Positions 1-64,000 of a stretch of 64,000 bases of DNA are shown in pieces (the stretch's first letter is position 1; each line of letters starts with the position of its first letter). This DNA is from Armatimonadetes bacterium Uphvl-Ar2 (GTDB lineage: Bacteria > Armatimonadota > Fimbriimonadia > Fimbriimonadales > Fimbriimonadaceae). The notes beneath the pieces were generated by a model. The model saw nothing but the letters and a program-made list of their open reading frames with translations. It did no database searches and was not told the origin of the DNA. The stretch is taken from NCBI GenBank assembly GCA_002162095.1, contig CP021424.1, positions 930,001-994,000 of the forward strand. The letters run 5' to 3'. A program made the position numbers and the translations under genes.

Positions 1-1
1 A

Positions 2-937
2 GCCCGAGTGAACCGCACCAGCACCGCCCTGCAAGCGGACCTGAAGCGCCCGCCCACGGAACGCGAGATTGCCGACCAACTGGGCATTGCCGAGGACACC
101 GTGCGCGATGTGTTGCAAACCAACGATATCCTGCGGGTGACTTCGCTGGATGCCACCCCGTCGGTGGACGAAGAGGGCGAAAGCGACCTCGACCGGTTGG
201 ATGCGGGCGATTTCTGCCCGGACCAGTTGAGCGTGGAAGACCGTTTGCTCCTGGAAGCGGCCATGCAAGAGCTGCGCGACCTGGAAAAGGAAGTCCTGAC
301 TCTGTTTCACTTCGAGTCGCTAAACCAGACCGAAATCGCCAACCGCCTCGGCATCTCGTGCAACTACGTGTCGCATATCCTGCGGCAGTCGCTGAGCAAG
401 CTGCGCCGCATCTTGATGAAGCAAGAATCGGACGACCGACGCCTGCGCGCCGACCAGACCCGCGACGAAGAAGCCTATTGCGAACACACGGGCGTCTACA
501 GCGAGGCCTACTTCCGCCGCCGCATGACGGAAGAGATTCACCGCGCCATCGGCTACGGCAGTGTCTTGAGCGTCGTGGTGGTGCAGTTCGACGGACTGGA
601 CCGGGTGCAGGGCTTTTTTGGCCCGGGCAGCGTCGAAGACATCCTGAGCGATGCCGCCGAGCTCTTGCGCACCAACGTGCGTGGCCTGGACATCGTGTGC
701 CGCTACGGTAAGGAGAGCTTTGGCGTCATCCTGCCGGCCACTGGCCCATCGGTAGACGTGGTCACCGACCGTTTGGTCTCCCGTTTTGAGGGTTGGACGC
801 AGCTTCGTGGCGGTCCGAACTCGCCTGTGACAGTGCGCATGGCGCAGGCCACGGCCCCGGATCATGGCCGCAACCTGAGGGAAGTTCTCGCCTACCTGCG
901 CAGCCAACTTCAGTCCAGCACCGAGAAGGCCGCCTAA
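2..937 (+). CDS. Sigma-70 family factor fused to a degenerate GGDEF domain (5' partial)
   Basis: The frame is open from the window edge, so the first in-frame GTG at 8 is probably internal and sigma region 2 lies outside. The visible part starts in region 3 (PTEREIADQLGI) and continues into region 4 with a helix-turn-helix (NQTEIANRLGIS...VSHILRQSL), the SigB/SigF-like layout that binds the -35 element. After a short linker, about 130 residues have the outline of a GGDEF (diguanylate cyclase) fold. The signature reads RYGKESF (707-721) instead of RYGGDEF and the following TVSIG-like strand is altered. I infer a catalytically dead sensory or dimerisation module on a sigma factor. The fusion is one uninterrupted frame. 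No partner anti-sigma gene is visible. Confidence 0.8.
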   Translation, partial: ARVNRTSTALQADLKRPPTEREIADQLGIAEDTVRDVLQTNDILRVTSLDATPSVDEEGESDLDRLDAGDFCPDQLSVEDRLLLEAAMQELRDLEKEVLTLFHFESLNQTEIANRLGISCNYVSHILRQSLSKLRRILMKQESDDRRLRADQTRDEEAYCEHTGVYSEAYFRRRMTEEIHRAIGYGSVLSVVVVQFDGLDRVQGFFGPGSVEDILSDAAELLRTNVRGLDIVCRYGKESFGVILPATGPSVDVVTDRLVSRFEGWTQLRGGPNSPVTVRMAQATAPDHGRNLREVLAYLRSQLQSSTEKAA

Positions 938-958
938 GGCCTCTCACCTCCACCACGT

Positions 959-964
959 TAGAAT
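959..964 (+). promoter_or_regulatory. -10 element abutting the DsbA-like start
   Basis: TAGAAT lies 6 nt before the ATG at 971 and no Shine-Dalgarno sequence is present. This predicts a transcript that begins at or next to the start codon (leaderless). No good -35 hexamer is seen. The same arrangement recurs across the window. Confidence 0.5.
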
Positions 965-970
965 CACAAC

Positions 971-1576
971 ATGAGCGTTGTGATTCCAGTGGCGCACGAC
1001 ATCGTGTGCCCGTGGTGCTACGTTGGCCATGCCCAGGCCCGGCGATTGGAGCAGGAGTTTGGGGTTTCCTTCGATTGGATCGGCTACGAGTTGTATCCCG
1101 AGCCGATGCCGTTTGACGATGGCACGCCGCCCCCGCCGCCACCCCCGGCGAACAAGCCGAAAACTCCTAGCCGCTTCCAGCTGATGCTGGCCGCCGAGAA
1201 CATGGAGTTGCCGAAGGTTTCGCGCCCCTCTCCCATTCGTTCGCACGACGCCCTGGCGGCTTTGGAGTTCGCCAAAGCCCACGGCGACATCAACCCCTTG
1301 CTGGATGCCGTTTACCACGCCCGCTGGGCGGAAGGCCAAGACATTGGGCAGCGCCAGGTGGTGCTGAACCTGGCGGAGGCCTGCGGCCTGGACCGCGCCG
1401 CCCTGAATGAAGCGCTGGAAGATCGACGCTACGCCTCGCTCATCATCCCCTTTGATGATGAGGCGCACGAGAAGGGCGTATGGAACGTGCCGACGTTCTG
1501 GATTGGCGAGGAGCGCTACGCCGAGCAGCCGTACCGCGTGCTGGCCAAGGCGATGCGCGAACACCTGGGAGCCTGA
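971..1576 (+). CDS. DsbA-family (FrnE-like) thiol oxidoreductase
   Basis: 201 residues. The N-terminal beta strand is followed by CPWC at residues 13-16, the redox-active dithiol of the thioredoxin fold, and the C-terminal third has a cis-proline loop (WNVPTFWIG) typical of DsbA/FrnE. No signal peptide is present, so it probably acts in the cytoplasm like FrnE or 2-hydroxychromene-2-carboxylate isomerase relatives. A proline-rich stretch (about residues 56-64) interrupts the usual helical insert. The next gene starts 5 nt after its stop, suggesting co-transcription. The substrate is unknown. Confidence 0.85.
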   Translation: MSVVIPVAHDIVCPWCYVGHAQARRLEQEFGVSFDWIGYELYPEPMPFDDGTPPPPPPPANKPKTPSRFQLMLAAENMELPKVSRPSPIRSHDALAALEFAKAHGDINPLLDAVYHARWAEGQDIGQRQVVLNLAEACGLDRAALNEALEDRRYASLIIPFDDEAHEKGVWNVPTFWIGEERYAEQPYRVLAKAMREHLGA

Positions 1577-1581
1577 CCCCG

Positions 1582-2253
1582 GTGACCGTGTACCCTGATT
1601 TGGAGTTTCCGGCGGCCCCGCCGGAGCGCCCGTACGTGTTCATCAACATGGTGAGCACGATTGACGGGAAAACCATCTCGGGGGAACGCCACGAGCCGGT
1701 GACCCAACTGGGAAGCCGCCGCGACCACGCCACCATGCACGACCTGGAACGGCACGTCCAGGCCATCCTGATCGGGGCGGAAACCGTCCGCGCCACTCCG
1801 GTCATCAATTGGCCGGCAGGAGTTCTGCGCCTCGCAGCCAGCCGCACCGGGCGCCTGGACCCAAACGCCTCATTCTTTCAGTGTTCCACCGGGGAAGCCT
1901 GGGTCGTGCTTCCGCAAGATGCCGTGGCCGCGGCCACCCCGGGCCTCCCGCTCTGGCCCGTAGGCCAATCGGAGGTGGACTGGGAAACATTCCTTCGTGA
2001 ACTTCGCATCCATAAGAAGGTGACGCACTTACTGGTGGAAGGAGGAAGCGAAATCAACGCCGAGTTCTTACGACGAGACTTGGTGGATGAGCTCTTTCTG
2101 ACCCTCGCGCCCAAGATTCGCTTGGGTCGTGACCTGCCCACCTACGCCGGCGGCGAACCCCTGCCCCCCGGACACCTGATGAACTTTGATCTCGTTTCTT
2201 GCCGCCCCGTAGAGAACGAGGTGTTCTTGCGCTACCGGAGACGGACCGCATGA
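1582..2253 (+). CDS. RibD C-terminal / dihydrofolate-reductase-like pyrimidine reductase
   Basis: About 223 residues from GTG 1582, chosen because it follows the upstream stop by 5 nt; GTG 1588 is an alternative. The N-terminal 'YVFINMVSTIDGKTI' and the later 'LLVEGGSEIN' motif are hallmarks of the NADPH-dependent reductase domain of RibD (diaminohydroxyphosphoribosyl-aminopyrimidine reductase). The deaminase domain of bifunctional RibD is absent and no other riboflavin genes are nearby, so it may be a stand-alone reductase of uncertain substrate. Its stop overlaps the ATG of the next gene (ATGA). Confidence 0.8.
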   Translation: MTVYPDLEFPAAPPERPYVFINMVSTIDGKTISGERHEPVTQLGSRRDHATMHDLERHVQAILIGAETVRATPVINWPAGVLRLAASRTGRLDPNASFFQCSTGEAWVVLPQDAVAAATPGLPLWPVGQSEVDWETFLRELRIHKKVTHLLVEGGSEINAEFLRRDLVDELFLTLAPKIRLGRDLPTYAGGEPLPPGHLMNFDLVSCRPVENEVFLRYRRRTA

Positions 2254-3392
2254 AGCGCATTCTCACCTTCTCCACATACCTCGTGCGCAATGGGGGCAAG
2301 TCGTTGCCCCTCATTGGTGTGATCGTGCTGGCGGTGCTGCTGATCGTCGGGATCGTCGCGCTGATGAACTCCATTCCGTACAGCATCCGCACGATCTACA
2401 AGCACAGCAAGAACTACACCGGCCTGGTGCCGCGCAGCAACGCCAGCGTGGACCACAACATTCGGAAGGAGATACGAGACGGCTCCCCCGTGCCGATTGA
2501 GCCCATTCTCGTGATCCGGGGCTCGCAGGCGCAAGTGAAGTCCATCGTGGGCGGGTGGCCGTTTGTGGTGCTGGCCATGCGGCAGGACGACATGCGCCGC
2601 TACGCCAAGCGCCTTAACATCACGAAGATTGAAGGCCGCTACCCGAAGGCAGGCGAGGCGGAGGCCCTGATTAGCGAACCCGTGGCGCGCAACCTCAAGC
2701 TCAAGCTCGGCGATCCGCTCCTCAAGCCCGACAACGCGGACGCGTACTCGATGTTTCCAGTGAAGATCGTCGGTATCGCCCAGACCGATTACTGGACGAT
2801 GATGATGCCGTACGAGTACCACGAGAAGTACCACTTCCCGCCCTACGACAGCGCACTCGTCTTCGCCAAGAACCCGGCCGATCAAGACAAGCTAGACCGC
2901 TGGATTCATGAGAAGTACCGGGGGGCCAACCTGCGGGTGTTCGCCTACTTCTTGCTGGAAGAGGAAACGAACGGCATGTTCCGTATCCTCTACCAAATCC
3001 TGAACGTGGTGATCTTCACCCTGGTGGCGGTGATCACGCTGATGATGGCGATGCTGATCAACATCTACCAGTCGCAGCGCATCCAAGAATTCGGCTTGCT
3101 TCAGGCCCTCGGTTACACCCGCCGCGACCTCATCCGGCGGGTGCTGGGCGAAAGCATCGCCGTGGTGCTGGTGGGGTGGATTCTCGGTGTGGCGGCGGCG
3201 CAAGGCATGCTGCAGCTCGTCAAGTCCCGGCTGATGGACCCCAACGCCTTTGCGCTGGATGTGTGGGACCGATCGGCCTTGCTCTACACCATCCCGGTGC
3301 CGGTGATGATCTTCCTCGCGGCCGTCGGGGCCATCTGGAGCCGATTCCGTACCTTTGACCCCGTGAGCGTGGTGGAGCGACGACTGGCATGA
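2250..3392 (+). CDS. FtsX-like ABC transporter permease (MacB/LolC type)
   Basis: 380 residues. One hydrophobic helix at about residues 16-40 is followed by a large extracytoplasmic domain (about 45-245) and three C-terminal helices (about 250-275, 300-325, 345-365), the four-helix FtsX/MacB_PCD topology. The stretch QEFGLLQALGYTRRDLIRRVL after the second helix is the conserved coupling region that contacts the ATPase. It overlaps the next ATPase gene by 4 nt, so the two form one transporter. Members of this class export lipoproteins, peptides or drugs, or transmit force to the envelope; the cargo cannot be told here. Confidence 0.85.
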   Translation: MKRILTFSTYLVRNGGKSLPLIGVIVLAVLLIVGIVALMNSIPYSIRTIYKHSKNYTGLVPRSNASVDHNIRKEIRDGSPVPIEPILVIRGSQAQVKSIVGGWPFVVLAMRQDDMRRYAKRLNITKIEGRYPKAGEAEALISEPVARNLKLKLGDPLLKPDNADAYSMFPVKIVGIAQTDYWTMMMPYEYHEKYHFPPYDSALVFAKNPADQDKLDRWIHEKYRGANLRVFAYFLLEEETNGMFRILYQILNVVIFTLVAVITLMMAMLINIYQSQRIQEFGLLQALGYTRRDLIRRVLGESIAVVLVGWILGVAAAQGMLQLVKSRLMDPNAFALDVWDRSALLYTIPVPVMIFLAAVGAIWSRFRTFDPVSVVERRLA

Positions 3393-4090
3393 TTGAGCTC
3401 CGCCAAGCCTCGTTGGTCTACAAAGACCAGGGCAAGGACCTTTACGCCTGCCGGCACATCAACCTGACGGTGCGCCCGGGCGAGTTCCTGGGGATTCTCG
3501 GCCCCAGTGGGAGCGGCAAGTCCTCTCTGCTCTACATGATGAGCGGGCTGAAGAGCCCGACCTCTGGGGAAGTGCTTTACAAAGACCAGCGCATCTCCGA
3601 GATGAGCGAACCCGAGCGCGCCCGCCTGCGGCTGGTGGACTTCGGGATCGTGTTCCAGTACCCCTATCTCATCGGCTACCTGAGCGCGCTGGAGAACGTG
3701 TTGGTCGGCTCGCCCGGGGTGGGTACCCGCGAGAAGGCGCAGGAACTGCTGCTGGACCTCGGCATCGGCCACAAATCGCACCGCTTGCCGCATGAACTCT
3801 CCGGCGGGGAACGCCAGCGCGTGTGCGTGGCCCGCGCCCTCCTGGGGGGCCGCTCCGTGATCTTTGCGGACGAACCCACCGCCTCGCTGGACCACACCAA
3901 TGGCCTGGCCGTAGTGGACCTGTTGGTGCGGCACCGAGGCGAGGGGGCCCTGGTAATCGTGACCCACGACCCCTCGATGCTGGCCCACGCCAACCGGGTG
4001 ATCCACATCACGGATGGCGAGGTTGTCAAAGAAGAAGTTGACCCCTCATTTGCGCCGACGGGCCCAATCCGCGAAACGATTGGCCCCTAA
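3389..4090 (+). CDS. ABC transporter ATP-binding protein (LolD/MacB-like)
   Basis: 233 residues with Walker A GPSGSGKSS near residue 37, signature LSGGERQR, Walker B VIFADEPTASLD and the switch histidine in VTHDPSM. The length and sequence type match LolD/FtsE/MacB ATPases that pair with FtsX-fold permeases, as with the overlapping upstream gene. It energises the transporter from the cytoplasmic side. A transcript end is not obvious before the speD leader. Confidence 0.9.
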   Translation: MIELRQASLVYKDQGKDLYACRHINLTVRPGEFLGILGPSGSGKSSLLYMMSGLKSPTSGEVLYKDQRISEMSEPERARLRLVDFGIVFQYPYLIGYLSALENVLVGSPGVGTREKAQELLLDLGIGHKSHRLPHELSGGERQRVCVARALLGGRSVIFADEPTASLDHTNGLAVVDLLVRHRGEGALVIVTHDPSMLAHANRVIHITDGEVVKEEVDPSFAPTGPIRETIGP

Positions 4091-4148
4091 ATTGCGCCTT
4101 ACTGCAAAGGAACGCACGGAATCGGACTCAAGCCTAGATTGAGTTTGG

Positions 4149-4154
4149 TATCAT
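4149..4154 (+). promoter_or_regulatory. Candidate -10 element for speD leader
   Basis: TATCAT matches the -10 consensus at 5 of 6 positions and would start transcription near 4161, giving a leader of about 230 nt before speD. Identical hexamers lie upstream of the TfoX-like gene (16526) and tRNA-Leu (19003). The -35 region is weak. Confidence 0.4.
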
Positions 4155-4159
4155 GCGTT

Positions 4160-4388
4160 TCTGCGCCGCAAACTTCGGCTTGCCGGTAGTCAAAGGCGCC
4201 TAAGCGAATCAGACGTCTCCTCGAAAGTGAGGGGAATAGGATGCGGGACGGCTCTCAAGGCGACATCCCGTAGGCCTATCGGGTGGACGACGGCCTGCTG
4301 TCCGATTCGTGTGTCGTTCTGTCGGGTTTCTCCGGGTTCACCTCCGGAACTGACTTCACGGTTACGCAAGTGGCCGAAGGAAACTTGA
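4160..4388 (+). other. Long hairpin-rich leader upstream of speD, possible structured RNA
   Basis: This stretch of nearly 300 nt between the ABC ATPase and speD carries no convincing gene. Several self-complementary segments can be seen: GCGCC/GGCGC around 4164-4199, a CCTC/GAGG hairpin near 4219-4232, CGGGA/TCCCG at about 4244-4270, GGAC/GTCC near 4285-4303, and TCCGG/CCGGA at about 4331-4348. It does not match the cores of the SAM-I, SAM-II, cobalamin, glycine, TPP or c-di-GMP riboswitches as I know them. A polyamine- or SAM-responsive leader is a reasonable guess given the downstream gene, but only a guess. Confidence 0.35.
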
Positions 4389-5006
4389 TTGGCTACCTAT
4401 ACGCAAATCCTGATGAGCGCGGCCGCGCTGGCCGCAGTTGTTCCGATGGCGCACAGCGCCCGCGGTTCGTGGTTTTCACGCATCGCCGACCGATTCCGCC
4501 GCAGCGAGCCTAAGCAAGCCGTGGCCGACCCGCCGTCCATCCCCAATGATGCCGGCTGGCAGCTGATTCACAGCGAAAACGCCGACAGCTTTGAAGCCTG
4601 GTTGCTCAAGGATCAGTCCGGCTTGCCGCTGGGTTCGAGCGAGCAACCCTCGCTGGGCTCCCACTTGCTGATCGAGCTTTTCGATTGCGACCAAACGTCG
4701 CTGGAGAAGGTCTCGACCGTTGGCAAGGCCATGCGCGACGCCGCGATTGTGAGCGAAGCGACCGTGGTGGACGAATCGTTCCACGAGTTCGAGCCGTGGG
4801 GTGTTTCCGGCGCGGTTATCATCCAAGAATCGCACTACACCATCCACACGTGGCCCGAGCACCGCTACGCGGCCGTGGACCTGTTCTACTGCGGTGGCAC
4901 GATCTACGTGGACAAGGCGATTGAGGCCCTGCGCGAGCAGTTCAAGCCGGGTCGCATGAAGTTCCTCGTCGTGCGACGCGGCATTGAAAGCGAAGTCGCC
5001 GGCTAA
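4389..5006 (+). CDS. speD: S-adenosylmethionine decarboxylase proenzyme with N-terminal extension
   Basis: The C-terminal ~120 residues match the small prokaryotic SpeD, which self-cleaves to create a pyruvoyl cofactor and decarboxylates SAM for spermidine synthesis. The cleavage motif ESHYTIHTWPE places the pyruvoyl serine at 148, with the catalytic histidine at 153 and cysteine at 168, the same 5- and 20-residue spacing as in the Thermotoga enzyme. The enzyme is preceded by an unusual ~85-residue extension with an Ala-rich hydrophobic stretch and a basic segment. The TTG start at 4389 is uncertain; ATG 4413 and ATG 4446 would shorten it. No speE lies nearby. Some SpeD homologues are arginine or ornithine decarboxylases, so the substrate is not certain. 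Confidence 0.85.
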   Translation: MATYTQILMSAAALAAVVPMAHSARGSWFSRIADRFRRSEPKQAVADPPSIPNDAGWQLIHSENADSFEAWLLKDQSGLPLGSSEQPSLGSHLLIELFDCDQTSLEKVSTVGKAMRDAAIVSEATVVDESFHEFEPWGVSGAVIIQESHYTIHTWPEHRYAAVDLFYCGGTIYVDKAIEALREQFKPGRMKFLVVRRGIESEVAG

Positions 5007-5028
5007 AGCCGAGCGCTCGCAAACCAAG

Positions 5029-5064
5029 AACCCCCGGTGGCCAATCGGCACCCGGGGGTTTTTC
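5029..5064 (+). terminator. Rho-independent terminator after speD
   Basis: CCCCCGGTG and CACCCGGGGG form a GC-rich stem around a ~9-nt loop, followed by a run of five T. It sits 23 nt after the speD stop. Confidence 0.85.
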
Positions 5065-5107
5065 TAACTGAGTCTGCGGGGTGAGAAGCCCCCTTTAGAA
5101 GCCCCCT

Positions 5108-7051
5108 TTAAAAGCCCAATGTCATCGGCGTCACGATCTTGAACGCCAACCGGTTGGTGAAGGTGCGGCTGTTCGGGTCGCCCACAATCAGGAACATCTC
5201 CGTGCCCCGGCGTCCGCTCAGACGGTACGACGCATTCCAGTTGTAGTCGTCATTGCGGCGCACCAAGCGGAAGGACACGCCTTCGAACTTGCCCAGGTCG
5301 TGCGTGGCCACGAGCACCATCTGCGTTTCCGCATCGCCATCAAATTCCACGAACTCGTTGCTGAGGGACAGCTGCGTGAACGGGGTGACGCGGTACTGCA
5401 GGCCAAGCTCCAAGTCGCGGCGCTCGCGGTCCTGGAAACGAGACCAGGCAATCTCGGCCCGCACCAGGCGGTAAGGATCGTTGTAGGGGTAAGTCGCCCC
5501 GATGCTGAAGCTGCGATCGTGGAACTGCTCGAAGCGGCCGGCGCTGTAACCCAGGCTAAATCCAAGTCCGTTCAGCAGGCTGAAGTCGGCACTTGCCCCC
5601 ACGTCATCGCGGTAGAAGGCGCCGTTGAAGCGATGGGACGAGGAGAGGTTCAAGCCAACTCCCCACTCAAGCACGCCCGGGATCGTCAGCTGCTCGCCGT
5701 AGCGGGTAAACAGCCCCACTCGCCGAAAATCCCGCTCCGGCGCAAAGCCAATGCGCGGGAAGAAGTTCGGCGTGACTTCGGTGTATTCCAAGTCGGCGTA
5801 CCACTTCGCCGTATCCATGATAACCCCGGAGGAGATGCGGCTTCCGCTTCGCTGTTGCTCGTCGTCGGTGAACTGCGTGAGCAGGTAATACGTCGTGTCC
5901 CCGAGGGTGTAGCTCGAGTTCAGTTGGCCCGCTTCATTGTAACGTCCGGTTTGATCGTTGCGCACGTACGCGAGACTCGTCACGAGCTGCGGACTCCAGC
6001 GACGACTGAGCGAGAACACGCTAGCAACCTGGTCACCAAAGTCCGTCACGGCCAAGGCACCCATCCGGGTGGTCGCATCCACGTCCCCGTAGATCTTGAT
6101 GCCGGTGTCTATGTTGCTAGTCCGTTGGCTGGCAAAGAGTTGAGCCTCGAATCCGGTGCGGAAATAGTTCTGACCTTCCTGGAAAAACGGCCGCGTTTCA
6201 CCCGCCAACCGCTCAAAGTAGCTGAAATCGAGCGACAAGATGTCGTTCTCGATGTTCACATCATCGGGGTTGATGGTGCCAACAAGGCTAAGCCCCCCGG
6301 GCAACTGGCGCTTGAAGTCCAGGCCAACCTGGCTCTCGAACTTCTCATCTTCGCGCACCCCCACAAAGGCGTAGGGCAGCAGCAAGAACTGGTCGTTGCC
6401 TTCAATCTTGGGCACGTTCACGCCGGCCCACTGTGGGTTGCGCGTGCGGTCATCACGCGTGTAGGCGTAGGAGTACGTATTCGACTTGTTGCTGCGGAAC
6501 CATTCCACGTCGAACCGGGCGTCGCGAAGGCCCGCCGGGGCCGGGGAAACGATCTGCCAAGGGATGCGGGCTTCAAACTGCCAGCCGGTTTCAGTCCGCT
6601 TCGCCTGGGCTTCAAATTCGCCGACCCATTCCGTCTTGGCCGCGCGCCCTCCGTTCAGCTCGATTTCGGTGGCCCCCCGCGGGTTGATCCCAAATTCGTC
6701 TCCCCCCGTCCCCTGCCCCAAGAGGTCGAGCGACAAACGCATTTGGTCATTCCCGCCGAGGCTGACATTCTGCCGATACTCTTCAGCCACTAGCTTCTTA
6801 GGATCGGTGTAAACCCGTCCGGCGAAGTAAATGTTCTTGCCGTCGTAGCACAGCCAAAACTCGGCGCGCTCGTCGCTGGGCAGGCCGGTGTCACGGTCAT
6901 AGAAGCCTTCGCGGCGGGCTGATTCTTGCCATTCACCTTCCCCGATTTCCCCGTCAATCGTGGGGGGACTACTGACAACCACGGCCGGCAACGGTTCGCG
7001 CAGTTGCAAGTCATTCACCGGGGCGACGGGAGCAATAGGCAAAAAGGGCAT
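5108..7051 (-). CDS. DUF5916-type protein: CBM9-like domain plus outer-membrane beta-barrel
   Basis: 647 residues. Near the N terminus 'PPTIDGEIGEGEWQES' begins a CBM9-like carbohydrate-binding fold (about residues 28-215). The rest is a long series of alternating strands rich in aromatic residues ending in a C-terminal Phe, as in outer-membrane barrels. This two-part architecture is that of the DUF5916 family, whose function is unknown. A classical signal peptide is not clear; the start is hydrophobic and proline-rich (PFLPIAPVAPV), so the true export signal may differ from the chosen ATG. A Shine-Dalgarno-like AGGAAAG precedes the ATG. It is transcribed alone, divergent from def. Confidence 0.8.
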   Translation of the reverse strand: MPFLPIAPVAPVNDLQLREPLPAVVVSSPPTIDGEIGEGEWQESARREGFYDRDTGLPSDERAEFWLCYDGKNIYFAGRVYTDPKKLVAEEYRQNVSLGGNDQMRLSLDLLGQGTGGDEFGINPRGATEIELNGGRAAKTEWVGEFEAQAKRTETGWQFEARIPWQIVSPAPAGLRDARFDVEWFRSNKSNTYSYAYTRDDRTRNPQWAGVNVPKIEGNDQFLLLPYAFVGVREDEKFESQVGLDFKRQLPGGLSLVGTINPDDVNIENDILSLDFSYFERLAGETRPFFQEGQNYFRTGFEAQLFASQRTSNIDTGIKIYGDVDATTRMGALAVTDFGDQVASVFSLSRRWSPQLVTSLAYVRNDQTGRYNEAGQLNSSYTLGDTTYYLLTQFTDDEQQRSGSRISSGVIMDTAKWYADLEYTEVTPNFFPRIGFAPERDFRRVGLFTRYGEQLTIPGVLEWGVGLNLSSSHRFNGAFYRDDVGASADFSLLNGLGFSLGYSAGRFEQFHDRSFSIGATYPYNDPYRLVRAEIAWSRFQDRERRDLELGLQYRVTPFTQLSLSNEFVEFDGDAETQMVLVATHDLGKFEGVSFRLVRRNDDYNWNASYRLSGRRGTEMFLIVGDPNSRTFTNRLAFKIVTPMTLGF

Positions 7052-7154
7052 GGAGCTTTCCTACGGTCGCCGGCATCGCACTTTAACTGCCACGAAATGG
7101 AGATAGGCTCTTTGGGCCAGCAAAAGGGGCCAGAAGGGCTGACCTCCGGCCCGC

Positions 7155-7160
7155 CATAAT
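7155..7160 (+). promoter_or_regulatory. -10 element abutting def start
   Basis: CATAAT (5 of 6 to TATAAT) ends 6 nt before the def ATG at 7167. The mRNA would be leaderless; no Shine-Dalgarno sequence fits in the gap. Confidence 0.45.
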
Positions 7161-7166
7161 GAACCC

Positions 7167-7700
7167 ATGGATATCGTTGTCCCGGCTGAATTCCGTTACC
7201 TCTATGAGGTCAGCGATAAGCGACCGATTACGAAGATCCCCAGTCCGATCCTTCGTGAAAAGTGCCCGCCGGTGGCCCGGGTCAACACTCGCATCAAGAA
7301 CATTGGCGAAAACATGGTGCGCATGATGCGCGAAGCCAATGGCATTGGCCTGGCCGCCCCCCAGGTGGGGATCCGCGAGCGGATCGTGGTGATTAGCCCC
7401 GATGACCGCCCGATTGTGCTCATCAACCCGGAGATCACCGAGTTCTCGGAGGAGACCGTGATTGCCCAGGAAGGCTGCCTCAGCTTGCCCGGCCTCTACG
7501 GCGACGTGGAGCGAGCGGAATCCATCGTGATTAAAGGGCTGGACAAGCGCGGGCGTGAGGTGGAGTTTGAGATGGAAGGACTGGCCGCCCGCATCGCCCA
7601 GCACGAAGTGGATCACTTGGACGGGATCCTCTTTATTGACAAGGCCGACCCCGCCACGCTGCACTGGGAAACGCCGCCCTCCGAAATGGACGACGAATGA
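7167..7700 (+). CDS. def: Peptide deformylase
   Basis: 177 residues containing all three deformylase motifs: GIGLAAPQVG, EGCLSLPG (metal-binding Cys) and QHEVDHLDG (HExxH metal ligands and catalytic Glu). The enzyme removes the formyl group from the initiator Met of nascent proteins in the cytoplasm. It overlaps fmt by 4 nt, so the formyl-adding and formyl-removing enzymes are translated from one message. The acidic C-terminal tail is short. Confidence 0.97.
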   Translation: MDIVVPAEFRYLYEVSDKRPITKIPSPILREKCPPVARVNTRIKNIGENMVRMMREANGIGLAAPQVGIRERIVVISPDDRPIVLINPEITEFSEETVIAQEGCLSLPGLYGDVERAESIVIKGLDKRGREVEFEMEGLAARIAQHEVDHLDGILFIDKADPATLHWETPPSEMDDE

Positions 7701-8617
7701 GGATCGTTTTCTTCGGGACGGCTCCGTTCGCCATTCCCTCGCTTGAGGCCGTGGCGTCCGTGACGTCATTGGTCATCGCGCAGCCGGATCGCCCCACCGG
7801 GCGCGGCCTCAAAACCGTGATGACCCCGGTCAAAGCGCGCGCGCTCGAGTTAGGCTTGCCCGTCGAGACGCCCGAGCGGTGCCGCCGTCCCGAGGTGATC
7901 GAGCGACTCAAGGAACTCGATGCCGATCTCTTTGTGGTGGCCGCCTACGGGCAGATTCTCCCGCAAGCCCTGCTCGATGTCCCCCGGCACGGGTGCATCA
8001 ATATCCACGGGTCCCTGCTCCCGGCCTACCGGGGCGCTGCGCCGGTGCAGCATGCCATTTGGAACGGAGATCGGTTTTCTGGTGTTACTTTGATGCGTAT
8101 GGACGCGGGGATGGACACCGGCGACATCATCGCGATGGAGACGTGCGCCATCTCGCCCGACGAGACGGCGGGCGAGCTCTATGACCGCCTTGCCGACATG
8201 GGCGGGCAACTGTTGGCCGCGCACCTCGCAACCTTGGGCAGTGGTCAGTACGTCGCCACGCCGCAGGACCACGCCGCCGCCACCATGGCCCCCAAGATCT
8301 TGCCGAGCGATGCGGAAATCCCGGCGGATGAACCCTTCGATCTGGCTTATCGCCGCTACCGCGCCATGACCCCGGTGCCCGGGGCGTGGATCCAAACCCG
8401 TTGGGGTCGACTGAAGCTGCGCGACGTGCGACCCGTAGCCTCCACTTCTCCCGCCGGAACCGTGGTGGGCACCCGCCCCGAGTTCGTCATCGCCTTAACG
8501 GGCGGCGCCTTGGTACTCCGCCAAGTCCAGCCAGAGGGTAAGAAAGCGATGCGCGGCACCGATTTTGCCAACGGCGCCCGTATTCAGCCTGGCAACCAAT
8601 GGGCACCCACCCCGTAA
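7697..8617 (+). CDS. fmt: Methionyl-tRNA formyltransferase
   Basis: 306 residues, the usual length. 'MRIVFFGTAPFAIPSLEAV' starts the formyl-transferase Rossmann fold, and 'NIHGSLLPAYRGAAPVQHAIWNGD' holds the catalytic Asn-His and the SLLPxYRG loop. The C-terminal OB-like domain follows from about residue 205. It transfers a formyl group from 10-formyl-THF to Met-tRNAi. ATGA overlap with def indicates coupled translation. Confidence 0.97.
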   Translation: MRIVFFGTAPFAIPSLEAVASVTSLVIAQPDRPTGRGLKTVMTPVKARALELGLPVETPERCRRPEVIERLKELDADLFVVAAYGQILPQALLDVPRHGCINIHGSLLPAYRGAAPVQHAIWNGDRFSGVTLMRMDAGMDTGDIIAMETCAISPDETAGELYDRLADMGGQLLAAHLATLGSGQYVATPQDHAAATMAPKILPSDAEIPADEPFDLAYRRYRAMTPVPGAWIQTRWGRLKLRDVRPVASTSPAGTVVGTRPEFVIALTGGALVLRQVQPEGKKAMRGTDFANGARIQPGNQWAPTP

Positions 8618-8632
8618 CTGATATGAACCAAC

Positions 8633-8824
8633 ATGTGCAGAGAACGCTTTCATGGGTGCTTTTATTGGGTGATTTGCCTCGTCCTTATCGGCGTCGGCTT
8701 CTGGTGGTATCGCACCTTCATGTACCGAGAATTGGCGCCCGAGGGATATCTTCCGGGGCAGGGCCGCTATGCGGTTCAGCTCGAGACCAATCCGCCCCCT
8801 AACGACCGGGCACCATTTTCTTAA
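8633..8824 (+). CDS. Small single-pass membrane protein
   Basis: 63 residues lying between fmt and a membrane-anchored propeller gene, with 15 nt and 18 nt gaps. A strong hydrophobic segment (CFYWVICLVLIGVGFWWY, about residues 9-26) is followed by a polar tail rich in Pro and Asn. No family is recognised. The alternative frame starting at ATG 8623 lacks a membrane segment and looks less gene-like. It may be a partner of the downstream anchored protein, but this is only suggested by position. Confidence 0.6.
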   Translation: MCRERFHGCFYWVICLVLIGVGFWWYRTFMYRELAPEGYLPGQGRYAVQLETNPPPNDRAPFS

Positions 8825-8842
8825 CTTCACAACAGAACCATC

Positions 8843-10156
8843 ATGCACAAACAGAATCTTCGTCGGTTGATCATCGGGGCCGTGGCCATCGTCATCATCT
8901 TCTTCGGGTGGTCCATGTTCCGCAACTACGCCAAGGACCCGGGCGACGTGGGCACGGTGGACAGCGAAGGCTGGGTGCTGGCGGTGGAGGACACCGACGA
9001 GGGCTACCGCACTGTGGTTTTCAACCCGGACGGAGCCAAAACGACGCTTTCCGGTTCGGCGGACCAAGAGGATGATATCGAGGCCACCTGGCGCCCCGAC
9101 GGCAACAAGGTGATGCTGATTAGCAACCGCGAGGGCGGCAGCTTTAGCGTTTACCGCTGGCAACCGGACACCCAAGACGCCGAACTGCGCATGCCCCGGG
9201 GCACCCGCAACGCCGCCGGCCTGTGGTACCCGCAATCGGGCGATGCCCTGCAGAATGACGGAGGGATTGTCATCGTCAGCGGCCTGGTGCACCGGATTGA
9301 CCAACGCACGCAAAAGCTCACGCAGATCCTCCCGCCGCCGAGCATGAGCCGGGGCGGCGCGCAAGAAGAAGGTGCGAGCGGCATGAGCGGGGCGATGAGT
9401 GGCATTTACGCCACGCTGGGCACGTCCTTCAGTTCCGCCTATTGGGCGGGGAGCGACCAAGCGCTCTACGCCGTGATGCGCCGGGAGGAGGGTGGCTTCC
9501 TGTTGATTTATAACCAATTGGGGGTGGACCAGACGGGCAACCCGTATATGCCAGTGCAGCTTGCCGCTGGCGACCGCATTGACCTCGACGTGCTGCCCAA
9601 CGGGGTCGCCGCGATTGCGATTGAGGGCTTCAAGTGGTCGGACCCGAACGATCCGCGCATTCCTGAACAATTCAAGAAGGACGGCGAACTCACCGTTCCG
9701 TTCAATAACGTGCTCTTCATCGCTCGCCCGAGCGCCGAGAATGCCCCGCCGAACATGACGGTGGCGTTCTCGGCCAGCAACGACCAGGTGCTGCGCCACC
9801 CCGCCTTCGCACCCGACGGCACCGCGATCATCGGATCTGCCGGGACGCTGAAGGAGGGTCAGTTCAAGAGTGATGCGCTCATCATCTTCCCGCCCGAAGA
9901 AGGTGGCGTGCAGAAGGCGCAGCCCATCGTGCCCGGCCCGGCCGAGATGCCCGCGTGGCACCCCAACGGCAAGATGATCGTCTACGTCGGCAAGGATGAC
10001 CAAGGCCGGGGACGGTTGTTCACGATCAACTTCGAAACCCAAACACGTAAACCCCTGGGTGAGCCGGGCCGATTTACGAACCCGATGTTCAGCCCCAAGA
10101 CGGACGAACGCGCGGGTACCGTGCCTAACCCGCCAACGCCCGCTCCGCAACCCTAA
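8843..10156 (+). CDS. Membrane-anchored TolB-like beta-propeller protein
   Basis: 437 residues. A positively charged N terminus and one hydrophobic helix (residues about 9-25) form a signal anchor. The remainder contains repeats of the WD40-like/TolB propeller type, such as 'ATWRPDGNKVMLISNREGG', 'HPAFAPDGTAIIGSAG' and 'PAWHPNGKMIVYVGKD', each with the xPDG/xPNGK turn. It probably folds outside the cytoplasmic membrane. The C terminus is a Pro-rich tail. Its 3' end overlaps the convergent glycosyltransferase gene by 32 nt. Function unknown. Confidence 0.75.
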   Translation: MHKQNLRRLIIGAVAIVIIFFGWSMFRNYAKDPGDVGTVDSEGWVLAVEDTDEGYRTVVFNPDGAKTTLSGSADQEDDIEATWRPDGNKVMLISNREGGSFSVYRWQPDTQDAELRMPRGTRNAAGLWYPQSGDALQNDGGIVIVSGLVHRIDQRTQKLTQILPPPSMSRGGAQEEGASGMSGAMSGIYATLGTSFSSAYWAGSDQALYAVMRREEGGFLLIYNQLGVDQTGNPYMPVQLAAGDRIDLDVLPNGVAAIAIEGFKWSDPNDPRIPEQFKKDGELTVPFNNVLFIARPSAENAPPNMTVAFSASNDQVLRHPAFAPDGTAIIGSAGTLKEGQFKSDALIIFPPEEGGVQKAQPIVPGPAEMPAWHPNGKMIVYVGKDDQGRGRLFTINFETQTRKPLGEPGRFTNPMFSPKTDERAGTVPNPPTPAPQP

Positions 10157-11048
10157 GCACGTCGTTGGGATCGGGGTCACCCTCAAGGGTGTGGATGAAC
10201 TGCCCGTACGGACACGTCCGGCGCGGATCGTTCACCTTGTAAATGCCCACGCAGGGGCGGCCCAGGGCGGCGGCAATGTGCGTGCTGCCGGTATCCCCGC
10301 CGATGTGGACGGCGCATCCGTGAATGAGGGCGGTGAGCTCGGCCACGCTGGTGTGGCCCACAATGTCTACGGGCGGGGTCGAGCAGTGGCTTTGGACTTC
10401 TTCGAAAATCGGGCGATCCCCGGGGGCTCCCAGGAACACCACGGGGCGTCCCCGTTCCATCAGGGCTGCGGCGAGGTGCGCGTTCTTGGACGGCGACCAG
10501 CGCTTGCTCGCCCAGCCCGCCCCGGCGTTGATCAGGGCGTAGCCCGGGCCATTCACACCTCGCTCGGCCAACTTGGCGGCCACGCTGGCTTGTTCTTCCG
10601 GCGCGGGGGCGAGGCCAAAGCGGGCGCGGTGCGTCTGGCAGCCCAGGGCTCGGGCGACGTCCACGTACTGGTCCACCACATGCAGGCTGCTGGGGTCGGG
10701 CATCACGGGGCTAGAGAACAGCCGCGCCCCTTCCCGCTGCCAGTGGAACCCCAAGCGGCGCTTGGCGCGGGCCGCTCCCACCAGCAAACCGGATTTGAGC
10801 AGCCCCTGCATATCCAGGGCCACGTCGAATTCGCCTAACTCCTTCACCCAGGCCCGCTTTTTGAGCTGGGATTTCTCGAGGCTGATGACTTCGTCAATGG
10901 CGTCGCACTGCTTCGCCAGGGCAGCGAACCGCTTGTCCGCGATCCACACGATTTCGGTGGCGATCCCTTCGTCCTTGAGCGCGCAGGCCACCGGCAGGGT
11001 GCAGCACACGTCCCCCAGGGCGCTCAACCTTACGATGAGGATGCGCAC
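10125..11048 (-). CDS. Glycosyltransferase family 9 (LPS heptosyltransferase-like)
   Basis: 307 residues. 'MRILIVRLSALGDVCCTLPVACAL' is the typical GT9 start, and 'HIGGDTGSTHIAAALGRPCVGIY' is the nucleotide-sugar binding C-terminal motif seen in WaaC/WaaF. The sequence leans towards WaaC (heptosyltransferase I). It would add core sugars to lipid A on the cytoplasmic face. It overlaps the 3' end of a second GT9 gene by 19 nt and is last in the polA-lpxK operon. The sugar donor is not known. Confidence 0.85.
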   Translation of the reverse strand: MRILIVRLSALGDVCCTLPVACALKDEGIATEIVWIADKRFAALAKQCDAIDEVISLEKSQLKKRAWVKELGEFDVALDMQGLLKSGLLVGAARAKRRLGFHWQREGARLFSSPVMPDPSSLHVVDQYVDVARALGCQTHRARFGLAPAPEEQASVAAKLAERGVNGPGYALINAGAGWASKRWSPSKNAHLAAALMERGRPVVFLGAPGDRPIFEEVQSHCSTPPVDIVGHTSVAELTALIHGCAVHIGGDTGSTHIAAALGRPCVGIYKVNDPRRTCPYGQFIHTLEGDPDPNDVLRVAERALAG

Positions 11049-11992
11049 GTTTCCTCCAAAAGCTCTTGGGCGGCGTGGATCACGTCCGCCGGGTCGGAAT
11101 CATCCGCCCGCATCCCGCCGTGGATGATGCGGCCCTGCGTGGTGTAGGGGCGGAATCGCTCGGGGCGATTCTTGCTAAACACGCTCACCACCGGCACACC
11201 GTAGGCGGCGGCCATGTGCCCGGTGCCGGTATCGGCGGCTACGTGGAGATGGCTGGCGGCCACCAGCGCCATGGACGTTCGCAGGTCGTAGGCCCCCACC
11301 CTGTTCAGCACGGCCGTGTGCGGGATTTCCGGGTCACCGGGGCCGCCCACGGCGACGATTTGGGTTCCAGGCGCGACCAACCCGGCCGCGACTTCCGCCC
11401 ACTTCTCGGGGGCGAACCGCTTGACGGACTCCGTAGCCCCGGTCTGGATCGTAATCAGTCGGCCCGGAAACTCAGCCCGAAACGCTGCCACTTCGGCGTC
11501 CAAGTTGGGCATGATCGGGCGCTCGGGGGTTTCCAGAGGAGAGATCAGGCGGGCAGCTGCCATCGCTCGGTCCACTTCGTGCGTCACGTCCCCGGCGAGG
11601 GCGGCCGGAGGGTTCAGGGTTCGCGCCAAGGCGTCGGTGGCGCGGGTGCTGATGCGCCGCTTCGCCCCAGAAAGCCGCAGGGCCAAAGCCGTCTTACTGT
11701 GCCCCTGAAAGTCAAACCCGACATCAAAATTGAGTTGCCGCAGGCGCATCCACTGCTCCCACTGCTCCCGGAAAGCCGCCGGGCCGCTCATGTTCTTCCA
11801 GCGCCGACGGTCAAACACTACCACCTCGTTCACCAGGTCCGGCACGGCTAGCACCGGCACCGGCTCGCGTTGCACCGCCCAGCCGATGAACGCCTCGGGG
11901 AACTGGCGGCGCAAAGCTGTTACCGCCCATGCGGCCATCACGCAGTCGCCAATGGCGGCGAACCGCACAATGAGGATGCGGGGCGCGCTCAC
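11030..11992 (-). CDS. Glycosyltransferase family 9 (second copy)
   Basis: About 320 residues from GTG 11992, chosen because it forms a GTGA overlap with the upstream stop and is followed directly by the conserved 'RILIVRFAAIGDCVMAAWAV' strand. The C-terminal 'VAADTGTGHMAAAYGVPVVSVF' motif binds the nucleotide sugar. It is clearly related to, but diverged from, the adjacent GT9, so the pair probably adds two successive core sugars, as WaaC and WaaF do. Inference from family only. Confidence 0.85.
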   Translation of the reverse strand: MSAPRILIVRFAAIGDCVMAAWAVTALRRQFPEAFIGWAVQREPVPVLAVPDLVNEVVVFDRRRWKNMSGPAAFREQWEQWMRLRQLNFDVGFDFQGHSKTALALRLSGAKRRISTRATDALARTLNPPAALAGDVTHEVDRAMAAARLISPLETPERPIMPNLDAEVAAFRAEFPGRLITIQTGATESVKRFAPEKWAEVAAGLVAPGTQIVAVGGPGDPEIPHTAVLNRVGAYDLRTSMALVAASHLHVAADTGTGHMAAAYGVPVVSVFSKNRPERFRPYTTQGRIIHGGMRADDSDPADVIHAAQELLEETCASSS

Positions 11993-12879
11993 AGCAGCCC
12001 CTTGCGGCGGGCGGCCCGCCACCGGTCATGAATCCACAGCCACTGCGCAGGGCGGGTGCGGATCTGCTCTTCTAGCCAAGCGTGCACCGCCTGCATCGTC
12101 GCCACGCCCTTCTCGCCTTCGGGGGTGACCATGAGGGGCGTAAAGAAGTGAATTTCATACTGCCCCACGCCCGTGCGCCAACACACAGCGGGCAGGATGG
12201 GGGCGCGGGTGCGTTCGTGAATCACGCCCAGCCCGAGGTTCGTCCCCGCGGGGTGGCCGAAAAACGGCACGAACGCGCTGGAGTCATTCTGGTCGCTGAG
12301 GATGCCGACGATTTGGTTCGATTTCAGGGCATCGAGGATCGGGCGGGTGGCCTCGCCGCGCGGAATGATGGTGGTGCCAGACGCCCGCCGAAGATCGTTG
12401 ATGATGCGGTCCACGCCGCCGGTGTCGGCGGAACGGATGACCACGTTGAGGGGGTAACCCGACCGCGACAGCCACGCGGCCATGCGTTCCCAGTGTCCCA
12501 AGTGGCCGGTGGCCAGCAACACGCCGCGCCCTTCGGCCAGGGCGGCTTCCAGGTGCTCGCGCCCCACCACGGTGATCTTGCTCTCCAGTTCGGGCAAAGG
12601 CCGCTCGGCATAGGCTAAGAAATCCGCGCTTACGGTACCGAAGTGTTCGTAAACCTCGCGGACCACTCGGGCCCGGTCTTCCGGTGACCACTCGGGGAAC
12701 ACCATCGCCAGGTTGCGGTCCGCCACTTCGGTGCGTCGCCCTACCCGCTGAAGGATGCGGCCCCACCGTCGCCCCGTGGCCTCGATCACCTCATCCGGGC
12801 GACCCACCAGCCGACGCCGGAGCGTGCGGAGCAGCCACTCCCCCGCTTTGCCGACCAGGGCCTTCCGACGTTGACTCAT
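11989..12879 (-). CDS. LpxL/HtrB-like lipid A acyltransferase
   Basis: 296 residues. The HxxxxE catalytic motif is HLGHWE near residue 124, and 'ILSDQNDSSAFVPFFGHPAGT' matches the conserved DQ...FFG segment of the late acyltransferase family. The C-terminal 'WLWIHDRWR' is the usual ending. No strong N-terminal membrane helix is seen, unlike E. coli LpxL. It lies directly after lpxK, so secondary acylation of lipid A is the likely job; phosphatidylinositol mannoside acyltransferases are the other branch of the family. Confidence 0.85.
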   Translation of the reverse strand: MSQRRKALVGKAGEWLLRTLRRRLVGRPDEVIEATGRRWGRILQRVGRRTEVADRNLAMVFPEWSPEDRARVVREVYEHFGTVSADFLAYAERPLPELESKITVVGREHLEAALAEGRGVLLATGHLGHWERMAAWLSRSGYPLNVVIRSADTGGVDRIINDLRRASGTTIIPRGEATRPILDALKSNQIVGILSDQNDSSAFVPFFGHPAGTNLGLGVIHERTRAPILPAVCWRTGVGQYEIHFFTPLMVTPEGEKGVATMQAVHAWLEEQIRTRPAQWLWIHDRWRAARRKGLL

Positions 12880-12883
12880 AGAA

Positions 12884-13855
12884 CTACTTCGCGGCGATGC
12901 GCGCGCCCAACCACTTGGCGAACTCCGCCGCCGGCTCGATCGTGACGCCGTACTGCAGGATTCCCCAAGCTCTCGATTCTACGTCGGGCCGTTGCCGAAT
13001 CTTGACCCAGTCCTTCGCCGTGGTGAGAATGGGCAGGTCCGCCGGGATGCGGCTCAGCAGCTGCGGATCATCGAGCGGGTCGTGGTCGGGGCGGGCCACC
13101 CCGCTGGCTACGTCATAACCCAAATGCTCGGCCGTCATCACCATGCGGTGCGGATAAGCGATGGCGGTGAGGGTGGCCACCCGCGCGGGCGCCCTCACTT
13201 CGCCTTTCGTCCACTCAATCCCTCGAATGAACGGCTGCACTGAGAATTGGTCGTTCGGCAAGAGCAAGTCAGCTTTGCGCCGCCCCGCCCCACGGGGCTC
13301 ACGGTAAGGGCCGGCGGGCAGGCAGAACGAGTTCACCGGCCGCTCGGGGTCCAGAACAATGCTCACATCCTTCCGCAGCGGCAAGTGCTGGAACCCATCA
13401 TCCATCAATAGCACCGCACCAGGGTGATGAGCCGCTACTAGCGCTGCAGCATCCACCCGCTTGCGCCCCACCACCAGCGGCACATCGGGCAAAGCCTCGC
13501 GGATCATGGCGGGTTCATCGCCCCATTCCTTCGGGTCGAGCGGCCCGGCCGGGGCCAAGCTCGCCCCCTCTTGACGCGGACTGCGGTACCCGTTGCACCC
13601 AATGACGACCTCGCGCCCCTGCCCCTGCAACACCTGCGCGACGTGGATGACCACCGGCGATTTGCCACTGCCGCCGACGCGCAAGTTGCCGATGCACACG
13701 ATGGGTGAGTGCGGCTGCTGGGGCCGCTTGATCCCGAGCTTATACATCAGCTCATAGCTCATCCAGCCGAGGGCGTACAGCCCGGCGAGCGGGAGCATGA
13801 CCCACGATTCGATGTCTCGTCGGTCCGATTCAAACTCGCGCTGGATGACTCCCAT
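12884..13855 (-). CDS. lpxK: Tetraacyldisaccharide 4'-kinase
   Basis: 323 residues. A hydrophobic N-terminal segment (about residues 19-38) is followed by a P-loop in 'IGNLRVGGSGKSPVV', the DDGFQH motif and the PAGPYREP motif, all diagnostic of LpxK. It phosphorylates the lipid A disaccharide at the 4' position on the inner face of the membrane. Gaps are 4 nt to the acyltransferase and 15 nt from polA, so it is within one operon. Its presence is strong evidence for lipid A. Confidence 0.95.
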   Translation of the reverse strand: MGVIQREFESDRRDIESWVMLPLAGLYALGWMSYELMYKLGIKRPQQPHSPIVCIGNLRVGGSGKSPVVIHVAQVLQGQGREVVIGCNGYRSPRQEGASLAPAGPLDPKEWGDEPAMIREALPDVPLVVGRKRVDAAALVAAHHPGAVLLMDDGFQHLPLRKDVSIVLDPERPVNSFCLPAGPYREPRGAGRRKADLLLPNDQFSVQPFIRGIEWTKGEVRAPARVATLTAIAYPHRMVMTAEHLGYDVASGVARPDHDPLDDPQLLSRIPADLPILTTAKDWVKIRQRPDVESRAWGILQYGVTIEPAAEFAKWLGARIAAK

Positions 13856-13870
13856 GGTGGCTAGAGAGGC

Positions 13871-16477
13871 TCAGCTCGGGCGGGCGATGGGGGTCATGTC
13901 CAGCCAGTTCGGACCGATCTTGGCATCCACTTCCACCGGCACGTTGAGCGGTAACGCCTGCTCCATGGCCTCGCGGATGGGTTCCAGCGGGGCGTGCTGC
14001 CCTTGCGGAACCTCGAACACCAGTTCGTCGTGCACCTGCAGCAGCATGCGGATGCCGGTGCCCTCCAGCAGCTTCGGCATGCGCAGCATGGCCAGCTTGA
14101 TCATGTCGGCGGCGGTGCCCTGGATGGGGGCATTCATGGCTTGGCGCTCGGCGTACTGCCGGGCCGTGCGGTTGCCCGCGTGGATGTCCGAGAAGTAGCG
14201 GCGGCGACCCGTCATGGTCACCGTGAAGCCCCGGCTGCGGGCATCTTCCACCACGATCTCGGTGAAGGCCTTCACGCGCGGGAAGCGTTCGTTGTACTGC
14301 TTGATGAGGGCCTTGGCTTCGCTCACCCCGAACCCCGTGCCGAGTTGCTGGGCCAGGCCGTATTCGGTCACCCCGTACAGTACCGCGTAGTTCAGCATCT
14401 TGGCCAGGCGGCGCTGCTCCTTGCTGACCGCCTCGGTTTCCATCCCGAACATCAGCCCGGCAGTCACCGAGTGGACGTCCACGTGGTCGCGAAAGGCCTG
14501 CGTCAGCGCTTCGTCTTCGCACAAGTGCGCCAAGATGCGTAGCTCGATCTGGCTGTAGTCGAAGCTGGCCAGTTCGAACCCGTCGGCCGGGATGAACGCC
14601 CGCCGAATCTGCCGCCCCAACTCCGTACGGATGGGGATGTTCTGCAGGTTGGGTTCGTTGCTGCTCAGGCGGCCCGTGGCGGCCACGGTCTGGTTGAACT
14701 TGGTGTGCAGCCGCTGGTCGTCCGCAACTAGCCGAGGGAGCGCATCGGCGTAGGTGCCGCGCAGCTTGGTGAGTTCGCGGTAGTGCAGGATCTCGGCGGC
14801 GATGGGATGCTCGATGGCAAGATCGGCCAGTACTTCCACCCCGGTCGCCCAGCCCGTTTTGGTGGGCTTGCCCCCAGGCAGTTGCATGCGCTCAAACAAC
14901 ACTTCCCCAATCTGCTTGGGTGAACCCAGGTTGAACTCCTCGCCCGCAATCTCCCACGCGCGGCGTTGAATCTCGACCACCTCTTCGCCCAGCCGCGCAC
15001 TGTATTCGCGGAGGTAATCGGGGTCCAGCCGAATCCCCCAGTCCTCCATGTCGGCCAGGATCGGCACCAGCGGCCCTTCGATTTCGTAGTACACCGACGT
15101 CTGCTTCTCGGCCTCCAGGCGGGCGGCCATCACTTCGCGTAGCGGGTGAAGGTACAGCACCCGGTGGTCCGGGTTGGGCGGGCGCACCCCGTCTAGGTAG
15201 CCGGCCAGCAGGTCATCCAGTTCGTAATTCGTCCGCCCGCTTTGCAGCACGTAGGCGGCCAGCATGGTGTCGAATCCCGGGGCCGTCCAGGTGTCCAGGC
15301 CGTGGAAAACCGGCTTGACATCGTGCCCGGTAGCACGGGAAGGATCTTGCGCCAGAAGCTCACGCACCACGGACCAAGGGGCGTAAGCCAGGCGGGTACC
15401 GACGGCCACCGTGCCTTCGCCCGCGTCTTCTTCATCAAACATCCCGGGCTGGGCGGCGGCGCGCGGCGGCATCAACGCCCATGGCGCATCGCCGACGAAC
15501 TGCTGCAGAGCGGCGAGGTCGCGGGGGCGGGCGGTTTCGGTCGGCTCAATGGCCTCGCGCTCCACGGCAGCCACCACCACGGGGGCGTCACTGGCTTGGG
15601 CATAGGCGGCCAACACCTGCGGCACCTTGCGCGAAAACTGCCGGAACTCCAGCGACTGCATCATCGCCACCGCTTCGTTGATCTGCTCGGCGGTGAGGGC
15701 GTAGGGCGCGAAGTCGTATTCCAGCGGCACATCGCGGATGATCGTGGCGAGCCACTTGCTCTTGCGCATTTGCTCTTCGTTGCCGACGATCTTCTTGCGG
15801 AACTTCTCCGGCACCTCGTCCATGCGTTCTAGCAGGTCTTCGATGGTCGCGAACTGCTGCAGCAGAGCCGAAGCCGACTTCTCCCCAATGCCCGGCACGC
15901 CCGGGATGTTGTCGCTGGTGTCGCCCACCAGGGCCTTGTAATCGGGGATGGCTTCGGGGCCGAAGCCGTAGCGTTCACGCACCGCGTCGGGGTCGTACAT
16001 CACCACGTCGCTCACCCCGCGCCGGGTCGTCATCACGGTCACCGCGTGGTCCACCAGTTGCAGGTTATCGAGGTCGCCGGTAACGATGATGGTGTCGTAG
16101 CCGTTGGTTTCACCCAGATAGCTCAGGGTTCCGACCACGTCGTCGGCTTCGTAGCCGGGCATCTCCATCACCGGAAGATGGAAGGCGCGCACCAGTTCGC
16201 GCATGAACTCAAGCTGCTGGTTGAGCTCATTGGGCGTCTCGCGGCGGGTGCCTTTGTATTCCGCGTACTCGGCGTGGCGGAAGGTCTTCCCCGGCGGATC
16301 CAGGCACACCACCAGCGCATCCGGCTTGTGCTCGGTCAGCAGCGAGAGCAGCATCCCGGTGAACCCAAACAGCGCATTGGTGGGCCGCCCATCGCTCGTG
16401 CTCATGAAGCCGGTGCCGTAAAAGGCCCGGAACATGAGGCTGAAGCCATCGATGAGGATGAGTCGGCGCGCGGCCAT
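13871..16477 (-). CDS. polA: DNA polymerase I with inactive proofreading domain
   Basis: 868 residues. The N-terminal 5' nuclease domain (YEADDVVG, VTGDLDNLQL, GDTSDNIPGVPGIGEKSA) is intact. The middle exonuclease domain lacks the catalytic acids: no DxE motif where E. coli has DTE, and NLKYD is replaced by DVKPV. The polymerase domain has DYSQIELR (motif A), RRLAKMLNYAVLYG (motif B, O-helix) and LQVHDELVFEVP (motif C). Motif B carries Tyr at residue 697 in place of the usual Phe of INFG. The enzyme would do nick translation and gap repair without proofreading, like Taq Pol I. It heads the lpxK-GT9 operon. Confidence 0.97.
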   Translation of the reverse strand: MAARRLILIDGFSLMFRAFYGTGFMSTSDGRPTNALFGFTGMLLSLLTEHKPDALVVCLDPPGKTFRHAEYAEYKGTRRETPNELNQQLEFMRELVRAFHLPVMEMPGYEADDVVGTLSYLGETNGYDTIIVTGDLDNLQLVDHAVTVMTTRRGVSDVVMYDPDAVRERYGFGPEAIPDYKALVGDTSDNIPGVPGIGEKSASALLQQFATIEDLLERMDEVPEKFRKKIVGNEEQMRKSKWLATIIRDVPLEYDFAPYALTAEQINEAVAMMQSLEFRQFSRKVPQVLAAYAQASDAPVVVAAVEREAIEPTETARPRDLAALQQFVGDAPWALMPPRAAAQPGMFDEEDAGEGTVAVGTRLAYAPWSVVRELLAQDPSRATGHDVKPVFHGLDTWTAPGFDTMLAAYVLQSGRTNYELDDLLAGYLDGVRPPNPDHRVLYLHPLREVMAARLEAEKQTSVYYEIEGPLVPILADMEDWGIRLDPDYLREYSARLGEEVVEIQRRAWEIAGEEFNLGSPKQIGEVLFERMQLPGGKPTKTGWATGVEVLADLAIEHPIAAEILHYRELTKLRGTYADALPRLVADDQRLHTKFNQTVAATGRLSSNEPNLQNIPIRTELGRQIRRAFIPADGFELASFDYSQIELRILAHLCEDEALTQAFRDHVDVHSVTAGLMFGMETEAVSKEQRRLAKMLNYAVLYGVTEYGLAQQLGTGFGVSEAKALIKQYNERFPRVKAFTEIVVEDARSRGFTVTMTGRRRYFSDIHAGNRTARQYAERQAMNAPIQGTAADMIKLAMLRMPKLLEGTGIRMLLQVHDELVFEVPQGQHAPLEPIREAMEQALPLNVPVEVDAKIGPNWLDMTPIARPS

Positions 16478-16483
16478 GGCGGC

Positions 16484-16489
16484 AAGTTA
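16484..16489 (-). promoter_or_regulatory. -10 element abutting polA start
   Basis: On the minus strand TAACTT ends 6 nt before the polA ATG at 16477, with no Shine-Dalgarno sequence. It matches TAnnnT at the same spacing seen at other starts in the window. Confidence 0.35.
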
Positions 16490-16525
16490 CCCCCACAAAA
16501 TGCAACGCCAGGGCCCCAGAAAGGG

Positions 16526-16531
16526 TATCAT
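16526..16531 (+). promoter_or_regulatory. Candidate -10 element for TfoX-like gene
   Basis: TATCAT would place the transcript start near 16538, leaving a ~64-nt leader. That leader begins with a GCGGG/CCCGC hairpin (16539-16556) and then a GGGCG/CGCTC hairpin (about 16560-16574), and ends with a GGGGAAGG ribosome site before ATG 16602. I do not recognise the leader as a known RNA family. Confidence 0.4.
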
Positions 16532-16601
16532 TGGGGGTGCGGGAGGAACGACCCGCATTGGGCGGAAACGCTCAATCTCCGTTTAGGGGAAGGTTCAAAG
16601 A

Positions 16602-16931
16602 ATGATCTATCGGCCGGTACGTTATGAACAAATGATGAAAGCCGCCGAAGGGATGGACGTCCGAGCCCGACGAATGTTCGAAGGGATGGCCATCTACAGC
16701 GGCGAGAAGATGTTTGCCTACTTGGTGGGAGAAGATATTGGCCTGAAGTTATCACCGGAAGACCGATCCGCCGCCATGGAGTTGGGAGCCGACGAACTGC
16801 GCGCTAACCCGGATGCCGAACCCATGCGCGAGTACGTGCGGATGCCCCGCAACGTCCTCGACAACTACGACACCTTTGTGACGTGGGTGCAACGCAGCGC
16901 CACGTACGCGACGGGCCAATCCATTAACTAA
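16602..16931 (+). CDS. TfoX N-terminal-domain protein
   Basis: 109 residues. The central part, 'EKMFAYLVGEDIGLKLSPEDR' followed by 'REYVRMPRNVLDNYDTFVTWVQRS', follows the TfoX/Sxy N-terminal domain pattern of a beta-hairpin 'mFa.l.gd.lylKl', then the 'y..mP..v' segment and a final helix. The domain is found in the Sxy competence regulator but also in many stand-alone proteins of unknown role. The C-terminal TfoX domain is absent. A strong terminator follows, so it is monocistronic. Confidence 0.65.
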   Translation: MIYRPVRYEQMMKAAEGMDVRARRMFEGMAIYSGEKMFAYLVGEDIGLKLSPEDRSAAMELGADELRANPDAEPMREYVRMPRNVLDNYDTFVTWVQRSATYATGQSIN

Positions 16932-16967
16932 GCCCTCATGATCCCGGTGCCCATGGCACCAAACCCG

Positions 16968-17008
16968 ACGGGGTCGAGAGTGACTATAAGCTCTCGATCC
17001 CGTTTTTT
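16968..17008 (+). terminator. Rho-independent terminator after TfoX-like gene
   Basis: ACGGGGTCGAGAG pairs with CTCTCGATCCCGT (one mismatch) around a short loop and is followed by seven T. Confidence 0.9.
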
Positions 17009-17057
17009 TGCCCAACGGCAACCAATTTGAGCCCTGCAACGGTGCAGGCTGAACCCG

Positions 17058-17063
17058 TAGAAT
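17058..17063 (+). promoter_or_regulatory. -10 element of pfkA
   Basis: TAGAAT lies 18 nt before the pfkA ATG, directly after the upstream terminator. It predicts a short leader of about 10-12 nt. Confidence 0.45.
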
Positions 17064-17081
17064 AAACGAGCAAGCACCGCC

Positions 17082-18044
17082 ATGAACAGCATTGGAGTTC
17101 TCACCAGTGGGGGAGATGCCCCCGGCATGAATGCCGCCGTGCGCGGCGTGGTGCGGGCGGCCCTGGGGCGGGGCGTCGGCGTATTCGGTTTTCGACACGG
17201 CTGGCGAGGCGTCATCTCCGGCGAAGGGCTGTGGATGGAATCCGGCACCGTGAGCGGCATCCTTGACCGAGGGGGCACCCAACTGCACACGGCGCGATGC
17301 CCCGAGTTCCGCGAGCGAGTCGGCCGTGAACAGGCCATGGAGAACGTGAAGGAACTCGGCCTGGAAGGTTTGGTGGTGATCGGCGGGGACGGCTCCCTGA
17401 CCGGGGCGCGCAAGCTCTACGAAGAATTCAAGTTCCCGGTGGTGGGCGTGCCGGGCTCGATTGACAACGACATTGCGGGCACGGATTACTCCATTGGATT
17501 CGACACCGCCAACAACACCGCTCTCGACGCGATCGACAAGATCCGCGACACCGCCTATTCTCACGACCGCGTATTTGTGATCGAGGTGATGGGGCGGGCC
17601 AACGGCTTCATTGCCGTGGAAGTCGCCCTTGCGAGTGGCGCAGAAGCCGTGCTGGTGCCCGAAGTGCCATTCTCGCTCATCAACATCTGCGACCGACTGA
17701 AGCGCCAGCGCGCCAAGGGCAAGCGCAGCAGCATCATTGTGGTGGCCGAGGGCGCCGCGCGCGCCGCCGACGTGGCCGACTTTGTGAGCAAGAACACGGG
17801 CTACGAAACGCGCTATTTGGTGCTTGGGCACATGCAAAGGGGCGGCTCGCCCACCGCTTTCGATCGGGTTTTGGCTTTGCGACTGGGGGCCTTTGCGGCG
17901 AACCGATTGATTAGCGGGTTTCACGGCGAGATGGTGGGGGTCTACGGCGACAAACTGGTGGCCAATCCGCTGAGCTACGTGCTGAGCACTCAGCGCCACA
18001 TTGACCCCGACCGGCTGCTGCTGGTCGAAGCCATGACCGTATGA
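17082..18044 (+). CDS. pfkA: ATP-dependent 6-phosphofructokinase
   Basis: 320 residues, the bacterial PfkA length. It has the ATP-binding start 'IGVLTSGGDAPGMNAAVRG', the catalytic PGSIDND (Thr of PGTIDND replaced by Ser), MGRANG for sugar binding and GHMQRGGSP. The GGDGS motif and the Gly in PGSIDND indicate ATP rather than pyrophosphate as donor; PPi enzymes have GGDDS and PKTIDND. It catalyses fructose-6-phosphate to fructose-1,6-bisphosphate. The stop overlaps a PfkB-family kinase by 4 nt. Confidence 0.95.
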   Translation: MNSIGVLTSGGDAPGMNAAVRGVVRAALGRGVGVFGFRHGWRGVISGEGLWMESGTVSGILDRGGTQLHTARCPEFRERVGREQAMENVKELGLEGLVVIGGDGSLTGARKLYEEFKFPVVGVPGSIDNDIAGTDYSIGFDTANNTALDAIDKIRDTAYSHDRVFVIEVMGRANGFIAVEVALASGAEAVLVPEVPFSLINICDRLKRQRAKGKRSSIIVVAEGAARAADVADFVSKNTGYETRYLVLGHMQRGGSPTAFDRVLALRLGAFAANRLISGFHGEMVGVYGDKLVANPLSYVLSTQRHIDPDRLLLVEAMTV

Positions 18045-18988
18045 TCGTCACGGTCACGCTCAATCCGTGCGTGGATCGCACCCTCTTTGTGGCAGGGCTG
18101 CGGGTGCACGACACCAATCGCGTGACCCAAACCGAGATTGACGCCGGGGGCAAAGGCCTGAACCTGAGCCGGGTGGCGACCCGCCTGGGTGCGAAAACGA
18201 TGGCGCTGGGGTTCCTGGGTGGCGACGCGGGCGATTACGTGCGCCTGCGCCTGGCGCAGGAAGACGTGCCGGAGCGCTGCACCAACATTGCCGCGCCCAC
18301 CCGCACCAATGTGAGCATCGAGAGCGGGGATGGCCCGCCCACCACGCTGAATGAACCCGGCCCGTCGATTTTGCCGGCGGAGTTTGAAGCCCTGCGGGCG
18401 GAACTCACCGCGCAAGCGGAAGCAGGAGAGTGGGTGGTGTTTGCGGGGTCGGTGCCGCCTTCCCTCCCTCGCAACGTCATTGCCGATCTCGCCCGGTGCG
18501 CCCATGAGGCGGGTTGCCGCGTGATGGTGGACGCCGATGGCGAGGTGATGCAACATGCCATGGGCGAGTGCCTAGATTTCATCAAGCCCAACCGAAGCGA
18601 GGCTGAGCGCCTGCTGGGCCGCTCGCTGCCGGAGATCCGCGATGTAGCGGCGGCGGCCCAAGAGCTACACCAGCGACTGGTGGCCCAAGGCAGTGACCTG
18701 GGGTTCGTGGTGATTAGCTTAGGTGCGGACGGGGCCGTGATGACCTCGCCACGTGGCACTTGGCACGGCTTGCCCATCCCCGTGGAAGCTCGCAGCACCA
18801 TTGGCAGCGGGGACAGCATGGTGGCCGGAGTCCTGACCGCCCTCACCTCGGGACTCTCCGAATCTGAAGCTCTCCGCTACGGGCTAGCGGCGGGGGCGGC
18901 GACCGCGATGACCTCGGGTTCGGATATCGGCCAGCGGGCCGATTTCGACGCCCTGTTGCCGCAGGCGCGGGTCCAACCGCTCTCCTAA
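18041..18988 (+). CDS. PfkB-family kinase, 1-phosphofructokinase-like
   Basis: 315 residues. 'MIVTVTLNPCVDRTL' and 'DAGGKGLNLSRVATRLG' are the FruK/LacC-type start; GSVPPSLP, FIKPNRSEAE and 'STIGSGDSMVAGVL' (anion hole and catalytic Asp) complete the family pattern. FruK phosphorylates fructose-1-phosphate; relatives use tagatose-6-phosphate or fructose-6-phosphate. No PTS genes are near, and it is translationally coupled to pfkA, so a role as a second fructose-phosphate kinase is possible. The exact substrate is open. Confidence 0.85.
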   Translation: MIVTVTLNPCVDRTLFVAGLRVHDTNRVTQTEIDAGGKGLNLSRVATRLGAKTMALGFLGGDAGDYVRLRLAQEDVPERCTNIAAPTRTNVSIESGDGPPTTLNEPGPSILPAEFEALRAELTAQAEAGEWVVFAGSVPPSLPRNVIADLARCAHEAGCRVMVDADGEVMQHAMGECLDFIKPNRSEAERLLGRSLPEIRDVAAAAQELHQRLVAQGSDLGFVVISLGADGAVMTSPRGTWHGLPIPVEARSTIGSGDSMVAGVLTALTSGLSESEALRYGLAAGAATAMTSGSDIGQRADFDALLPQARVQPLS

Positions 18989-19002
18989 TCGGCCTCACGG
19001 TG

Positions 19003-19008
19003 TATCAT
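19003..19008 (+). promoter_or_regulatory. Candidate -10 element for tRNA-Leu
   Basis: TATCAT ends 9 nt before the first base of the tRNA, a good distance for its own start site. The upstream -35 region is poor. Confidence 0.4.
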
Positions 19009-19017
19009 GAGCGTCAC

Positions 19018-19104
19018 GCCGGGGTGGCGGAATGGTAGACGCGGCGGTCTCAAAAACCGCTGGCTCATAAGGTCGTGCGGGTTCGAGTCCCGCCCCCGGC
19101 ACCA
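19018..19104 (+). tRNA. tRNA-Leu (anticodon CAA)
   Basis: The acceptor arm GCCGGGG pairs with CCCCGGC. The anticodon stem GCGGT/ACCGC encloses the loop CTCAAAA with anticodon CAA. There is a long variable arm (class II), GGTTCGAGTCC in the T arm, and an encoded CCA end (19102-19104). Length 87 nt fits tRNA-Leu. Confidence 0.95.
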
Positions 19105-19209
19105 CTCTTTTTTGAGTGTTCCGCCCCTCTCCTTACTGGTTTCTGAAACTCTCCCGGACGCAAATCGTCCAAAATGCAGAGGGCTTTGCGTTTGCAACCC
19201 GAAAAGACC

Positions 19210-19923
19210 ATGATTTTGCGTCGGATCTTTATGACCATGCTGGCGGTGCTCGCCACTATTCCCGCCTGGGCGCAGTGGAACCAGGGCAGCAGCCAGCAGT
19301 ACGGTTTGGGCGGCTACGACCCGCTCTACACCCCGATTTCGTGGCGCACCATCGCCCAAGCGCACGAGGCGACGTTCACTTCGTCCGGCGCGTGGGTCAT
19401 CGTGGACCAAGGCAGTTGGGAGCGGTTCTATAGCAACCTGCGCAACGTGCGCAACCTCACGGGCGGTTACTACCAGCAGAACAATTTCAACCAGAATGGG
19501 TTCGATCGCCGCGCCCCGGAAGTGGCCGATTGGAGCCGTGAGCAGATCTTGGTGCTCTACCTCGGTCGTCAGCCGATCGGCACGATGATCAGCGTCGCCG
19601 AAATCCGCTGGAGCAGCCCCCACACCTGGGATGTTTTCTACACCATCCGCCAAGGCCAGATGGCGCCGATAAATCGACCGGAATCTTGGGTTTCTCCGTA
19701 CGTCATCGTGCGGATGAACCGCATGCCGGGCGTGCCGAACTTCTACCAGACCGGGATCAACGGCTACGGCTACGGCCAGCGCCCCGGGTGCTCTTGCCAG
19801 CAACAGCGCTGCAACTCGTGCGGTTGCGGCTGCCACCGGCAGCAGAGTGGCGGCGGTAACTATCTGCTGACCCCGCGCGGGCCGATCCCCCTGAACGGCA
19901 CCGCCGGCCAGTGCGGCGGCTAA
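19210..19923 (+). CDS. Secreted PrcB-like protein with Cys-rich tail
   Basis: 237 residues from ATG 19210, chosen because it begins a clean signal peptide (ILRRIFMTMLAVLATIPAWAQ); the frame is open 36 nt further upstream. Residues about 45-175 resemble the PrcB C-terminal domain: 'WSREQILVLYLGRQPIGTMISVAEI' followed by a conserved 'SPYVIVRM' strand. In spirochaetes PrcB belongs to a surface protease complex; no protease is next to it here. The C-terminal third has a dense cysteine cluster (CSCQQQRCNSCGCGCH) that could bind metal or form disulfides outside the membrane. Confidence 0.6.
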   Translation: MILRRIFMTMLAVLATIPAWAQWNQGSSQQYGLGGYDPLYTPISWRTIAQAHEATFTSSGAWVIVDQGSWERFYSNLRNVRNLTGGYYQQNNFNQNGFDRRAPEVADWSREQILVLYLGRQPIGTMISVAEIRWSSPHTWDVFYTIRQGQMAPINRPESWVSPYVIVRMNRMPGVPNFYQTGINGYGYGQRPGCSCQQQRCNSCGCGCHRQQSGGGNYLLTPRGPIPLNGTAGQCGG

Positions 19924-19941
19924 GCGCTTCGCATGGAACGA

Positions 19942-19973
19942 GTCCCTCGGGCTACGGCCCGGGGGACTTTTTT
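19942..19973 (+). terminator. Rho-independent terminator
   Basis: GTCCCTCGGG and CCCGGGGGAC form a stem around CTACGG, followed by six T. It ends the transcript of the PrcB-like gene. Confidence 0.88.
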
Positions 19974-20016
19974 GTGTCAGCCCCGTAGGACGGAGCGGGC
20001 AAACTCAGGAGAAGCC

Positions 20017-21258
20017 ATGCACGCAGAAATCATCTCGGTCGGCACGGAGTTGTTGCTCGGCGATACGGTGGACACCAATGCCGCCGCCCTGGGGCAACGG
20101 CTGGCCGAATGGGGCATCCACCATCGCCACCGGCAAACCGTGGGCGATCACCAGGGCCGACTGGTGGAGGCCTTGCGCTTGGCCCAGAGCCGGGCCGAGA
20201 TCGTCATCACCATTGGCGGGCTCGGGCCGACCGAGGATGACCTCACCCGCTACGCCATCGCCGAGATACTGGGGCGCCCGATGGTGCGGGATGAGGCCGT
20301 GGTGCGGCGGCTGCAGGCGTTCTTCCGCTCTCGAGGCGTAGCGTGGGTGGAGCTGAATGGCCGCCAAGCCGACCTGCCCGAAGGGGGCGAATGGGTGGCG
20401 AATGCCAACGGCACGGCGCTGGGATTTTGGGTGCCTACGGAAGACGGTGGCGGCGTGCTGGCCCTGCCCGGGCCGCCGAACGAGTTCTTGCCGATGCTGG
20501 ACGGCCCCGTGCGCGAATTGCTGCGGGGCAGGGGCGGGGTGCCGCTGTACCGGCGCACGTTGCGGTTTGTGGGGATTGGCGAGAGCTTGCTGGCGGCGCA
20601 ATTCCCGGAGCTGATGGAGGGCGAGCGCCCGACCGTAGCCCCCTACGCCAAACCCGGCGAGGTGCATTTGCGCATTGCCGATGCGGATGATGAAACCGGG
20701 CGGGAACGCGTGCGGCAGGTCGAGCAACTGATTCGGGCGAAGGCGGGCGAGCATTGCTACGGCGCGGACGAAGAGACATTGCCCGAGGTGATTTTGAGCT
20801 TGCTCCGGCGAGAGGGGCAGACCCTGGCGGTGGCCGAAAGCTGCACCGGCGGCGGGATCGGCGCGCGCTTGACCGAGATCCCGGGCGCGAGTGATGTCTT
20901 TGTGGGCGGGGTGATCTCCTACACCGAGGCGGTGAAACACGCCCACCTGGGAGTGCCGGAGGCGGTGCTGAATGGCCCCGGTGCAGTGAGCAACGAGTGC
21001 GCGGTGGCGATGGCGCAAGGGGCGCGGGATCGGCTGGGGGCGACGTGGGGCCTCTCGGTGACGGGCTACGCGGGGCCGGACGCCCCCGAAGGCCGCCTGG
21101 GTGAAGTCTGGATCGGGCTGGCCGGGCCGGACCGCGCCGAGGCGGTGCGGTTCGCTTTCCGGGGTGACCGGCGCACCGTGCGGTTGCGGGCGGTATCCCA
21201 GGCCCTTACCTCCCTCTGGCAAGCCCTGCGCGAACCCGCCCGGATGGGGCATTCTTAG
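20017..21258 (+). CDS. cinA: CinA family protein (nicotinamide-nucleotide amidase / ADP-ribose pyrophosphatase)
   Basis: 413 residues from ATG 20017, which has an AGGAGA ribosome site. The N-terminal MoCF-like domain (HAEIISVGTELLLGDTVDTN, TIGGLGPTEDD) is followed by the C-terminal amidase domain with AESCTGG (catalytic Ser), the conserved Lys/Tyr region (SYTEAVKHAHLGV) and GYAGPDAPEG. This two-domain form recycles pyridine nucleotides by deamidating NMN and hydrolysing ADP-ribose; the name comes from the competence-induced gene of streptococci. The next gene starts 3 nt later. Confidence 0.93.
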   Translation: MHAEIISVGTELLLGDTVDTNAAALGQRLAEWGIHHRHRQTVGDHQGRLVEALRLAQSRAEIVITIGGLGPTEDDLTRYAIAEILGRPMVRDEAVVRRLQAFFRSRGVAWVELNGRQADLPEGGEWVANANGTALGFWVPTEDGGGVLALPGPPNEFLPMLDGPVRELLRGRGGVPLYRRTLRFVGIGESLLAAQFPELMEGERPTVAPYAKPGEVHLRIADADDETGRERVRQVEQLIRAKAGEHCYGADEETLPEVILSLLRREGQTLAVAESCTGGGIGARLTEIPGASDVFVGGVISYTEAVKHAHLGVPEAVLNGPGAVSNECAVAMAQGARDRLGATWGLSVTGYAGPDAPEGRLGEVWIGLAGPDRAEAVRFAFRGDRRTVRLRAVSQALTSLWQALREPARMGHS

Positions 21259-21261
21259 GGC

Positions 21262-22062
21262 ATGTTCCAAGAATCAACGGCCGAAGCCTGGGCGGCCCGC
21301 TTCGGCACGCCCGCCCCCGAGGGTTTGCCTGATCTCGGACGGCTGCTCAATCACCGCTCCGTGCGCGACTTCACGAGCGAACCCGTGCCGGAGGCGATGA
21401 TCGAAGCGCTGGTGGGCGCGGCGCTGAGCGCGGCCACTAGCAGCCACCTGCACGCCTACTCTTTGGTGAGTGTGCAAGACCCCGCCCGCCGCCGCGAGAT
21501 CAACCAGTTCTGCGGCGACCAGCGCCAGGTCGCTCACGCCCCGTGGTTCTTTGCCGTCTGCGCCGACCTTAACCGTTTGGTCAGCCAAGCCCCCGACCCC
21601 GCCATACCCGATGCCGTGGACACGATAGAAATGTACACCGTGGCCTGCGTGGATGCGGCCCTTGCCGCCGAGCGCATGGTGGTGGCCGCCGAGAGCCTCG
21701 GGCTGGGCACTTGCTATATTGGGGCGCTACGCAACCACCCCCACGAGGTGCGACGCATTCTCAACCTGCCGGATCACGTTTTTGGCGTGTTTGGGCTGTG
21801 CATTGGCTGGCCGAGTGAAGAAAACTTCCCTCGCATCAAGCCGCGCCTGAACCCGGATCAGATCTGGTTCCGCGAGCAGCACCCCGCGCAGCTAGACGTC
21901 CAGGAATTCGACGCCCGCATGACCGAAGAGTACGCCCGCGATGGCCGCGACGAAGGGGTGCCGTGGTCGGCGCGCATGGCGCGCCGCGCTAGCCTGCGAG
22001 GACTCAGCGGGCGGGAGAAGCTCCAAGAGTTTCTGCACGCCGTGGGCCTGAATCGACGCTAA
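21262..22062 (+). CDS. NfsA-like flavin nitroreductase / NADPH oxidoreductase
   Basis: 266 residues. 'LLNHRSVRDFTSEPVPEAMIEALVGAALSAATSSHLHAYSLV' is the FMN-binding N-terminal signature of the nitroreductase family, and 'ESLGLGTCYIGALRN' plus 'GVFGLCIGWP' are the NfsA/FRP branch motifs. These cytoplasmic dimers use NADPH and FMN to reduce nitroaromatics, quinones or flavin. The gene lies 3 nt after cinA, consistent with co-transcription. The true substrate is unknown. Confidence 0.88.
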   Translation: MFQESTAEAWAARFGTPAPEGLPDLGRLLNHRSVRDFTSEPVPEAMIEALVGAALSAATSSHLHAYSLVSVQDPARRREINQFCGDQRQVAHAPWFFAVCADLNRLVSQAPDPAIPDAVDTIEMYTVACVDAALAAERMVVAAESLGLGTCYIGALRNHPHEVRRILNLPDHVFGVFGLCIGWPSEENFPRIKPRLNPDQIWFREQHPAQLDVQEFDARMTEEYARDGRDEGVPWSARMARRASLRGLSGREKLQEFLHAVGLNRR

Positions 22063-22071
22063 AACAAGGCG

Positions 22072-22662
22072 CTAAAACTGAATCCGAACCCCGACGCCGA
22101 GGCTCGGCCCGTTGCGGTCCACGATGCCGCGCACGGCCAGTTCCTTCACGGGGCGCAACTCAATGGCGCCCAGCGGGTTTTGGCCGTCGTATTCGGCTCG
22201 GAACCACAGCTTCTCGCTCACCGGGAGCGCAAACGAGGCAAAGCCCCGGCCGCCGTCGCGGGAGAGAAACCCGAAAGTCAGCTCCGTCGGCACATCCTGG
22301 TTGCCCGGGTCGTAGTTACCGTAGCGCATGGTTACGGCGAGGTACAAAGCCCGACCAGCCAGCTCGTCCGCCACATCCAGCACCCCCACGCTGATGCCCG
22401 GCGCGGCATCCGGGAACGGCACGAGATAGTTGTACGCCAAGTCACCCGAAAAGCGATCGCGCCCCGCCGAGGTCGCCGCCACGCTCAGGCCATTGCCCAA
22501 ACCGTAAGACAGCCGCCCGAAGGTGTCTTCTCCCTTGCGCCCTTCGAAAGTGCCCCGAACCTCGTTCTTGAAAACCGGCAGCCCGGCCGGAGTGCGCAGA
22601 TTCCAATCGGCGTGCGCCGCCAAGGGCACGGCTAAGAGGGCGAGGAGGGCCAGGGTTCGCAT
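22072..22662 (-). CDS. Small secreted outer-membrane beta-barrel protein
   Basis: 196 residues from ATG 22662, which starts a signal peptide (RTLALLALLAVPLAAHA). The mature part is an alternation of beta strands with glycine turns ending in 'GVGVRIQF', a C-terminal aromatic typical of outer-membrane barrels. It recalls YjbH/porin-like proteins but I cannot name a family. A TAAACT -10-like element lies 7 nt before the ATG, inside the last codons of the acyl-CoA dehydrogenase, suggesting separate transcription. Confidence 0.65.
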   Translation of the reverse strand: MRTLALLALLAVPLAAHADWNLRTPAGLPVFKNEVRGTFEGRKGEDTFGRLSYGLGNGLSVAATSAGRDRFSGDLAYNYLVPFPDAAPGISVGVLDVADELAGRALYLAVTMRYGNYDPGNQDVPTELTFGFLSRDGGRGFASFALPVSEKLWFRAEYDGQNPLGAIELRPVKELAVRGIVDRNGPSLGVGVRIQF

Positions 22663-22672
22663 GGTTGGGAGT

Positions 22673-23743
22673 TTAGACGGATGGGCCGAGAGAAAGTCTC
22701 CGGCCAGAGGCGAGGCGCGCCAGGCTGGCGGCCATGATGTCGGTGGTCTGGGCGCTGACGGTGAATACAATGCTCTCGCGCCACACCCTTTGGGCGGGGT
22801 GATCTAAAGAGTTCGCAGCCCCGCTGCTGCTGACCACTCCGGCGTGCGCACAGCGCGTCATCAGGTCAATGGCGCTGGCACGGAGCTGAAGCCGAGCCTC
22901 GTACTCTTGCTCATCGGGGCGGGCGGCCATTGCATGGCTCAGCGCCTCCCATTCCTCCTGGAGTTGGGCGAGTGCCTCGAACATGAAGTCGGTTTGCTTT
23001 CTCTCGGCATTGAGGGCGAGGATATCGAGCCCCGCGCGGGCACAACCAAGGGCGAAGAACCCCTGCAGCGTTACGTTGATGAGGTCGCTGCGCTGAATCC
23101 ATCCTTTTGGTTGGAGGAACACGATGTCGTCCGGGCTCACGGTGAGGCCCTGAACTTCGGCAGTGACGGTTTGGGCGGCTTCCATCGCCGCCAGCCGCAT
23201 CGGCTCACTGAAGGTGATCCCTTCCGCGTTGGTAAAGGGCACTACCGCAAACACCGCGCGTCCATCCGGTCGCTCCGCCGCGATGATGAAGTGCGAAAAG
23301 AACCCGTGCCCCGTCACCCAGGGCACGTGGCCATCCAGGCGGTAGCCGTCGCCGTCGGGTGTGGCCGTCATCATCGGTGGGCCGGGGCGGCGCAACTGAC
23401 TGAACCCAATCCCCAGCATCCGTTCGCCACCGGCCATGCGCGGTAGCCACTGTTGTTTGAGGGTTTCATTGGGGCTGCGGGCGAGCATCCCCACCGCGCT
23501 CTGGTGCTGCGTTTGCAGAAAGGCGAGCGCCCCACTGGCCCGTGCCACCTCGATTTGGAACTGCCGGAAGGTCGCTTCATCCACTTCGGGTCCGCCGTAG
23601 GCGGTCGGTCGGCGCAAGGCCAAAAGCTGCCGCTGGGCCAGGAAATCCAGCCCTTGGCGCATTGCCACCGGGTCGCCATCCATCGCGTTGGCCAGGGGGG
23701 CAAGGTGATCCCGGAAATCCGCGGTGAGTTTGCTTAGATCCAT
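22673..23743 (-). CDS. Acyl-CoA dehydrogenase-like flavoprotein
   Basis: 356 residues. The order of segments follows acyl-CoA dehydrogenases: N-terminal helices, 'GIGFSQLRRPGPPM' in place of the usual FAD/substrate strand, 'GYRLDGHVPWVTG' in the middle beta domain, and a C-terminal helical bundle (about 220-356). It is somewhat diverged and shorter than classical members, and the catalytic Glu is not obvious, so it may be a monooxygenase-type or non-canonical member. A GGAGGG ribosome site precedes the ATG. The corrected glcE reading frame overlaps its start, so it belongs to the glcD-glcE operon. Confidence 0.78.
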   Translation of the reverse strand: MDLSKLTADFRDHLAPLANAMDGDPVAMRQGLDFLAQRQLLALRRPTAYGGPEVDEATFRQFQIEVARASGALAFLQTQHQSAVGMLARSPNETLKQQWLPRMAGGERMLGIGFSQLRRPGPPMMTATPDGDGYRLDGHVPWVTGHGFFSHFIIAAERPDGRAVFAVVPFTNAEGITFSEPMRLAAMEAAQTVTAEVQGLTVSPDDIVFLQPKGWIQRSDLINVTLQGFFALGCARAGLDILALNAERKQTDFMFEALAQLQEEWEALSHAMAARPDEQEYEARLQLRASAIDLMTRCAHAGVVSSSGAANSLDHPAQRVWRESIVFTVSAQTTDIMAASLARLASGRRLSLGPSV

Positions 23744-24503
23744 GCGCCCTCCGGGTCAAACGTGCTCAAAAAGGCAGCTTCCGCGTCGTCCATCCAGGCG
23801 GGGCGGGCGCGGTAGCCCCCGGGGCCGATCACCCAGCCTTCGGGGGAGTGGTGGGCCGCTCCTGGCTCCAAATTACTTGGGTTTGCGGGTCGTGCGCCAC
23901 CACGCCCGGCGTTTGCCGCAACACAGAATCAAAGTCGCTGCGCAAGCACCGCTGGATGAAAACCGGCGACTGAACAGGCGCGGACTGCACGATGCTCATC
24001 GTAGGTAACCCTTTGGTGGGATACGTGCGCAAGATCACTCGCACGTACCTCAGCCCACGCCCCCAAGCCCCCACGCCCAGCTTGTGGGCATCGTAGCCCG
24101 CTACGCTTTTCACGGCGCGGCTCCCGCTTTTGGCTTCCGTCCCATCGGGGCGGCGCAGGATCGCGCCCAGCACCCAGTCCCGGGGCATTCCGCACGCCGC
24201 CATGTAGCCGTGAGGCAGATTGCAGGCCAGCAAACCGCCCACGGTGCCGGGGTAGCCCGCCGCCGCCGCACCCCACTCCGCCGGGTCCGGCAAGGGCAGG
24301 CATTGCCCCTCGGCCCCCAGCAGGGATTGCAACTCCGCGATGGCCATCCCCGCCCCGACTTCCACCACTTGGTCAGCCGGGCTGAAATCAATCAACCCAC
24401 AATCCTCTAAAGTGGATTCATGGAACTGAGCCGGAGCTAAGAACCCCTGCTTCGTGCCCAGCCCCCGCAACCGACGCCCGCTCAATGGGCTGCCCCCCGC
24501 CAC
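23734..24503 (-). CDS. glcE: Glycolate oxidase FAD-binding subunit GlcE-like, interrupted by a frameshift
   Basis: As given, the frame runs 24503-23829 (224 residues) from a GTG inside the end of glcD; TTG 24485 is an alternative start. It has the PCMH-type FAD fold with 'GTVGGLLACNLPHG', 'RDWVLGAI' and the GlcE-typical 'RAVKSVAGYDAHKLGVG'. It stops early, but the neighbouring frame encodes a natural C terminus (AEAAFLSTFDPEGAWI) ending at 23734, overlapping the next ATG by 10 nt. Adding one base to a 5-C/G run near 23841-23845 would join the two, giving about 256 residues. I read this as one gene with a single-base deletion, biological or technical. Confidence 0.75.
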
Positions 24504-25909
24504 CGGCGTTGGTGCTCCACGCACCCCTTTTGGGTCGGCAGAACCTTGCACGGGTTCGCAAACTCCGACGTCGGGAACATCCGCTTCACATCCCCTTGCA
24601 GCGCCAGGTCCGCCTCGCTGAACATCAGCGGCATGAAGTCCACTTTCTCCACCCCGATGCCGTGCTCGCCGGAGACACTCCCGCCTAGCTCGATGCACTT
24701 CGTCAATATGCGTTCGCCTGCCCGCACCACGCGCTCCACCACCCCGGGTTCGCGGTCGTCGAAGTAGAAGCACGGGTGCAAATTGCCATCCCCGGCGTGG
24801 AAGATGTTGGCCACCCCCAGCCTCTCCGCCTCCGCCACCTCGTAAACGAAGGTCAGCATCTCGGGCAACTTGGAGCGCGGAATCACGCCGTCGTGGGTCA
24901 CCACCGTGGGCGCCAGCCGCCCCATCGCCCCCACGCCCTTCTTGCGGGCCGTCCACAGGTGCTTGCGCTCGGCTTCATTGGCCGCCAGCTTCAATTCGAT
25001 CGCCCCAAACCGCTGGCAGATGGCAAATACCTCTTCAATTTCGGCCTGCGCAGCGGCCGGGGAGCCATCGCATTCCACCAGCAGCATGGCCTCCGTGCCG
25101 GCCGGCACCTCGAGCCCAAAGGCGGCCTGCACCGCCACCAGGATGTTGCGGTCCATCATCTCCAGCGCCGCCGGAATCACGCCCGCCGCAATGATCTCGG
25201 CTACCGTCTCCGTGGCCGCTACCACACTCGGGAATGAGGCCAGTAGCGTCTCCACTCGCGCGGGGAGCGGCGTCAGTTTCACCCACGCTTCGGTCACAAA
25301 GCCTAGGGTGCCCTCGCTGCCCACCAGCACGCTCAGCAGGTCGGGGCCGGGCCCGCCTTCCACGCCGGTGCCCCAGGTGCGCACCTCACCCGCGTTGTCA
25401 ATCCAGGTCATGGCCAGGATGTGCGGGGCCGTCACGCCGTACTTGAGAGTGTGCGGGCCACCGCTGTTCTCGGCGATATTGCCGCCCAGCGTGCTGACGG
25501 ACTGGCTGCTGGGGTCCGGGGCAAAGTGGAATCCTTCCGCGGCCACCGCCTGGCTGAGCTTGAGGTTGGCCACCCCCGCCTGGGCGTGCAACCGCCGGTT
25601 CGGGATGTCAATCTGCAGAATCCGGTTCAGCCGCTTGGTGCTCAGGATCACGCCGCCCTTGGCCGCCATCGCTCCGCCGCTCAGGCCCGTGCCTGCGCCC
25701 CGGGGCGTGAAGGGCACCTGGTGCACCAAACACCACCGGATCACCGCTTGGGCTTCCTCGGTGGTTTCAGGCAAGACAATCACATCCGGCGCGCTACGGT
25801 CCACCGTGTAGGCGTCGTGAGCGTACACCCGGCGCGCGGCTTCACTGCCCAGGATGCGCTCAGGCGGCAACACGGACGCCAATCCCGCGAAGATGTCCGA
25901 TTCCCCCAC
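24482..25909 (-). CDS. glcD: Glycolate oxidase subunit GlcD-like FAD-linked oxidase
   Basis: 475 residues. The FAD-binding PCMH domain includes 'VPFTPRGAGTGLSGGAM', 'STLGGNIAENSGGPHTLKYG' and 'VLVGSEGTLGFVTEAWVKL'; the C-terminal domain carries 'NIFHAGDGNLHPCFYFD' and 'SGEHGIGVEKVDFMPLMF'. This is the GlcD/D-lactate dehydrogenase type that oxidises 2-hydroxy acids (glycolate or D-lactate). It starts with GTG, preceded at 6 nt by a TAGCCT element, and is followed by glcE and an acyl-CoA dehydrogenase. The iron-sulfur subunit glcF is not in the window. Confidence 0.92.
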   Translation of the reverse strand: MGESDIFAGLASVLPPERILGSEAARRVYAHDAYTVDRSAPDVIVLPETTEEAQAVIRWCLVHQVPFTPRGAGTGLSGGAMAAKGGVILSTKRLNRILQIDIPNRRLHAQAGVANLKLSQAVAAEGFHFAPDPSSQSVSTLGGNIAENSGGPHTLKYGVTAPHILAMTWIDNAGEVRTWGTGVEGGPGPDLLSVLVGSEGTLGFVTEAWVKLTPLPARVETLLASFPSVVAATETVAEIIAAGVIPAALEMMDRNILVAVQAAFGLEVPAGTEAMLLVECDGSPAAAQAEIEEVFAICQRFGAIELKLAANEAERKHLWTARKKGVGAMGRLAPTVVTHDGVIPRSKLPEMLTFVYEVAEAERLGVANIFHAGDGNLHPCFYFDDREPGVVERVVRAGERILTKCIELGGSVSGEHGIGVEKVDFMPLMFSEADLALQGDVKRMFPTSEFANPCKVLPTQKGCVEHQRRWRGAAH

Positions 25910-25915
25910 AGCCTC

Positions 25916-25921
25916 AGGCTA
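25916..25921 (-). promoter_or_regulatory. -10-like element abutting glcD GTG start
   Basis: TAGCCT on the minus strand ends 6 nt before the GTG at 25909. It is a weaker match than others in the window, but has the same spacing and no separate ribosome site. Confidence 0.3.
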
Positions 25922-25949
25922 CCCACTCGCAGGGTCCGTGGCGAGAGGC

Positions 25950-25992
25950 ATAAAGAAGGCCTGGCTCCCATCGGGGAAACCAGGCCATCTGA
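25950..25992 (-). terminator. Terminator downstream of merR-like gene
   Basis: On the minus strand GGCCTGG and CCAGGCC form a perfect stem around a ~15-nt loop, followed by TTCTTTAT. It separates the MerR gene from the glcD operon. Confidence 0.7.
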
Positions 25993-26006
25993 AAATGTAA
26001 GAAGGT

Positions 26007-26279
26007 TTAGGCGGCTTCGCGCTGCAGACGGGCGAGGTGACGCCGCGCCCCGGCGATGCTGAACATCTCATCGCGAAGCAGACGCTTCAACAAAAATACG
26101 CCCTGGATGTCCTCGGGGCGGTAGCGGCGCTGACCTCCGTCGGTGCGGATGGGGTTCAAAAAGCCCGCAAACTCGCGCTCCCAGTACCGGAGGGTGTGGA
26201 TCTCCACGCCGGTGATCTGACTGGCTACGCTGATGCTAACGGACTGGCTTTGTTTGCCATTCTGCGGGTTCTGCGCCAT
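26007..26279 (-). CDS. MerR-family transcriptional regulator (HTH only)
   Basis: 90 residues from ATG 26279; the frame is open further upstream without homology. The winged helix-turn-helix 'SVASQITGVEIHTLRYWEREF' with the wing 'NPIRTDGGQRRYRPEDIQGVFLLKRLL' is classic MerR. No effector-binding C-terminal domain follows, so it resembles short MerR-like regulators that sense through a partner or act as architectural DNA-binding proteins. It is divergent from the unrecognised gene at 26380 with a 100-nt gap, and could regulate it. The target is unknown. Confidence 0.85.
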   Translation of the reverse strand: MAQNPQNGKQSQSVSISVASQITGVEIHTLRYWEREFAGFLNPIRTDGGQRRYRPEDIQGVFLLKRLLRDEMFSIAGARRHLARLQREAA

Positions 26280-26379
26280 AACTTCGAGGTTCCAAAAGAG
26301 TTGTCGGCGCGTTTCCCCGTATTTTTGAGGGTGGGTCCCCTCATCGTTTTGTCTTGGATGACGTAGAGTGATGTGATTG

Positions 26380-27612
26380 ATGGACGAAAGCGGTTGTTCG
26401 GTCAATGAAATCCTGGTGCGATTGGATGAGGTCGCCCCGGGCGTTCCGCTGTTGGCGCTCGGTCAAACCGTGTTTTGGGATGAGCCGATGAAGGCCGGTT
26501 TGGCCCTGGCGGCCGCCGCATCCTCCCCTTCTCGCCCGTTCATTGCCGGGGTCCACGACACCGACTACTTTGCCAAGGCCCCGCGCGGGATTGGGGTGCG
26601 CGGTTACGCGGCCCTGCCCCACAACGACACCACCACCCAAAACCTTTGGAGCGCCGCCGCCGAGTTCTCGACCCTGTTTGGCGGTGAGACTGTGGTGACC
26701 CGAGACCGGCTGACACAGCACGGGGTTTCGCTGGGCCGCCTGGCGCACGGCCGCCCGGAACTGATGGACGAGCTGACGGAAGCCTGGGGCTGGCGCGGCC
26801 TGGCCGCCGCCCCCGACGATGACCGCATTGCCGCCGAAACGCCGCTCCAGGCCGTCCTTGGGCCGCTGTTCGACACCCTCGAATGGGCAGTGAACTCGAC
26901 CCTGGATTGCCTCAGTGGCCCGGCCCTCGAGGCTGCCCGAAAGAAGGCCGACCACCTCCTGAGCCTGGTGTGCGAAGGCACGGATGAAGCCGGTACCGAC
27001 ACCCTCGCCGATTTTTACGAGCGCATCCTTCCCGATCTCTATTCCTTTGCGGCGGGCGAGCCTGTGCCCGTGCAAACCACCCGCACCACGGAACTTCTGG
27101 CCTTCAACCCGCAGACCTGCGATCGCGACCGGTTTGCCATCCTGGACCTGTTCTTGAACCCCGCGACCCGCGATGTGGCCCGTCACGCCTACGACCGAGC
27201 CGTGCAGGGGACGGAAATGTACACGCTCGACCGCTTCGGGGCGGGGGCGGTACCGTTCGATGTCATCATCCCGGGCCGGGGGCGGGGCACTTTGCGGGTG
27301 GGGACCCGGGGCCTGCTCATCATGACCCCGGACATCCTTGCCGTGAGCTACAAGCGCGCCCCCACCAACCGCCGCGAGCTGGCAGCACTTTTGGAAGAAA
27401 GATTTGGCCCGGGGGTCACCCTGGTGGGCAAGGCCGTCACGCTCATCTCCTTGTTAGCCCGCGAGTTTGTCTTTGTCTTCCATGAAGGGGCCAGCGGCTA
27501 CGTGAACCGGAGCCGCACTTTCCACCGCTACTTGGCCGAAGCCGGTCATCCGCAGCCCGTCCACCCTTGGTGCGCGTGGGCTACAGCACCTGGGAGGCCC
27601 TTGACGAGGTGA
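26380..27612 (+). CDS. Unrecognised protein, N-terminal part of a probably frameshifted gene
   Basis: 410 residues from ATG 26380 (a TTG lies just before). I do not recognise a family. Visible features are a segment with 'GVHDTDYFAKAPRGIG' and 'ALPHNDTTTQNLWSAAAE' (about residues 60-95), an Ala-rich helical middle, and mixed alpha/beta sequence to about residue 395; no signal peptide or membrane helix. After 27566 the frame becomes atypical (WCAWATAPGRPLTR) and stops, while the -1 frame continues as the next entry with natural-looking sequence. A TAGAGT -10-like element lies 10 nt upstream. Its place before dapF suggests co-transcription. Confidence 0.6.
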   Translation: MDESGCSVNEILVRLDEVAPGVPLLALGQTVFWDEPMKAGLALAAAASSPSRPFIAGVHDTDYFAKAPRGIGVRGYAALPHNDTTTQNLWSAAAEFSTLFGGETVVTRDRLTQHGVSLGRLAHGRPELMDELTEAWGWRGLAAAPDDDRIAAETPLQAVLGPLFDTLEWAVNSTLDCLSGPALEAARKKADHLLSLVCEGTDEAGTDTLADFYERILPDLYSFAAGEPVPVQTTRTTELLAFNPQTCDRDRFAILDLFLNPATRDVARHAYDRAVQGTEMYTLDRFGAGAVPFDVIIPGRGRGTLRVGTRGLLIMTPDILAVSYKRAPTNRRELAALLEERFGPGVTLVGKAVTLISLLAREFVFVFHEGASGYVNRSRTFHRYLAEAGHPQPVHPWCAWATAPGRPLTR

Positions 27613-28331
27613 ATGCGTGGTTCCGGCTGCCCGAGCCCCTGCGCCGCCCCTTTGGCGCGGATGAACTGAGCGGCGTGGGCTTCTCTGCTCGCATGGGCCA
27701 GGTCCGCGAGCGTGCCTTTGCCTTGCTCGGCGAGCTCAAGAGCATCCGCAGCCCGCGCGAGCTGGTGCGCTACTTAGAACGAACTCAAACCCGGGCCTGG
27801 GCGTGCCCCGCGCACCGCTACGATCAGGTCCAGAGCGTGCTGGGCGATATGGCCAAGACGGTGGCCGAGCGCCGCGCCGCCAAGCGCCAACTGGTGGACC
27901 AAGCCCATGCCCTCGCCCAAGGGACGCAGGCCGCCGCCCGTGCTCTGGGCGAACACTGGCGCGATGCGATTTTCGAGAAAGACCCGACCCCGGCTGACTG
28001 GGCTCGCCGCGAGGAACTTGTAGCCGAGCTGAAAGCCAAGCAAGCCAAAGTGGACGCCACCTGGAGCGCGTGGCGGCAACAGCAAGCCGAGCTGGATGCC
28101 TTTACCGAGCTCCCCGAGATCGTGGAAGCCAAACGCACCCGGGATGCCCTGGTGTTCGAAGCCGAGCTCACCCGGGTGCGATTGATTCGCGAGGCCATTT
28201 TGGCGACGGATGGGCTGGCGCGGGCCTCCCACCGTCCCGGCGCCTGGTGGTTCCCGCTGGTATCCCCGCAGGGGCAGTGGTTCCGCGCCGTACACCGCCG
28301 GGCCCGCTACCGATTCGAGCCGTTGCAATGA
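27567..28331 (+). CDS. Unrecognised helical protein, C-terminal continuation of the preceding gene
   Basis: 254 residues if read from TTG 27567 (GTG 27570 is next), but no ribosome site precedes either. The sequence overlaps the previous reading frame by 46 nt and joins it smoothly if one base is restored in a nearby CCC run (27556-27558 or 27564-27566). The content is mostly charged helices with likely coiled coil (about 95-215), then 'GAWWFPLVSPQGQWFRAVHRRARYRFEPL'. The stop overlaps the dapF ATG (ATGA). I favour a single ~650-residue protein over two genes. Function unknown. Confidence 0.55.
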   Translation: MVRVGYSTWEALDEVNAWFRLPEPLRRPFGADELSGVGFSARMGQVRERAFALLGELKSIRSPRELVRYLERTQTRAWACPAHRYDQVQSVLGDMAKTVAERRAAKRQLVDQAHALAQGTQAAARALGEHWRDAIFEKDPTPADWARREELVAELKAKQAKVDATWSAWRQQQAELDAFTELPEIVEAKRTRDALVFEAELTRVRLIREAILATDGLARASHRPGAWWFPLVSPQGQWFRAVHRRARYRFEPLQ

Positions 28332-29137
28332 CCATCCCGTTTGTCAAAGTCCAATCCATCGGCAACGATTTCGTGCTGGTGGAAGCCCGTGATGTGCCCG
28401 AAGACAACCTCCGGGGACTGGCCATGGCCATGTGCGAACGACAATTTGGCATCGGCAGTGACGGGTTGCTGGTCTACGATGACCGGCCCGACATCATCAT
28501 GCTCCGCATGTTCAACCCCGACGGGAGCGAAGACTTTTGTGGCAACGGGCTCCGCTGCGCCGCCGCCTTTGCCCATCGACGGGGCCGGGGTCCGGAGTTT
28601 GTCATCAACCACCGGGGGATTGAAGTTCCCGTGACGATTCAGGCAGACGGCAGAGTGAAATTCTTGCTCCCGGCGGCGAGTTACGACCCCGTGCGAGTTC
28701 CCGTCAGCACCTGCACCCCCTGGATCGAAGAGGAAGCTCAAGGCTACATCGGCTCGGCCCTCACCACCGGTAGTGCCCACTTTGTGGTCTTGCTGGATGA
28801 AGAACTGGATGAAGAGACCTTCTTGCAGGTGAGTCCGAAGATCGAAAATGATCCGGAGTTTCCCGAGCGGATCAGCGTGATGTGGGCCGTCCCGGAGGGG
28901 GACGGGGCTCGCATTCGCATTTGGGAGCGTGGCGTGGGCGAAACCCTGGGCTGCGGGACCGGGGCGACTGCCACCGCCGTCGAGCTCGCGCGCAAAACGG
29001 GACGACGAGGTCTGATTCCCGTCACCAGCCGGGGAGGGACTCTCGAGATTGAGGTCAAGGGGATCGACCAGCCGCTCGCCGTCCTTGGGCAAGCCAAAAT
29101 TGTCTTCCAGGGCGAGTGGCCCCGACCTCAGGCGTAA
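28328..29137 (+). CDS. dapF: Diaminopimelate epimerase
   Basis: 269 residues from ATG 28328, which overlaps the upstream stop. Both catalytic cysteines are present in their motifs: 'FNPDGSEDFCGNGLRC' and 'ETLGCGTGATATAVEL'; 'VQSIGNDFVLVE' is the usual N-terminal strand. It converts LL- to meso-diaminopimelate for lysine and peptidoglycan. The length is normal. It follows the unrecognised gene directly and is followed by two small envelope genes. Confidence 0.96.
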   Translation: MTIPFVKVQSIGNDFVLVEARDVPEDNLRGLAMAMCERQFGIGSDGLLVYDDRPDIIMLRMFNPDGSEDFCGNGLRCAAAFAHRRGRGPEFVINHRGIEVPVTIQADGRVKFLLPAASYDPVRVPVSTCTPWIEEEAQGYIGSALTTGSAHFVVLLDEELDEETFLQVSPKIENDPEFPERISVMWAVPEGDGARIRIWERGVGETLGCGTGATATAVELARKTGRRGLIPVTSRGGTLEIEVKGIDQPLAVLGQAKIVFQGEWPRPQA

Positions 29138-29166
29138 TTGGCCCGCGAGGGTATCCGGCCATTCCG

Positions 29167-29172
29167 TACAAT
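29167..29172 (+). promoter_or_regulatory. -10 element upstream of small membrane protein gene
   Basis: TACAAT lies 10 nt before ATG 29183 and would give a leader of only a few nucleotides. Confidence 0.4.
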
Positions 29173-29182
29173 AGGCCTCAGC

Positions 29183-29575
29183 ATGTGGGGGCAAGCGATC
29201 GGACTCGCACTCGTTTGGGTGGCCATCGGGATCTGGATCCGGCCGCGCGGCCACGCGTGGGGGCAGGCCTTGCGCCGGCGACCCCGGCACCAAGTGGTGC
29301 TAATGGCGACCTTTGGCTTCGTGATGTCGCTGATCGTGCTGGTCGCGGGATTGGCGGCCATTGTGCAGGCCGGGGGCATCGTCAACGGTCGCCTCACCGA
29401 CCTCGCGATGGTGCTCACCGCCCTCGTCGGGACGCTTTTTGTGGCCGGGCAGACCCTCTCGGGGTTAGCGTTGGCCGTCCTCGTGCTACCATCTAACGCA
29501 TCGGGGCCGTCCCCTCGCACTGAAACGGAGCCGACCCCCTCCACGTCCGATTCGAAAGAGACTCCAACACCATGA
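29183..29575 (+). CDS. Small multi-pass membrane protein
   Basis: 130 residues from ATG 29183. Three hydrophobic helices are visible (about residues 3-19, 37-62 and 70-100), then a Thr/Pro/Ser-rich polar tail (about 103-130). No family is recognised. The stop overlaps the ATG of the next gene (ATGA), which encodes a secreted helical protein, so the two are likely made together. Membrane location is inferred from hydrophobicity only. Confidence 0.6.
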   Translation: MWGQAIGLALVWVAIGIWIRPRGHAWGQALRRRPRHQVVLMATFGFVMSLIVLVAGLAAIVQAGGIVNGRLTDLAMVLTALVGTLFVAGQTLSGLALAVLVLPSNASGPSPRTETEPTPSTSDSKETPTP

Positions 29576-30156
29576 CCATTCGCTTTGCACTGTTTCTCGG
29601 CCTTGTTGCGGCCCTTCTCACCGGGGCGTGGGCCCAATCGGATGCGGTCAGCGTCCGCAAGCAGGGCGAACCCATCATGTTCAAGGCGGCCCGCTTGCAA
29701 GCCTTCAATCACCTGCTGCCGCTCTTCCTGACGAAGGACCAACTCAAGGAGCTGTTGCCCCTGATTGAAGAAGCCCGCAAGGAAGACCGTGAATTGGCGC
29801 TGAAGGAGATCCAAACCATGCGCCAGATGGAGCGCGAGATTGATGAGGCGCTCAAGAAGGCAGAAGAAGGAAGTGTGCCGACCCAGGAACTGATGGCCGA
29901 CTTTCAAAAGCGGATCAATGCCATTGGCCTGACTCGCCAATTGCTGTACGGCAAGCATGAAACGCTGATTCTTCAGTTCGTGAACGCGAAGCTCACGGCC
30001 GCCCAGCGCCGCGCCGCTGCGAACAGCCTCACCGTAACCATTCGCGGCGAAGCCGAGCGACCGAGCGAGGAAGAGCTTCTCAAGGTTTGGATTGGGATTG
30101 CGCTCTTGGAGCCGGCAGCTTACGAAGCGCTGCTGGCCATCTATAAGCGCGCCTGA
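29572..30156 (+). CDS. Secreted helical protein of unknown function
   Basis: 194 residues with a clear signal peptide (TIRFALFLGLVAALLTGAWAQ). The mature part is nearly all alpha-helical and highly charged, e.g. 'KDQLKELLPLIEEARKEDRELALKEIQTM'. The layout of 'L.LT.dQl..llp.i..a' followed by long helices resembles Spy/CpxP-like or LTXXQ periplasmic proteins, but the LTxxQ motif reads LTKDQ once and LTAAQ once, so the match is only suggestive. It overlaps the upstream membrane gene and is followed by a strong terminator. Confidence 0.6.
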   Translation: MTIRFALFLGLVAALLTGAWAQSDAVSVRKQGEPIMFKAARLQAFNHLLPLFLTKDQLKELLPLIEEARKEDRELALKEIQTMRQMEREIDEALKKAEEGSVPTQELMADFQKRINAIGLTRQLLYGKHETLILQFVNAKLTAAQRRAAANSLTVTIRGEAERPSEEELLKVWIGIALLEPAAYEALLAIYKRA

Positions 30157-30179
30157 TCTTCAGCGAGTCCAGAAATGGG

Positions 30180-30212
30180 AACGGCCCGGGGTTTCCCCCG
30201 GGCCGTTTTCGC
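30180..30212. terminator. Bidirectional terminator between secreted protein gene and flagellin
   Basis: ACGGCCCGGGG and CCCCGGGCCGT form a perfect stem with a short loop, followed by TTTT on the plus strand. The convergent arrangement means it can also serve the flagellin transcript from the other side. Confidence 0.8.
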
Positions 30213-30230
30213 TTGTCTTCTTCGCTGCCG

Positions 30231-31628
30231 TTAGCGGAGCAAGGAGAGGACCGACTGCGGAGCCGAGTTGGCTTGCGCCAGCATGGACATACCGCTCTGC
30301 TGCAGGATCTGCAGCTTGGTGTAGTTGGTCATTTCCTGCGCCACGTCCACCTCGCGGATGCTCGACTCGGTGGCCGCTAGGTTTTCCTTGGCCACGCCGA
30401 GGGCGCGGACGTTGGATTCCAGCGTGTTCTTCATGAACGAACCGATCGTCGCACGGTTGGTGGACACGGTGTTGATCGCCGAGTCAATGGCATCCAGTGC
30501 CGTTTGCGTGGACGAACCCGTGATGTCGATGCTGCCCAGGCCCAAGGACGAGGACGAGGAGTTGGAGAGGTTCAGGGACACGCTCTGGCCGGCGTTGGCA
30601 CCGACCTGGAACGAAGCCGCGTTGCTGAACACTTGCAGCACGTTGCCCTTGTCGCTCACGCTGTTGGCGCTGGCGTTCAAGTTGACCACGTTGCCGCTGG
30701 TGTCGCGGAGCTCGAGACCCTTACCGCGGCTGAACGCAGCGGTGGTGGTCGCGCCACCCGCGGTGTAGCTCACCGTAGCGACGGCGTCTTCACCCACGTC
30801 GCTGGCCGAACCCGCCGCGGTGTTGATGACACCCGCGCTCGTCGTCAGCTGCACGGCCTTATCCGAACCGTACTCGTTGTTCGTCAGCACCAATTGGTTG
30901 CTGCCGTTCACTGCGGCGCTGACGCCCGTCTCGCCCACCGCGCTGTTCACCAGGTCCACGAGCTGGTCGCGGGTGGTGGCGGCCGTCGTTTCGAACGTCT
31001 TACCGTTCAGCGTGAACTGGCCGGCGCCCACCAGAACCGTACCGGCCGTGTAGGCCGCGGTGCCGGTCAGGGTGGCTCGGCCCGCTGCCGTGGTGACGTT
31101 GACACCGAGGGTGCCGTTACTGCTGAGCGAAGCCCCGCCCACGCTACCACTGAAGCTGGCCGAGCTGACCACGCCGAGGTTGTTGCTGTTGACTTGCACC
31201 CCGGCCGAACCATCCAGCAGCTTCTTCTTACCGAAGGAAGTGGTACTGGCGATGCGGTCGATGGACTGCAGAATGTTGTTGAGTTGCGTCTGGTTCGCTT
31301 GCTTTTGGTCCGCATCGAACGTACCGTTCCCGTTGGCAACGGCGAGGGCACGAGCATCTCGGAGCAGGCGACTCACTTCATCAAGAGCGCCGTCGGCGGT
31401 CTTGGCGAAGTTCATCGCGTCTTGGTTGTTGCGCACGGCGGCGTCGATCCCACCCAGCTGGGCGCGGAACGATTCACTGGCGATGAGACCAGCCGGGTCG
31501 TCGGCACCCGAGTTGATGCGCAGGCCTGTGGACAGGCGCTGAACCGACTTGTTGAGGTCCATGGAGGTGCTGCTCAAGTTGCGCAGCGCGCCCATAGCGG
31601 CGACGTTCGTGTTGATTCGAAACGACAT
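30231..31628 (-). CDS. fliC: Flagellin
   Basis: 465 residues. The N-terminal D0/D1 region (SFRINTNVAAMGALRNLSST...QRLSTGLRINSGADDPAGL) and C-terminal D1/D0 region (ATESSIREVDVAQEMTNYTK...MLAQANSAPQSVLSLLR) are highly conserved and form the filament core. The middle 300 residues are Thr/Ser/Ala/Gly-rich beta sequence, the variable surface domain. A strong AAGGA ribosome site lies before the ATG. No other flagellar genes are in the window, so flagellin is separated from the main flagellar cluster. I do not see a clear sigma-28 promoter. Confidence 0.97.
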   Translation of the reverse strand: MSFRINTNVAAMGALRNLSSTSMDLNKSVQRLSTGLRINSGADDPAGLIASESFRAQLGGIDAAVRNNQDAMNFAKTADGALDEVSRLLRDARALAVANGNGTFDADQKQANQTQLNNILQSIDRIASTTSFGKKKLLDGSAGVQVNSNNLGVVSSASFSGSVGGASLSSNGTLGVNVTTAAGRATLTGTAAYTAGTVLVGAGQFTLNGKTFETTAATTRDQLVDLVNSAVGETGVSAAVNGSNQLVLTNNEYGSDKAVQLTTSAGVINTAAGSASDVGEDAVATVSYTAGGATTTAAFSRGKGLELRDTSGNVVNLNASANSVSDKGNVLQVFSNAASFQVGANAGQSVSLNLSNSSSSSLGLGSIDITGSSTQTALDAIDSAINTVSTNRATIGSFMKNTLESNVRALGVAKENLAATESSIREVDVAQEMTNYTKLQILQQSGMSMLAQANSAPQSVLSLLR

Positions 31629-31756
31629 GCTTTCTTCCTTGATGTTCCGGACAGGAGGCAGGGCCCAACGCCATCATGGCGCCTGTCCATGTAAGGTGTT
31701 CCGTAATCACCCCCTCAATAAAACTTCAGTAAATACGGGGAATGGCGCGGATTCTG

Positions 31757-31762
31757 TAGAAT
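31757..31762 (+). promoter_or_regulatory. -10 element abutting the 31767 start
   Basis: TAGAAT ends only 4 nt before ATG 31767, so transcription would start within or at the start codon. No ribosome site is possible. Confidence 0.5.
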
Positions 31763-31766
31763 CGAG

Positions 31767-32198
31767 ATGGACACCCTCATGGCCACCCTCAACAGCTTCA
31801 TTGCGCAGTCGAAACGAGAAATTTTTGATGACCTTTTGGCCGGCGGTACGCCCCGGGTCGGGGCCTTTGATTCTGGCCAACTGGAGCAAGGGAGGACTTT
31901 GGGGGCTCCCCGTATGGGGACGACCACGCTGACCCCCGACACGGTGACTCATGAATTCCTGTTTGGAGAAGGCGGGGCCACTCCCTTGGTGTTTACGGTC
32001 CATATCCTTGCGCCCGAGCGCATTGTCTTCTTGCCCGTTCCCGGTTGGGTGATCGAAACCATCTGGCAAGGCGAGATTGCGGGCTCCTACGTATTCGCCT
32101 CTGAGGCCGAAAGTCACCTCGCGACCTTCACGGGTCTGCTGGCGCCGGAGGCAAACGCGCAATACTTCGGCCCGGAGCGCGCCAAGCGAAGAGAATGA
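31767..32198 (+). CDS. Hypothetical protein, first gene of the asparaginase operon
   Basis: 143 residues; no family recognised. There is no signal peptide or membrane helix. The N-terminal ~50 residues look helical then loop-like; the rest is mixed beta/alpha with 'FTVHILAPERIVFLPVPGWVIETIWQGEI'. ATG 31767 is supported by the adjacent -10 element; an in-frame ATG at 31779 is possible. The stop overlaps the asparaginase ATG by 4 nt, so it should be co-expressed with it and the SelB-tail protein. Confidence 0.6.
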   Translation: MDTLMATLNSFIAQSKREIFDDLLAGGTPRVGAFDSGQLEQGRTLGAPRMGTTTLTPDTVTHEFLFGEGGATPLVFTVHILAPERIVFLPVPGWVIETIWQGEIAGSYVFASEAESHLATFTGLLAPEANAQYFGPERAKRRE

Positions 32199-33103
32199 AC
32201 GATCAGGCAAGAGTGTTGGCCACGTGGCAACGACCGGGTGAAGTTGCCGCCCAAGTGGGTTGGCAGACGTTTTTGGATCGAGGCAACTTGCTGGACGCGC
32301 TGGAAGCGGGTCTCGCGGCCGCCGAAGACAACCCTGACTTCCTGGGCATTGGGCGCGGATCGTTGCCCAACACCGATGGCGAACTAGAGCTTGATGCCTC
32401 GATCATGGATGGCCGCACCCTGGACCTGGGTTCCGTTTGTGCCCTGCGCGGCATCCTGCCCTGTATCTCGGTGGCACGCATGGTGATGGAGCGCACGCCG
32501 CACGTGATGCTGGCCGCTGATCAAGCCCGCCGCTTTGCCATGGAGCAAGGCCTGGTGCCGCAGAACCTGGTGACCGAAGAAGTGGTGCGCCGCTACGACA
32601 TTTGGCGGCAAGACCCCGTGAACGGGGCGCGCTACGTCCATTCCACCGACGACCCGCCCTACGAACCCCCGCACGACACCGTGAGCATGATGGGGTGGCA
32701 CGCCGGCCACCTGGTGGCCGCCAGCAGCACCAGCGGCATGCCCTTTAAGCAGCCCGGCCGTGTGGGCGATTCGCCGATCGCCGGTGCCGGGATTTACGCC
32801 GATGACGAAGTAGGCGCCGCAGTGGCCACCGGCTGGGGCGAAGAGCTCTGGCGAGCCGGTGCGAGCCTGCGCACGGTGGAATTTATGCGCGCCGGCCTGA
32901 GCCCCGGTGACGCCTGCGAGGCAACCCTGCGCTGGCTGCTCCGCCGCCGACCGGGGTGCACCGAGAAGCCCAACGTGGTGGTGGCGATGAACAACCGCGG
33001 CGAGTTTGGCGCGTGTAGCCTGGGCGGCGAGTTCCAGCTGTGGGTGGCCGACGCTTCGGGCCAGCACGTCCACAACTACCCTGACCTCTTGGAATCCCTT
33101 TGA
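32195..33103 (+). CDS. N4-(beta-N-acetylglucosaminyl)-L-asparaginase family (Ntn hydrolase)
   Basis: 302 residues. 'GSLPNTDGELELDASIMDG' and 'GSVCALRGILPCISVARMVMERTPHVML' are typical of glycosylasparaginase. HDTVSMMGW contains the Thr that becomes the N-terminal nucleophile after autocleavage (HDT motif), followed by 'KQPGRVGDSPIAGAGIYADDEVGAAVATG'. The family hydrolyses Asn-linked GlcNAc or isoaspartyl peptides. No signal peptide is seen, so it would be cytoplasmic here. It is overlapped by its neighbours on both sides (4 nt each). Confidence 0.92.
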   Translation: MNDQARVLATWQRPGEVAAQVGWQTFLDRGNLLDALEAGLAAAEDNPDFLGIGRGSLPNTDGELELDASIMDGRTLDLGSVCALRGILPCISVARMVMERTPHVMLAADQARRFAMEQGLVPQNLVTEEVVRRYDIWRQDPVNGARYVHSTDDPPYEPPHDTVSMMGWHAGHLVAASSTSGMPFKQPGRVGDSPIAGAGIYADDEVGAAVATGWGEELWRAGASLRTVEFMRAGLSPGDACEATLRWLLRRRPGCTEKPNVVVAMNNRGEFGACSLGGEFQLWVADASGQHVHNYPDLLESL

Positions 33104-34233
33104 AAACCATCACCCTCATCTGGCCGGAAGGCGAAATCGACGCTCTCGGCCCGGCGCCCTCGGGAGGTGGCTTCCAGTTCGTTCCGCGTGACATCGACCA
33201 AGAAGATGACGTCGATACCGGCGATGGCGTGATGATCATCACGCCCTGGCACGAGGAGGCCTGGGATTCTCTCGATGCGGCCCTCGGGGCTTTGCCCGAC
33301 CAAGCCCGCGTGCCGTTGCTCATCGGCCTGATCGGGACAGTAACGAAGGATGACTTGACCGAACTCCAAGGCGCCCTACGCGAAACCGAGTGGGGCCATG
33401 CGCACGTGGTGGTGACCGAGCCCGCCGCGTTTTGGCTGGCGGTGCAGCAAAGTGGGTGGTTGCCCAAGGCGGCTCCTTCACGTTGGCCGCTTTACCAAAA
33501 GGTGGAAAACTCCCCCCTCGGCTTGACGAGCGAGGACCTGGCCCACCGCGTGAAGGCCACGATCCACGAGATTGCTGATGACCTGGGCCGCCTGAAAGCC
33601 GAGGGCACATTGCTCTCCATGGCCGGGCACTGGATGACCCAAGGGCAATACACCCGCGTCCGCCGGACGCTGGAGCTCGCCCTCCTCAATCTCCACGAGT
33701 TGCAGCCGCGCGAGATCATGTTCCCCGCGACGGATGTGGTGGTTCATGCCGGTTTACCGTTCCGCGCCAAGGTGGTGGAGCGGATCTTTGAGCGGATGGT
33801 CACGGACGGCCTGGTGCGGATGGAAAAGCGCCGAGTGGCGCACGCCGATTTCCGCCCCGACCTGCAAAAGCGCACCCGCGAACTGCTCGACCGCGCCTTG
33901 CGCGAACTGGAACTCTGCGGACCGAACGCCCCCACGGTGCCTGAACTCGCCAGCCTTATGCAGGTACCAAGCCAAGCCGTCAGCGAGATCCTTCGCATCG
34001 GTCTGGAAGCCGGCGAGGTAGTGATGGTGGACGAAGAGCGCTATATGGGCCGCGCGCAAATTCTGCAGATTGTCGAAGACATGAAGGCCAAGCTCGACCC
34101 GGACGGCTTCCGAGTCGGCGAGTTCCGGGATGCCCTGGAATCCAGCCGCAAGTTTGCCGTGCCCCTGCTCGAGTGGATCAACAAAAATGGCCTCACCCGC
34201 CGCGAGGGGGAGAGGCACATCTTTGTGGACTAA
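33100..34233 (+). CDS. SelB-type winged-helix protein without GTPase domain
   Basis: 377 residues. The C-terminal ~230 residues match the tandem winged helices that in SelB bind the SECIS RNA: 'FRAKVVERIFERMVTDGLVRMEKRRVAHADF' and the final 'FRVGEFRDALESSRKFAVPLLEWINKNGLTRREG', the most conserved SelB tail. The N-terminal ~145 residues carry no P-loop, DxxG or NKxD; there is only faint resemblance of 'VPLLIGLIGTVTKDDLTELQGALRE' to the second half of a translational GTPase. It is therefore not a working elongation factor. An RNA- or DNA-binding role is the likely one. Translationally coupled to the asparaginase gene. Confidence 0.7.
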   Translation: MKTITLIWPEGEIDALGPAPSGGGFQFVPRDIDQEDDVDTGDGVMIITPWHEEAWDSLDAALGALPDQARVPLLIGLIGTVTKDDLTELQGALRETEWGHAHVVVTEPAAFWLAVQQSGWLPKAAPSRWPLYQKVENSPLGLTSEDLAHRVKATIHEIADDLGRLKAEGTLLSMAGHWMTQGQYTRVRRTLELALLNLHELQPREIMFPATDVVVHAGLPFRAKVVERIFERMVTDGLVRMEKRRVAHADFRPDLQKRTRELLDRALRELELCGPNAPTVPELASLMQVPSQAVSEILRIGLEAGEVVMVDEERYMGRAQILQIVEDMKAKLDPDGFRVGEFRDALESSRKFAVPLLEWINKNGLTRREGERHIFVD

Positions 34234-34279
34234 CTTCTACGGCTAGCCGCTCAGGCTAACCACACGGTTAGCCCAATCT

Positions 34280-35344
34280 CTAGCCAAGTTCCATCAGCTC
34301 ACGGGGGAAGTGCGTCAGCACCACCGGTCCGTTCTCGCTGACGTGGACGTCATCTTCGATCCGCACGCCACCGAAGCCTTCAATGTAAACGCCCGGCTCC
34401 ACCGTCCACACCTGGCCTACGGCCACCGTGTCGTTACTGAGCGGACTCAGGCCGCCAAAGTCGTGCACATCGCGCCCCAAGCCGTGGCCAAGGCCATGGC
34501 CGAAGTACTTCGCCAGGTCCTTCTCGCCCAGCACCGCGCGGGCGTGGGCGTCCACATCCTTGGTCGGCACCCCGGGCACCAGCTTTTGTGTGCACTCCAG
34601 CAGGGCGCGCAGCACTTGGTCGTAGATTTCGCGGTGCCGATCGGTGGCTTTGCCGACTACGAAGGTGCGGGTGATGTCGCTGTTCCAGCCGTCCAACTTG
34701 GCGCCGAGGTCAATGGTCACGAAGTCACCGACTTCCAGCTTGCGCTCGGTGGCCTTGCCGTGCGGGCGGGCGCTGTTGGGGCCGCTCACCACAATCGGCT
34801 CAAAGCCCAGATACGCGCCATTGCGGCGGATGAAGAACTCCAAGTCCAGGTGGATATCCAGCTCGCGCACGCCCGGCTGAATCAAACGCGAAACGTGCTC
34901 CATCGTCGCATCGGCCAGCTTGCAGGCCTCGGCAATCTTCGCCACCTCGTCGGCCGTTTTGATCATTCGCAGCGGGGCAATCAGGTCCGGCATCGGCTTC
35001 AAATCGAAGTCCGGCCACGCCCCGGCCCAGCGCTCAAACGTGCCGTAGGTGACCGTCGGCTCGAATCCTACTTCGCTCAAGCCTTTCTCCTTGGCGAGGT
35101 CCGCGACCACCTGCTCAAATCGCACCGGGTTGCCAAACGTGTGAATCTCCACGCCGTGCACTTGTTCGGCGGCCTGGATGGCGTAGCGGCTATCCGTAAT
35201 GAACGTCGCCCCCGCCGGGGTCACCAGCAGAGAGCCAAATGAGCCCGTAAACCCGGTGAGCCATTGCACGTTGGCGATGTTGTTGACCAGGAGCGCGGCA
35301 TGGCCATCCGCTTGCAGTTGAGCTTGAAGTTTTTGTAGCGACAT
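34280..35344 (-). CDS. pepP: M24 family metallopeptidase (Xaa-Pro aminopeptidase)
   Basis: 354 residues. The N-terminal creatinase-like domain (about 1-125) has 'VNNIANVQWLTGFTGSFGSLLV', and the pita-bread domain has metal ligands in 'TIDLGAKLDGWNSDITRTFVVG' (two Asp), 'FGHGLGHGLGRDVHD' (His), and two Glu near 'VEPGVYIEGFGGVRIEDDV'. It cleaves N-terminal residues preceding proline. It starts 4 nt after the end of aroQ, with a GGAGGA ribosome site, a pairing (aroQ-pepP) found in many bacteria. Confidence 0.93.
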   Translation of the reverse strand: MSLQKLQAQLQADGHAALLVNNIANVQWLTGFTGSFGSLLVTPAGATFITDSRYAIQAAEQVHGVEIHTFGNPVRFEQVVADLAKEKGLSEVGFEPTVTYGTFERWAGAWPDFDLKPMPDLIAPLRMIKTADEVAKIAEACKLADATMEHVSRLIQPGVRELDIHLDLEFFIRRNGAYLGFEPIVVSGPNSARPHGKATERKLEVGDFVTIDLGAKLDGWNSDITRTFVVGKATDRHREIYDQVLRALLECTQKLVPGVPTKDVDAHARAVLGEKDLAKYFGHGLGHGLGRDVHDFGGLSPLSNDTVAVGQVWTVEPGVYIEGFGGVRIEDDVHVSENGPVVLTHFPRELMELG

Positions 35345-35348
35345 GGGT

Positions 35349-35804
35349 TCAAAATCCTCCGACTTCAGGTGCCGTCAGGGCGCGGAGCGCAAGCCGATAG
35401 CCTACGCTACCCAGCCCCACAATCTGCCCGACGGTGATGGGGCTGATGACACTGGTGTGCCGGAAACTTTCGCGGGCGTGCACGTTGCTGAGATGCACTT
35501 CAACCACCGGGATGCGCACGCTCACTAGGGCGTCACGCAGGGCGTAGCTGTAGTGCGTCAGCGCCCCCGGGTTGATGATGATCGCGTTGGCCCACTTGCG
35601 CTCGTCGTGGATGCGGTCAATCAACGCGCCCTCATGGTTGCTCTGGAAGATCTTGAGCTCGATGCCCAGCTCCTGCGAAAGCGCCACTAGTTCGGCATTG
35701 ATGTCGTCTAGGCTCTGCTTGCCGTAGAGCTCGGGTTCTCGAAAGCCGAGCAAGTTCAGATTGGGTCCATTAAGAACCAATACACGTTCGATGGCTTTAT
35801 TCAT
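35349..35804 (-). CDS. aroQ: Type II 3-dehydroquinate dehydratase
   Basis: 151 residues from ATG 35804. '[20 protein letters not shown]' carries the catalytic Arg/Tyr loop, '[15 protein letters not shown]' the EG.LID motif, '[18 protein letters not shown]' and '[21 protein letters not shown]' the catalytic His and substrate-binding residues. It removes water from 3-dehydroquinate in the shikimate pathway. The start overlaps the Trm112-like gene by 8 nt; the sequence upstream in frame is not conserved. Confidence 0.96.
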
Positions 35805-36018
35805 GGTCAGTCGAGTCGTCAGGAGTGGCGTCGTCGGTGAGGGCATCGCCCGGGCGCAGAGCCGGGATGCCGTTTCGAATCGGAAAGCGTGCCCCGCACT
35901 GGGTGCACACCAAAATCGAGCCTTGCTGGTTCAGCGGCGGGCGCGAATCGCACAAAGGGCAGGCCAACACCGCCAACAGTTGGGGGTCCAGTGCGCCGGA
36001 ATCTTTCTCTGTGCTCAT
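35797..36018 (-). CDS. Trm112 family zinc-ribbon-like protein
   Basis: 73 residues. '[17 protein letters not shown]' and '[19 protein letters not shown]' are the Trm112 core with two CxxC pairs that could hold zinc. In eukaryotes and archaea Trm112 activates methyltransferases; the bacterial small proteins are often next to glycosyltransferase or LpxK genes and have unclear roles. The C terminus is acidic and disordered ([12 protein letters not shown]). It overlaps both neighbours, aroQ and the glycosyltransferase, by a few bases. Confidence 0.85.
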
Positions 36019-37072
36019 CGTCGGGCCTCTTCGTAGACTTCTAGGGTCAAGCGCGCCGTCTCGTTCCAGTCGTACTGGGCCAGGCGCGCCCGTCCCCGGT
36101 GTCGCATCTGCTCCAACCTACCCGAGTCGGCCAGCAGGTCCCGGATGGTCGCGGCCCAGGCTTCGGGGGTGGCGGCTTCCGGATACGCGGCGGCGTCTCC
36201 GCCGACTTCGGGTAGCGCACCGCCCCGGTTAGCCACCACTGGACAATCGCAGGCAAAGGCTTCGAGCAAGGGAATGCCGAACCCCTCGTGGTGACTGGGC
36301 GCCAAATAGAGGCTCGCCCCTTGGTACAGGGCGGTGAGGTCTCCGTCGTCCACGTAGCCGGTCATCACGGCGCCTTCCGGCAGTTCCCCCAGCCAGGTTG
36401 GCCGGTCACCACGCAGGTCACGCCGGCTTGCCGGGCGGCGGCGATGGCCAAGCCCATGTTCTTGCGCGGCCACCGCGTACCCACCGTGAGGACATACGGA
36501 CGCGACACCCCGAGGTGAGCAAGACGAGCCTCGACTTCATCGGGCGCAAAAGGCGTGATGTTGGTGCCGAGTGCGTTGGGGGTGACCCGCACCTTGCCCC
36601 GGGCGGCCGGGATGTAGTGCTCGATCTCCGCTTTCGAGGTCTCCGAGACCGTGATGACGCGCGCCGCCCGCCGCACGGTGGCCGGGAGCGTCCGTTGCAA
36701 AAGGAAACGATCCCGAGGCTGAAACCACTCCGGACCAATGAAGAAGGACACATCATGGATGGTCGTCACACCTCCTCGGCGCACCAGAGGTGAAAGCGAA
36801 TACTGCGTGTGCACCACCTGGGCGCCCAGCTTTTTGGCTGCCTGCGGGAAGTGCCACAAGCTCCACAGGCGGCCCTGCCCCGGCACGTGCGTCCAGATCA
36901 ACCGGGGGTCTTCGGGAACGTTCGCGGGACGAGGTTGGTTAGAACAGAGGTAGATGCGCGCCTGGTGGTCAATGCCCGCCAGTCCGCGGACCAGGCCGTT
37001 CCAATAGGAGGCGTCCCCCGTGTGCCGCGAACCCATCAGGCGCGCGTCTATCGCCACGATCAGTGGGTCCAT
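36015..37072 (-). CDS. Glycosyltransferase family 4, interrupted by a frameshift
   Basis: The N-terminal part (37072 to about 36390, read on to a stop at 36365) has 'MDPLIVAIDARLMGSRHTGDASYWNGLVRGL' and 'VVHTQYSLSPLVRRGGVTTIHDVSFF', and ends in 'RPYVLTVGTRWPRKNMGLAI'. The C-terminal part in the -1 frame continues with 'MTGYVDDGDLTALYQGASLYLAPSHHEGFGIPLLEAFACDCPVV', the GT4 donor-binding ExFGxPxxE region, to 36015. Restoring one base in the 5-C run at 36386-36390 (plus-strand view) gives one protein of about 350 residues. The ATG at 37072 fits the family start; GTG 37084 is an alternative. Its acceptor sugar is unknown. Confidence 0.8.
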
Positions 37073-37150
37073 CGCGACCCCCACTGTGACCTACACCTGG
37101 CGGTCTGCGTCACAATAGAGAGCAGGCCGCGTGGCATCACAGGAGCTATT

Positions 37151-37561
37151 ATGGACAACAACGTGAACCCGGAGAAGCAAGCGAAAACCGCAAAGAAGGG
37201 CCCGACCCCGTTTATGGTGGGGATTGGCATCTTCATTCTGTTCGGCGTGCTCGTCCTTTCCACGCTCGACTTTCGCGCGATTTTTGCCCGGTCCCAGCAG
37301 CAAGCCGCACCGGAAACGACCTCGGCCATCTCGCCGATGTCCACCGAATCGGAAGCCCGCGCCCGCCTGAGCCTCGAAGGTGCCTTTGGCAACTCCAAGA
37401 CTGAAGCCGGCGTGCCCGCCCAGAGCACCATCCTGGTCCCGCGCGGCGACTACAAGCCGAAGCCGAGCAGCGGCAACATCGGTAGCATGTGGTACGACGA
37501 GAACTCCAACGCCCAAGCGCAAATGCGCAAGGAAGCGGCGGGGCAAGCCACCTCCAACTAA
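37151..37561 (+). CDS. Small single-pass membrane protein
   Basis: 136 residues from ATG 37151 with an AGGAG ribosome site. A short basic cytoplasmic N terminus is followed by a single hydrophobic helix (FMVGIGIFILFGVLVLSTLDF, about residues 20-40) and a polar, probably disordered exterior part with 'GSMWYDENSNAQAQMRKEAAG'. No family recognised. It is divergent from the glycosyltransferase gene and convergent with the ABC ATPase gene, ending 1 nt before it. Confidence 0.6.
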   Translation: MDNNVNPEKQAKTAKKGPTPFMVGIGIFILFGVLVLSTLDFRAIFARSQQQAAPETTSAISPMSTESEARARLSLEGAFGNSKTEAGVPAQSTILVPRGDYKPKPSSGNIGSMWYDENSNAQAQMRKEAAGQATSN

Positions 37562-37562
37562 G

Positions 37563-38345
37563 CTAGCCGGTGCGAGCCGGTACCCAACGGGTGCGACCTT
37601 GAGCGTCCACGAGCGGCTCCAGGCGCACCCCAAGGCACTTTTCTAGTTCCGGTGAATTCGCGGCGTCGGCCATGTGGGCAAACGTCACCACTTTCCGCTC
37701 GGCCATCAGCCAGATTTCCGCATCCAGCATCCCCGCCCAGTCCGGGTCGTGGGTGGCCAGCACCACGCCGCGCCCCTCTTGCCGCCAGGCCTGAATGTGC
37801 CCGGCCAGCTCTTGCTGGGCCGGGAAATCAAGGTGCGCCGTGGGCTCATCCATCACCAGCCACTCGGCATCTTGCATCAGAGCCCTGGCCCACTGCACCC
37901 GTTGCCATTCGCCGCCACTGATTTGGGTCACGGCGCGGTCGGCCAGATGCACGATCCCGATGCGATCCAGCACTTCCGTGCACCGCTCTTCCGCCTGCGG
38001 GGCCGGTTGCAGCAGGCTGCCGTGCCGCCAGCCCCCCAGGGCCACCACATCCCGCACGCGGTAGTCCGCCGGGCGATCCGCCGATTGGGGGATATAAGCA
38101 AGGTGCTGCGCCCTCGCGGATTCGGGGAGCGCGGCGAGGCTGGCCGCCTCCACCCTCACTTCGCCCGCCACCGGCGGAATGAGCCCGCACAAGGTGCGCA
38201 GAAACGTGGATTTGCCCGCCCCATTACGGCCCAACAAAGCGTAAACCCGGCCCGGGGCCAGGGTGAGATCCGGAAAGCTGGCCAACGCGCACGGTGGGTA
38301 GCCGACCTCGAGGCCATGCCACCCCAGGGGCTTAGCCAACTTCAT
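37563..38345 (-). CDS. ABC transporter ATP-binding protein (FecE/BtuD-like)
   Basis: 260 residues from ATG 38345. Walker A is 'LLGRNGAGKST', then a Q-loop in 'AYIPQSADRPADYRVRDVVALG', signature 'ISGGEWQRVQWARAL' and Walker B 'WLVMDEPTAHLD' with the switch 'LATHDPDW'. The Q-loop to signature spacing fits ATPases of iron-siderophore and cobalamin importers. No matching FecCD-type permease or binding protein is in the window, so its partner is elsewhere or it serves another transporter. It overlaps the MsbA-like gene by 14 nt. Confidence 0.82.
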   Translation of the reverse strand: MKLAKPLGWHGLEVGYPPCALASFPDLTLAPGRVYALLGRNGAGKSTFLRTLCGLIPPVAGEVRVEAASLAALPESARAQHLAYIPQSADRPADYRVRDVVALGGWRHGSLLQPAPQAEERCTEVLDRIGIVHLADRAVTQISGGEWQRVQWARALMQDAEWLVMDEPTAHLDFPAQQELAGHIQAWRQEGRGVVLATHDPDWAGMLDAEIWLMAERKVVTFAHMADAANSPELEKCLGVRLEPLVDAQGRTRWVPARTG

Positions 38346-40251
38346 CCATCGCCCCCGCCGTGAAGGCGTGGAACATCCCCGCGTACACCCCATCCTTCGC
38401 CATCAGCTCCGTGTGCGAGCCGATCTCAATCAGCTCCCCGCGCCGGATGACCGCAATGCGGCTGGCCCGGCTGGCGGTGGTGAGGCGGTGGGCAATGAAG
38501 AGCGTGGTGCGCTCGGTCATCACTTGGTCCAGCGCTTCGGTGACGTACTTCTCGCTCACGGCGTCGAGGTTGCTGGTGGCTTCGTCCATCACCAGCACCT
38601 TAGGGTCACGGGCGAGGGCGCGCGCAATGGCTAGGCGCTGCATTTCGCCGCCACTCAGCCGGGTGCCGCGCTCCCCGAGTTGGGTTTGCATCCCTTCGGG
38701 CATGCGGGCCACAAAGGCATCCACGTGGGCCTGGGCGGCCGCCCGCTCCACTTGTGCGGCCGGGGCATCCACCGCGCCCAGCCGCAAATTGTCTTCAATC
38801 GTGCCGGCAAACAGGAAGGTCTGCTGGGGCACCACGCCAAATTGCTGCCGCAGCCACGCGAGATCCAGTTCGCGCAGGTCGGTGCCGTCGAGCAGGATTT
38901 GCCCCTCAGTGGGGTCGTAGAACCGCAATAGCAGGTCGGCGATCGTGGACTTCCCCGCCCCGCTCGGACCCACCAGCGCCAACGAGGTCCCCGCCGGGAT
39001 CGTGAAGTTCACATCCCGGAGCGCCAGCGTGCCATCCGGGTAGGCAAAGCTCACGTTGCGAAACTCAACGTCTCCCTTGATGGAGGCCAACTGCATAGCT
39101 CCGCTTTGCAGGGGCTCTTCCTCCACCTCCAGCACCTCGCGTTGCAAGCGTTCGGCGGCGGCCGTCACCTGGTTGTAGGTGTTGTTCATGTTGGCGAAGG
39201 ACCGCGCCCCCTGGTTGATCTGGTCCATGGCCAGGGTCAGGGCCACAATCTGCGAGACCACCAGCATCCCCTGGGCCGCCATCCAGCCACAAATATAGAG
39301 GATCGCCGCCAGTGACACCGCGCCGATGAACTCGACCATGGGACGCAGGGCGGCAAAGCGGCGGGCCGCCTGGATTTGGCTGCCAAAGGCGCGCTCCACC
39401 AGGCCGGAATAGAGGTCACTGATGCGCTGCTCCGCCGCAAACGCCTTGATCACGCGCGTGCCCTGCAGGGCTTCATTGGCCATGGCGTTCAGGTCGCTGA
39501 GGTCGTCTTGCACCACCGCCTGGGCGGCCTTCATGCGGCGGCCGTTGCGGTTCACAAACCACGCCAGCACGGGGATGAAGAGAATGGCGAGCAAGGCCAA
39601 TTGCCACTGCATCCAAATGATGGCGACCAGCGCGGCAATGGCCCGGAACGGGCCGTCAATCCCATCGCGCACCATCCCCACGGCATTGGCGTACACGTTG
39701 ACGTCGTTCGTCAGCGCGCTCTGGATAGAGCCCGTGCGCTTGTCGTTGTAATAGCGCAACGGGAGCCGCTGGAGCTTGCCAAACAGCCGCAGGCGAAGAT
39801 CGGTGCCCAACCGCGCGGAGGCCTTGGTGATGAAGAACGTTTGCCCCCGGGTGAAGAAGTACTTGATCCCGAACACGACCACCACCAGCAGGCACATGAC
39901 GAGAAGATCGCGCAAGGCCTGGTGCTGGCTAGCGGTCATCCCCTTGCCGGAACTCCCTGGCGCCGATGCCGATGTGTCCGCCTCCGATGCGCTGGCCGCC
40001 GGTGCCTCGGCCGCTGGAGCGGAAGGCAAGAGGGGCGCCAGTTGCTGCAATAGCAGGCTACGGCGAGAAGTCGCCGGGGCGTTGGGCTGGCTCGCCCGCT
40101 CGATGCTGGCCATCGCCTGCTCGGTGAGCGGAATCGTGCCCGCCGTCAGCAAAGATGCGACCAAGGCGCACCCGATGCCGAGTCCAATGAGGCGACGTTG
40201 GGCCCTTAAATCCTCCCAAACGAGGGGGTGAAAATGCCACCAACGTGCCAT
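38332..40251 (-). CDS. ABC exporter with fused membrane and ATPase domains (MsbA-like)
   Basis: 639 residues. An N-terminal transmembrane domain has six helices, one before and five after an unusual Ala/Ser/Pro-rich segment (about residues 55-100) between the first two helices. Then comes an ATPase with Walker A 'VGPSGAGKSTIADLLLRFYDP', signature 'LSGGEMQRLAIARAL' and Walker B 'VLVMDEATSNLD'. The type is MsbA/lipid or drug exporter. Given the LPS genes nearby an envelope-lipid flippase is a fair guess, but other cargos are possible. TAAACT lies 10 nt before the ATG. Confidence 0.85.
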   Translation of the reverse strand: MARWWHFHPLVWEDLRAQRRLIGLGIGCALVASLLTAGTIPLTEQAMASIERASQPNAPATSRRSLLLQQLAPLLPSAPAAEAPAASASEADTSASAPGSSGKGMTASQHQALRDLLVMCLLVVVVFGIKYFFTRGQTFFITKASARLGTDLRLRLFGKLQRLPLRYYNDKRTGSIQSALTNDVNVYANAVGMVRDGIDGPFRAIAALVAIIWMQWQLALLAILFIPVLAWFVNRNGRRMKAAQAVVQDDLSDLNAMANEALQGTRVIKAFAAEQRISDLYSGLVERAFGSQIQAARRFAALRPMVEFIGAVSLAAILYICGWMAAQGMLVVSQIVALTLAMDQINQGARSFANMNNTYNQVTAAAERLQREVLEVEEEPLQSGAMQLASIKGDVEFRNVSFAYPDGTLALRDVNFTIPAGTSLALVGPSGAGKSTIADLLLRFYDPTEGQILLDGTDLRELDLAWLRQQFGVVPQQTFLFAGTIEDNLRLGAVDAPAAQVERAAAQAHVDAFVARMPEGMQTQLGERGTRLSGGEMQRLAIARALARDPKVLVMDEATSNLDAVSEKYVTEALDQVMTERTTLFIAHRLTTASRASRIAVIRRGELIEIGSHTELMAKDGVYAGMFHAFTAGAMDEVG

Positions 40252-40324
40252 GCGAAACCGCAGTTTACGCGAGACCCTCTAGTTCCCCGTAAATTCACCG
40301 ATACCTGGAGTGGGACTCTCGCAT

Positions 40325-41047
40325 ATGAAAGCCTTGACCTATATCGCTCTGACGCTTGCCACTGGAGTTGCCGTTGCGGACTCCACCCCGGTGACCACTT
40401 CGGCCGACATCGCTATCAACAGCAAGTATGTGTGGCGCGGCATCAACCTCACGGATGACGTGGTAGTGCAGCCGTCCTTCACCTTCGGCTGGCAAAAATG
40501 GAGCCTCAACCTTTGGGGTAACTACGAAACCACTAACGTGAACGGCTTTAGAAGCCGATTTACCGAAGTGGATACGACGCTGACCTATAGCGACACCGCT
40601 GCCAATGGCACGTGGAGCGCCGGCGTGATCAACTACGCCTTCCCGAACACGGGCGGCAGCGATACCAACGAATTCTTTGGCACCTACACATTCGGCCAAG
40701 CCTTCAACCCGACGGTTGGCCTGTACTGGGACGTGGACGAAGCCAACGGCATCTACCTCAACTTCAGCGCCAGTGACACCAAGGACGTTTCGGGTACCCC
40801 GGGCGCCTCGTGGGGCTGGAATGCCAGCGTGGGCTACGGTACCGAAGACCACAATCAGTTCTACTACGGTAGCAACAAGGCCAGCCTGGCCGACTGGAAG
40901 CTCGGTGGTGTGTTCAACCTGCCCGCCGGTAACGGCACCGCTTACTTCAGCACCGCCTTCACCGGCCTGCTGGATAGCAAGCTGCGCCAGGGTGCGTCCA
41001 ACCGATCCAACTGGGTGATCGGCGCGGGCTACAAGATCAGCTTCTAA
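40325..41047 (+). CDS. Outer-membrane beta-barrel protein
   Basis: 240 residues from ATG 40325, with a signal peptide (KALTYIALTLATGVAVA). The mature sequence is an array of amphipathic strands, with 'SADIAINSKYVWRGINLTDDVVVQPSFTF' at the start, and a C-terminal 'WVIGAGYKISF' ending in Phe for BAM recognition. The phrase 'SKYVWRG' at the start of the barrel recalls the TIGR02001 (gcw_chp) family of unknown function. It is monocistronic, with its own terminator. Confidence 0.75.
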   Translation: MKALTYIALTLATGVAVADSTPVTTSADIAINSKYVWRGINLTDDVVVQPSFTFGWQKWSLNLWGNYETTNVNGFRSRFTEVDTTLTYSDTAANGTWSAGVINYAFPNTGGSDTNEFFGTYTFGQAFNPTVGLYWDVDEANGIYLNFSASDTKDVSGTPGASWGWNASVGYGTEDHNQFYYGSNKASLADWKLGGVFNLPAGNGTAYFSTAFTGLLDSKLRQGASNRSNWVIGAGYKISF

Positions 41048-41069
41048 AGCCGATCTCATCGAAAAGAAA

Positions 41070-41112
41070 AACACCCCGGGGGAAAATCCCTCGGGGTGTT
41101 CTTGTTTTTCCA
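41070..41112. terminator. Bidirectional terminator between barrel gene and subtilase
   Basis: AACACCCCGGGGG and CCCTCGGGGTGTT form a strong stem around AAAAT, followed by CTTGTTTTT; the minus strand has TTTTT after the stem too. Confidence 0.85.
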
Positions 41113-41126
41113 GGCTTGCGCCGGGC

Positions 41127-42764
41127 TTAGTTGTTCGTGGTGACCGTCAACCGCGCAAAGTCGCTGCGCAAGTTGTAGTTGGTCGTGCCGGTGCGAGTGC
41201 GGTAGTAACCGATTCGTGCCTCGCCGGTGCTACTGATGAAGTTGCCCGCATTGGTTGTCACCGTGTAGGTCGTCGAGGTATCGGCCGTGCCTAAGTTCTG
41301 AGAGCCGATCTGCGTGTACGACCCGGTGCTGTAGTTGTACAGGTAAACCGTCAGCGCCCCGCTCAGACTCATGTTGTTCTCCACCGTCACCGCGATGCTG
41401 ACCACGCCCGTGCCTCGGTTGATGCCCGAGAAGATGGCGTCGTAGTCCACCACGCGGCGGCTGCCGGAAGCAGCACTGCGCAGGTCGAACCGCAGGTTGT
41501 CACTCGAGGCCAGGCTCGTCACGCTACCACCCGCGATGGTGCCAGCAAACACTTGCAGGCTCGTCGGGGCGTAGTTGGTGGCCGTCGTGCCGCCACCGCC
41601 ACCGCCGCCGCCCGTGGTGCCGAGCGCGCGGGCCGCATTGATGCGACCGAAGCTCACCCAGGTACCAACCGGATCCGTGGTGGATTCAATGGCGTTGCGG
41701 ATGGAGACGTTACTCGCCGTCAGGCCGTTCTTGGCCCACAGCAGGCCCGCGAGACCGGCGACGGCCGGAGCCGCCATGCTGGTGCCGCTGAGCGTGGCGT
41801 AGGTGTTGCCATCGTACGTCGAAAGGATGCTGGAACCCGGCGCGGCGACGTCCACCCACGAACCGAAGTTGCTGAAGCTAGATCGCGCATCGTTCTGGTC
41901 CGTCGAACCCACCGCAATGCAGTTGGTGTAGAACGCCGGGTAGCTTGCGGCCGACGTGTTGCTGTTGCCCGCAGCGGCTACCACCACCACGTTGCGGCTC
42001 CAGGCGTAATCCACCGCACTTTGCAGCGTGGAGGAGCCCGAGGAACCACCCAGCGAGAGCGAAATGACGTCCGCTCCATTATCTACGGCCCAGGTGATGC
42101 CATTGGCGATAGCGGAGAAACTCCCCGAACCCGAAGCCCCCAAAACCTTGATCGGCATGATGCGGGCATTCCAGTCCACACCTGCCACGCCGCGGGCGTT
42201 GTTCGTCACGGCCGCTGCGATACCGGCACAGTGCGTCCCGTGGCCGTTGTCATCATCCGCGTTGTTGTCGTTGTTGACAAAGTCGTATCCAGGGACGATC
42301 TTGCCGGCCAGATCCTGGTGCGCCATGTCCACGCCGGTGTCCACAATCGCAATTACGACCGAGTTGGAACCCGTAGTGACGGTCCAGCCTTGCGGCGCAC
42401 TGATCTTTTGCAGGGCGTACTGGCTAGAGTAGCTCGTGTCGTTCGGATTGACCTGGAACGTCCGGGCGATGTAGTTCGGCTCGGCGTATTCCACGTTCGG
42501 GAGCGAACGGTAGTAGTCCAGCGCCTTCTTCGTGCTCATCGAGGCCGGCACGCGGACTCGTTGCACCTGAAGGGTGCGCAGGGTTTCCACCGAGCGCGCG
42601 CCGATGCGGGCGGTATCCAGCATGGCGGAGATACTCGCGCCGCTGCGATACTTGACGAGGACTTCGCCTTCCACATAAGGAGCAGTCGGAGCGGCCGATT
42701 GGGACATCGCCACGGCCGCGATACCGGCAAGAATTGTAGTTGCAGTGAACTTGATTGGATTCAT
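41127..42764 (-). CDS. Secreted subtilisin-like serine protease (S8)
   Basis: 545 residues. A signal peptide (about 1-20) and an inhibitor-type propeptide (about 25-100, with 'LPNVEYAEPNYIA') precede the catalytic domain: Asp in IAIVDTGVD, His in NGHGTHCAG, oxyanion Asn in AAAGNS, Ser in SGTSMAAP. After a Gly-rich linker (GGGGGGGG) comes a ~150-residue beta-rich C-terminal domain similar to those used for outer anchoring or substrate binding. It is most like thermitase/fervidolysin. Extracellular peptide degradation is the likely job. Confidence 0.92.
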   Translation of the reverse strand: MNPIKFTATTILAGIAAVAMSQSAAPTAPYVEGEVLVKYRSGASISAMLDTARIGARSVETLRTLQVQRVRVPASMSTKKALDYYRSLPNVEYAEPNYIARTFQVNPNDTSYSSQYALQKISAPQGWTVTTGSNSVVIAIVDTGVDMAHQDLAGKIVPGYDFVNNDNNADDDNGHGTHCAGIAAAVTNNARGVAGVDWNARIMPIKVLGASGSGSFSAIANGITWAVDNGADVISLSLGGSSGSSTLQSAVDYAWSRNVVVVAAAGNSNTSAASYPAFYTNCIAVGSTDQNDARSSFSNFGSWVDVAAPGSSILSTYDGNTYATLSGTSMAAPAVAGLAGLLWAKNGLTASNVSIRNAIESTTDPVGTWVSFGRINAARALGTTGGGGGGGGTTATNYAPTSLQVFAGTIAGGSVTSLASSDNLRFDLRSAASGSRRVVDYDAIFSGINRGTGVVSIAVTVENNMSLSGALTVYLYNYSTGSYTQIGSQNLGTADTSTTYTVTTNAGNFISSTGEARIGYYRTRTGTTNYNLRSDFARLTVTTNN

Positions 42765-42916
42765 GTGCAGAAGCCCGGATTAGGGGCGCCCTCCACTGGC
42801 CCCCAGCGGGGCCAAAGTGCCCAGAACTGTACCTGGGGCCGCGAAGGGCTCACAAGTTCTTTCCACAAATCATCGACATTTTGGGGGTGCCCGGCGTTAA
42901 ACCCGTATTCGAAAGG

Positions 42917-43759
42917 TTATGGCACGAGCCCGGAGGGCAATCCGCCTGGCCACTGCTCGTCAATGAGCTGCTGAATATGCTGAATCCGATTGGCCGGTTT
43001 GGGGTGCGTACTCAGGAATTCTGGCGGCCCGCCGCCACTGGCTTCGTCCAGGATCTTCATCACCCCGATGAGGGCGCGGGGGTCGTAGCCCGCTTCAAAC
43101 ATGTAGCGCAGACCGCTACGGTCGCTTTCTAGTTCATCGTCGCGGCCGTACCGCATGTTGATGGTCTGCCCAATCATGGCCGCCACCTGCCCGGCTTGGC
43201 CGTCGGTGGCGACGCTCGCCGCATTCACCATGCCTTGCGTCAGGCCTGCACGCGCCATGTGCTCGGCGCTATGCCGCTGAATGACGTGACCGATTTCGTG
43301 GCCGAGAACCCCGGCGAGTTGCCCTTCCGACTCCAGTCGATTCAGCAAGGCGCGGGTGATGAAGATCTGACCACCCGGCAGCGCGAAAGCATTGATTGTA
43401 TCCTGGTCTTTGAGGAGGTGAAAGTTGAACTTGTAGGGGCTCGTGCGGGCTTCGGTGCGGTTCACCAGACGCGCACCCACTCGGCGGACCAGAGCCGCAG
43501 CCTGGGTGCCCGTCTCCGCGCCGCCATATTGCGCGGCCATCTCGGGGGCGGCTTGGAGACCAAGCGCGACTTCTTGGTCCACATTCAGCGCCACCCGCTG
43601 GGTTTCGCCGGTGACGGGGTTCTGCTGGGAGTTGCCGTAAAATGCAATCAGAGCCCCCACCATCATCACCAGCGCGACGCCCGCCCGGGGGCCGCAACCG
43701 GGTTTGCGGCGCGGGGCACCGTAGGCCGACCGTCGCCGGGGAGGGGCTTGAGGATACAT
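42917..43759 (-). CDS. M48 family metallopeptidase, membrane-anchored
   Basis: 280 residues. A basic N terminus leads to one hydrophobic helix (GVALVMMVGALIAFYG, about residues 27-42). The zinc motif HExxH is in 'GVLGHEIGHVIQRHSAEHMA', with the third ligand Glu in 'RDDELESDRSGLRYMFEAGYDP'. The ending 'FLSTHPKPANRIQHIQQLI' is typical of the BepA/YcaL/Oma1-like branch, periplasmic proteases for outer-membrane protein quality control. The start is supported by TACAAT 6 nt upstream. Not co-transcribed with the subtilase as far as can be seen (about 150 nt gap). Confidence 0.9.
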   Translation of the reverse strand: MYPQAPPRRRSAYGAPRRKPGCGPRAGVALVMMVGALIAFYGNSQQNPVTGETQRVALNVDQEVALGLQAAPEMAAQYGGAETGTQAAALVRRVGARLVNRTEARTSPYKFNFHLLKDQDTINAFALPGGQIFITRALLNRLESEGQLAGVLGHEIGHVIQRHSAEHMARAGLTQGMVNAASVATDGQAGQVAAMIGQTINMRYGRDDELESDRSGLRYMFEAGYDPRALIGVMKILDEASGGGPPEFLSTHPKPANRIQHIQQLIDEQWPGGLPSGLVP

Positions 43760-43765
43760 GCCCCT

Positions 43766-43771
43766 ATTGTA
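43766..43771 (-). promoter_or_regulatory. -10 element abutting M48 protease start
   Basis: TACAAT (5 of 6 to consensus) on the minus strand ends 6 nt before the ATG at 43759, predicting a leaderless transcript. Confidence 0.5.
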
Positions 43772-43783
43772 ACGCCGAGGACA

Positions 43784-44839
43784 CTACGCCGAGGTGCGGA
43801 TGTGCAAGAGGTCGCCATCTTGAATGACATACTCCTTGCCTTCCAGGCTCATCTTGCCGGCCTTGTAGGCGGCATCGAGCGAGCCCGCTTCATCGTAATC
43901 CGCGTAGTGCACCACTTCGGCGCGGATGAACCCCTTGGCGATGTCGTTGTGGATCGTGCCGGCGGCCTTGAGCGAGGTGCTACCCGCCCGCAGCGGCCAG
44001 GCGCGGGTGTCGTTTTCGCCCGCCGTGAAGAACGTGATGAGCCCCAGCGCCCCGTAGACGGCCTGGACCACCTTGGCTCCGGCACTTTCGGTCAGGCCGT
44101 AACCCGCCAAGAATTCGGCGCGGTCGTTGGCATCCAGCTGCGCCAGTTCTTCTTCCAGGTTCGCGGAGACGGCAAACGCCACCGTGCCGCTGGCGCGCAG
44201 GGTTTCAATCTCCTTGGCCACGGCGGCGGGCGGGTTGCTCACGTCGGCCTCGCCGACATTGAACGCCACCACGCACGGCTTGGCGCTCACAAACTGGAAG
44301 TTCTTGACGATCTTCGTCTCTTCCTCGTCGAACTCCATCGCGCGGATGGGGGTGCCTTCTTCTAGCACCGGCTTCAGGCGTTCAAACAGTCGCTTTTCGA
44401 GGTAATCCGGGTGACCGGGCGACTTCACGTTCTGGCTCTTGGCCAGGCGTTCCAGTCGGTTCTCCACAATTGCGAGGTCGGTCAGCACCATCTCCACGTC
44501 CACGCTCTCGCGGTCGCGGGCGGGGTTCACGTCGGCGTGGTGGGGCACGAAGTCGCTCTCGAACGCCCGCACCACGTGCAGCAGCACCTCGGCCTTTTTG
44601 GCGGCTTCCAGCAGCTTGTTGCTAAACATCTTGCCGGTGGGGGCCAGGGCCTCGCCGTCGTCCGCCAGCGTGACGGTGGCGGGGGTGGCCTTCTTCGGCT
44701 TCACCTGCGCCACGATGCGGTCAAACCGAGGGTCCGGCACGGGCACAGCGGTCACGTCGCCTTTGGCTTCGCCCCCCGCGGCGGCGCGGTACAGCGTGCT
44801 CTTCCCGACCATCGGGAATCCGATCAATAGAACTTTCAT
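43784..44839 (-). CDS. YchF/Obg-like ATPase family protein with altered G domain
   Basis: 351 residues. The P-loop is GFPMVGKST (usual GLPNVGKST), and YchF features are present: 'VLLHVVRAFESDFVPHHADVNPARD', the 'VLTDLAIVENRLERLAK' helix, NVGEAD in place of NKxD, and a C-terminal TGS domain 'LITFFTAGENDTRAWPLRAGSTSLKAAGTIHNDIAKGFIRAEVV'. The switch region is altered: the DIAGLVxGAxxGEGLGN stretch is replaced by LADDGEALAPTGKMFSNK, so the DxxG Asp-Gly pair is missing. YchF binds ATP and associates with ribosomes. This copy may be a paralogue with reduced hydrolysis. ATGA overlap with the upstream small gene. Confidence 0.8.
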   Translation of the reverse strand: MKVLLIGFPMVGKSTLYRAAAGGEAKGDVTAVPVPDPRFDRIVAQVKPKKATPATVTLADDGEALAPTGKMFSNKLLEAAKKAEVLLHVVRAFESDFVPHHADVNPARDRESVDVEMVLTDLAIVENRLERLAKSQNVKSPGHPDYLEKRLFERLKPVLEEGTPIRAMEFDEEETKIVKNFQFVSAKPCVVAFNVGEADVSNPPAAVAKEIETLRASGTVAFAVSANLEEELAQLDANDRAEFLAGYGLTESAGAKVVQAVYGALGLITFFTAGENDTRAWPLRAGSTSLKAAGTIHNDIAKGFIRAEVVHYADYDEAGSLDAAYKAGKMSLEGKEYVIQDGDLLHIRTSA

Positions 44840-45060
44840 GGTTGTGAGGTCTGCGCGGAGGTGGGGTCAACAATGACTTCGATGGGGTCGTCCGCACTCC
44901 GTTGCGGCAGCACCCAAAACACAACGATCGAAATCAATAACAAAACGAGCGGAAGCCACGGAATGGGGGCCCGACGCACCGGCGGCTTGGCCATGCCGGG
45001 CGAGGCGAGGCGTTCATCCGTCCCGACGGGACCGACCGATTGACCTTCCTCGGGCTTCAC
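44836..45060 (-). CDS. Small single-pass membrane protein
   Basis: 74 residues from GTG 45060, a start supported by TAGAAT 7 nt upstream; ATG 44994 is an alternative. A polar N terminus leads to one hydrophobic helix (IPWLPLVLLLISIVVFWVL) and an acidic extracytoplasmic tail. No family. Its stop overlaps the YchF-like gene start. Confidence 0.55.
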   Translation of the reverse strand: MKPEEGQSVGPVGTDERLASPGMAKPPVRRAPIPWLPLVLLLISIVVFWVLPQRSADDPIEVIVDPTSAQTSQP

Positions 45061-45067
45061 ACCTGGG

Positions 45068-45073
45068 ATTCTA
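45068..45073 (-). promoter_or_regulatory. -10 element abutting the 45060 GTG start
   Basis: TAGAAT on the minus strand ends 7 nt before the GTG at 45060. It also decides this start over ATG 44994. Confidence 0.5.
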
Positions 45074-45100
45074 GCCAAGCGGGCGGGTACCTTCGGGGTC

Positions 45101-45892
45101 ATGCGGGCCGTCGAATCAGGTTTAGCCTCGATTGGAGGGCCCATTCTGCTGGCGCTGGAATTCATCGGCGAACTGGTGATGCTACTGGGCGAGGCCATCA
45201 GTCGCCTATTCCGGCACAAGCTGGAAGTGCGCGAGCTCACCCGCCAGATGGCGTTCATCGGCTCCAATAGCGTGCCGATTGTCGCCCTCACCACGCTTTC
45301 CAGCGGCGCGGTGATTGCGCTTTACGTCAGCGAGATCTTGGTGAAGTACGGGGTGCAAAGCCTCGCCGGGGCCACCGTCGGCCTGGCCGTGGTGCGCGAA
45401 ATCGCTCCGGTGCTAGGCGGCATCATGGTGGCGGCGCGGTGCGGATCGGCCATTGCCGCGCAAATCGGCACGATGGTGGTGACCGAGCAGGTGGATGCCC
45501 TTCGCTCGCTCAATGTGCCGCCGGTGAACTACCTGGTGGTGCCCCGGCTGCTGGCGGCGGCGCTGATGCTGCCCATGCTCGGCCTCATTGGGATGTTCGC
45601 GGGCGTGGGCGGGGGCTACCTCGTGGCCGTGATGGGCGGCGGCGTGCCCGAAGCCATCTTTATGGATTCCGTTCGCCAGTTCGTGACCATCGACGATGTG
45701 TGGAAGGGTCTGCTTAAGACCTTCGTGTTCGGCATCGTGGTCGCCATGGTGTCGTGCCAGCAGGGCCTGCGAGTGCGAGGCGGCGCCGAGGGTGTCGGGC
45801 GTGCCACCACCCAGACCGTGGTCATCAGCATGGTGCTGGTGTACGTGCTGAACTACTTCCTCAGCGCCTGGCTGTACCGCCTCGGTAGCTAG
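45101..45892 (+). CDS. mlaE: MlaE-family ABC transporter permease
   Basis: 263 residues. The pattern 'LTRQMAFIGSNSVPIVALTTLSSGAVIALY' and 'EIAPVLGGIMVAARCGSAIAAQIGTMVVTEQVDALRSLNV' is the MlaE/YrbE core. Five hydrophobic helices are visible. MlaE with MlaF moves phospholipids between the membranes of diderm bacteria. mlaF and mlaD are not next to it, unlike in most genomes; the downstream neighbour is convergent. The start ATG follows the promoter region shared with the small minus-strand gene. Confidence 0.9.
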   Translation: MRAVESGLASIGGPILLALEFIGELVMLLGEAISRLFRHKLEVRELTRQMAFIGSNSVPIVALTTLSSGAVIALYVSEILVKYGVQSLAGATVGLAVVREIAPVLGGIMVAARCGSAIAAQIGTMVVTEQVDALRSLNVPPVNYLVVPRLLAAALMLPMLGLIGMFAGVGGGYLVAVMGGGVPEAIFMDSVRQFVTIDDVWKGLLKTFVFGIVVAMVSCQQGLRVRGGAEGVGRATTQTVVISMVLVYVLNYFLSAWLYRLGS

Positions 45893-45899
45893 GTTCGCT

Positions 45900-47546
<1,647 letters not shown>

Positions 47547-47590
47547 CAAGATATGTTTGAGACGGGGTCGTCGAGGGCGAAGCCGCGATT

Positions 47591-47608
47591 TGTAAAGAAA
47601 TCTTTACA
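47591..47608. promoter_or_regulatory. Inverted repeat TGTAAAGA-AA-TCTTTACA upstream of Ycf45-like gene
   Basis: Two perfect 8-nt arms separated by 2 nt lie 44 nt before the ATG at 47546. The site is AT-rich in a GC-rich setting and looks like an operator for a dimeric regulator. The regulator is unknown. Confidence 0.5.
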
Positions 47609-47753
47609 CACCCGGCCTGCATCCCATGGATGGGGGATTCACTAAGTTTGTTCCGTGTTGGACGCGGGAAACCCCACGCTATTGATACGCGCTTGACGGT
47701 AATTCGGGTGGTCCGGGAGGGCCTCCTGGCACCCCCGGACGCATTCCGCCCCC

Positions 47754-48896
47754 TTAGCGACCCACGTCTATGAGGGTGATTTCGGCTTCCTTTTCGCGGC
47801 CGCCAGCCCAGAACTTCACCCGCACCTTCTCGCCGGGCTTGCGCTCCAGCATTACGCGGCTGTATTCGCGGGCGTCGCTCACGGCCTTTCCGTTGATGGT
47901 GAGGATCACCGATCCTTCCCCAATCCCGGCCCGTCCGGCGGGTGAACTCGGGGTGGCGTCGGCCACCAGCACGCCTTCCTTGGGCAGATTCGGGTCCATG
48001 CCAAAGCGGCGGATGAGGACGGCCCGCACATTCGGGTTGCGGAGGTCGAGTTCAGCCGAAGCGAAGTTGATTCCCAGGCCAGCGTAGGGCACGTAACCCT
48101 TGGTGCGGATGCCGTTTACGACTTCGCGCACGCGGGCGACCGGGATGGAAAAGCCCAGGCCCACGCTGTTGCCGGTTTGGCTGGCGATGGCGGTGTTGAT
48201 GCCGATCAGGCGGCCCTGGGCGTCGCACAGGGCACCCCCGGAGTTGCCCGGATTGATGGCGGCATCGGTTTGAATCGCGTTGATGAGCGTGGTGGTGTCA
48301 CCGGTGGGCAACTCGCGGCCCAGCGCGCTAATGACGCCGACGCTGAGGGTGTTTTCGAAGCCCAGCGGGTTGCCCAGGGCCATCACCCACTGCCCGATCT
48401 CGACGGTGTCGCTATCGCCGAGTTCAATGGCTTGCAAACCGTTGGCGTCCACCTTGAGCAAGGCCAGGTCGCTGCGGGGGTCCACGCCCACGACCTTAGC
48501 CTGGAAGGAACGCTCGTCGGCGAGTTCCACGCGGATAAGGGTGGCGTTGCCCACCACGTGGGCGTTGCTGACGATGTAGCCATCCGGCGAGATGATGACG
48601 CCGCTACCCTGGCCCTGCGGCACGGTCACCGAGCCCTGCCACATGTCTTCCACCTGGCGGGCGGTGTCGATGCTGACCACGCTGGGCATCGCCTTCTTTG
48701 CTGCGCTGCGGAAGTCAGCGAGCGAGTCGGCTGAGACCGGCACTTGGCCTGAAGTCAGCTTCGCCGGCACTTCCGGGGCGGCCCAGATTTGGCCGATCCG
48801 GCTCATTTCGTTGTACTTGTCCCAGCGCAAAGCCAAGGAAACGGCTGTGAACACAACCACAAAGGCGAGGGCCGAATACCCAAGCACGCGTTTCAT
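47754..48896 (-). CDS. HtrA/DegP-like trypsin-type serine protease with PDZ domain
   Basis: 380 residues from ATG 48896. An N-terminal signal anchor (LGYSALAFVVVFTAVSLALRW) is followed by the protease domain with His in SNAHVVG, Asp in 'DPRSDLALLKVD' and Ser in 'NPGNSGGALCDAQG', then one PDZ domain (about 275-380, 'GVLVADATPSSPAGRAGIGEGSVILTINGKAV'). It acts in the periplasm in protein quality control. One PDZ domain makes it DegS/HtrA-like rather than DegP. The frame continues upstream of 48896 without homology. It is divergent from rlmN. Confidence 0.92.
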   Translation of the reverse strand: MKRVLGYSALAFVVVFTAVSLALRWDKYNEMSRIGQIWAAPEVPAKLTSGQVPVSADSLADFRSAAKKAMPSVVSIDTARQVEDMWQGSVTVPQGQGSGVIISPDGYIVSNAHVVGNATLIRVELADERSFQAKVVGVDPRSDLALLKVDANGLQAIELGDSDTVEIGQWVMALGNPLGFENTLSVGVISALGRELPTGDTTTLINAIQTDAAINPGNSGGALCDAQGRLIGINTAIASQTGNSVGLGFSIPVARVREVVNGIRTKGYVPYAGLGINFASAELDLRNPNVRAVLIRRFGMDPNLPKEGVLVADATPSSPAGRAGIGEGSVILTINGKAVSDAREYSRVMLERKPGEKVRVKFWAGGREKEAEITLIDVGR

Positions 48897-48946
48897 CGTA
48901 ACATGTTCTACTCCGGTTCTCCCCAAACGTGCACCGTAGGGGTAGG

Positions 48947-48952
48947 TATCCT
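48947..48952 (+). promoter_or_regulatory. -10-like element before rlmN GTG start
   Basis: TATCCT ends 7 nt before GTG 48960, the start that best fits the RlmN family. Spacing matches other leaderless starts in the window. Confidence 0.35.
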
Positions 48953-48959
48953 TACCGAA

Positions 48960-50039
48960 GTGCCCGACGGCCCGTGCTACCTGGTCGGCATGACCTCCAG
49001 TGAACTCAAAGAACTTGCCGTAGGCATGGGCGAAAAACCCTTCCGCGGTGCCCAACTTGCTGACTGGATTTACCGCAAGGCCGTTCTCAATTTCGAGGAG
49101 ATGACCAACCTCCCCGCGGCCTTCATTGCGCAGCTGCAAGAGGCGGGCATCACCCCCACCCCTCTGCGGGTAGTGGACCACCGCCGCAGCACAGACGACG
49201 TGGACAAGCTGCTGATGGACGCGGGCGACGGCAACGTGTTCGAGTCCGTCTTGCTTCCCTACGAGGATCGCGTGAGCTGCTGCCTCAGCAGCCAGGTGGG
49301 CTGCCCGATGGGTTGCACCTTTTGCGCCACGGGGCTCGGCGGGTTTACGCGCAACCTCACCGCCGGCGAAATTGTGGGGCAATACCTGGCCCTGCAGAGC
49401 TTGAGCCCGCGCCGGGTGAGCCACGTGGTGTTCATGGGCATGGGCGAGCCCCTGCTGAACTACGACAATCTGCTGGCGGCGATCCGGCTTTTGCACGACG
49501 AGGTGAAGCTCAGCCTCCGACACATCACGGTGTCCACGGTCGGTTTGGTGACGGGCATTGAGCGGCTGGCCAAGGAGGAGATGCCGATCCACCTGGCGCT
49601 CTCCTTGCACTCGCCGCTGGACGATGTGCGCGACCGCCTGATGCCCGTGAACCAAAAGTGGCCGGTGCAAGTAGTGGTGCAGGCCATGCGCGATTACCAC
49701 GCCATCACCGGGCGCAAGGTGACGTTCGAATACTTGCTGATCCACGAAGTCAACGACACGCCCGAGCAGGCCGACGCCCTCGCTGACCTGGTGAAGGGGT
49801 TGCCGTGCGTGGTGAACCTGATTCCCTTCAACTACGTGGACACCGAGCACGGGTTTGCACGACCACACCGGGAGCGCGTGCGCCAGTTCAAGGGTCGCTT
49901 GGCCGGGCGGGGCGTGAACGTAACCGAGCGGGTGGAACGCGGACACGACATTGCGGCGGCCTGCGGCCAACTGGCCGGTCAACATCAGGGCAAGTTCGCC
50001 CGGCGGGGAGGTGTCACATCACTGCCCGTATCTTCCTGA
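48960..50039 (+). CDS. rlmN: 23S rRNA (adenine(2503)-C2)-methyltransferase
   Basis: 359 residues from GTG 48960; ATG 48990 is possible but would remove 'YLVGM', which aligns with the conserved 'nLlgls..EL' start of RlmN. The radical-SAM motif is CPMGCTFCATG (CxxxCxxC), with 'GFTRNLTAGEIVGQ', 'VVFMGMGEPLLNYDN' and 'LALSLHSPLDDVRDRLMPVN'. The methylated-Cys and resolving-Cys system is consistent with RlmN, which modifies A2503 of 23S rRNA and A37 of some tRNAs. The stop overlaps the LptC-like ATG (TGATG). Confidence 0.93.
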   Translation: MPDGPCYLVGMTSSELKELAVGMGEKPFRGAQLADWIYRKAVLNFEEMTNLPAAFIAQLQEAGITPTPLRVVDHRRSTDDVDKLLMDAGDGNVFESVLLPYEDRVSCCLSSQVGCPMGCTFCATGLGGFTRNLTAGEIVGQYLALQSLSPRRVSHVVFMGMGEPLLNYDNLLAAIRLLHDEVKLSLRHITVSTVGLVTGIERLAKEEMPIHLALSLHSPLDDVRDRLMPVNQKWPVQVVVQAMRDYHAITGRKVTFEYLLIHEVNDTPEQADALADLVKGLPCVVNLIPFNYVDTEHGFARPHRERVRQFKGRLAGRGVNVTERVERGHDIAAACGQLAGQHQGKFARRGGVTSLPVSS

Positions 50040-50563
50040 TGGCCGCCCCTCTTTTGGTGTGGGGTTGTGGATCGCCGGCGCCGAGCGCCAAGGCGGGTGA
50101 GAAGGACCCTGAGAAGCCAGCGACCCGGCGCGCGATCGACACCGGCCCCGTGACCATTGAAGGCCAACTGCCGAGTGGCGAAAAGAGCTACGCGCTCAAA
50201 AGCCCCGGCGCGACGTTCGACATCGAGGGGGACAACCGCATTCAGAGCGGCCTGAAGAACGTGGAAGTTACGATTTTTGAGGCCAACCAGCCCGCGAGCG
50301 TGATCAAGGCCGATTCCGCCACCATCGACAAGACCAACCAAAAGCTGGTGCTGGTGGGCAAGGTGGTGGTGACCAGCCAACGGGACCAAGCGACGTTGCG
50401 GGCCAACCAAATCGTCTACCGTGAAACGATGGCGCGCGTGGAGGCCACTGGGCAGGTGCGGCTGGAGCAAAAGGGATGGTCCATGGGGCCGCTCCCCGAG
50501 CTGTGGGCGAACCGGGATCTCTCGCGGGTGGCCACGCCCAAGGCCTGGAAGGAAGAGGAATGA
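50039..50563 (+). CDS. lptC: LptC-like lipoprotein/periplasmic protein of the LPS bridge
   Basis: 174 residues from ATG 50039. The start gives a very short hydrophobic leader with a lipobox-like LVWGC and no positive N-region, so the true start may be a little upstream inside rlmN. The mature part is a beta-jellyroll-like series, 'IEGQLPSGEKSYALKSPGATFDIEG', 'NVEVTIFEANQPASVIKADSATIDKTNQKLVLVGKVVVTS', which is the LptC/OstA-like fold. It stands directly upstream of LptA and LptB, so LptC is the natural assignment. It would carry LPS from the inner-membrane complex to LptA. Confidence 0.75.
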   Translation: MAAPLLVWGCGSPAPSAKAGEKDPEKPATRRAIDTGPVTIEGQLPSGEKSYALKSPGATFDIEGDNRIQSGLKNVEVTIFEANQPASVIKADSATIDKTNQKLVLVGKVVVTSQRDQATLRANQIVYRETMARVEATGQVRLEQKGWSMGPLPELWANRDLSRVATPKAWKEEE

Positions 50564-51626
50564 AGATTGCAAAGCTGTTGGTGCTGGGCGGGCTTGCGGT
50601 CGCCAGTGGAATCTTGGGGGCGCAAACCCAGGAACGCCAACGCATCACCGACGACGCGGGCTTTGTGCTGTTCTTCCAAGACGTCTACGTGGAGCAGTCC
50701 AACCCCGACGAGATTCAGGCCGACTTCCGAGGCAATCCGCTGGAGGGCGAGAGCCGCAAGCAAGGCATCACGTTCCGCATGCAGCGGATGCAGGGCTCGA
50801 TCCGCCGCACCGCCAACGAAGAACTGCGCCTGAAAGACGCCAACTTGAGCGGCAACGTGCGCGTTACGTTGGGCCGCACGACGGCCACCCCCGCTCACAC
50901 GCTGACCACTGAACTGGTGCGCGTGCGCGACGAAGGCGAACGCACGGTGGTTACGGCACCCCAGGCCTTTACCCTGCGCGGCGAGACCGGCACCCAACCC
51001 TACCAAGTGACCGGCCAGGGCCTCACCGCATTGTTTGGAGCCCTGGGCGCCGAAGCCCCGCCCCTCCGGCAAGTGACCGTGGAGCGCAATGCCCGCCTGA
51101 CGATGACCGGCAATGGGGGCAGCAACGGCATGACGGCCGGTCGCCTGGTGATGACCCCGGCGGACAAAATCATGGGCGTGGAAGCCACCGGCGGCGTAGT
51201 GCTGACGCGCCGGGCCGAGAACTCCCAATCGCGCCAGAATCTCACGGTCACATCCCCCCGCATCACCGCTCGGATCGACACTTCCCTGCGCGATGTGGAC
51301 CAGCTGCGTGAAGCCCGCGCCCCCGGCGAAGTCACCCTGCGCCTCGAGTTCATGGGCAACGAGCTGGGCAAGAGCGAGCGAACGTCGCTCCTCATTACGG
51401 CCACCGGGCGGAACCTGGTGCTCAACGGAGCCACCCGCACGCTGACGATGAGCCAGGTGCAAACCGAAGGCCTGCGCCGCGCCGAGGGCAAATCGGTGTT
51501 CGGCACCCTCAAAGCCGACACCCTCACCATCACCTTTGACGAACAAGGCGAAGTGAAGAGCCTGCGCATGGCGGGCGGGCCGGGCACGGCCACGGTCAAC
51601 GAATCTCCTCAGGAGCCCGCAAGCCC

Positions 51627-51630
<4 letters not shown>
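50560..51630 (+). CDS. lptA: LptA-like periplasmic LPS transport protein (OstA fold)
   Basis: 356 residues from ATG 50560, overlapping the LptC-like stop, with a GAGGAA ribosome site. A signal peptide (AKLLVLGGLAVASGILGAQ) is followed by repeated beta strands of the OstA type, such as 'NPLEGESRKQGITFRMQRMQGSI' and 'LRLKDANLSGNVRVTL'. It is about twice the length of E. coli LptA, suggesting an extended jellyroll, perhaps two LptA-like units. The neighbours LptC, LptB and LptF make the role clear by context more than by sequence. Confidence 0.75.
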
Positions 51631-52400
<770 letters not shown>

Positions 52401-53489
52401 TCGCTTAATTCTGGGCGAGTTGTTCGGGCTCTGGGTGTTTGGCGTGGCCATCTTCAGTGTCCTCATCATGGCGGGTTCGTTCTTGTTCGAGCTCACCCGC
52501 TACCTTGCGCAAGGGGCTAACCCTGTGGCCGTCATCCAATTGGTGGTTTTGCTGCTGCCGGGGGTAGTGGCCAAAACGTTCAGCATGGCGATGCTGCTGG
52601 GCACGCTGCTGGCCTTCGGCCGCCTGAGCGGGGATAGCGAGATTGTGGCCCTACGCGCGGGGGGCGTCAGCTTGCGCCGCATCATGCTGCCGGTGGCCAT
52701 CTTTGGCACCGTGGTGTTCCTCACCGCGTTCTCGTTCAACGAACTCCTGGTGCCCCAGGCGGCTCGCTCGGCGACCTCGCTCAAGGCCGAGATCGCCGCC
52801 GCCCTCAATGGTCGCACCGACCGCGCCGCCACCCGGGCCATCTACGAAGAAGGCAAGCTGCGCGGCTACGTGAACGCGAAGGACTTCGATATCGCCGCCG
52901 GCACCCTGCGCGATGCCTACGTTCTCTATCTCGCGGAAGACGGTCGTGAGCGATTCCTCCTCAAGGCCCCCGAGCTGGTTTATGAATCCGAGCAGGATTG
53001 GCGAATCGTCGGCACCGCTACGCTTTACGACTTAGAATCCAAAACCACGGCCACCATCGAGGGTGCCTGGCCGCGCGGGCTGGCCGCCCCCGCCATGACG
53101 CCCCAGAGCCTGCTGAGCCAAACGATCACCGACCTCGATGCCCTGAGCATGAGCGAGACGCGGCAACAGATCAACGAAATGCGCGCCGACCCGGGCGCCG
53201 ATCCCAAGCGCATCGCCAACCTCGAGTTCGGTTACTGGAACAAGATTTCTTTGCCCCTCGCCGCTCTCGTTTTCGGGCTGGTGGGGGCACCGCTGGGCAT
53301 CCGCAGCCACCGGGCCGGGACGGCCACCGGGTTCTGGCTGTCGGTCATCATCATTTTTGGGTACATGATGGTAACCAACGTCATGTCATTGTTCGCGCAA
53401 GGAGGGCGCCTGCCCGCGTCGGCGGCCAGCCTCACCCCCATCGGGGTGGGCTTGCTGGTGGCCGCGTGGTTGATTCGCAAGAAGGACCA

Positions 53490-54995
53490 ATGAGCGACTT
53501 CACGAGTATTTGGTTCCTCCTCGTGATGGTCATTGTTGGAGGGGCGATTGCCGCCGTCGGCGACTGGATTGGTCGCAAGATCGGCAAGAGCCGCCGCCGG
53601 TTTGGCCGCTTGCGGCCGCGCCACACCGCCATCTTGTTCACCTTCTTTGCCGGGGCCGCCGGAGTTCTCATTGCCATTCTTGCGATTGCGGCAGCCAGCG
53701 CCGATGCTCGGGAGTGGATTGTCCAGGGCCGTGCCCTGAAGGCGCAAGTCTCCGCACTTGAGGCGAAACTAGCTTCGGAACAGACAAATTTGGCCGCCGC
53801 CGAAAAGCGCACCCAAATCGCCCTGGCCGACGCCCAAGAGCAAGAAAAGAAGCTTCAGAACGCCAACAAGGAACTCGAAAACGCCCAGGCCGACACCCGC
53901 CGCCTGACCGACCAGGCTCGCTCCCTCCGCGCCGATGCTGACCGCCTGAAGCGAGAGGTAAGCACCTTCCGGAGTCGCTTGAGCCAGGCCAGCGTGGATC
54001 AAAAGCGACTGCAAGCCCAAGTGAGCGAACTGAACAAGACGTCCACGCAGCTCAGCGCCAACAACCGATACCTGAGCGAGCAGAGCGCCAAGATCATCCA
54101 GCAGAACGGCGAACTCACCAACACCCGACGCGAACTGGAAGCCGACGCCGAGCGGCTGAAGGCCGAAGTGAACAGCCTGCGAACCGCCGCCACCGACGCG
54201 CAAGAAGATCGCCGGCTGGCCGAGGAACAACGCCGCATCGTTGCGGACGAACTGCAACGTGCCCTTCGTAGCCTGACCGATATTGAAGACCAGCTCGCCT
54301 TTGCCTCGCGGACGCTGCAGAACCAACGCGCCATCATCCAAGACTTACAACTCGCGTCGCGACTGAACGAGCTGATGTTCCGCCGCAACGATGAGCTGGC
54401 CCGCAAGGCCGTAGACGGACTCTTCACGGCCGCCAACGCCCGCACCTTTATCCTCGCCCTGACCGTGGACGCTGCGGATCGAGCGCGGGAAGAAGGCGCC
54501 GAGCCGCCCAACGACGCCGCCGGATTTGCTTCGATTCAGCTCGACGAAGGCTTTGTCACCGCTGAACAGCAATTGAACGAGGCCATCGCCAAGCTCAGCG
54601 GTCGCTCCGGCCCCACGCTCCTCATCGCCCGCGCCCTGCTCAACGCCTTTGAACGCGAGCGCGTGCCGCTGAGCATCGAAGTTCTCCCGAACCCGGTGGT
54701 TTACGAAGCGGGCGAGATGGTGGGCGAGCTTCGCATTGAGCCGGGACTCTCTAACGCGGAAATTCTCCGCCGCATCGAGCAGTACCTGCAGACCACCCTG
54801 CGCAACGAAGCGATCCGCGATGGCATCATCCCGGTCATCGGGCCGGATGCGGGGCTGGGTTCGCTCTCGCCCGACGCCACTCTCGAAGCGGTGAACATCA
54901 TCCGCGAAGCCAACCGCACAGCACGGGTGCAGTTCCTCACCACCCGCCTGACCCGGGCCGGAGATTCGCTCGACCTGACTCTGCGGATCCGCTAA
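53490..54995 (+). CDS. DUF3084 protein: two N-terminal helices, coiled coil, C-terminal domain
   Basis: 501 residues from ATG 53490, overlapping the LptF/G stop. Two hydrophobic segments (about 8-24 and 48-70) flank a basic loop. They are followed by a long coiled coil (about 80-280; repeated A/L heptads rich in Q, E, K) and a C-terminal globular DUF3084 domain ('LLIARALLNAFERERVPLSIEVLPNPVVYEAGEMVGELRIEPGLSNAEIL'). DUF3084 proteins occur in cyanobacteria and relatives; the function is not established. Position in the lpt operon suggests an envelope role. Confidence 0.82.
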   Translation: MSDFTSIWFLLVMVIVGGAIAAVGDWIGRKIGKSRRRFGRLRPRHTAILFTFFAGAAGVLIAILAIAAASADAREWIVQGRALKAQVSALEAKLASEQTNLAAAEKRTQIALADAQEQEKKLQNANKELENAQADTRRLTDQARSLRADADRLKREVSTFRSRLSQASVDQKRLQAQVSELNKTSTQLSANNRYLSEQSAKIIQQNGELTNTRRELEADAERLKAEVNSLRTAATDAQEDRRLAEEQRRIVADELQRALRSLTDIEDQLAFASRTLQNQRAIIQDLQLASRLNELMFRRNDELARKAVDGLFTAANARTFILALTVDAADRAREEGAEPPNDAAGFASIQLDEGFVTAEQQLNEAIAKLSGRSGPTLLIARALLNAFERERVPLSIEVLPNPVVYEAGEMVGELRIEPGLSNAEILRRIEQYLQTTLRNEAIRDGIIPVIGPDAGLGSLSPDATLEAVNIIREANRTARVQFLTTRLTRAGDSLDLTLRIR

Positions 54996-55417
54996 TGCAC
55001 GGTCCCTCGCGCATCGCTCTGGCCATCGACCCCGGGTCGAGCAAGTGCGGTGTGGCCGTGGTATCGCTATCCCATGCCGGCGACACCACCATCCTGCACC
55101 GGGCGGTGGTAAGCAGCGATGAACTCGTAGCCGCCATCGGCGAACTGCGCGCCGCCCACGCACCTGACCTCCTTGTGATTGGCTCGGGCACCGGGAGTCG
55201 CGAACTCACCCGGCAACTGCGCGAAGAGTGGCCGAGTCTCAGCATCCTGGCCGTGGACGAGCGCAACACCACCCAAATGGCGCGGGAACGCTATTGGCTG
55301 CACCACGGGCGACGCGGCTGGCGCATCTTGTTGCCATGCAGCATGCAAGTGCCACCGGAACCCGTAGACGACTTTGCCGCCGTTATCCTCGCCGAGCGCG
55401 CCCTCCAGGGCAACTAA
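54995..55417 (+). CDS. RuvC/YqgF-like RNase H-fold nuclease family protein
   Basis: 140 residues; the ATG follows the upstream stop as TAATG. 'IALAIDPGSSKCGVAVVS' is the first strand with the catalytic Asp of the RuvC/YqgF fold. 'LLVIGSGTGS' and 'SILAVDERNTTQMARERYW' supply the second acidic strand and the VDE/RxT element. 'VDDFAAVILAERAL' gives the final Asp. It is closest to the YqgF-like resolvases, possibly involved in rRNA maturation or recombination. The 3' end overlaps the convergent gene by 4 nt. Confidence 0.8.
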   Translation: MHGPSRIALAIDPGSSKCGVAVVSLSHAGDTTILHRAVVSSDELVAAIGELRAAHAPDLLVIGSGTGSRELTRQLREEWPSLSILAVDERNTTQMARERYWLHHGRRGWRILLPCSMQVPPEPVDDFAAVILAERALQGN

Positions 55418-56448
55418 CGCGCTTTGGGCTTCAGTTCTTCCACGCGGTCCGCAAAAGTCTTGAGAATGATCTCTTCTTCGCCGGGGGCGTAGCCCTTCCA
55501 GGCGGCCTTCACTTGGCCAGCCTTGTTCACCAGCAAGAAGCAAGGCGTCAGCTCCAGTTGCGTCACACCCACCAGTTCGTTGCGGGGGTCATCAAGGCGG
55601 GTCCAGCCGTTCGCGTCCGCACCCACCACGACCTTGCCCCAGCCGGACTTATCGGCACCCTGGGCGAGTTTCGCGGCATCCGCCGGGAACTCAGGGTCGG
55701 GAATGTAGACAAAGGCGTAATCCTGCTTCGCCACTTGCGACCACTTTGCCGGGCGGCCACCCTGCGCCCAGTTCAGCTCGCCGAGTTCATGGAATGTGCC
55801 TAGCGGCTCCAGAGAATCGGGCAGCGACATGGGCATATAACCGATCACCGGGCGGATCTCAGCCCGGAAGGGCGGCACCGGGGGCAAGGGGCGCATGGTC
55901 ACTTGCATCGTGCGGCGCACGGGGCCACCCGAGGTCGGAAACACTTCCACCACCCTCAGCGGGCGACCTTCCGCATCGGTCACCAGGCTGATCCGGAGTT
56001 CGCCCTCGTTCATCATTTGGGCGGCCAGTTTCGCTCCGGGCACATCGGCGGGCACGGCCATCGTCTCCCATTTGGCCCGCGCATCGCTCTTGGGCATCTG
56101 TTCTAGGAAGAAGAAAGGCGAGTAGGCGTACTGCACGAAGGTACTCACGGGTTCGGGCACGGCAAAGCCCGCGCCCCAACGCCCGAAGTCGTACTCCCGG
56201 GTCGGGTCGCTCACCAAAATTGTCTGTCGGCCCGACTGCGTAAAGGCGTACTGCACCCCGGCCCCGCTCATGGTCACCGATTGCTGCTGGTCAGGGCCGA
56301 ATTTGAGGACGGAGCGCGCCCGCCAGGCTTCATCCTCGATCTGGACGGTATAGGTGACTTCAAATGCGTTCGCCGAAGCCCGGTACCGCTCGTATTGCAC
56401 CACCGCCGGCGGGGTGGCAGGATTTTGAACAAGGAGCGGGATGAACAT
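55414..56448 (-). CDS. DUF2092-like protein with a redox-inactive thioredoxin-like C terminus
   Basis: 344 residues. The first ~190 residues are beta-rich and lack an obvious signal peptide, though 'MFIPLLVQNPATPPAVVQYERYRASANAFEVTYTVQIED' fits the start of outer-membrane lipoprotein-carrier-like proteins (DUF2092/LolA-like). The last ~150 residues follow the TlpA/thioredoxin fold ('AFVYIPDPEFPADAAKLAQGADKSGWGKVVVGAD', 'LTPCFLLVNKAGQVKAAWKGY'), but the CxxC is replaced by PDPEF. It would not be a thiol oxidoreductase. Substrate and role unknown. Its start faces cheW. Confidence 0.55.
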   Translation of the reverse strand: MFIPLLVQNPATPPAVVQYERYRASANAFEVTYTVQIEDEAWRARSVLKFGPDQQQSVTMSGAGVQYAFTQSGRQTILVSDPTREYDFGRWGAGFAVPEPVSTFVQYAYSPFFFLEQMPKSDARAKWETMAVPADVPGAKLAAQMMNEGELRISLVTDAEGRPLRVVEVFPTSGGPVRRTMQVTMRPLPPVPPFRAEIRPVIGYMPMSLPDSLEPLGTFHELGELNWAQGGRPAKWSQVAKQDYAFVYIPDPEFPADAAKLAQGADKSGWGKVVVGADANGWTRLDDPRNELVGVTQLELTPCFLLVNKAGQVKAAWKGYAPGEEEIILKTFADRVEELKPKAR

Positions 56449-56456
56449 GAGCGATT

Positions 56457-56474
56457 CCTAGTGAGGGTACTAGG
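56457..56474. promoter_or_regulatory. Short inverted repeat CCTAGT-N6-ACTAGG between divergent genes
   Basis: Two perfect 6-nt arms separated by 6 nt sit in the 67-nt gap between the DUF2092-like gene and cheW. An operator is possible, but short arms can arise by chance. Confidence 0.3.
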
Positions 56475-56515
56475 ATTTACGCCGCCCGTGCATGGAAAGA
56501 TCACTCAGGGTCACA

Positions 56516-56971
56516 ATGGCGGAATCCAAGTACGTTGTCTTTTCAATCGGTTCGGAACTGTTCGGGCTGGAGATCGAATTCACTGAGCGCATCCTCACGG
56601 CGCAAAAAGAAACCCGAATTCCCCGCTCTCCGGCGGCGATGTTGGGTCTCTTCGATTTGCGAGGGCGCACCATTCCGGTGTTTGACCTTGCCCTGCGCCT
56701 GGATTACGGCCAGCCGAGCAAGGGCGGCAACGACGTGGTGGTCGCCGATGCTGAGTGCCCCTACGCCCTGCGCGTGGACCAGGTGGTGGGCATTGTCACG
56801 CTCACCGAAGAGAACCAGGAAGACGCGGACGAGCAATTCACGCGCCGGGACGACCCGTTTGTGTCGGGGATCGGCAAGTGGGATGAGAAGCTCATCTTGC
56901 TCCTCAATCCGGAAGCGCTGCTCCCGTCCAAGCTTCGAGCGAAAGCGGAAAAGCTCGCCCAAGCCGCCTAA
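56516..56971 (+). CDS. cheW: CheW-domain chemotaxis protein
   Basis: 151 residues from ATG 56516; an in-frame ATG at 56492 is also open. 'KYVVFSIGSELFGLEIEFTERIL', 'LGLFDLRGRTIPVFDLALRL' and 'ALRVDQVVGIVTL' mark the two SH3-like barrels of CheW. It couples receptors to CheA at the membrane. It is convergent and overlapping by 4 nt with tmk, and separated from the cheC-cheR cluster by ~3.4 kb. No CheA is seen. Confidence 0.92.
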   Translation: MAESKYVVFSIGSELFGLEIEFTERILTAQKETRIPRSPAAMLGLFDLRGRTIPVFDLALRLDYGQPSKGGNDVVVADAECPYALRVDQVVGIVTLTEENQEDADEQFTRRDDPFVSGIGKWDEKLILLLNPEALLPSKLRAKAEKLAQAA

Positions 56972-57558
56972 AGGCGCGCGCTCAACTCTTGCCACGCCCG
57001 CTCGGCCACCTGGTCGGCGGGCTGGCTGGCGTCTAGGGTCACCCACCGCGCCGGGTCGCGCTGGGATTCGCTGAGAAAGCCCTCGCGGACCCGCTGATGA
57101 AACTCAAGCGGCTCCCGGTCCATCCGGTCGCCCTTGGCTCGGCCCAGCCCAATGGCGGGGTCAAGGTCCAGCAGGAAGGTCAACGCCGGGGTGTTCCCCT
57201 GCGTGGCCAGCGCATTCAGCCGCCTCAGCAAATCGAGATCGTGGCCCCGGGCGTAGCCTTGATACACCACGGTGCTATCGGCATGACGGTCGCATAGCAC
57301 CACCGCGCCTCGGGCCAGGGCGGGGGCAATCAGCTGAGACCAGTGTTGAGAGCGATCCGCCAGGAACAGAAACAGCTCGGCCCGCTCATCCAAAGATTCA
57401 CTCTCCAGCAGCCACCGGCGAATCTCACTGCCGAGGTCACCGGCCCCGGGCTCGCGGGTGCACACCACCTCACGCCCTTGCGCCTCAAGCTGCGCTGCCA
57501 ACGTGCGCAAGAGCGTGGACTTCCCACCGCCTTCGGGGCCTTCAAAGGTGATGAACAA
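56968..57558 (-). CDS. tmk: Thymidylate kinase
   Basis: 196 residues. 'MFITFEGPEGGGKSTLLRTL' holds the P-loop, then 'CTREPGAGDLGSEIRRWLL' (the TREPGGT region), 'ALARGAVVLCDRHADSTVVYQGYARGHD' (DRY/Y of thymidylate kinase, here DRH) and the lid 'GRAKGDRMDREPLEFHQRVREGF'. It phosphorylates dTMP to dTDP. It lies 9 nt after nusB and is last in the acc operon. Confidence 0.93.
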   Translation of the reverse strand: MFITFEGPEGGGKSTLLRTLAAQLEAQGREVVCTREPGAGDLGSEIRRWLLESESLDERAELFLFLADRSQHWSQLIAPALARGAVVLCDRHADSTVVYQGYARGHDLDLLRRLNALATQGNTPALTFLLDLDPAIGLGRAKGDRMDREPLEFHQRVREGFLSESQRDPARWVTLDASQPADQVAERAWQELSARL

Positions 57559-57567
57559 GGGCGCCTC

Positions 57568-58185
57568 TCAGGAGTCTTCTTCGTCGTCGTGCCGCAGCAC
57601 CCACACAGGGGCGCTGGGCTCGGGGCGGACCGTGCCGGGCTCCGGGGCCGTTTCTTCGGGCTCCAGGGGTACATCACTCTGTTCGCCGCCGGGCATATCA
57701 GTGGGCGGAGTCCAGTTAGCCTTCGGCGAATTCCGCAGCACGGTGGCCAAGATGCCGTGGACAAAGCGCCCGCTCTCCTTGCTGCCGAACCGCTGGGCGA
57801 GGTGGACGTATTCGCTAATCGTCACTTTGGGCGGCATGTCTTCTAAGGCCCACAGTTCGTAGCACGCCATCCGCAAGGCGTTGCGGTCGGTAGCGCCCAG
57901 GCGTTCCAGCGGCCAGGCTTCGGTAAGGTGACCGGAGAAACAGGCATCCCACCGGTCGGCATCGCTGGCCGTGCCGTGCACCAGGTCGGTGAGGAACGCC
58001 CACGTCTTCGCCTCGAAGTTCGTGACCTCCTTCAGCTCACGCAACACCTCGGTTGGGCTCCGGTGCCCCACCGCCACGGCGTACATGGCCTGGTAGGCAG
58101 CCTCCCGCGCATCCCTTCGACTGGCAATCGGCGGGGCAGTCTCTTCGGGTGCCCCGGATGGCTCAGGCGCTGACGACTTGCTCAT
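57568..58185 (-). CDS. nusB: Transcription antitermination factor NusB
   Basis: 205 residues from ATG 58185. The NusB helical fold is marked by 'RRDAREAAYQAMYAVAVG' and 'RLGATDRNALRMACYELWALEDMPPKVTISEYVHLAQRFGSKESGRFVHGILATVLR'. NusB with NusE/S10 binds boxA RNA for rRNA antitermination. The N-terminal ~25 residues and the C-terminal acidic ~60-residue tail (EPEETAPEPGTVRPE) are extra compared with the usual ~140-residue protein. Its start overlaps accC by 23 nt. Confidence 0.93.
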   Translation of the reverse strand: MSKSSAPEPSGAPEETAPPIASRRDAREAAYQAMYAVAVGHRSPTEVLRELKEVTNFEAKTWAFLTDLVHGTASDADRWDACFSGHLTEAWPLERLGATDRNALRMACYELWALEDMPPKVTISEYVHLAQRFGSKESGRFVHGILATVLRNSPKANWTPPTDMPGGEQSDVPLEPEETAPEPGTVRPEPSAPVWVLRHDDEEDS

Positions 58186-59524
58186 CCAGGAACCGCGGGA
58201 CAAAGGCCGTACTCACGTCACCCGAGATGTAATCCGGGTGACGCACTAGACGGCGCAAGAAGGGGATATTGGTCGGCACGCCTTCGACATGGAATTCATC
58301 CAGCGCCGCCGTGAGAATGCGCAAGGCGTGCGCCCGGTCGTGACCCGTCACGATCAGCTTGGCCAGCATCGGATCGTAGAACGGCGAGACCGTGAAGCCC
58401 GCGTAGCAGTGCGTGTCCATGCGAACGCCACCGAAGCCCGGAGCATCCCAGCGCGTAATCAAGCCGGTGCCCGGCCGGAAGTCGTTGTCCGGGTCCTGCG
58501 CCGTGATGCGCGCCTCAATGCTGTGCCCGCGCAAGGCAATGTCAGCCTGCGTCATGGTCAGCGACTCGCCATTGGCAATGCGGATCTGCCACTGCACCAG
58601 GTCCAGGCCGGTGATCTGTTCCGTCACCGGGTGCTCCACCTGGATACGGGTGTTCATTTCGAGGAAGTAGAACTCACCGCGCGCATCCAACAAGAACTCG
58701 ACCGTACCCGCGTTGGTGTAGCCCACTTCTTTGGCTACCCGCACGGCGGCTTCGCCCATCTTTCGGCGCGTGGTTTCGTCCAGAACGGCGCAGGGGGCTT
58801 CCTCCACGATTTTTTGGTGGCGCAGGTTCTGGATCGAGCATTCGCGTTCGCCCAGGTACAGGCAGTTGCCGTGCTCGTCGGCCAGAATCTGGATTTCCAC
58901 GTGCCGGGGCTCCACCACGCAGCGCTCCACCAGCATCTCGTCGTTGCCAAAGCTCGCCAAGGCTTCAGCCTGTGCGGTCTTCCATTGACGACCAAGCTCT
59001 TCCGCGTTGTCCACCCGGCGGATTCCCCGCCCGCCGCCGCCCGCCACGGCCTTGAGAAGCACGGGGTAACCGATTTCGTCGGCAATCTTGCAGGCGTCTT
59101 GCTCGTTCTCCACCACGCCGCTGGAGCCCGGCACCACCGGACACTCGCTAACGATGGCGGCTTGCTTGGCCGAAGCCTTGTCACCCATCGAGCGGATGGC
59201 GGCCACATTCGGGCCGATGAACTTCACGCCCAAACTGGCCAGGGCTTCCGCAAATCGGTCGCGCTCGCTAAAGTAGCCGTAGCCCGGGTGCACGGCATCG
59301 GCGCCGGTGGCTTCCACGGCCGCCAGCACGTTGGGCAGGTTCAGATAGCTGTCGGTGTTGGTCGCTTCGCCCACGCAGATGGCTTCATCTGACAACAGCA
59401 CATGGCGGCTGGCGGCATCGGCCTGGCTGTAGATGGCCACGCTCTGGATGCCCATTTCACGGCAGGCCCGAATCACGCGGCAGGCGATTTCGCCCCGGTT
59501 GGCAATCAAGATCTTCTGGAACAT
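58163..59524 (-). CDS. accC: Biotin carboxylase subunit of acetyl-CoA carboxylase
   Basis: 453 residues from ATG 59524. 'MFQKILIANRGEIACRVIRACREMGI', the Gly-rich ATP loop 'LLKAVAGGGGRGIRRV', 'ECSIQNLRHQKIVEEAP' and the catalytic 'FLEMNTRIQVEHPVTEQITGLDLVQWQI' are all in place. It carboxylates biotin on BCCP using ATP and bicarbonate. The upstream genes are a pilin-like gene and a BCCP-like gene lacking the biotin Lys, so the true biotin carrier must be elsewhere. The ATG overlaps the pilin-like stop (ATGA). Confidence 0.96.
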   Translation of the reverse strand: MFQKILIANRGEIACRVIRACREMGIQSVAIYSQADAASRHVLLSDEAICVGEATNTDSYLNLPNVLAAVEATGADAVHPGYGYFSERDRFAEALASLGVKFIGPNVAAIRSMGDKASAKQAAIVSECPVVPGSSGVVENEQDACKIADEIGYPVLLKAVAGGGGRGIRRVDNAEELGRQWKTAQAEALASFGNDEMLVERCVVEPRHVEIQILADEHGNCLYLGERECSIQNLRHQKIVEEAPCAVLDETTRRKMGEAAVRVAKEVGYTNAGTVEFLLDARGEFYFLEMNTRIQVEHPVTEQITGLDLVQWQIRIANGESLTMTQADIALRGHSIEARITAQDPDNDFRPGTGLITRWDAPGFGGVRMDTHCYAGFTVSPFYDPMLAKLIVTGHDRAHALRILTAALDEFHVEGVPTNIPFLRRLVRHPDYISGDVSTAFVPRFLDEQVVSA

Positions 59525-59910
59525 CAATAATTCTCGTGTCCGGGATGGACGCATTTGACTTGACCCGTAGCCGGATCATAAACATAAGGCTCTTTCCCGA
59601 GCGGGCAGGCTTCGTAGTCCGCCCCCAGCTTCAGGTCCTTGAGCGAAGACGGCGCCACTTCTTCCACCGGGTCGGTGTTGATTTGGATGGCCATGCGCAC
59701 CTGCTTCAGGTTGCTTTGGCACTTGGTGTCCTTGCCCGCGGCCAGGCTTCGGCCCACCACGGTTTCGCCCACGCCATCCTTGCGCTTGTCGGCGGCCTTA
59801 CCGGTGAGGCCCGGGAAACCTCCATTGACATAAACAATCACGCCAACCAGCACCACGGCCGCCACCACGACCATTTCAATCATGCCGCGACCAGCAGTGT
59901 TTCGCTTCAT
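59524..59910 (-). CDS. Type IV pilin-like / pseudopilin-like protein
   Basis: 128 residues. A short basic leader (MKRNTAGRG) is followed by a hydrophobic helix 'MIEMVVVAAVVLVGVIVYVNG', like prepilins cleaved after Gly. The Glu is at mature position 3 rather than 5, so processing by a prepilin peptidase is not certain. The C-terminal part has a small domain with two Cys pairs possible ('KCQSNLKQVRMAI', 'YEACPLG', 'VKCVHP'). It sits between the BCCP-like gene and accC with 4-nt overlaps on both sides, an odd place for a pilin. Function unknown. Confidence 0.65.
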   Translation of the reverse strand: MKRNTAGRGMIEMVVVAAVVLVGVIVYVNGGFPGLTGKAADKRKDGVGETVVGRSLAAGKDTKCQSNLKQVRMAIQINTDPVEEVAPSSLKDLKLGADYEACPLGKEPYVYDPATGQVKCVHPGHENY

Positions 59911-60305
59911 TCGCCCTTCACCCGCAAAATCGTCGTGCCGTAATCCACTCGGGCGCCATCGGTAGTCACCAGTTCCAGCACTTCACCGCCCACCGGAGTG
60001 GTGATCTCGTTAGAGATGCCCAGCGCCACGACTTCGCCGATACGCTGGCCGGCTTCGAGCACGGTGCCGACCTGCACATCGTCGGCTGCCCGGAACGTGC
60101 CCACCAACTGCGTCGTGACGGCCTTGGGGGGCGTGACGGCAGGGGTGGCGTCGTCCAGTTCAAACTCATCTTCGTCCAGTTCAACAACGGGAGGCAAAAC
60201 CGCCTCAAACTTGGCATCGCCTTCGCGGACTCGCACGTAGCGAACCCCGGCGTCCGCCGCCCGGCGCAGGATATCCCTTAAGGTGTCCGCATCGAAGCCG
60301 CTCAT
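59907..60305 (-). CDS. BCCP-like protein lacking the biotin-attachment lysine
   Basis: 132 residues. The organisation follows AccB: an N-terminal segment (DADTLRDILRRAADAGVRYVRVREGDAKFE), a Glu/Asp/Pro linker (about 38-60), and a C-terminal biotinyl domain with 'VGTFRAADDVQVGTVLEAGQRIGEVVALGISNEITTPVGGEVLEL'. The expected EAMKM motif reads VALGI: the Lys is Gly at residue 96 (codon 60018-60020). It cannot be biotinylated at the usual site. It overlaps the pilin-like gene and is the first gene of the accC operon. By analogy with plant BADC proteins it may bind AccC and regulate the carboxylase. Confidence 0.8.
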   Translation of the reverse strand: MSGFDADTLRDILRRAADAGVRYVRVREGDAKFEAVLPPVVELDEDEFELDDATPAVTPPKAVTTQLVGTFRAADDVQVGTVLEAGQRIGEVVALGISNEITTPVGGEVLELVTTDGARVDYGTTILRVKGE

Positions 60306-60312
60306 GCCTCAC

Positions 60313-60318
60313 AGTGTA
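60313..60318 (-). promoter_or_regulatory. -10 element abutting the BCCP-like start
   Basis: TACACT on the minus strand ends 7 nt before the ATG at 60305; the gap also holds GAGG. It would drive the BCCP-like, pilin-like, accC, nusB, tmk operon. Confidence 0.4.
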
Positions 60319-60366
60319 CCAAGAGCGAAACCCCGTATCCCTGTCAGGTGGCGTGTCCGCGGCGGT

Positions 60367-61023
60367 ATGGAAAGCCTCAACAGGGTCCTTGGTATGTCGG
60401 AATTTTTGGATCAACTCGGCGAACTCGAGTTGTCGGCGGTGCATGAAATCGCCAATATCGGTTTAGGGAACGCCGCCACTTCGCTTTCCGCGCTGCTCGG
60501 TCGCACCGTTCACATTGAGGTCCCCCGGGTGAGTGCCCGCATGGTGGGAGCCCTGGCTCAAGAGACGTTGGACGCCGGCATTGTGACGGTGGGCGTACTG
60601 ATGCCGTTTGATGGGGACGCGGAAGGCACAATGGCCTTCTTTTTCCCGTGGGAAGCCGCCACCGAACTCTGGGAGACCTTGATCGGCGCGAAGCCCGACG
60701 GCCCCTGCGACATTGACGAAATGGCGGCTTCGGTGATGATCGAAGTCGGCAACATGGTCTGCTCGGGATTCCTGAACTCGGTCGCTGAGCTAACGAACCT
60801 CGGCCTCTTTGCCACCCCGCCCGCGATGGGTGTGGACTTTATGGAGAGTTTGCTGGCCACCCTGGACGTGGAAGCCGAACTAAATATGCGGGTAGCGCTC
60901 ACCATCAACACCCGCTTGCACGGCGAGGACGGAAGTGCCCTGGAGGGCATGTGCCTCGTCATCCCCAGCCAGGAAGGCCTGGTCCGATTGCTTCAATCCC
61001 TTGGGCTTGAGGTCGCCGCCTAA
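60367..61023 (+). CDS. cheC: CheC-family chemotaxis phosphatase
   Basis: 218 residues from ATG 60367; ATG 60394 is an alternative. Both CheC active sites are visible: 'HEIANIGLGNAATSLSALLG' and 'VMIEVGNMVCSGFLNSVAEL' (ExxN in each). CheC dephosphorylates CheY-P and binds CheD to control adaptation. The downstream cheD starts 2 nt after the stop. It heads the cheC-cheD-HDOD-cheB-cheR cluster. Confidence 0.92.
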   Translation: MESLNRVLGMSEFLDQLGELELSAVHEIANIGLGNAATSLSALLGRTVHIEVPRVSARMVGALAQETLDAGIVTVGVLMPFDGDAEGTMAFFFPWEAATELWETLIGAKPDGPCDIDEMAASVMIEVGNMVCSGFLNSVAELTNLGLFATPPAMGVDFMESLLATLDVEAELNMRVALTINTRLHGEDGSALEGMCLVIPSQEGLVRLLQSLGLEVAA

Positions 61024-61025
61024 AC

Positions 61026-61547
61026 GTGGAAACCTTTGGCGTTGGCATGAGCGAGATTGTCGTCCGAAAGGGGGCGGCCAAGTATCTCTGTCTCGGACTC
61101 GGAAGCTGCATCGGGGTGGCCATCTACGATCCCAGAGCGGACGTTAGCGGCATGATCCACGTGATGCTGCCGGCGGCGTTCCCGGACCGACCGGTAGACC
61201 AGATTGGAAAGTTTGCCGATACCGGCATCCCCGCCCTACTCATGGCGATGGAAAAGATGGGGGCCAACAAGCGCAATATGAAGGTGGCCATTGCCGGCGG
61301 AGCGCAGGTTTTCAAATTCAACAACACCGGCACCAATCAGCTCGATATTGGGCGCCGCAACGGCGAGGCCGTGATTGAACAACTGACCAAAGCCGGGCTC
61401 AAGATTTTGGCCAAGGACATCGGGGGCACCCATGGTCGCACGGTGACCTTTACGGTGCCGGACGGGCAGGTGGAAGTGAAGACGCTCAGCCAAGGGGTGT
61501 CGGAATTGTGCAACCTTGCCGACAATCGAGAGCGTAGCGCGGCCTAA
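61026..61547 (+). CDS. cheD: Chemoreceptor glutamine deamidase CheD
   Basis: 173 residues from GTG 61026. The catalytic Cys is in 'LCLGLGSCIGVAIYDP', the His in 'GMIHVMLP', and 'VAIAGGAQVF' and 'DIGGTHGRTVTF' complete the family pattern. It deamidates receptor glutamines and forms a complex with CheC. It is next to cheC, as in Bacillus and Thermotoga-like systems. Together with CheB and CheR it makes a full methylation-deamidation adaptation set. Confidence 0.94.
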   Translation: METFGVGMSEIVVRKGAAKYLCLGLGSCIGVAIYDPRADVSGMIHVMLPAAFPDRPVDQIGKFADTGIPALLMAMEKMGANKRNMKVAIAGGAQVFKFNNTGTNQLDIGRRNGEAVIEQLTKAGLKILAKDIGGTHGRTVTFTVPDGQVEVKTLSQGVSELCNLADNRERSAA

Positions 61548-61562
61548 AAGAGGGAGAGACTT

Positions 61563-62426
61563 GTGGGCGTAATCATCACGATAGACGAAATGATTGATCG
61601 GACGGCCGATCTGCCGGTGATTCCGGCGGTGGCGCTCCGCATCATGCATGAAGCGGATTCAAACACGGCGTCCGCATCGCAGATTGCCATGCTGTTGGCG
61701 CGAGACCCGGCCTTAGCCTCGCGAGTCTTGCGACTGGCGAACTCGGCCTACTACGGTTTGTCCGGCCAGGTTTTTGGTCTCAAGGAGGCCGTTGTGGTTC
61801 TCGGTCTGCGCTGCGTAAAGAATCTGGCGCTGGTGGCGGTGAGTTACCCGTGGCTGAGCAAGCCGCTGCACGGCTACGGCCTGGACCCCAAGGATCTTTG
61901 GATGCACTCGCACGGCACCGCCGTGGCCGCCATGTTGGCGGCCCAACGCAGTGGGCGCCTGCGCGATGACGAAGCCTTCACCGCTGGTCTCTTGCACGAC
62001 ATCGGCAAGTTGGCGATGAACGTGTGGCTGGAGCGCAAGACCGAAGCCTTGATTCAGCTTTCCTCGCTCAATGGATGGAGCTTTGTGGAGTGTGAGCGCA
62101 CGGTTTTGGGCTACGACCACGGCCAAGTTGGGGGGCGTATTGCCGAACGCTGGAACCTACCCCTCTCCGTAATTGATTCGGCGCGTTATCACCACGAGCC
62201 GGATGCCCGTCCCGACCCCTCCCTGGTTGTGGATGCGGTGCATTTAGGGGACTATCTGGCGTCCGCATTGGGGTTCGGCATGGGGGCCGACGGCCTGCAA
62301 TACGCTTTGCAGCCCAATACACTCGTCCGACTTGGTCTTCACCCTCAAGACATCGACCGAATTGCCGACGATTTAGAGCGTGAGCGACGGCTTCAAGCCG
62401 AATCGTTCGAGGAGATTGTTGCGTGA
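61563..62426 (+). CDS. HDOD-domain protein
   Basis: 287 residues from GTG 61563. 'LPVIPAVALRIMHEADSNTASASQIAMLLARDPALASRVLRLANSAYYG' is the HDOD start, and 'AGLLHDIGKLAMNVWL' and 'VLGYDHGQVGGRIAERWNLP' mimic HD-domain motifs while the metal-binding set is incomplete, as in HDOD proteins. The family relays signals without catalysis. It sits between cheD and cheB, overlapping cheB by 4 nt, so it may tune chemotaxis or motility. The ligand is unknown. Confidence 0.9.
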   Translation: MGVIITIDEMIDRTADLPVIPAVALRIMHEADSNTASASQIAMLLARDPALASRVLRLANSAYYGLSGQVFGLKEAVVVLGLRCVKNLALVAVSYPWLSKPLHGYGLDPKDLWMHSHGTAVAAMLAAQRSGRLRDDEAFTAGLLHDIGKLAMNVWLERKTEALIQLSSLNGWSFVECERTVLGYDHGQVGGRIAERWNLPLSVIDSARYHHEPDARPDPSLVVDAVHLGDYLASALGFGMGADGLQYALQPNTLVRLGLHPQDIDRIADDLERERRLQAESFEEIVA

Positions 62427-63484
62427 AGCCCCGTGTGGTTGTAATTGATGATTCGCCGTTTGTGCGAAGGCTGATCGTCGATTGGCTCACGGAAGGCGGT
62501 GAATTCGAAGTAGTAGGCTCGGCGAACAACGGGCGCGACGGCTTGGTGCTTGTGAAAGAGCAACGGCCCGACCTGGTGACGCTGGACATCGAGATGCCGA
62601 TCATGGACGGCCTCACGTGCCTGCGGCACATCATGGCCGAGTGCCCGACCCGGGTCATCATGGTCAGTAGCCTGACTGAATCCGGCGCCACTCCGACGCT
62701 GGAAGCTCTGGAAATCGGCGCGTTTGACTACTTTGCCAAGCCGAACGGATCGAGCTCCATCAAGTTTATTGGGTGCCAAGAAGAGCTCATCGCGAAGCTC
62801 CAGGCCGCCGTGGGCAGTGCCACCATGCGCCGCCTCACTCCGGCTGCCGCCCCGGCCAAAGCGTTGGTACAAGCTCCCGCCCCTAAGATTTCCATGCCCA
62901 AGACGGACCGTGTGGTGCTCTTGGCCAGCTCAACTGGTGGCCCCAAGGCCCTCGCGGCGTTCTGGCGCGACCTCCCCAAAGGCTTTAGTGCCCCGATTTT
63001 GATGGTGCAACACATGCCCGAGAGCTTCATGGCTTCCTTCGCCGCTCGGCTCAACAGCATCGGCACGGTGCCGTGCCAGTTGGCCAAAGCGGGTGACCGC
63101 CCGGTGCCCGGCGTGGCGCTGATGGCACCCGGTGGCAAGCACATGATGATTGATTCTCACGGCGCGATCGTGCTAGACGATGGTCCGAACCTGCACGGCG
63201 TAAAGCCCGCCGCTGACCATCTGTTTTTGACGGCCGCCGCCAAGTGGGGCAACCGCTGCCTAGGCGCCATCTTCACCGGCATGGGCCGGGATGGCACCGA
63301 AGGCGCCAAGGTGATCCGCGGCAAGGGCGGCTACATGATCGGCGAATCGGAAGAAACCTGTGTGGTCTACGGCATGCCCCGGGCCGCCAAGGAAGCCGGC
63401 GGCATTGACCGCGAGCTGCCACTAACCGCTATGGCTCCGGCCCTGGTGACCGCCATTGTGAAGGGGAAGAACATTGCTGCCTAA
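62423..63484 (+). CDS. cheB: Chemotaxis response regulator methylesterase CheB
   Basis: 353 residues from GTG 62423. The receiver domain (1-120) has 'VVVIDDSPFVRRLIVDWL', phospho-accepting Asp in 'LVTLDIEMPIMDG', and the switch Thr/Ser and Lys in 'MVSSL' and 'FAKP'. The methylesterase domain has 'LASSTGGPKAL' (Ser nucleophile), 'MVQHMPESFMASFAARL' (His) and 'AIFTGMGRDGTEGAKVI' (Asp). CheB removes methyl groups from receptors when phosphorylated by CheA. Confidence 0.96.
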   Translation: MKPRVVVIDDSPFVRRLIVDWLTEGGEFEVVGSANNGRDGLVLVKEQRPDLVTLDIEMPIMDGLTCLRHIMAECPTRVIMVSSLTESGATPTLEALEIGAFDYFAKPNGSSSIKFIGCQEELIAKLQAAVGSATMRRLTPAAAPAKALVQAPAPKISMPKTDRVVLLASSTGGPKALAAFWRDLPKGFSAPILMVQHMPESFMASFAARLNSIGTVPCQLAKAGDRPVPGVALMAPGGKHMMIDSHGAIVLDDGPNLHGVKPAADHLFLTAAAKWGNRCLGAIFTGMGRDGTEGAKVIRGKGGYMIGESEETCVVYGMPRAAKEAGGIDRELPLTAMAPALVTAIVKGKNIAA

Positions 63485-64000
63485 CGCCCAAGAATGGCGA
63501 CGGTTTTACGACATCGTCAAGGCGAAGACGGGTGTGGACCTCGACCTTTACCGGTCGAACCAACTTCAGCGCCGCACCGTGAGCATGGTCGAGTCGCTCA
63601 CCCTCAAATCCCTGGACGAGTTCACCAAATGGTTCGGAGAAAGTGCCGTCAATCAGCGCTGGTTCCTCGACAAGATGGCGATCAACGTCTCCGAACTTTT
63701 CCGCAACCCGGAAAAGTGGACGGAGATGATCAACAAGGTCTTGCCGGAACTCGGGGCGGACAAGAAGGGCCTGAAGGTTTGGAGTGCGGGCTGTAGCTAC
63801 GGCGCCGAAGCCCACACGCTGGCCATGATCCTGGACCAAAAGTTCCGGGGTCGCCACCAGATTCTCGGCACTGATATTGACCAAGACGCTCTGGACCAAG
63901 CCAAACGCGGCGAGTTCAGCGAATCGGACGTGCGGTGGGTGCCGCGCGAGTACAAGTCCACTTACCTCCGCCAGGAGGGCACCAAGTGGTTTGCCACCGA
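63474..64000 (+). CDS. cheR: Chemoreceptor methyltransferase CheR (3' partial)
   Basis: The frame starts at TTG 63474 inside the end of cheB (11-nt overlap) and runs past the right edge. Residues visible: the N-terminal helical domain 'WRRFYDIVKAKTGVDLDLYRSNQLQRR', the family motif 'MAINVSELFRNPEKW' (in place of VTEFFR), the SAM-binding 'VWSAGCSYGAEAHTLAMIL' and 'ILGTDIDQDALDQAKRGEF'. CheR adds methyl groups to receptor glutamates. No ATG is nearby to replace the TTG. Confidence 0.93.
   Translation, partial: MLPNAQEWRRFYDIVKAKTGVDLDLYRSNQLQRRTVSMVESLTLKSLDEFTKWFGESAVNQRWFLDKMAINVSELFRNPEKWTEMINKVLPELGADKKGLKVWSAGCSYGAEAHTLAMILDQKFRGRHQILGTDIDQDALDQAKRGEFSESDVRWVPREYKSTYLRQEGTKWFAT

Follow-up and report, generated by a model that had tools for sequence, protein, structure and literature searches.

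A BCCP paralogue without the biotinylated lysine, encoded in the accC operon of Armatimonadota, as a candidate non-catalytic subunit of ACC

The window analysed here, a stretch of 64,000 nucleotides from Armatimonadetes bacterium Uphvl-Ar2, carries on its minus strand an accC operon that begins with an unusual gene. The open reading frame at 59907..60305 (minus) encodes 132 aa and is a BCCP/AccB paralogue without the lysine, as judged by a Biotin_lipoyl match, a structural model and alignments. Its translation from the minus strand of 59907-60305 reads MSGFDADTL...VGTVLEAGQRIGEVVALGISNEITTPVGGEVLEL..., and the plus-strand translation of the same interval contains a stop. Between the paralogue and accC lies a gene for a pseudopilin-like small membrane protein of 128 aa (59524..59910, minus). 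It is followed by accC, encoding biotin carboxylase (58163..59524, minus; AccC equivalog match), by nusB (57568..58203, minus), the next gene of the conserved cluster, and by a tmk-like thymidylate kinase ORF (56968..57558, minus), which was named by sequence inspection and occurs in the same gene order in the second genome of the genus (L103). The stop codon of the paralogue overlaps the start of the pseudopilin gene (ATGA), and the pseudopilin stop overlaps the likely accC start ATG (MFQKILIANRGEIA; TGATG). An initial annotation had described the frame at 59907-60305 as a member of the accC operon with Gly at residue 96, codon 60018-60020. We confirm the frame, the residue and the codon, all on the minus strand, and find the operon assignment right, with the one pseudopilin-like gene intervening. 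Divergent from the operon, at 60283-63484 on the plus strand, lies a chemotaxis cluster of CheC/CheX-like, CheD, HDOD and CheB-like proteins, the CheB-like label having been given by inspection.

The paralogue consists of an N-terminal AccB-like helix-hairpin domain (residues 1-38), a linker (residues 39-60) and a biotinyl-type beta barrel (residues 61-131) in which a short loop takes the place of the AccB thumb. It scores above the curated cut-off of the Pfam Biotin_lipoyl family (PF00364; E 1.5e-5) and below that of the BCCP model TIGR00531 (E 2.8e-7, 31.1 bits against a cut-off of 115.2), a threshold under which the true AccB of the genome also narrowly falls (102.7). Profile A1 matched both domains of full-length E. 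coli AccB (4hr7_B, E 4.3e-20), its residues 3-133 aligning to 20-176 of that chain; as AccB proper begins at residue 20, the paralogue has the N-terminal AccB domain. In accordance, the model of the paralogue (pLDDT 89.5) contains a helix at 6-19 and a hairpin at 23-36. The best structural match of the barrel is E. coli BCCP in its complex with AccC (4hr7_G; Z 13.4, rmsd 0.9 A over 71 residues), followed by Arabidopsis BCCP1 (Z 13.2). HMMER alignment sets the lysine of EAMKM in E. coli AccB opposite Gly96 (IEAMKMMNQI versus IEALGLANDV), the residue encoded by 60018..60020 (minus) and lying inside VALGISNEI of the paralogue. The hairpin around this site keeps N-[DE]-[VI]. The thumb loop counts 10 residues between the flanking glycines as against 16 in true AccB (74/74). 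The defining feature of AccB, the biotinylated lysine of the E-A-M-K hairpin, was tested for and is absent, which places the paralogue outside AccB.

The genome encodes the remainder of an ordinary ACC. In the whole 2.63-Mb genome, only accC at 58163..59524 scores above the AccC equivalog cut-off. The gene for a true AccB, which has the thumb and reads VEAMKTFNEI, lies about 1.14 Mb from the paralogue (G000:C1, about 2,132,400-2,132,865) next to a homoserine dehydrogenase-like gene, so that the real accB is indeed elsewhere, as had been anticipated. accD-accA occupy 102-104 kb, and birA is found at 1.96 Mb. With a single AccC equivalog, the AccB at 2.13 Mb has to work with it, and since AccC, true AccB, AccD and AccA are all encoded, the four-subunit ACC is complete without the paralogue. 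Another EAMKM carrier, encoded next to an HMG-CoA lyase-like gene, is probably part of a different carboxylase. The genome also has a second biotin carboxylase homologue (G000:C1 193689-195031; L344), which adjoins an enoyl-CoA hydratase-like gene and is split over two reading frames, reflecting a frameshift, a pseudogene or an assembly error.

Loss of the lysine is conserved in the clade, a point that the initial annotation had raised as a check. Searching 113 genomes of the class (Fimbriimonadia-like Armatimonadota) and then reading the loci yielded 77 copies at first (76 Gly, 1 Thr) and 82 with later additions, all 82 of them lysine-less (81 Gly, 1 Thr). The first 77 are all located upstream of the pseudopilin gene, with accC and nusB next in nearly all loci that are long enough. 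The count of 110 genomes with matches among the 113 includes matches to true AccB and was set aside as a conservation figure. The second genome of the genus encodes a paralogue that is 92% identical, and the same residue, Gly, occupies the site in 67 independent genomes of the window's family. A sequencing error or mis-assembly at 60018-60020 thus has a negligible probability, and the doubt that resequencing might uncover an AAG codon there fails. Chance or error as the cause of Gly96 is ruled out by conservation, given the 92%-identical copy and 82 lysine-less copies out of 82.

Is the gene a maintained protein or a remnant? Between the window and its nearest genome (92% identity; both copies lysine-less), dN/dS is 0.057 for the paralogue, 0.022 for accC and 0.115 for nusB; the paralogue is under strong purifying selection. 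The low dN/dS, the confident fold and the retained N-terminal AccB domain together argue against its being a relic. One could still picture the ancestral operonic accB in decay: once a second accB had taken its role, the gene would be retained only because its translation leads into that of the coupled genes. The paralogue indeed occupies the place of accB in accB-accC operons such as that of Bacillus (PMC5437119), its stop codon overlaps the following start, and both the active lysine and the thumb have been lost repeatedly. Yet decay agrees poorly with such a dN/dS, with open frames and a conserved barrel in 150 copies and with conservation of the Gly itself in 81 of the 82 class copies. Moreover, family f3 retains the paralogue after it has left the operon. 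We regard decay as improbable.

The accC-linked paralogue is found throughout Armatimonadota, the phylum to which the survey was confined. A profile search covered 291 genomes, many of them MAGs, and loci were read for part of the genomes, drawn from nearly all 45 families. The lysine is missing from 123 of 150 paralogues, the site being held by Gly in 93, Lys in 27, Arg in 16, Thr in 4, Asp in 3, His in 3, Asn in 2 and Ser in 2, whereas true AccB has Lys at the site in 74 of the 74 genomes checked. When 65 paralogues were placed in one tree with 65 true AccBs, the lysine column having been removed, one branch split the two groups (SH-aLRT 99). Given this single clean split, the two lines probably parted before the phylum spread. 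Mapped on an AccC tree of 94 genomes, in which branch support is uneven, the site underwent at least 12 changes between Lys and non-Lys and 24 changes of residue state. If lysine was never regained, there were at least 10 losses, counting only branches with SH-aLRT >= 95 under the most favourable root, and 19 on the full tree. Lys and non-Lys copies occur within one family, as in f21 (G191 Lys, G192 Arg) and f30 (G216 Lys, G214 Thr). The picture is therefore wider than first described: the paralogue is phylum-wide, some families have Lys, losses are many and in the class the thumb is lost as well.

The thumb also bears on those copies that have the lysine. The loop is 8-13 residues long in most paralogues and 8-11 in those of the class, and the full 16 are kept in some other families of the phylum. 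Thumb mutations disrupt BCCP function in E. coli, according to literature cited in PMC11926652; with the thumb shortened, many of the Lys-bearing paralogues may thus be unusual carriers. Families f12, f26 and f31-f35 (e.g. L136, L144, L147) keep ESMK together with a short thumb loop, and their paralogues may accept biotin and still be unusual as carriers, which would make them an informative intermediate. We read the protein as an ancient AccB paralogue that appears no longer to carry biotin, while in the families with an intact ESMK motif it may be a carrier still. In one genome of family f4 (G111; L098/L168) the open frame holding the paralogue spans about 500 codons, either a fusion or merely a long frame before the start. 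The paralogue, or its loss of the lysine, may also be present in phyla beyond Armatimonadota.

Could the lysine-less protein remain a carrier by other means, through another cofactor, another attachment residue or non-covalent biotin? The motif kept around the site and the Lys of 27 in 150 copies are in line with such a role. However, the class copies have no other conserved Lys (or Cys/Ser) close to the tip of the hairpin, and eight different residues stand at the site across the phylum, which makes it very unlikely.

Given that the order paralogue-pseudopilin-accC is kept over most of the phylum, the neighbour of the paralogue deserves consideration as a partner. The pseudopilin has a conserved C-terminus, CPxG..Y.YDP.TG.V.CPHPGHEKY. 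Several of its relatives carry a prepilin N-methyl motif and others a lipobox-like N-terminus; with either signal, its soluble domain is probably extracytoplasmic. For the pseudopilin model, Foldseek returned a weak match to type IV pilin and nothing significant. Among the public contigs that matched a narrow pilin alignment, records naming a phylum-level group named Armatimonadota, with one exception. This record carries the label Methanoregulaceae archaeon but corresponds to a genome from the window's family; the label looks mistaken. Families f13 and f31 include five genomes (G157, G160, G163, G217, G219) in which the paralogue directly precedes accC and a pseudopilin homologue was not found; the lysine is lost in three of the five (Gly, Asp, Asp). 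Since the paralogue-accC pairing persists without the pseudopilin, the link to accC appears to be the core one. The pseudopilin as an essential partner was accordingly judged unlikely.

A broader possibility is that the paralogue acts with some partner other than ACC, for instance BirA or the pseudopilin, and merely inherited its position before accC from an ancestral accB-accC operon. The conserved three-gene order speaks for this, as does family f3, in which the paralogue is kept away from accC: most f3 copies lie outside the accC operon, yet are kept and lysine-less (EVLGIPNEV or similar), and the gene neighbourhood in f3 offers no support for an ACC role. Conversely, an AccB-type N-terminal domain would be superfluous in a mere BirA-binding barrel, the soluble part of the pseudopilin is probably extracytoplasmic, and some f13 and f31 genomes do without any pseudopilin that we could find. 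A partner outside ACC is thus unlikely, if less so than decay of the gene.

Two 1.5-Mb genomes of the window's family (G067, G068) lack the paralogue, and neither an AccC equivalog nor a thumb-type AccB was found in them. What they keep is a biotin carboxylase next to an enoyl-CoA hydratase-like gene and, next to an HMG-CoA lyase-like gene, an EAMK carrier; their malonyl-CoA may be made by a different carboxylase. In both genomes (L339, L341, L342) a single ORF of 480-500 aa matches AccD and then AccA, a fused carboxyltransferase. The joint absence of AccC, AccB and paralogue would count for a role in ACC, with a weight that is limited, as it is one event in a streamlined lineage in which the pseudopilin was lost too.

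Gene order, domain make-up and selection lead us to propose that the paralogue probably joins AccC (and AccB) as a non-catalytic subunit of ACC, in the manner of plant BADC. The AccB-type N-terminal domain and the lysine-less barrel would bind the co-encoded AccC, whether the paralogue is alone on AccC or shares a mixed complex with the true AccB from its distant locus. With its AccB N-terminal domain retained and its gene in the operon of the sole AccC, the paralogue should be capable of occupying BCCP sites on AccC. By occupying them it would set the amount of catalytically competent AccC-AccB complex, as an assembly partner or as a brake. As a scaffold it may promote or shape the assembly of AccC with AccB, as a decoy it may restrict it, and we prefer neither direction.

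On balance, and with somewhat less assurance, we are inclined to think that the phylum Armatimonadota carries an accC-linked second BCCP that has changed repeatedly, from a carrier to a regulatory or scaffolding ACC subunit with no catalytic role, an independent bacterial BADC. ACC catalyses the first committed step of fatty-acid synthesis. The assembly and tuning of multi-subunit ACCs are still debated, not least whether plant BADC inhibits the enzyme or promotes its assembly, and a bacterial version linked to the only AccC would make the question testable by simple reconstitution. If the proposal holds, the states with and without Lys are both still alive in sister families, and many independent repeats of the change from carrier to pseudo-carrier are on offer. 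Non-catalytic BCCPs have so far been described only in plants.

Several known systems invite comparison. Epsilon-type subunits, which to our knowledge are not BCCP homologues, resemble the proposed role as non-catalytic subunits of bacterial acyl-CoA carboxylases. They are small accessories that aid holoenzyme assembly, according to work cited in PMC11926652. With AccB/BCCP itself (TIGR00531; E. coli AccB, PDB 4HR7, 1BDO) the paralogue shares the two-domain architecture, the barrel fold and a position upstream of accC, the last as in Bacillus (PMC5437119). It differs from AccB in having no biotinyl lysine and, in the class, a loop of 8-11 residues instead of the 16-residue thumb loop. YqhY, whose protein family is not known to be related to the paralogue, offers a likeness of another kind, namely a conserved non-catalytic gene in an accC operon that affects ACC function. 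In Bacillus and others, YqhY (Asp23 family) is encoded by the third gene of accB-accC-yqhY, and deletion of yqhY selects suppressors in ACC subunits, so non-catalytic genes of accC operons can influence ACC (PMC5437119). The Chloroflexus case (PMC11077971) was considered as a pseudo-BCCP and rejected, as the fused BC-BCCP has an intact Lys and the other BC has no BCCP domain. A search of the literature available to us found no report of a lysine-less bacterial AccB, which is weak evidence of novelty.

The closest parallel is plant BADC (BADC1-3 of Arabidopsis), likewise a BCCP homologue without the AMK lysine in a genome that also encodes true BCCP. The analogy, drawn already in the initial annotation, holds well: the domain make-up agrees, the lysine is missing and a true BCCP is present alongside. 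BADC interacts with both BC and BCCP; some reports describe it as an inhibitor, others as an assembly 'glue', and a 2025 NMR paper considers it unique to the plant enzyme (PMC11926652). Unlike BADC, the paralogue is bacterial, is co-encoded with accC and still has Lys in several families. It is also set apart from true AccB by an old branch running through all Armatimonadota. Given this single branch between paralogue and true AccB, in a tree of Armatimonadota sequences, the paralogue probably arose independently of plant BADC.
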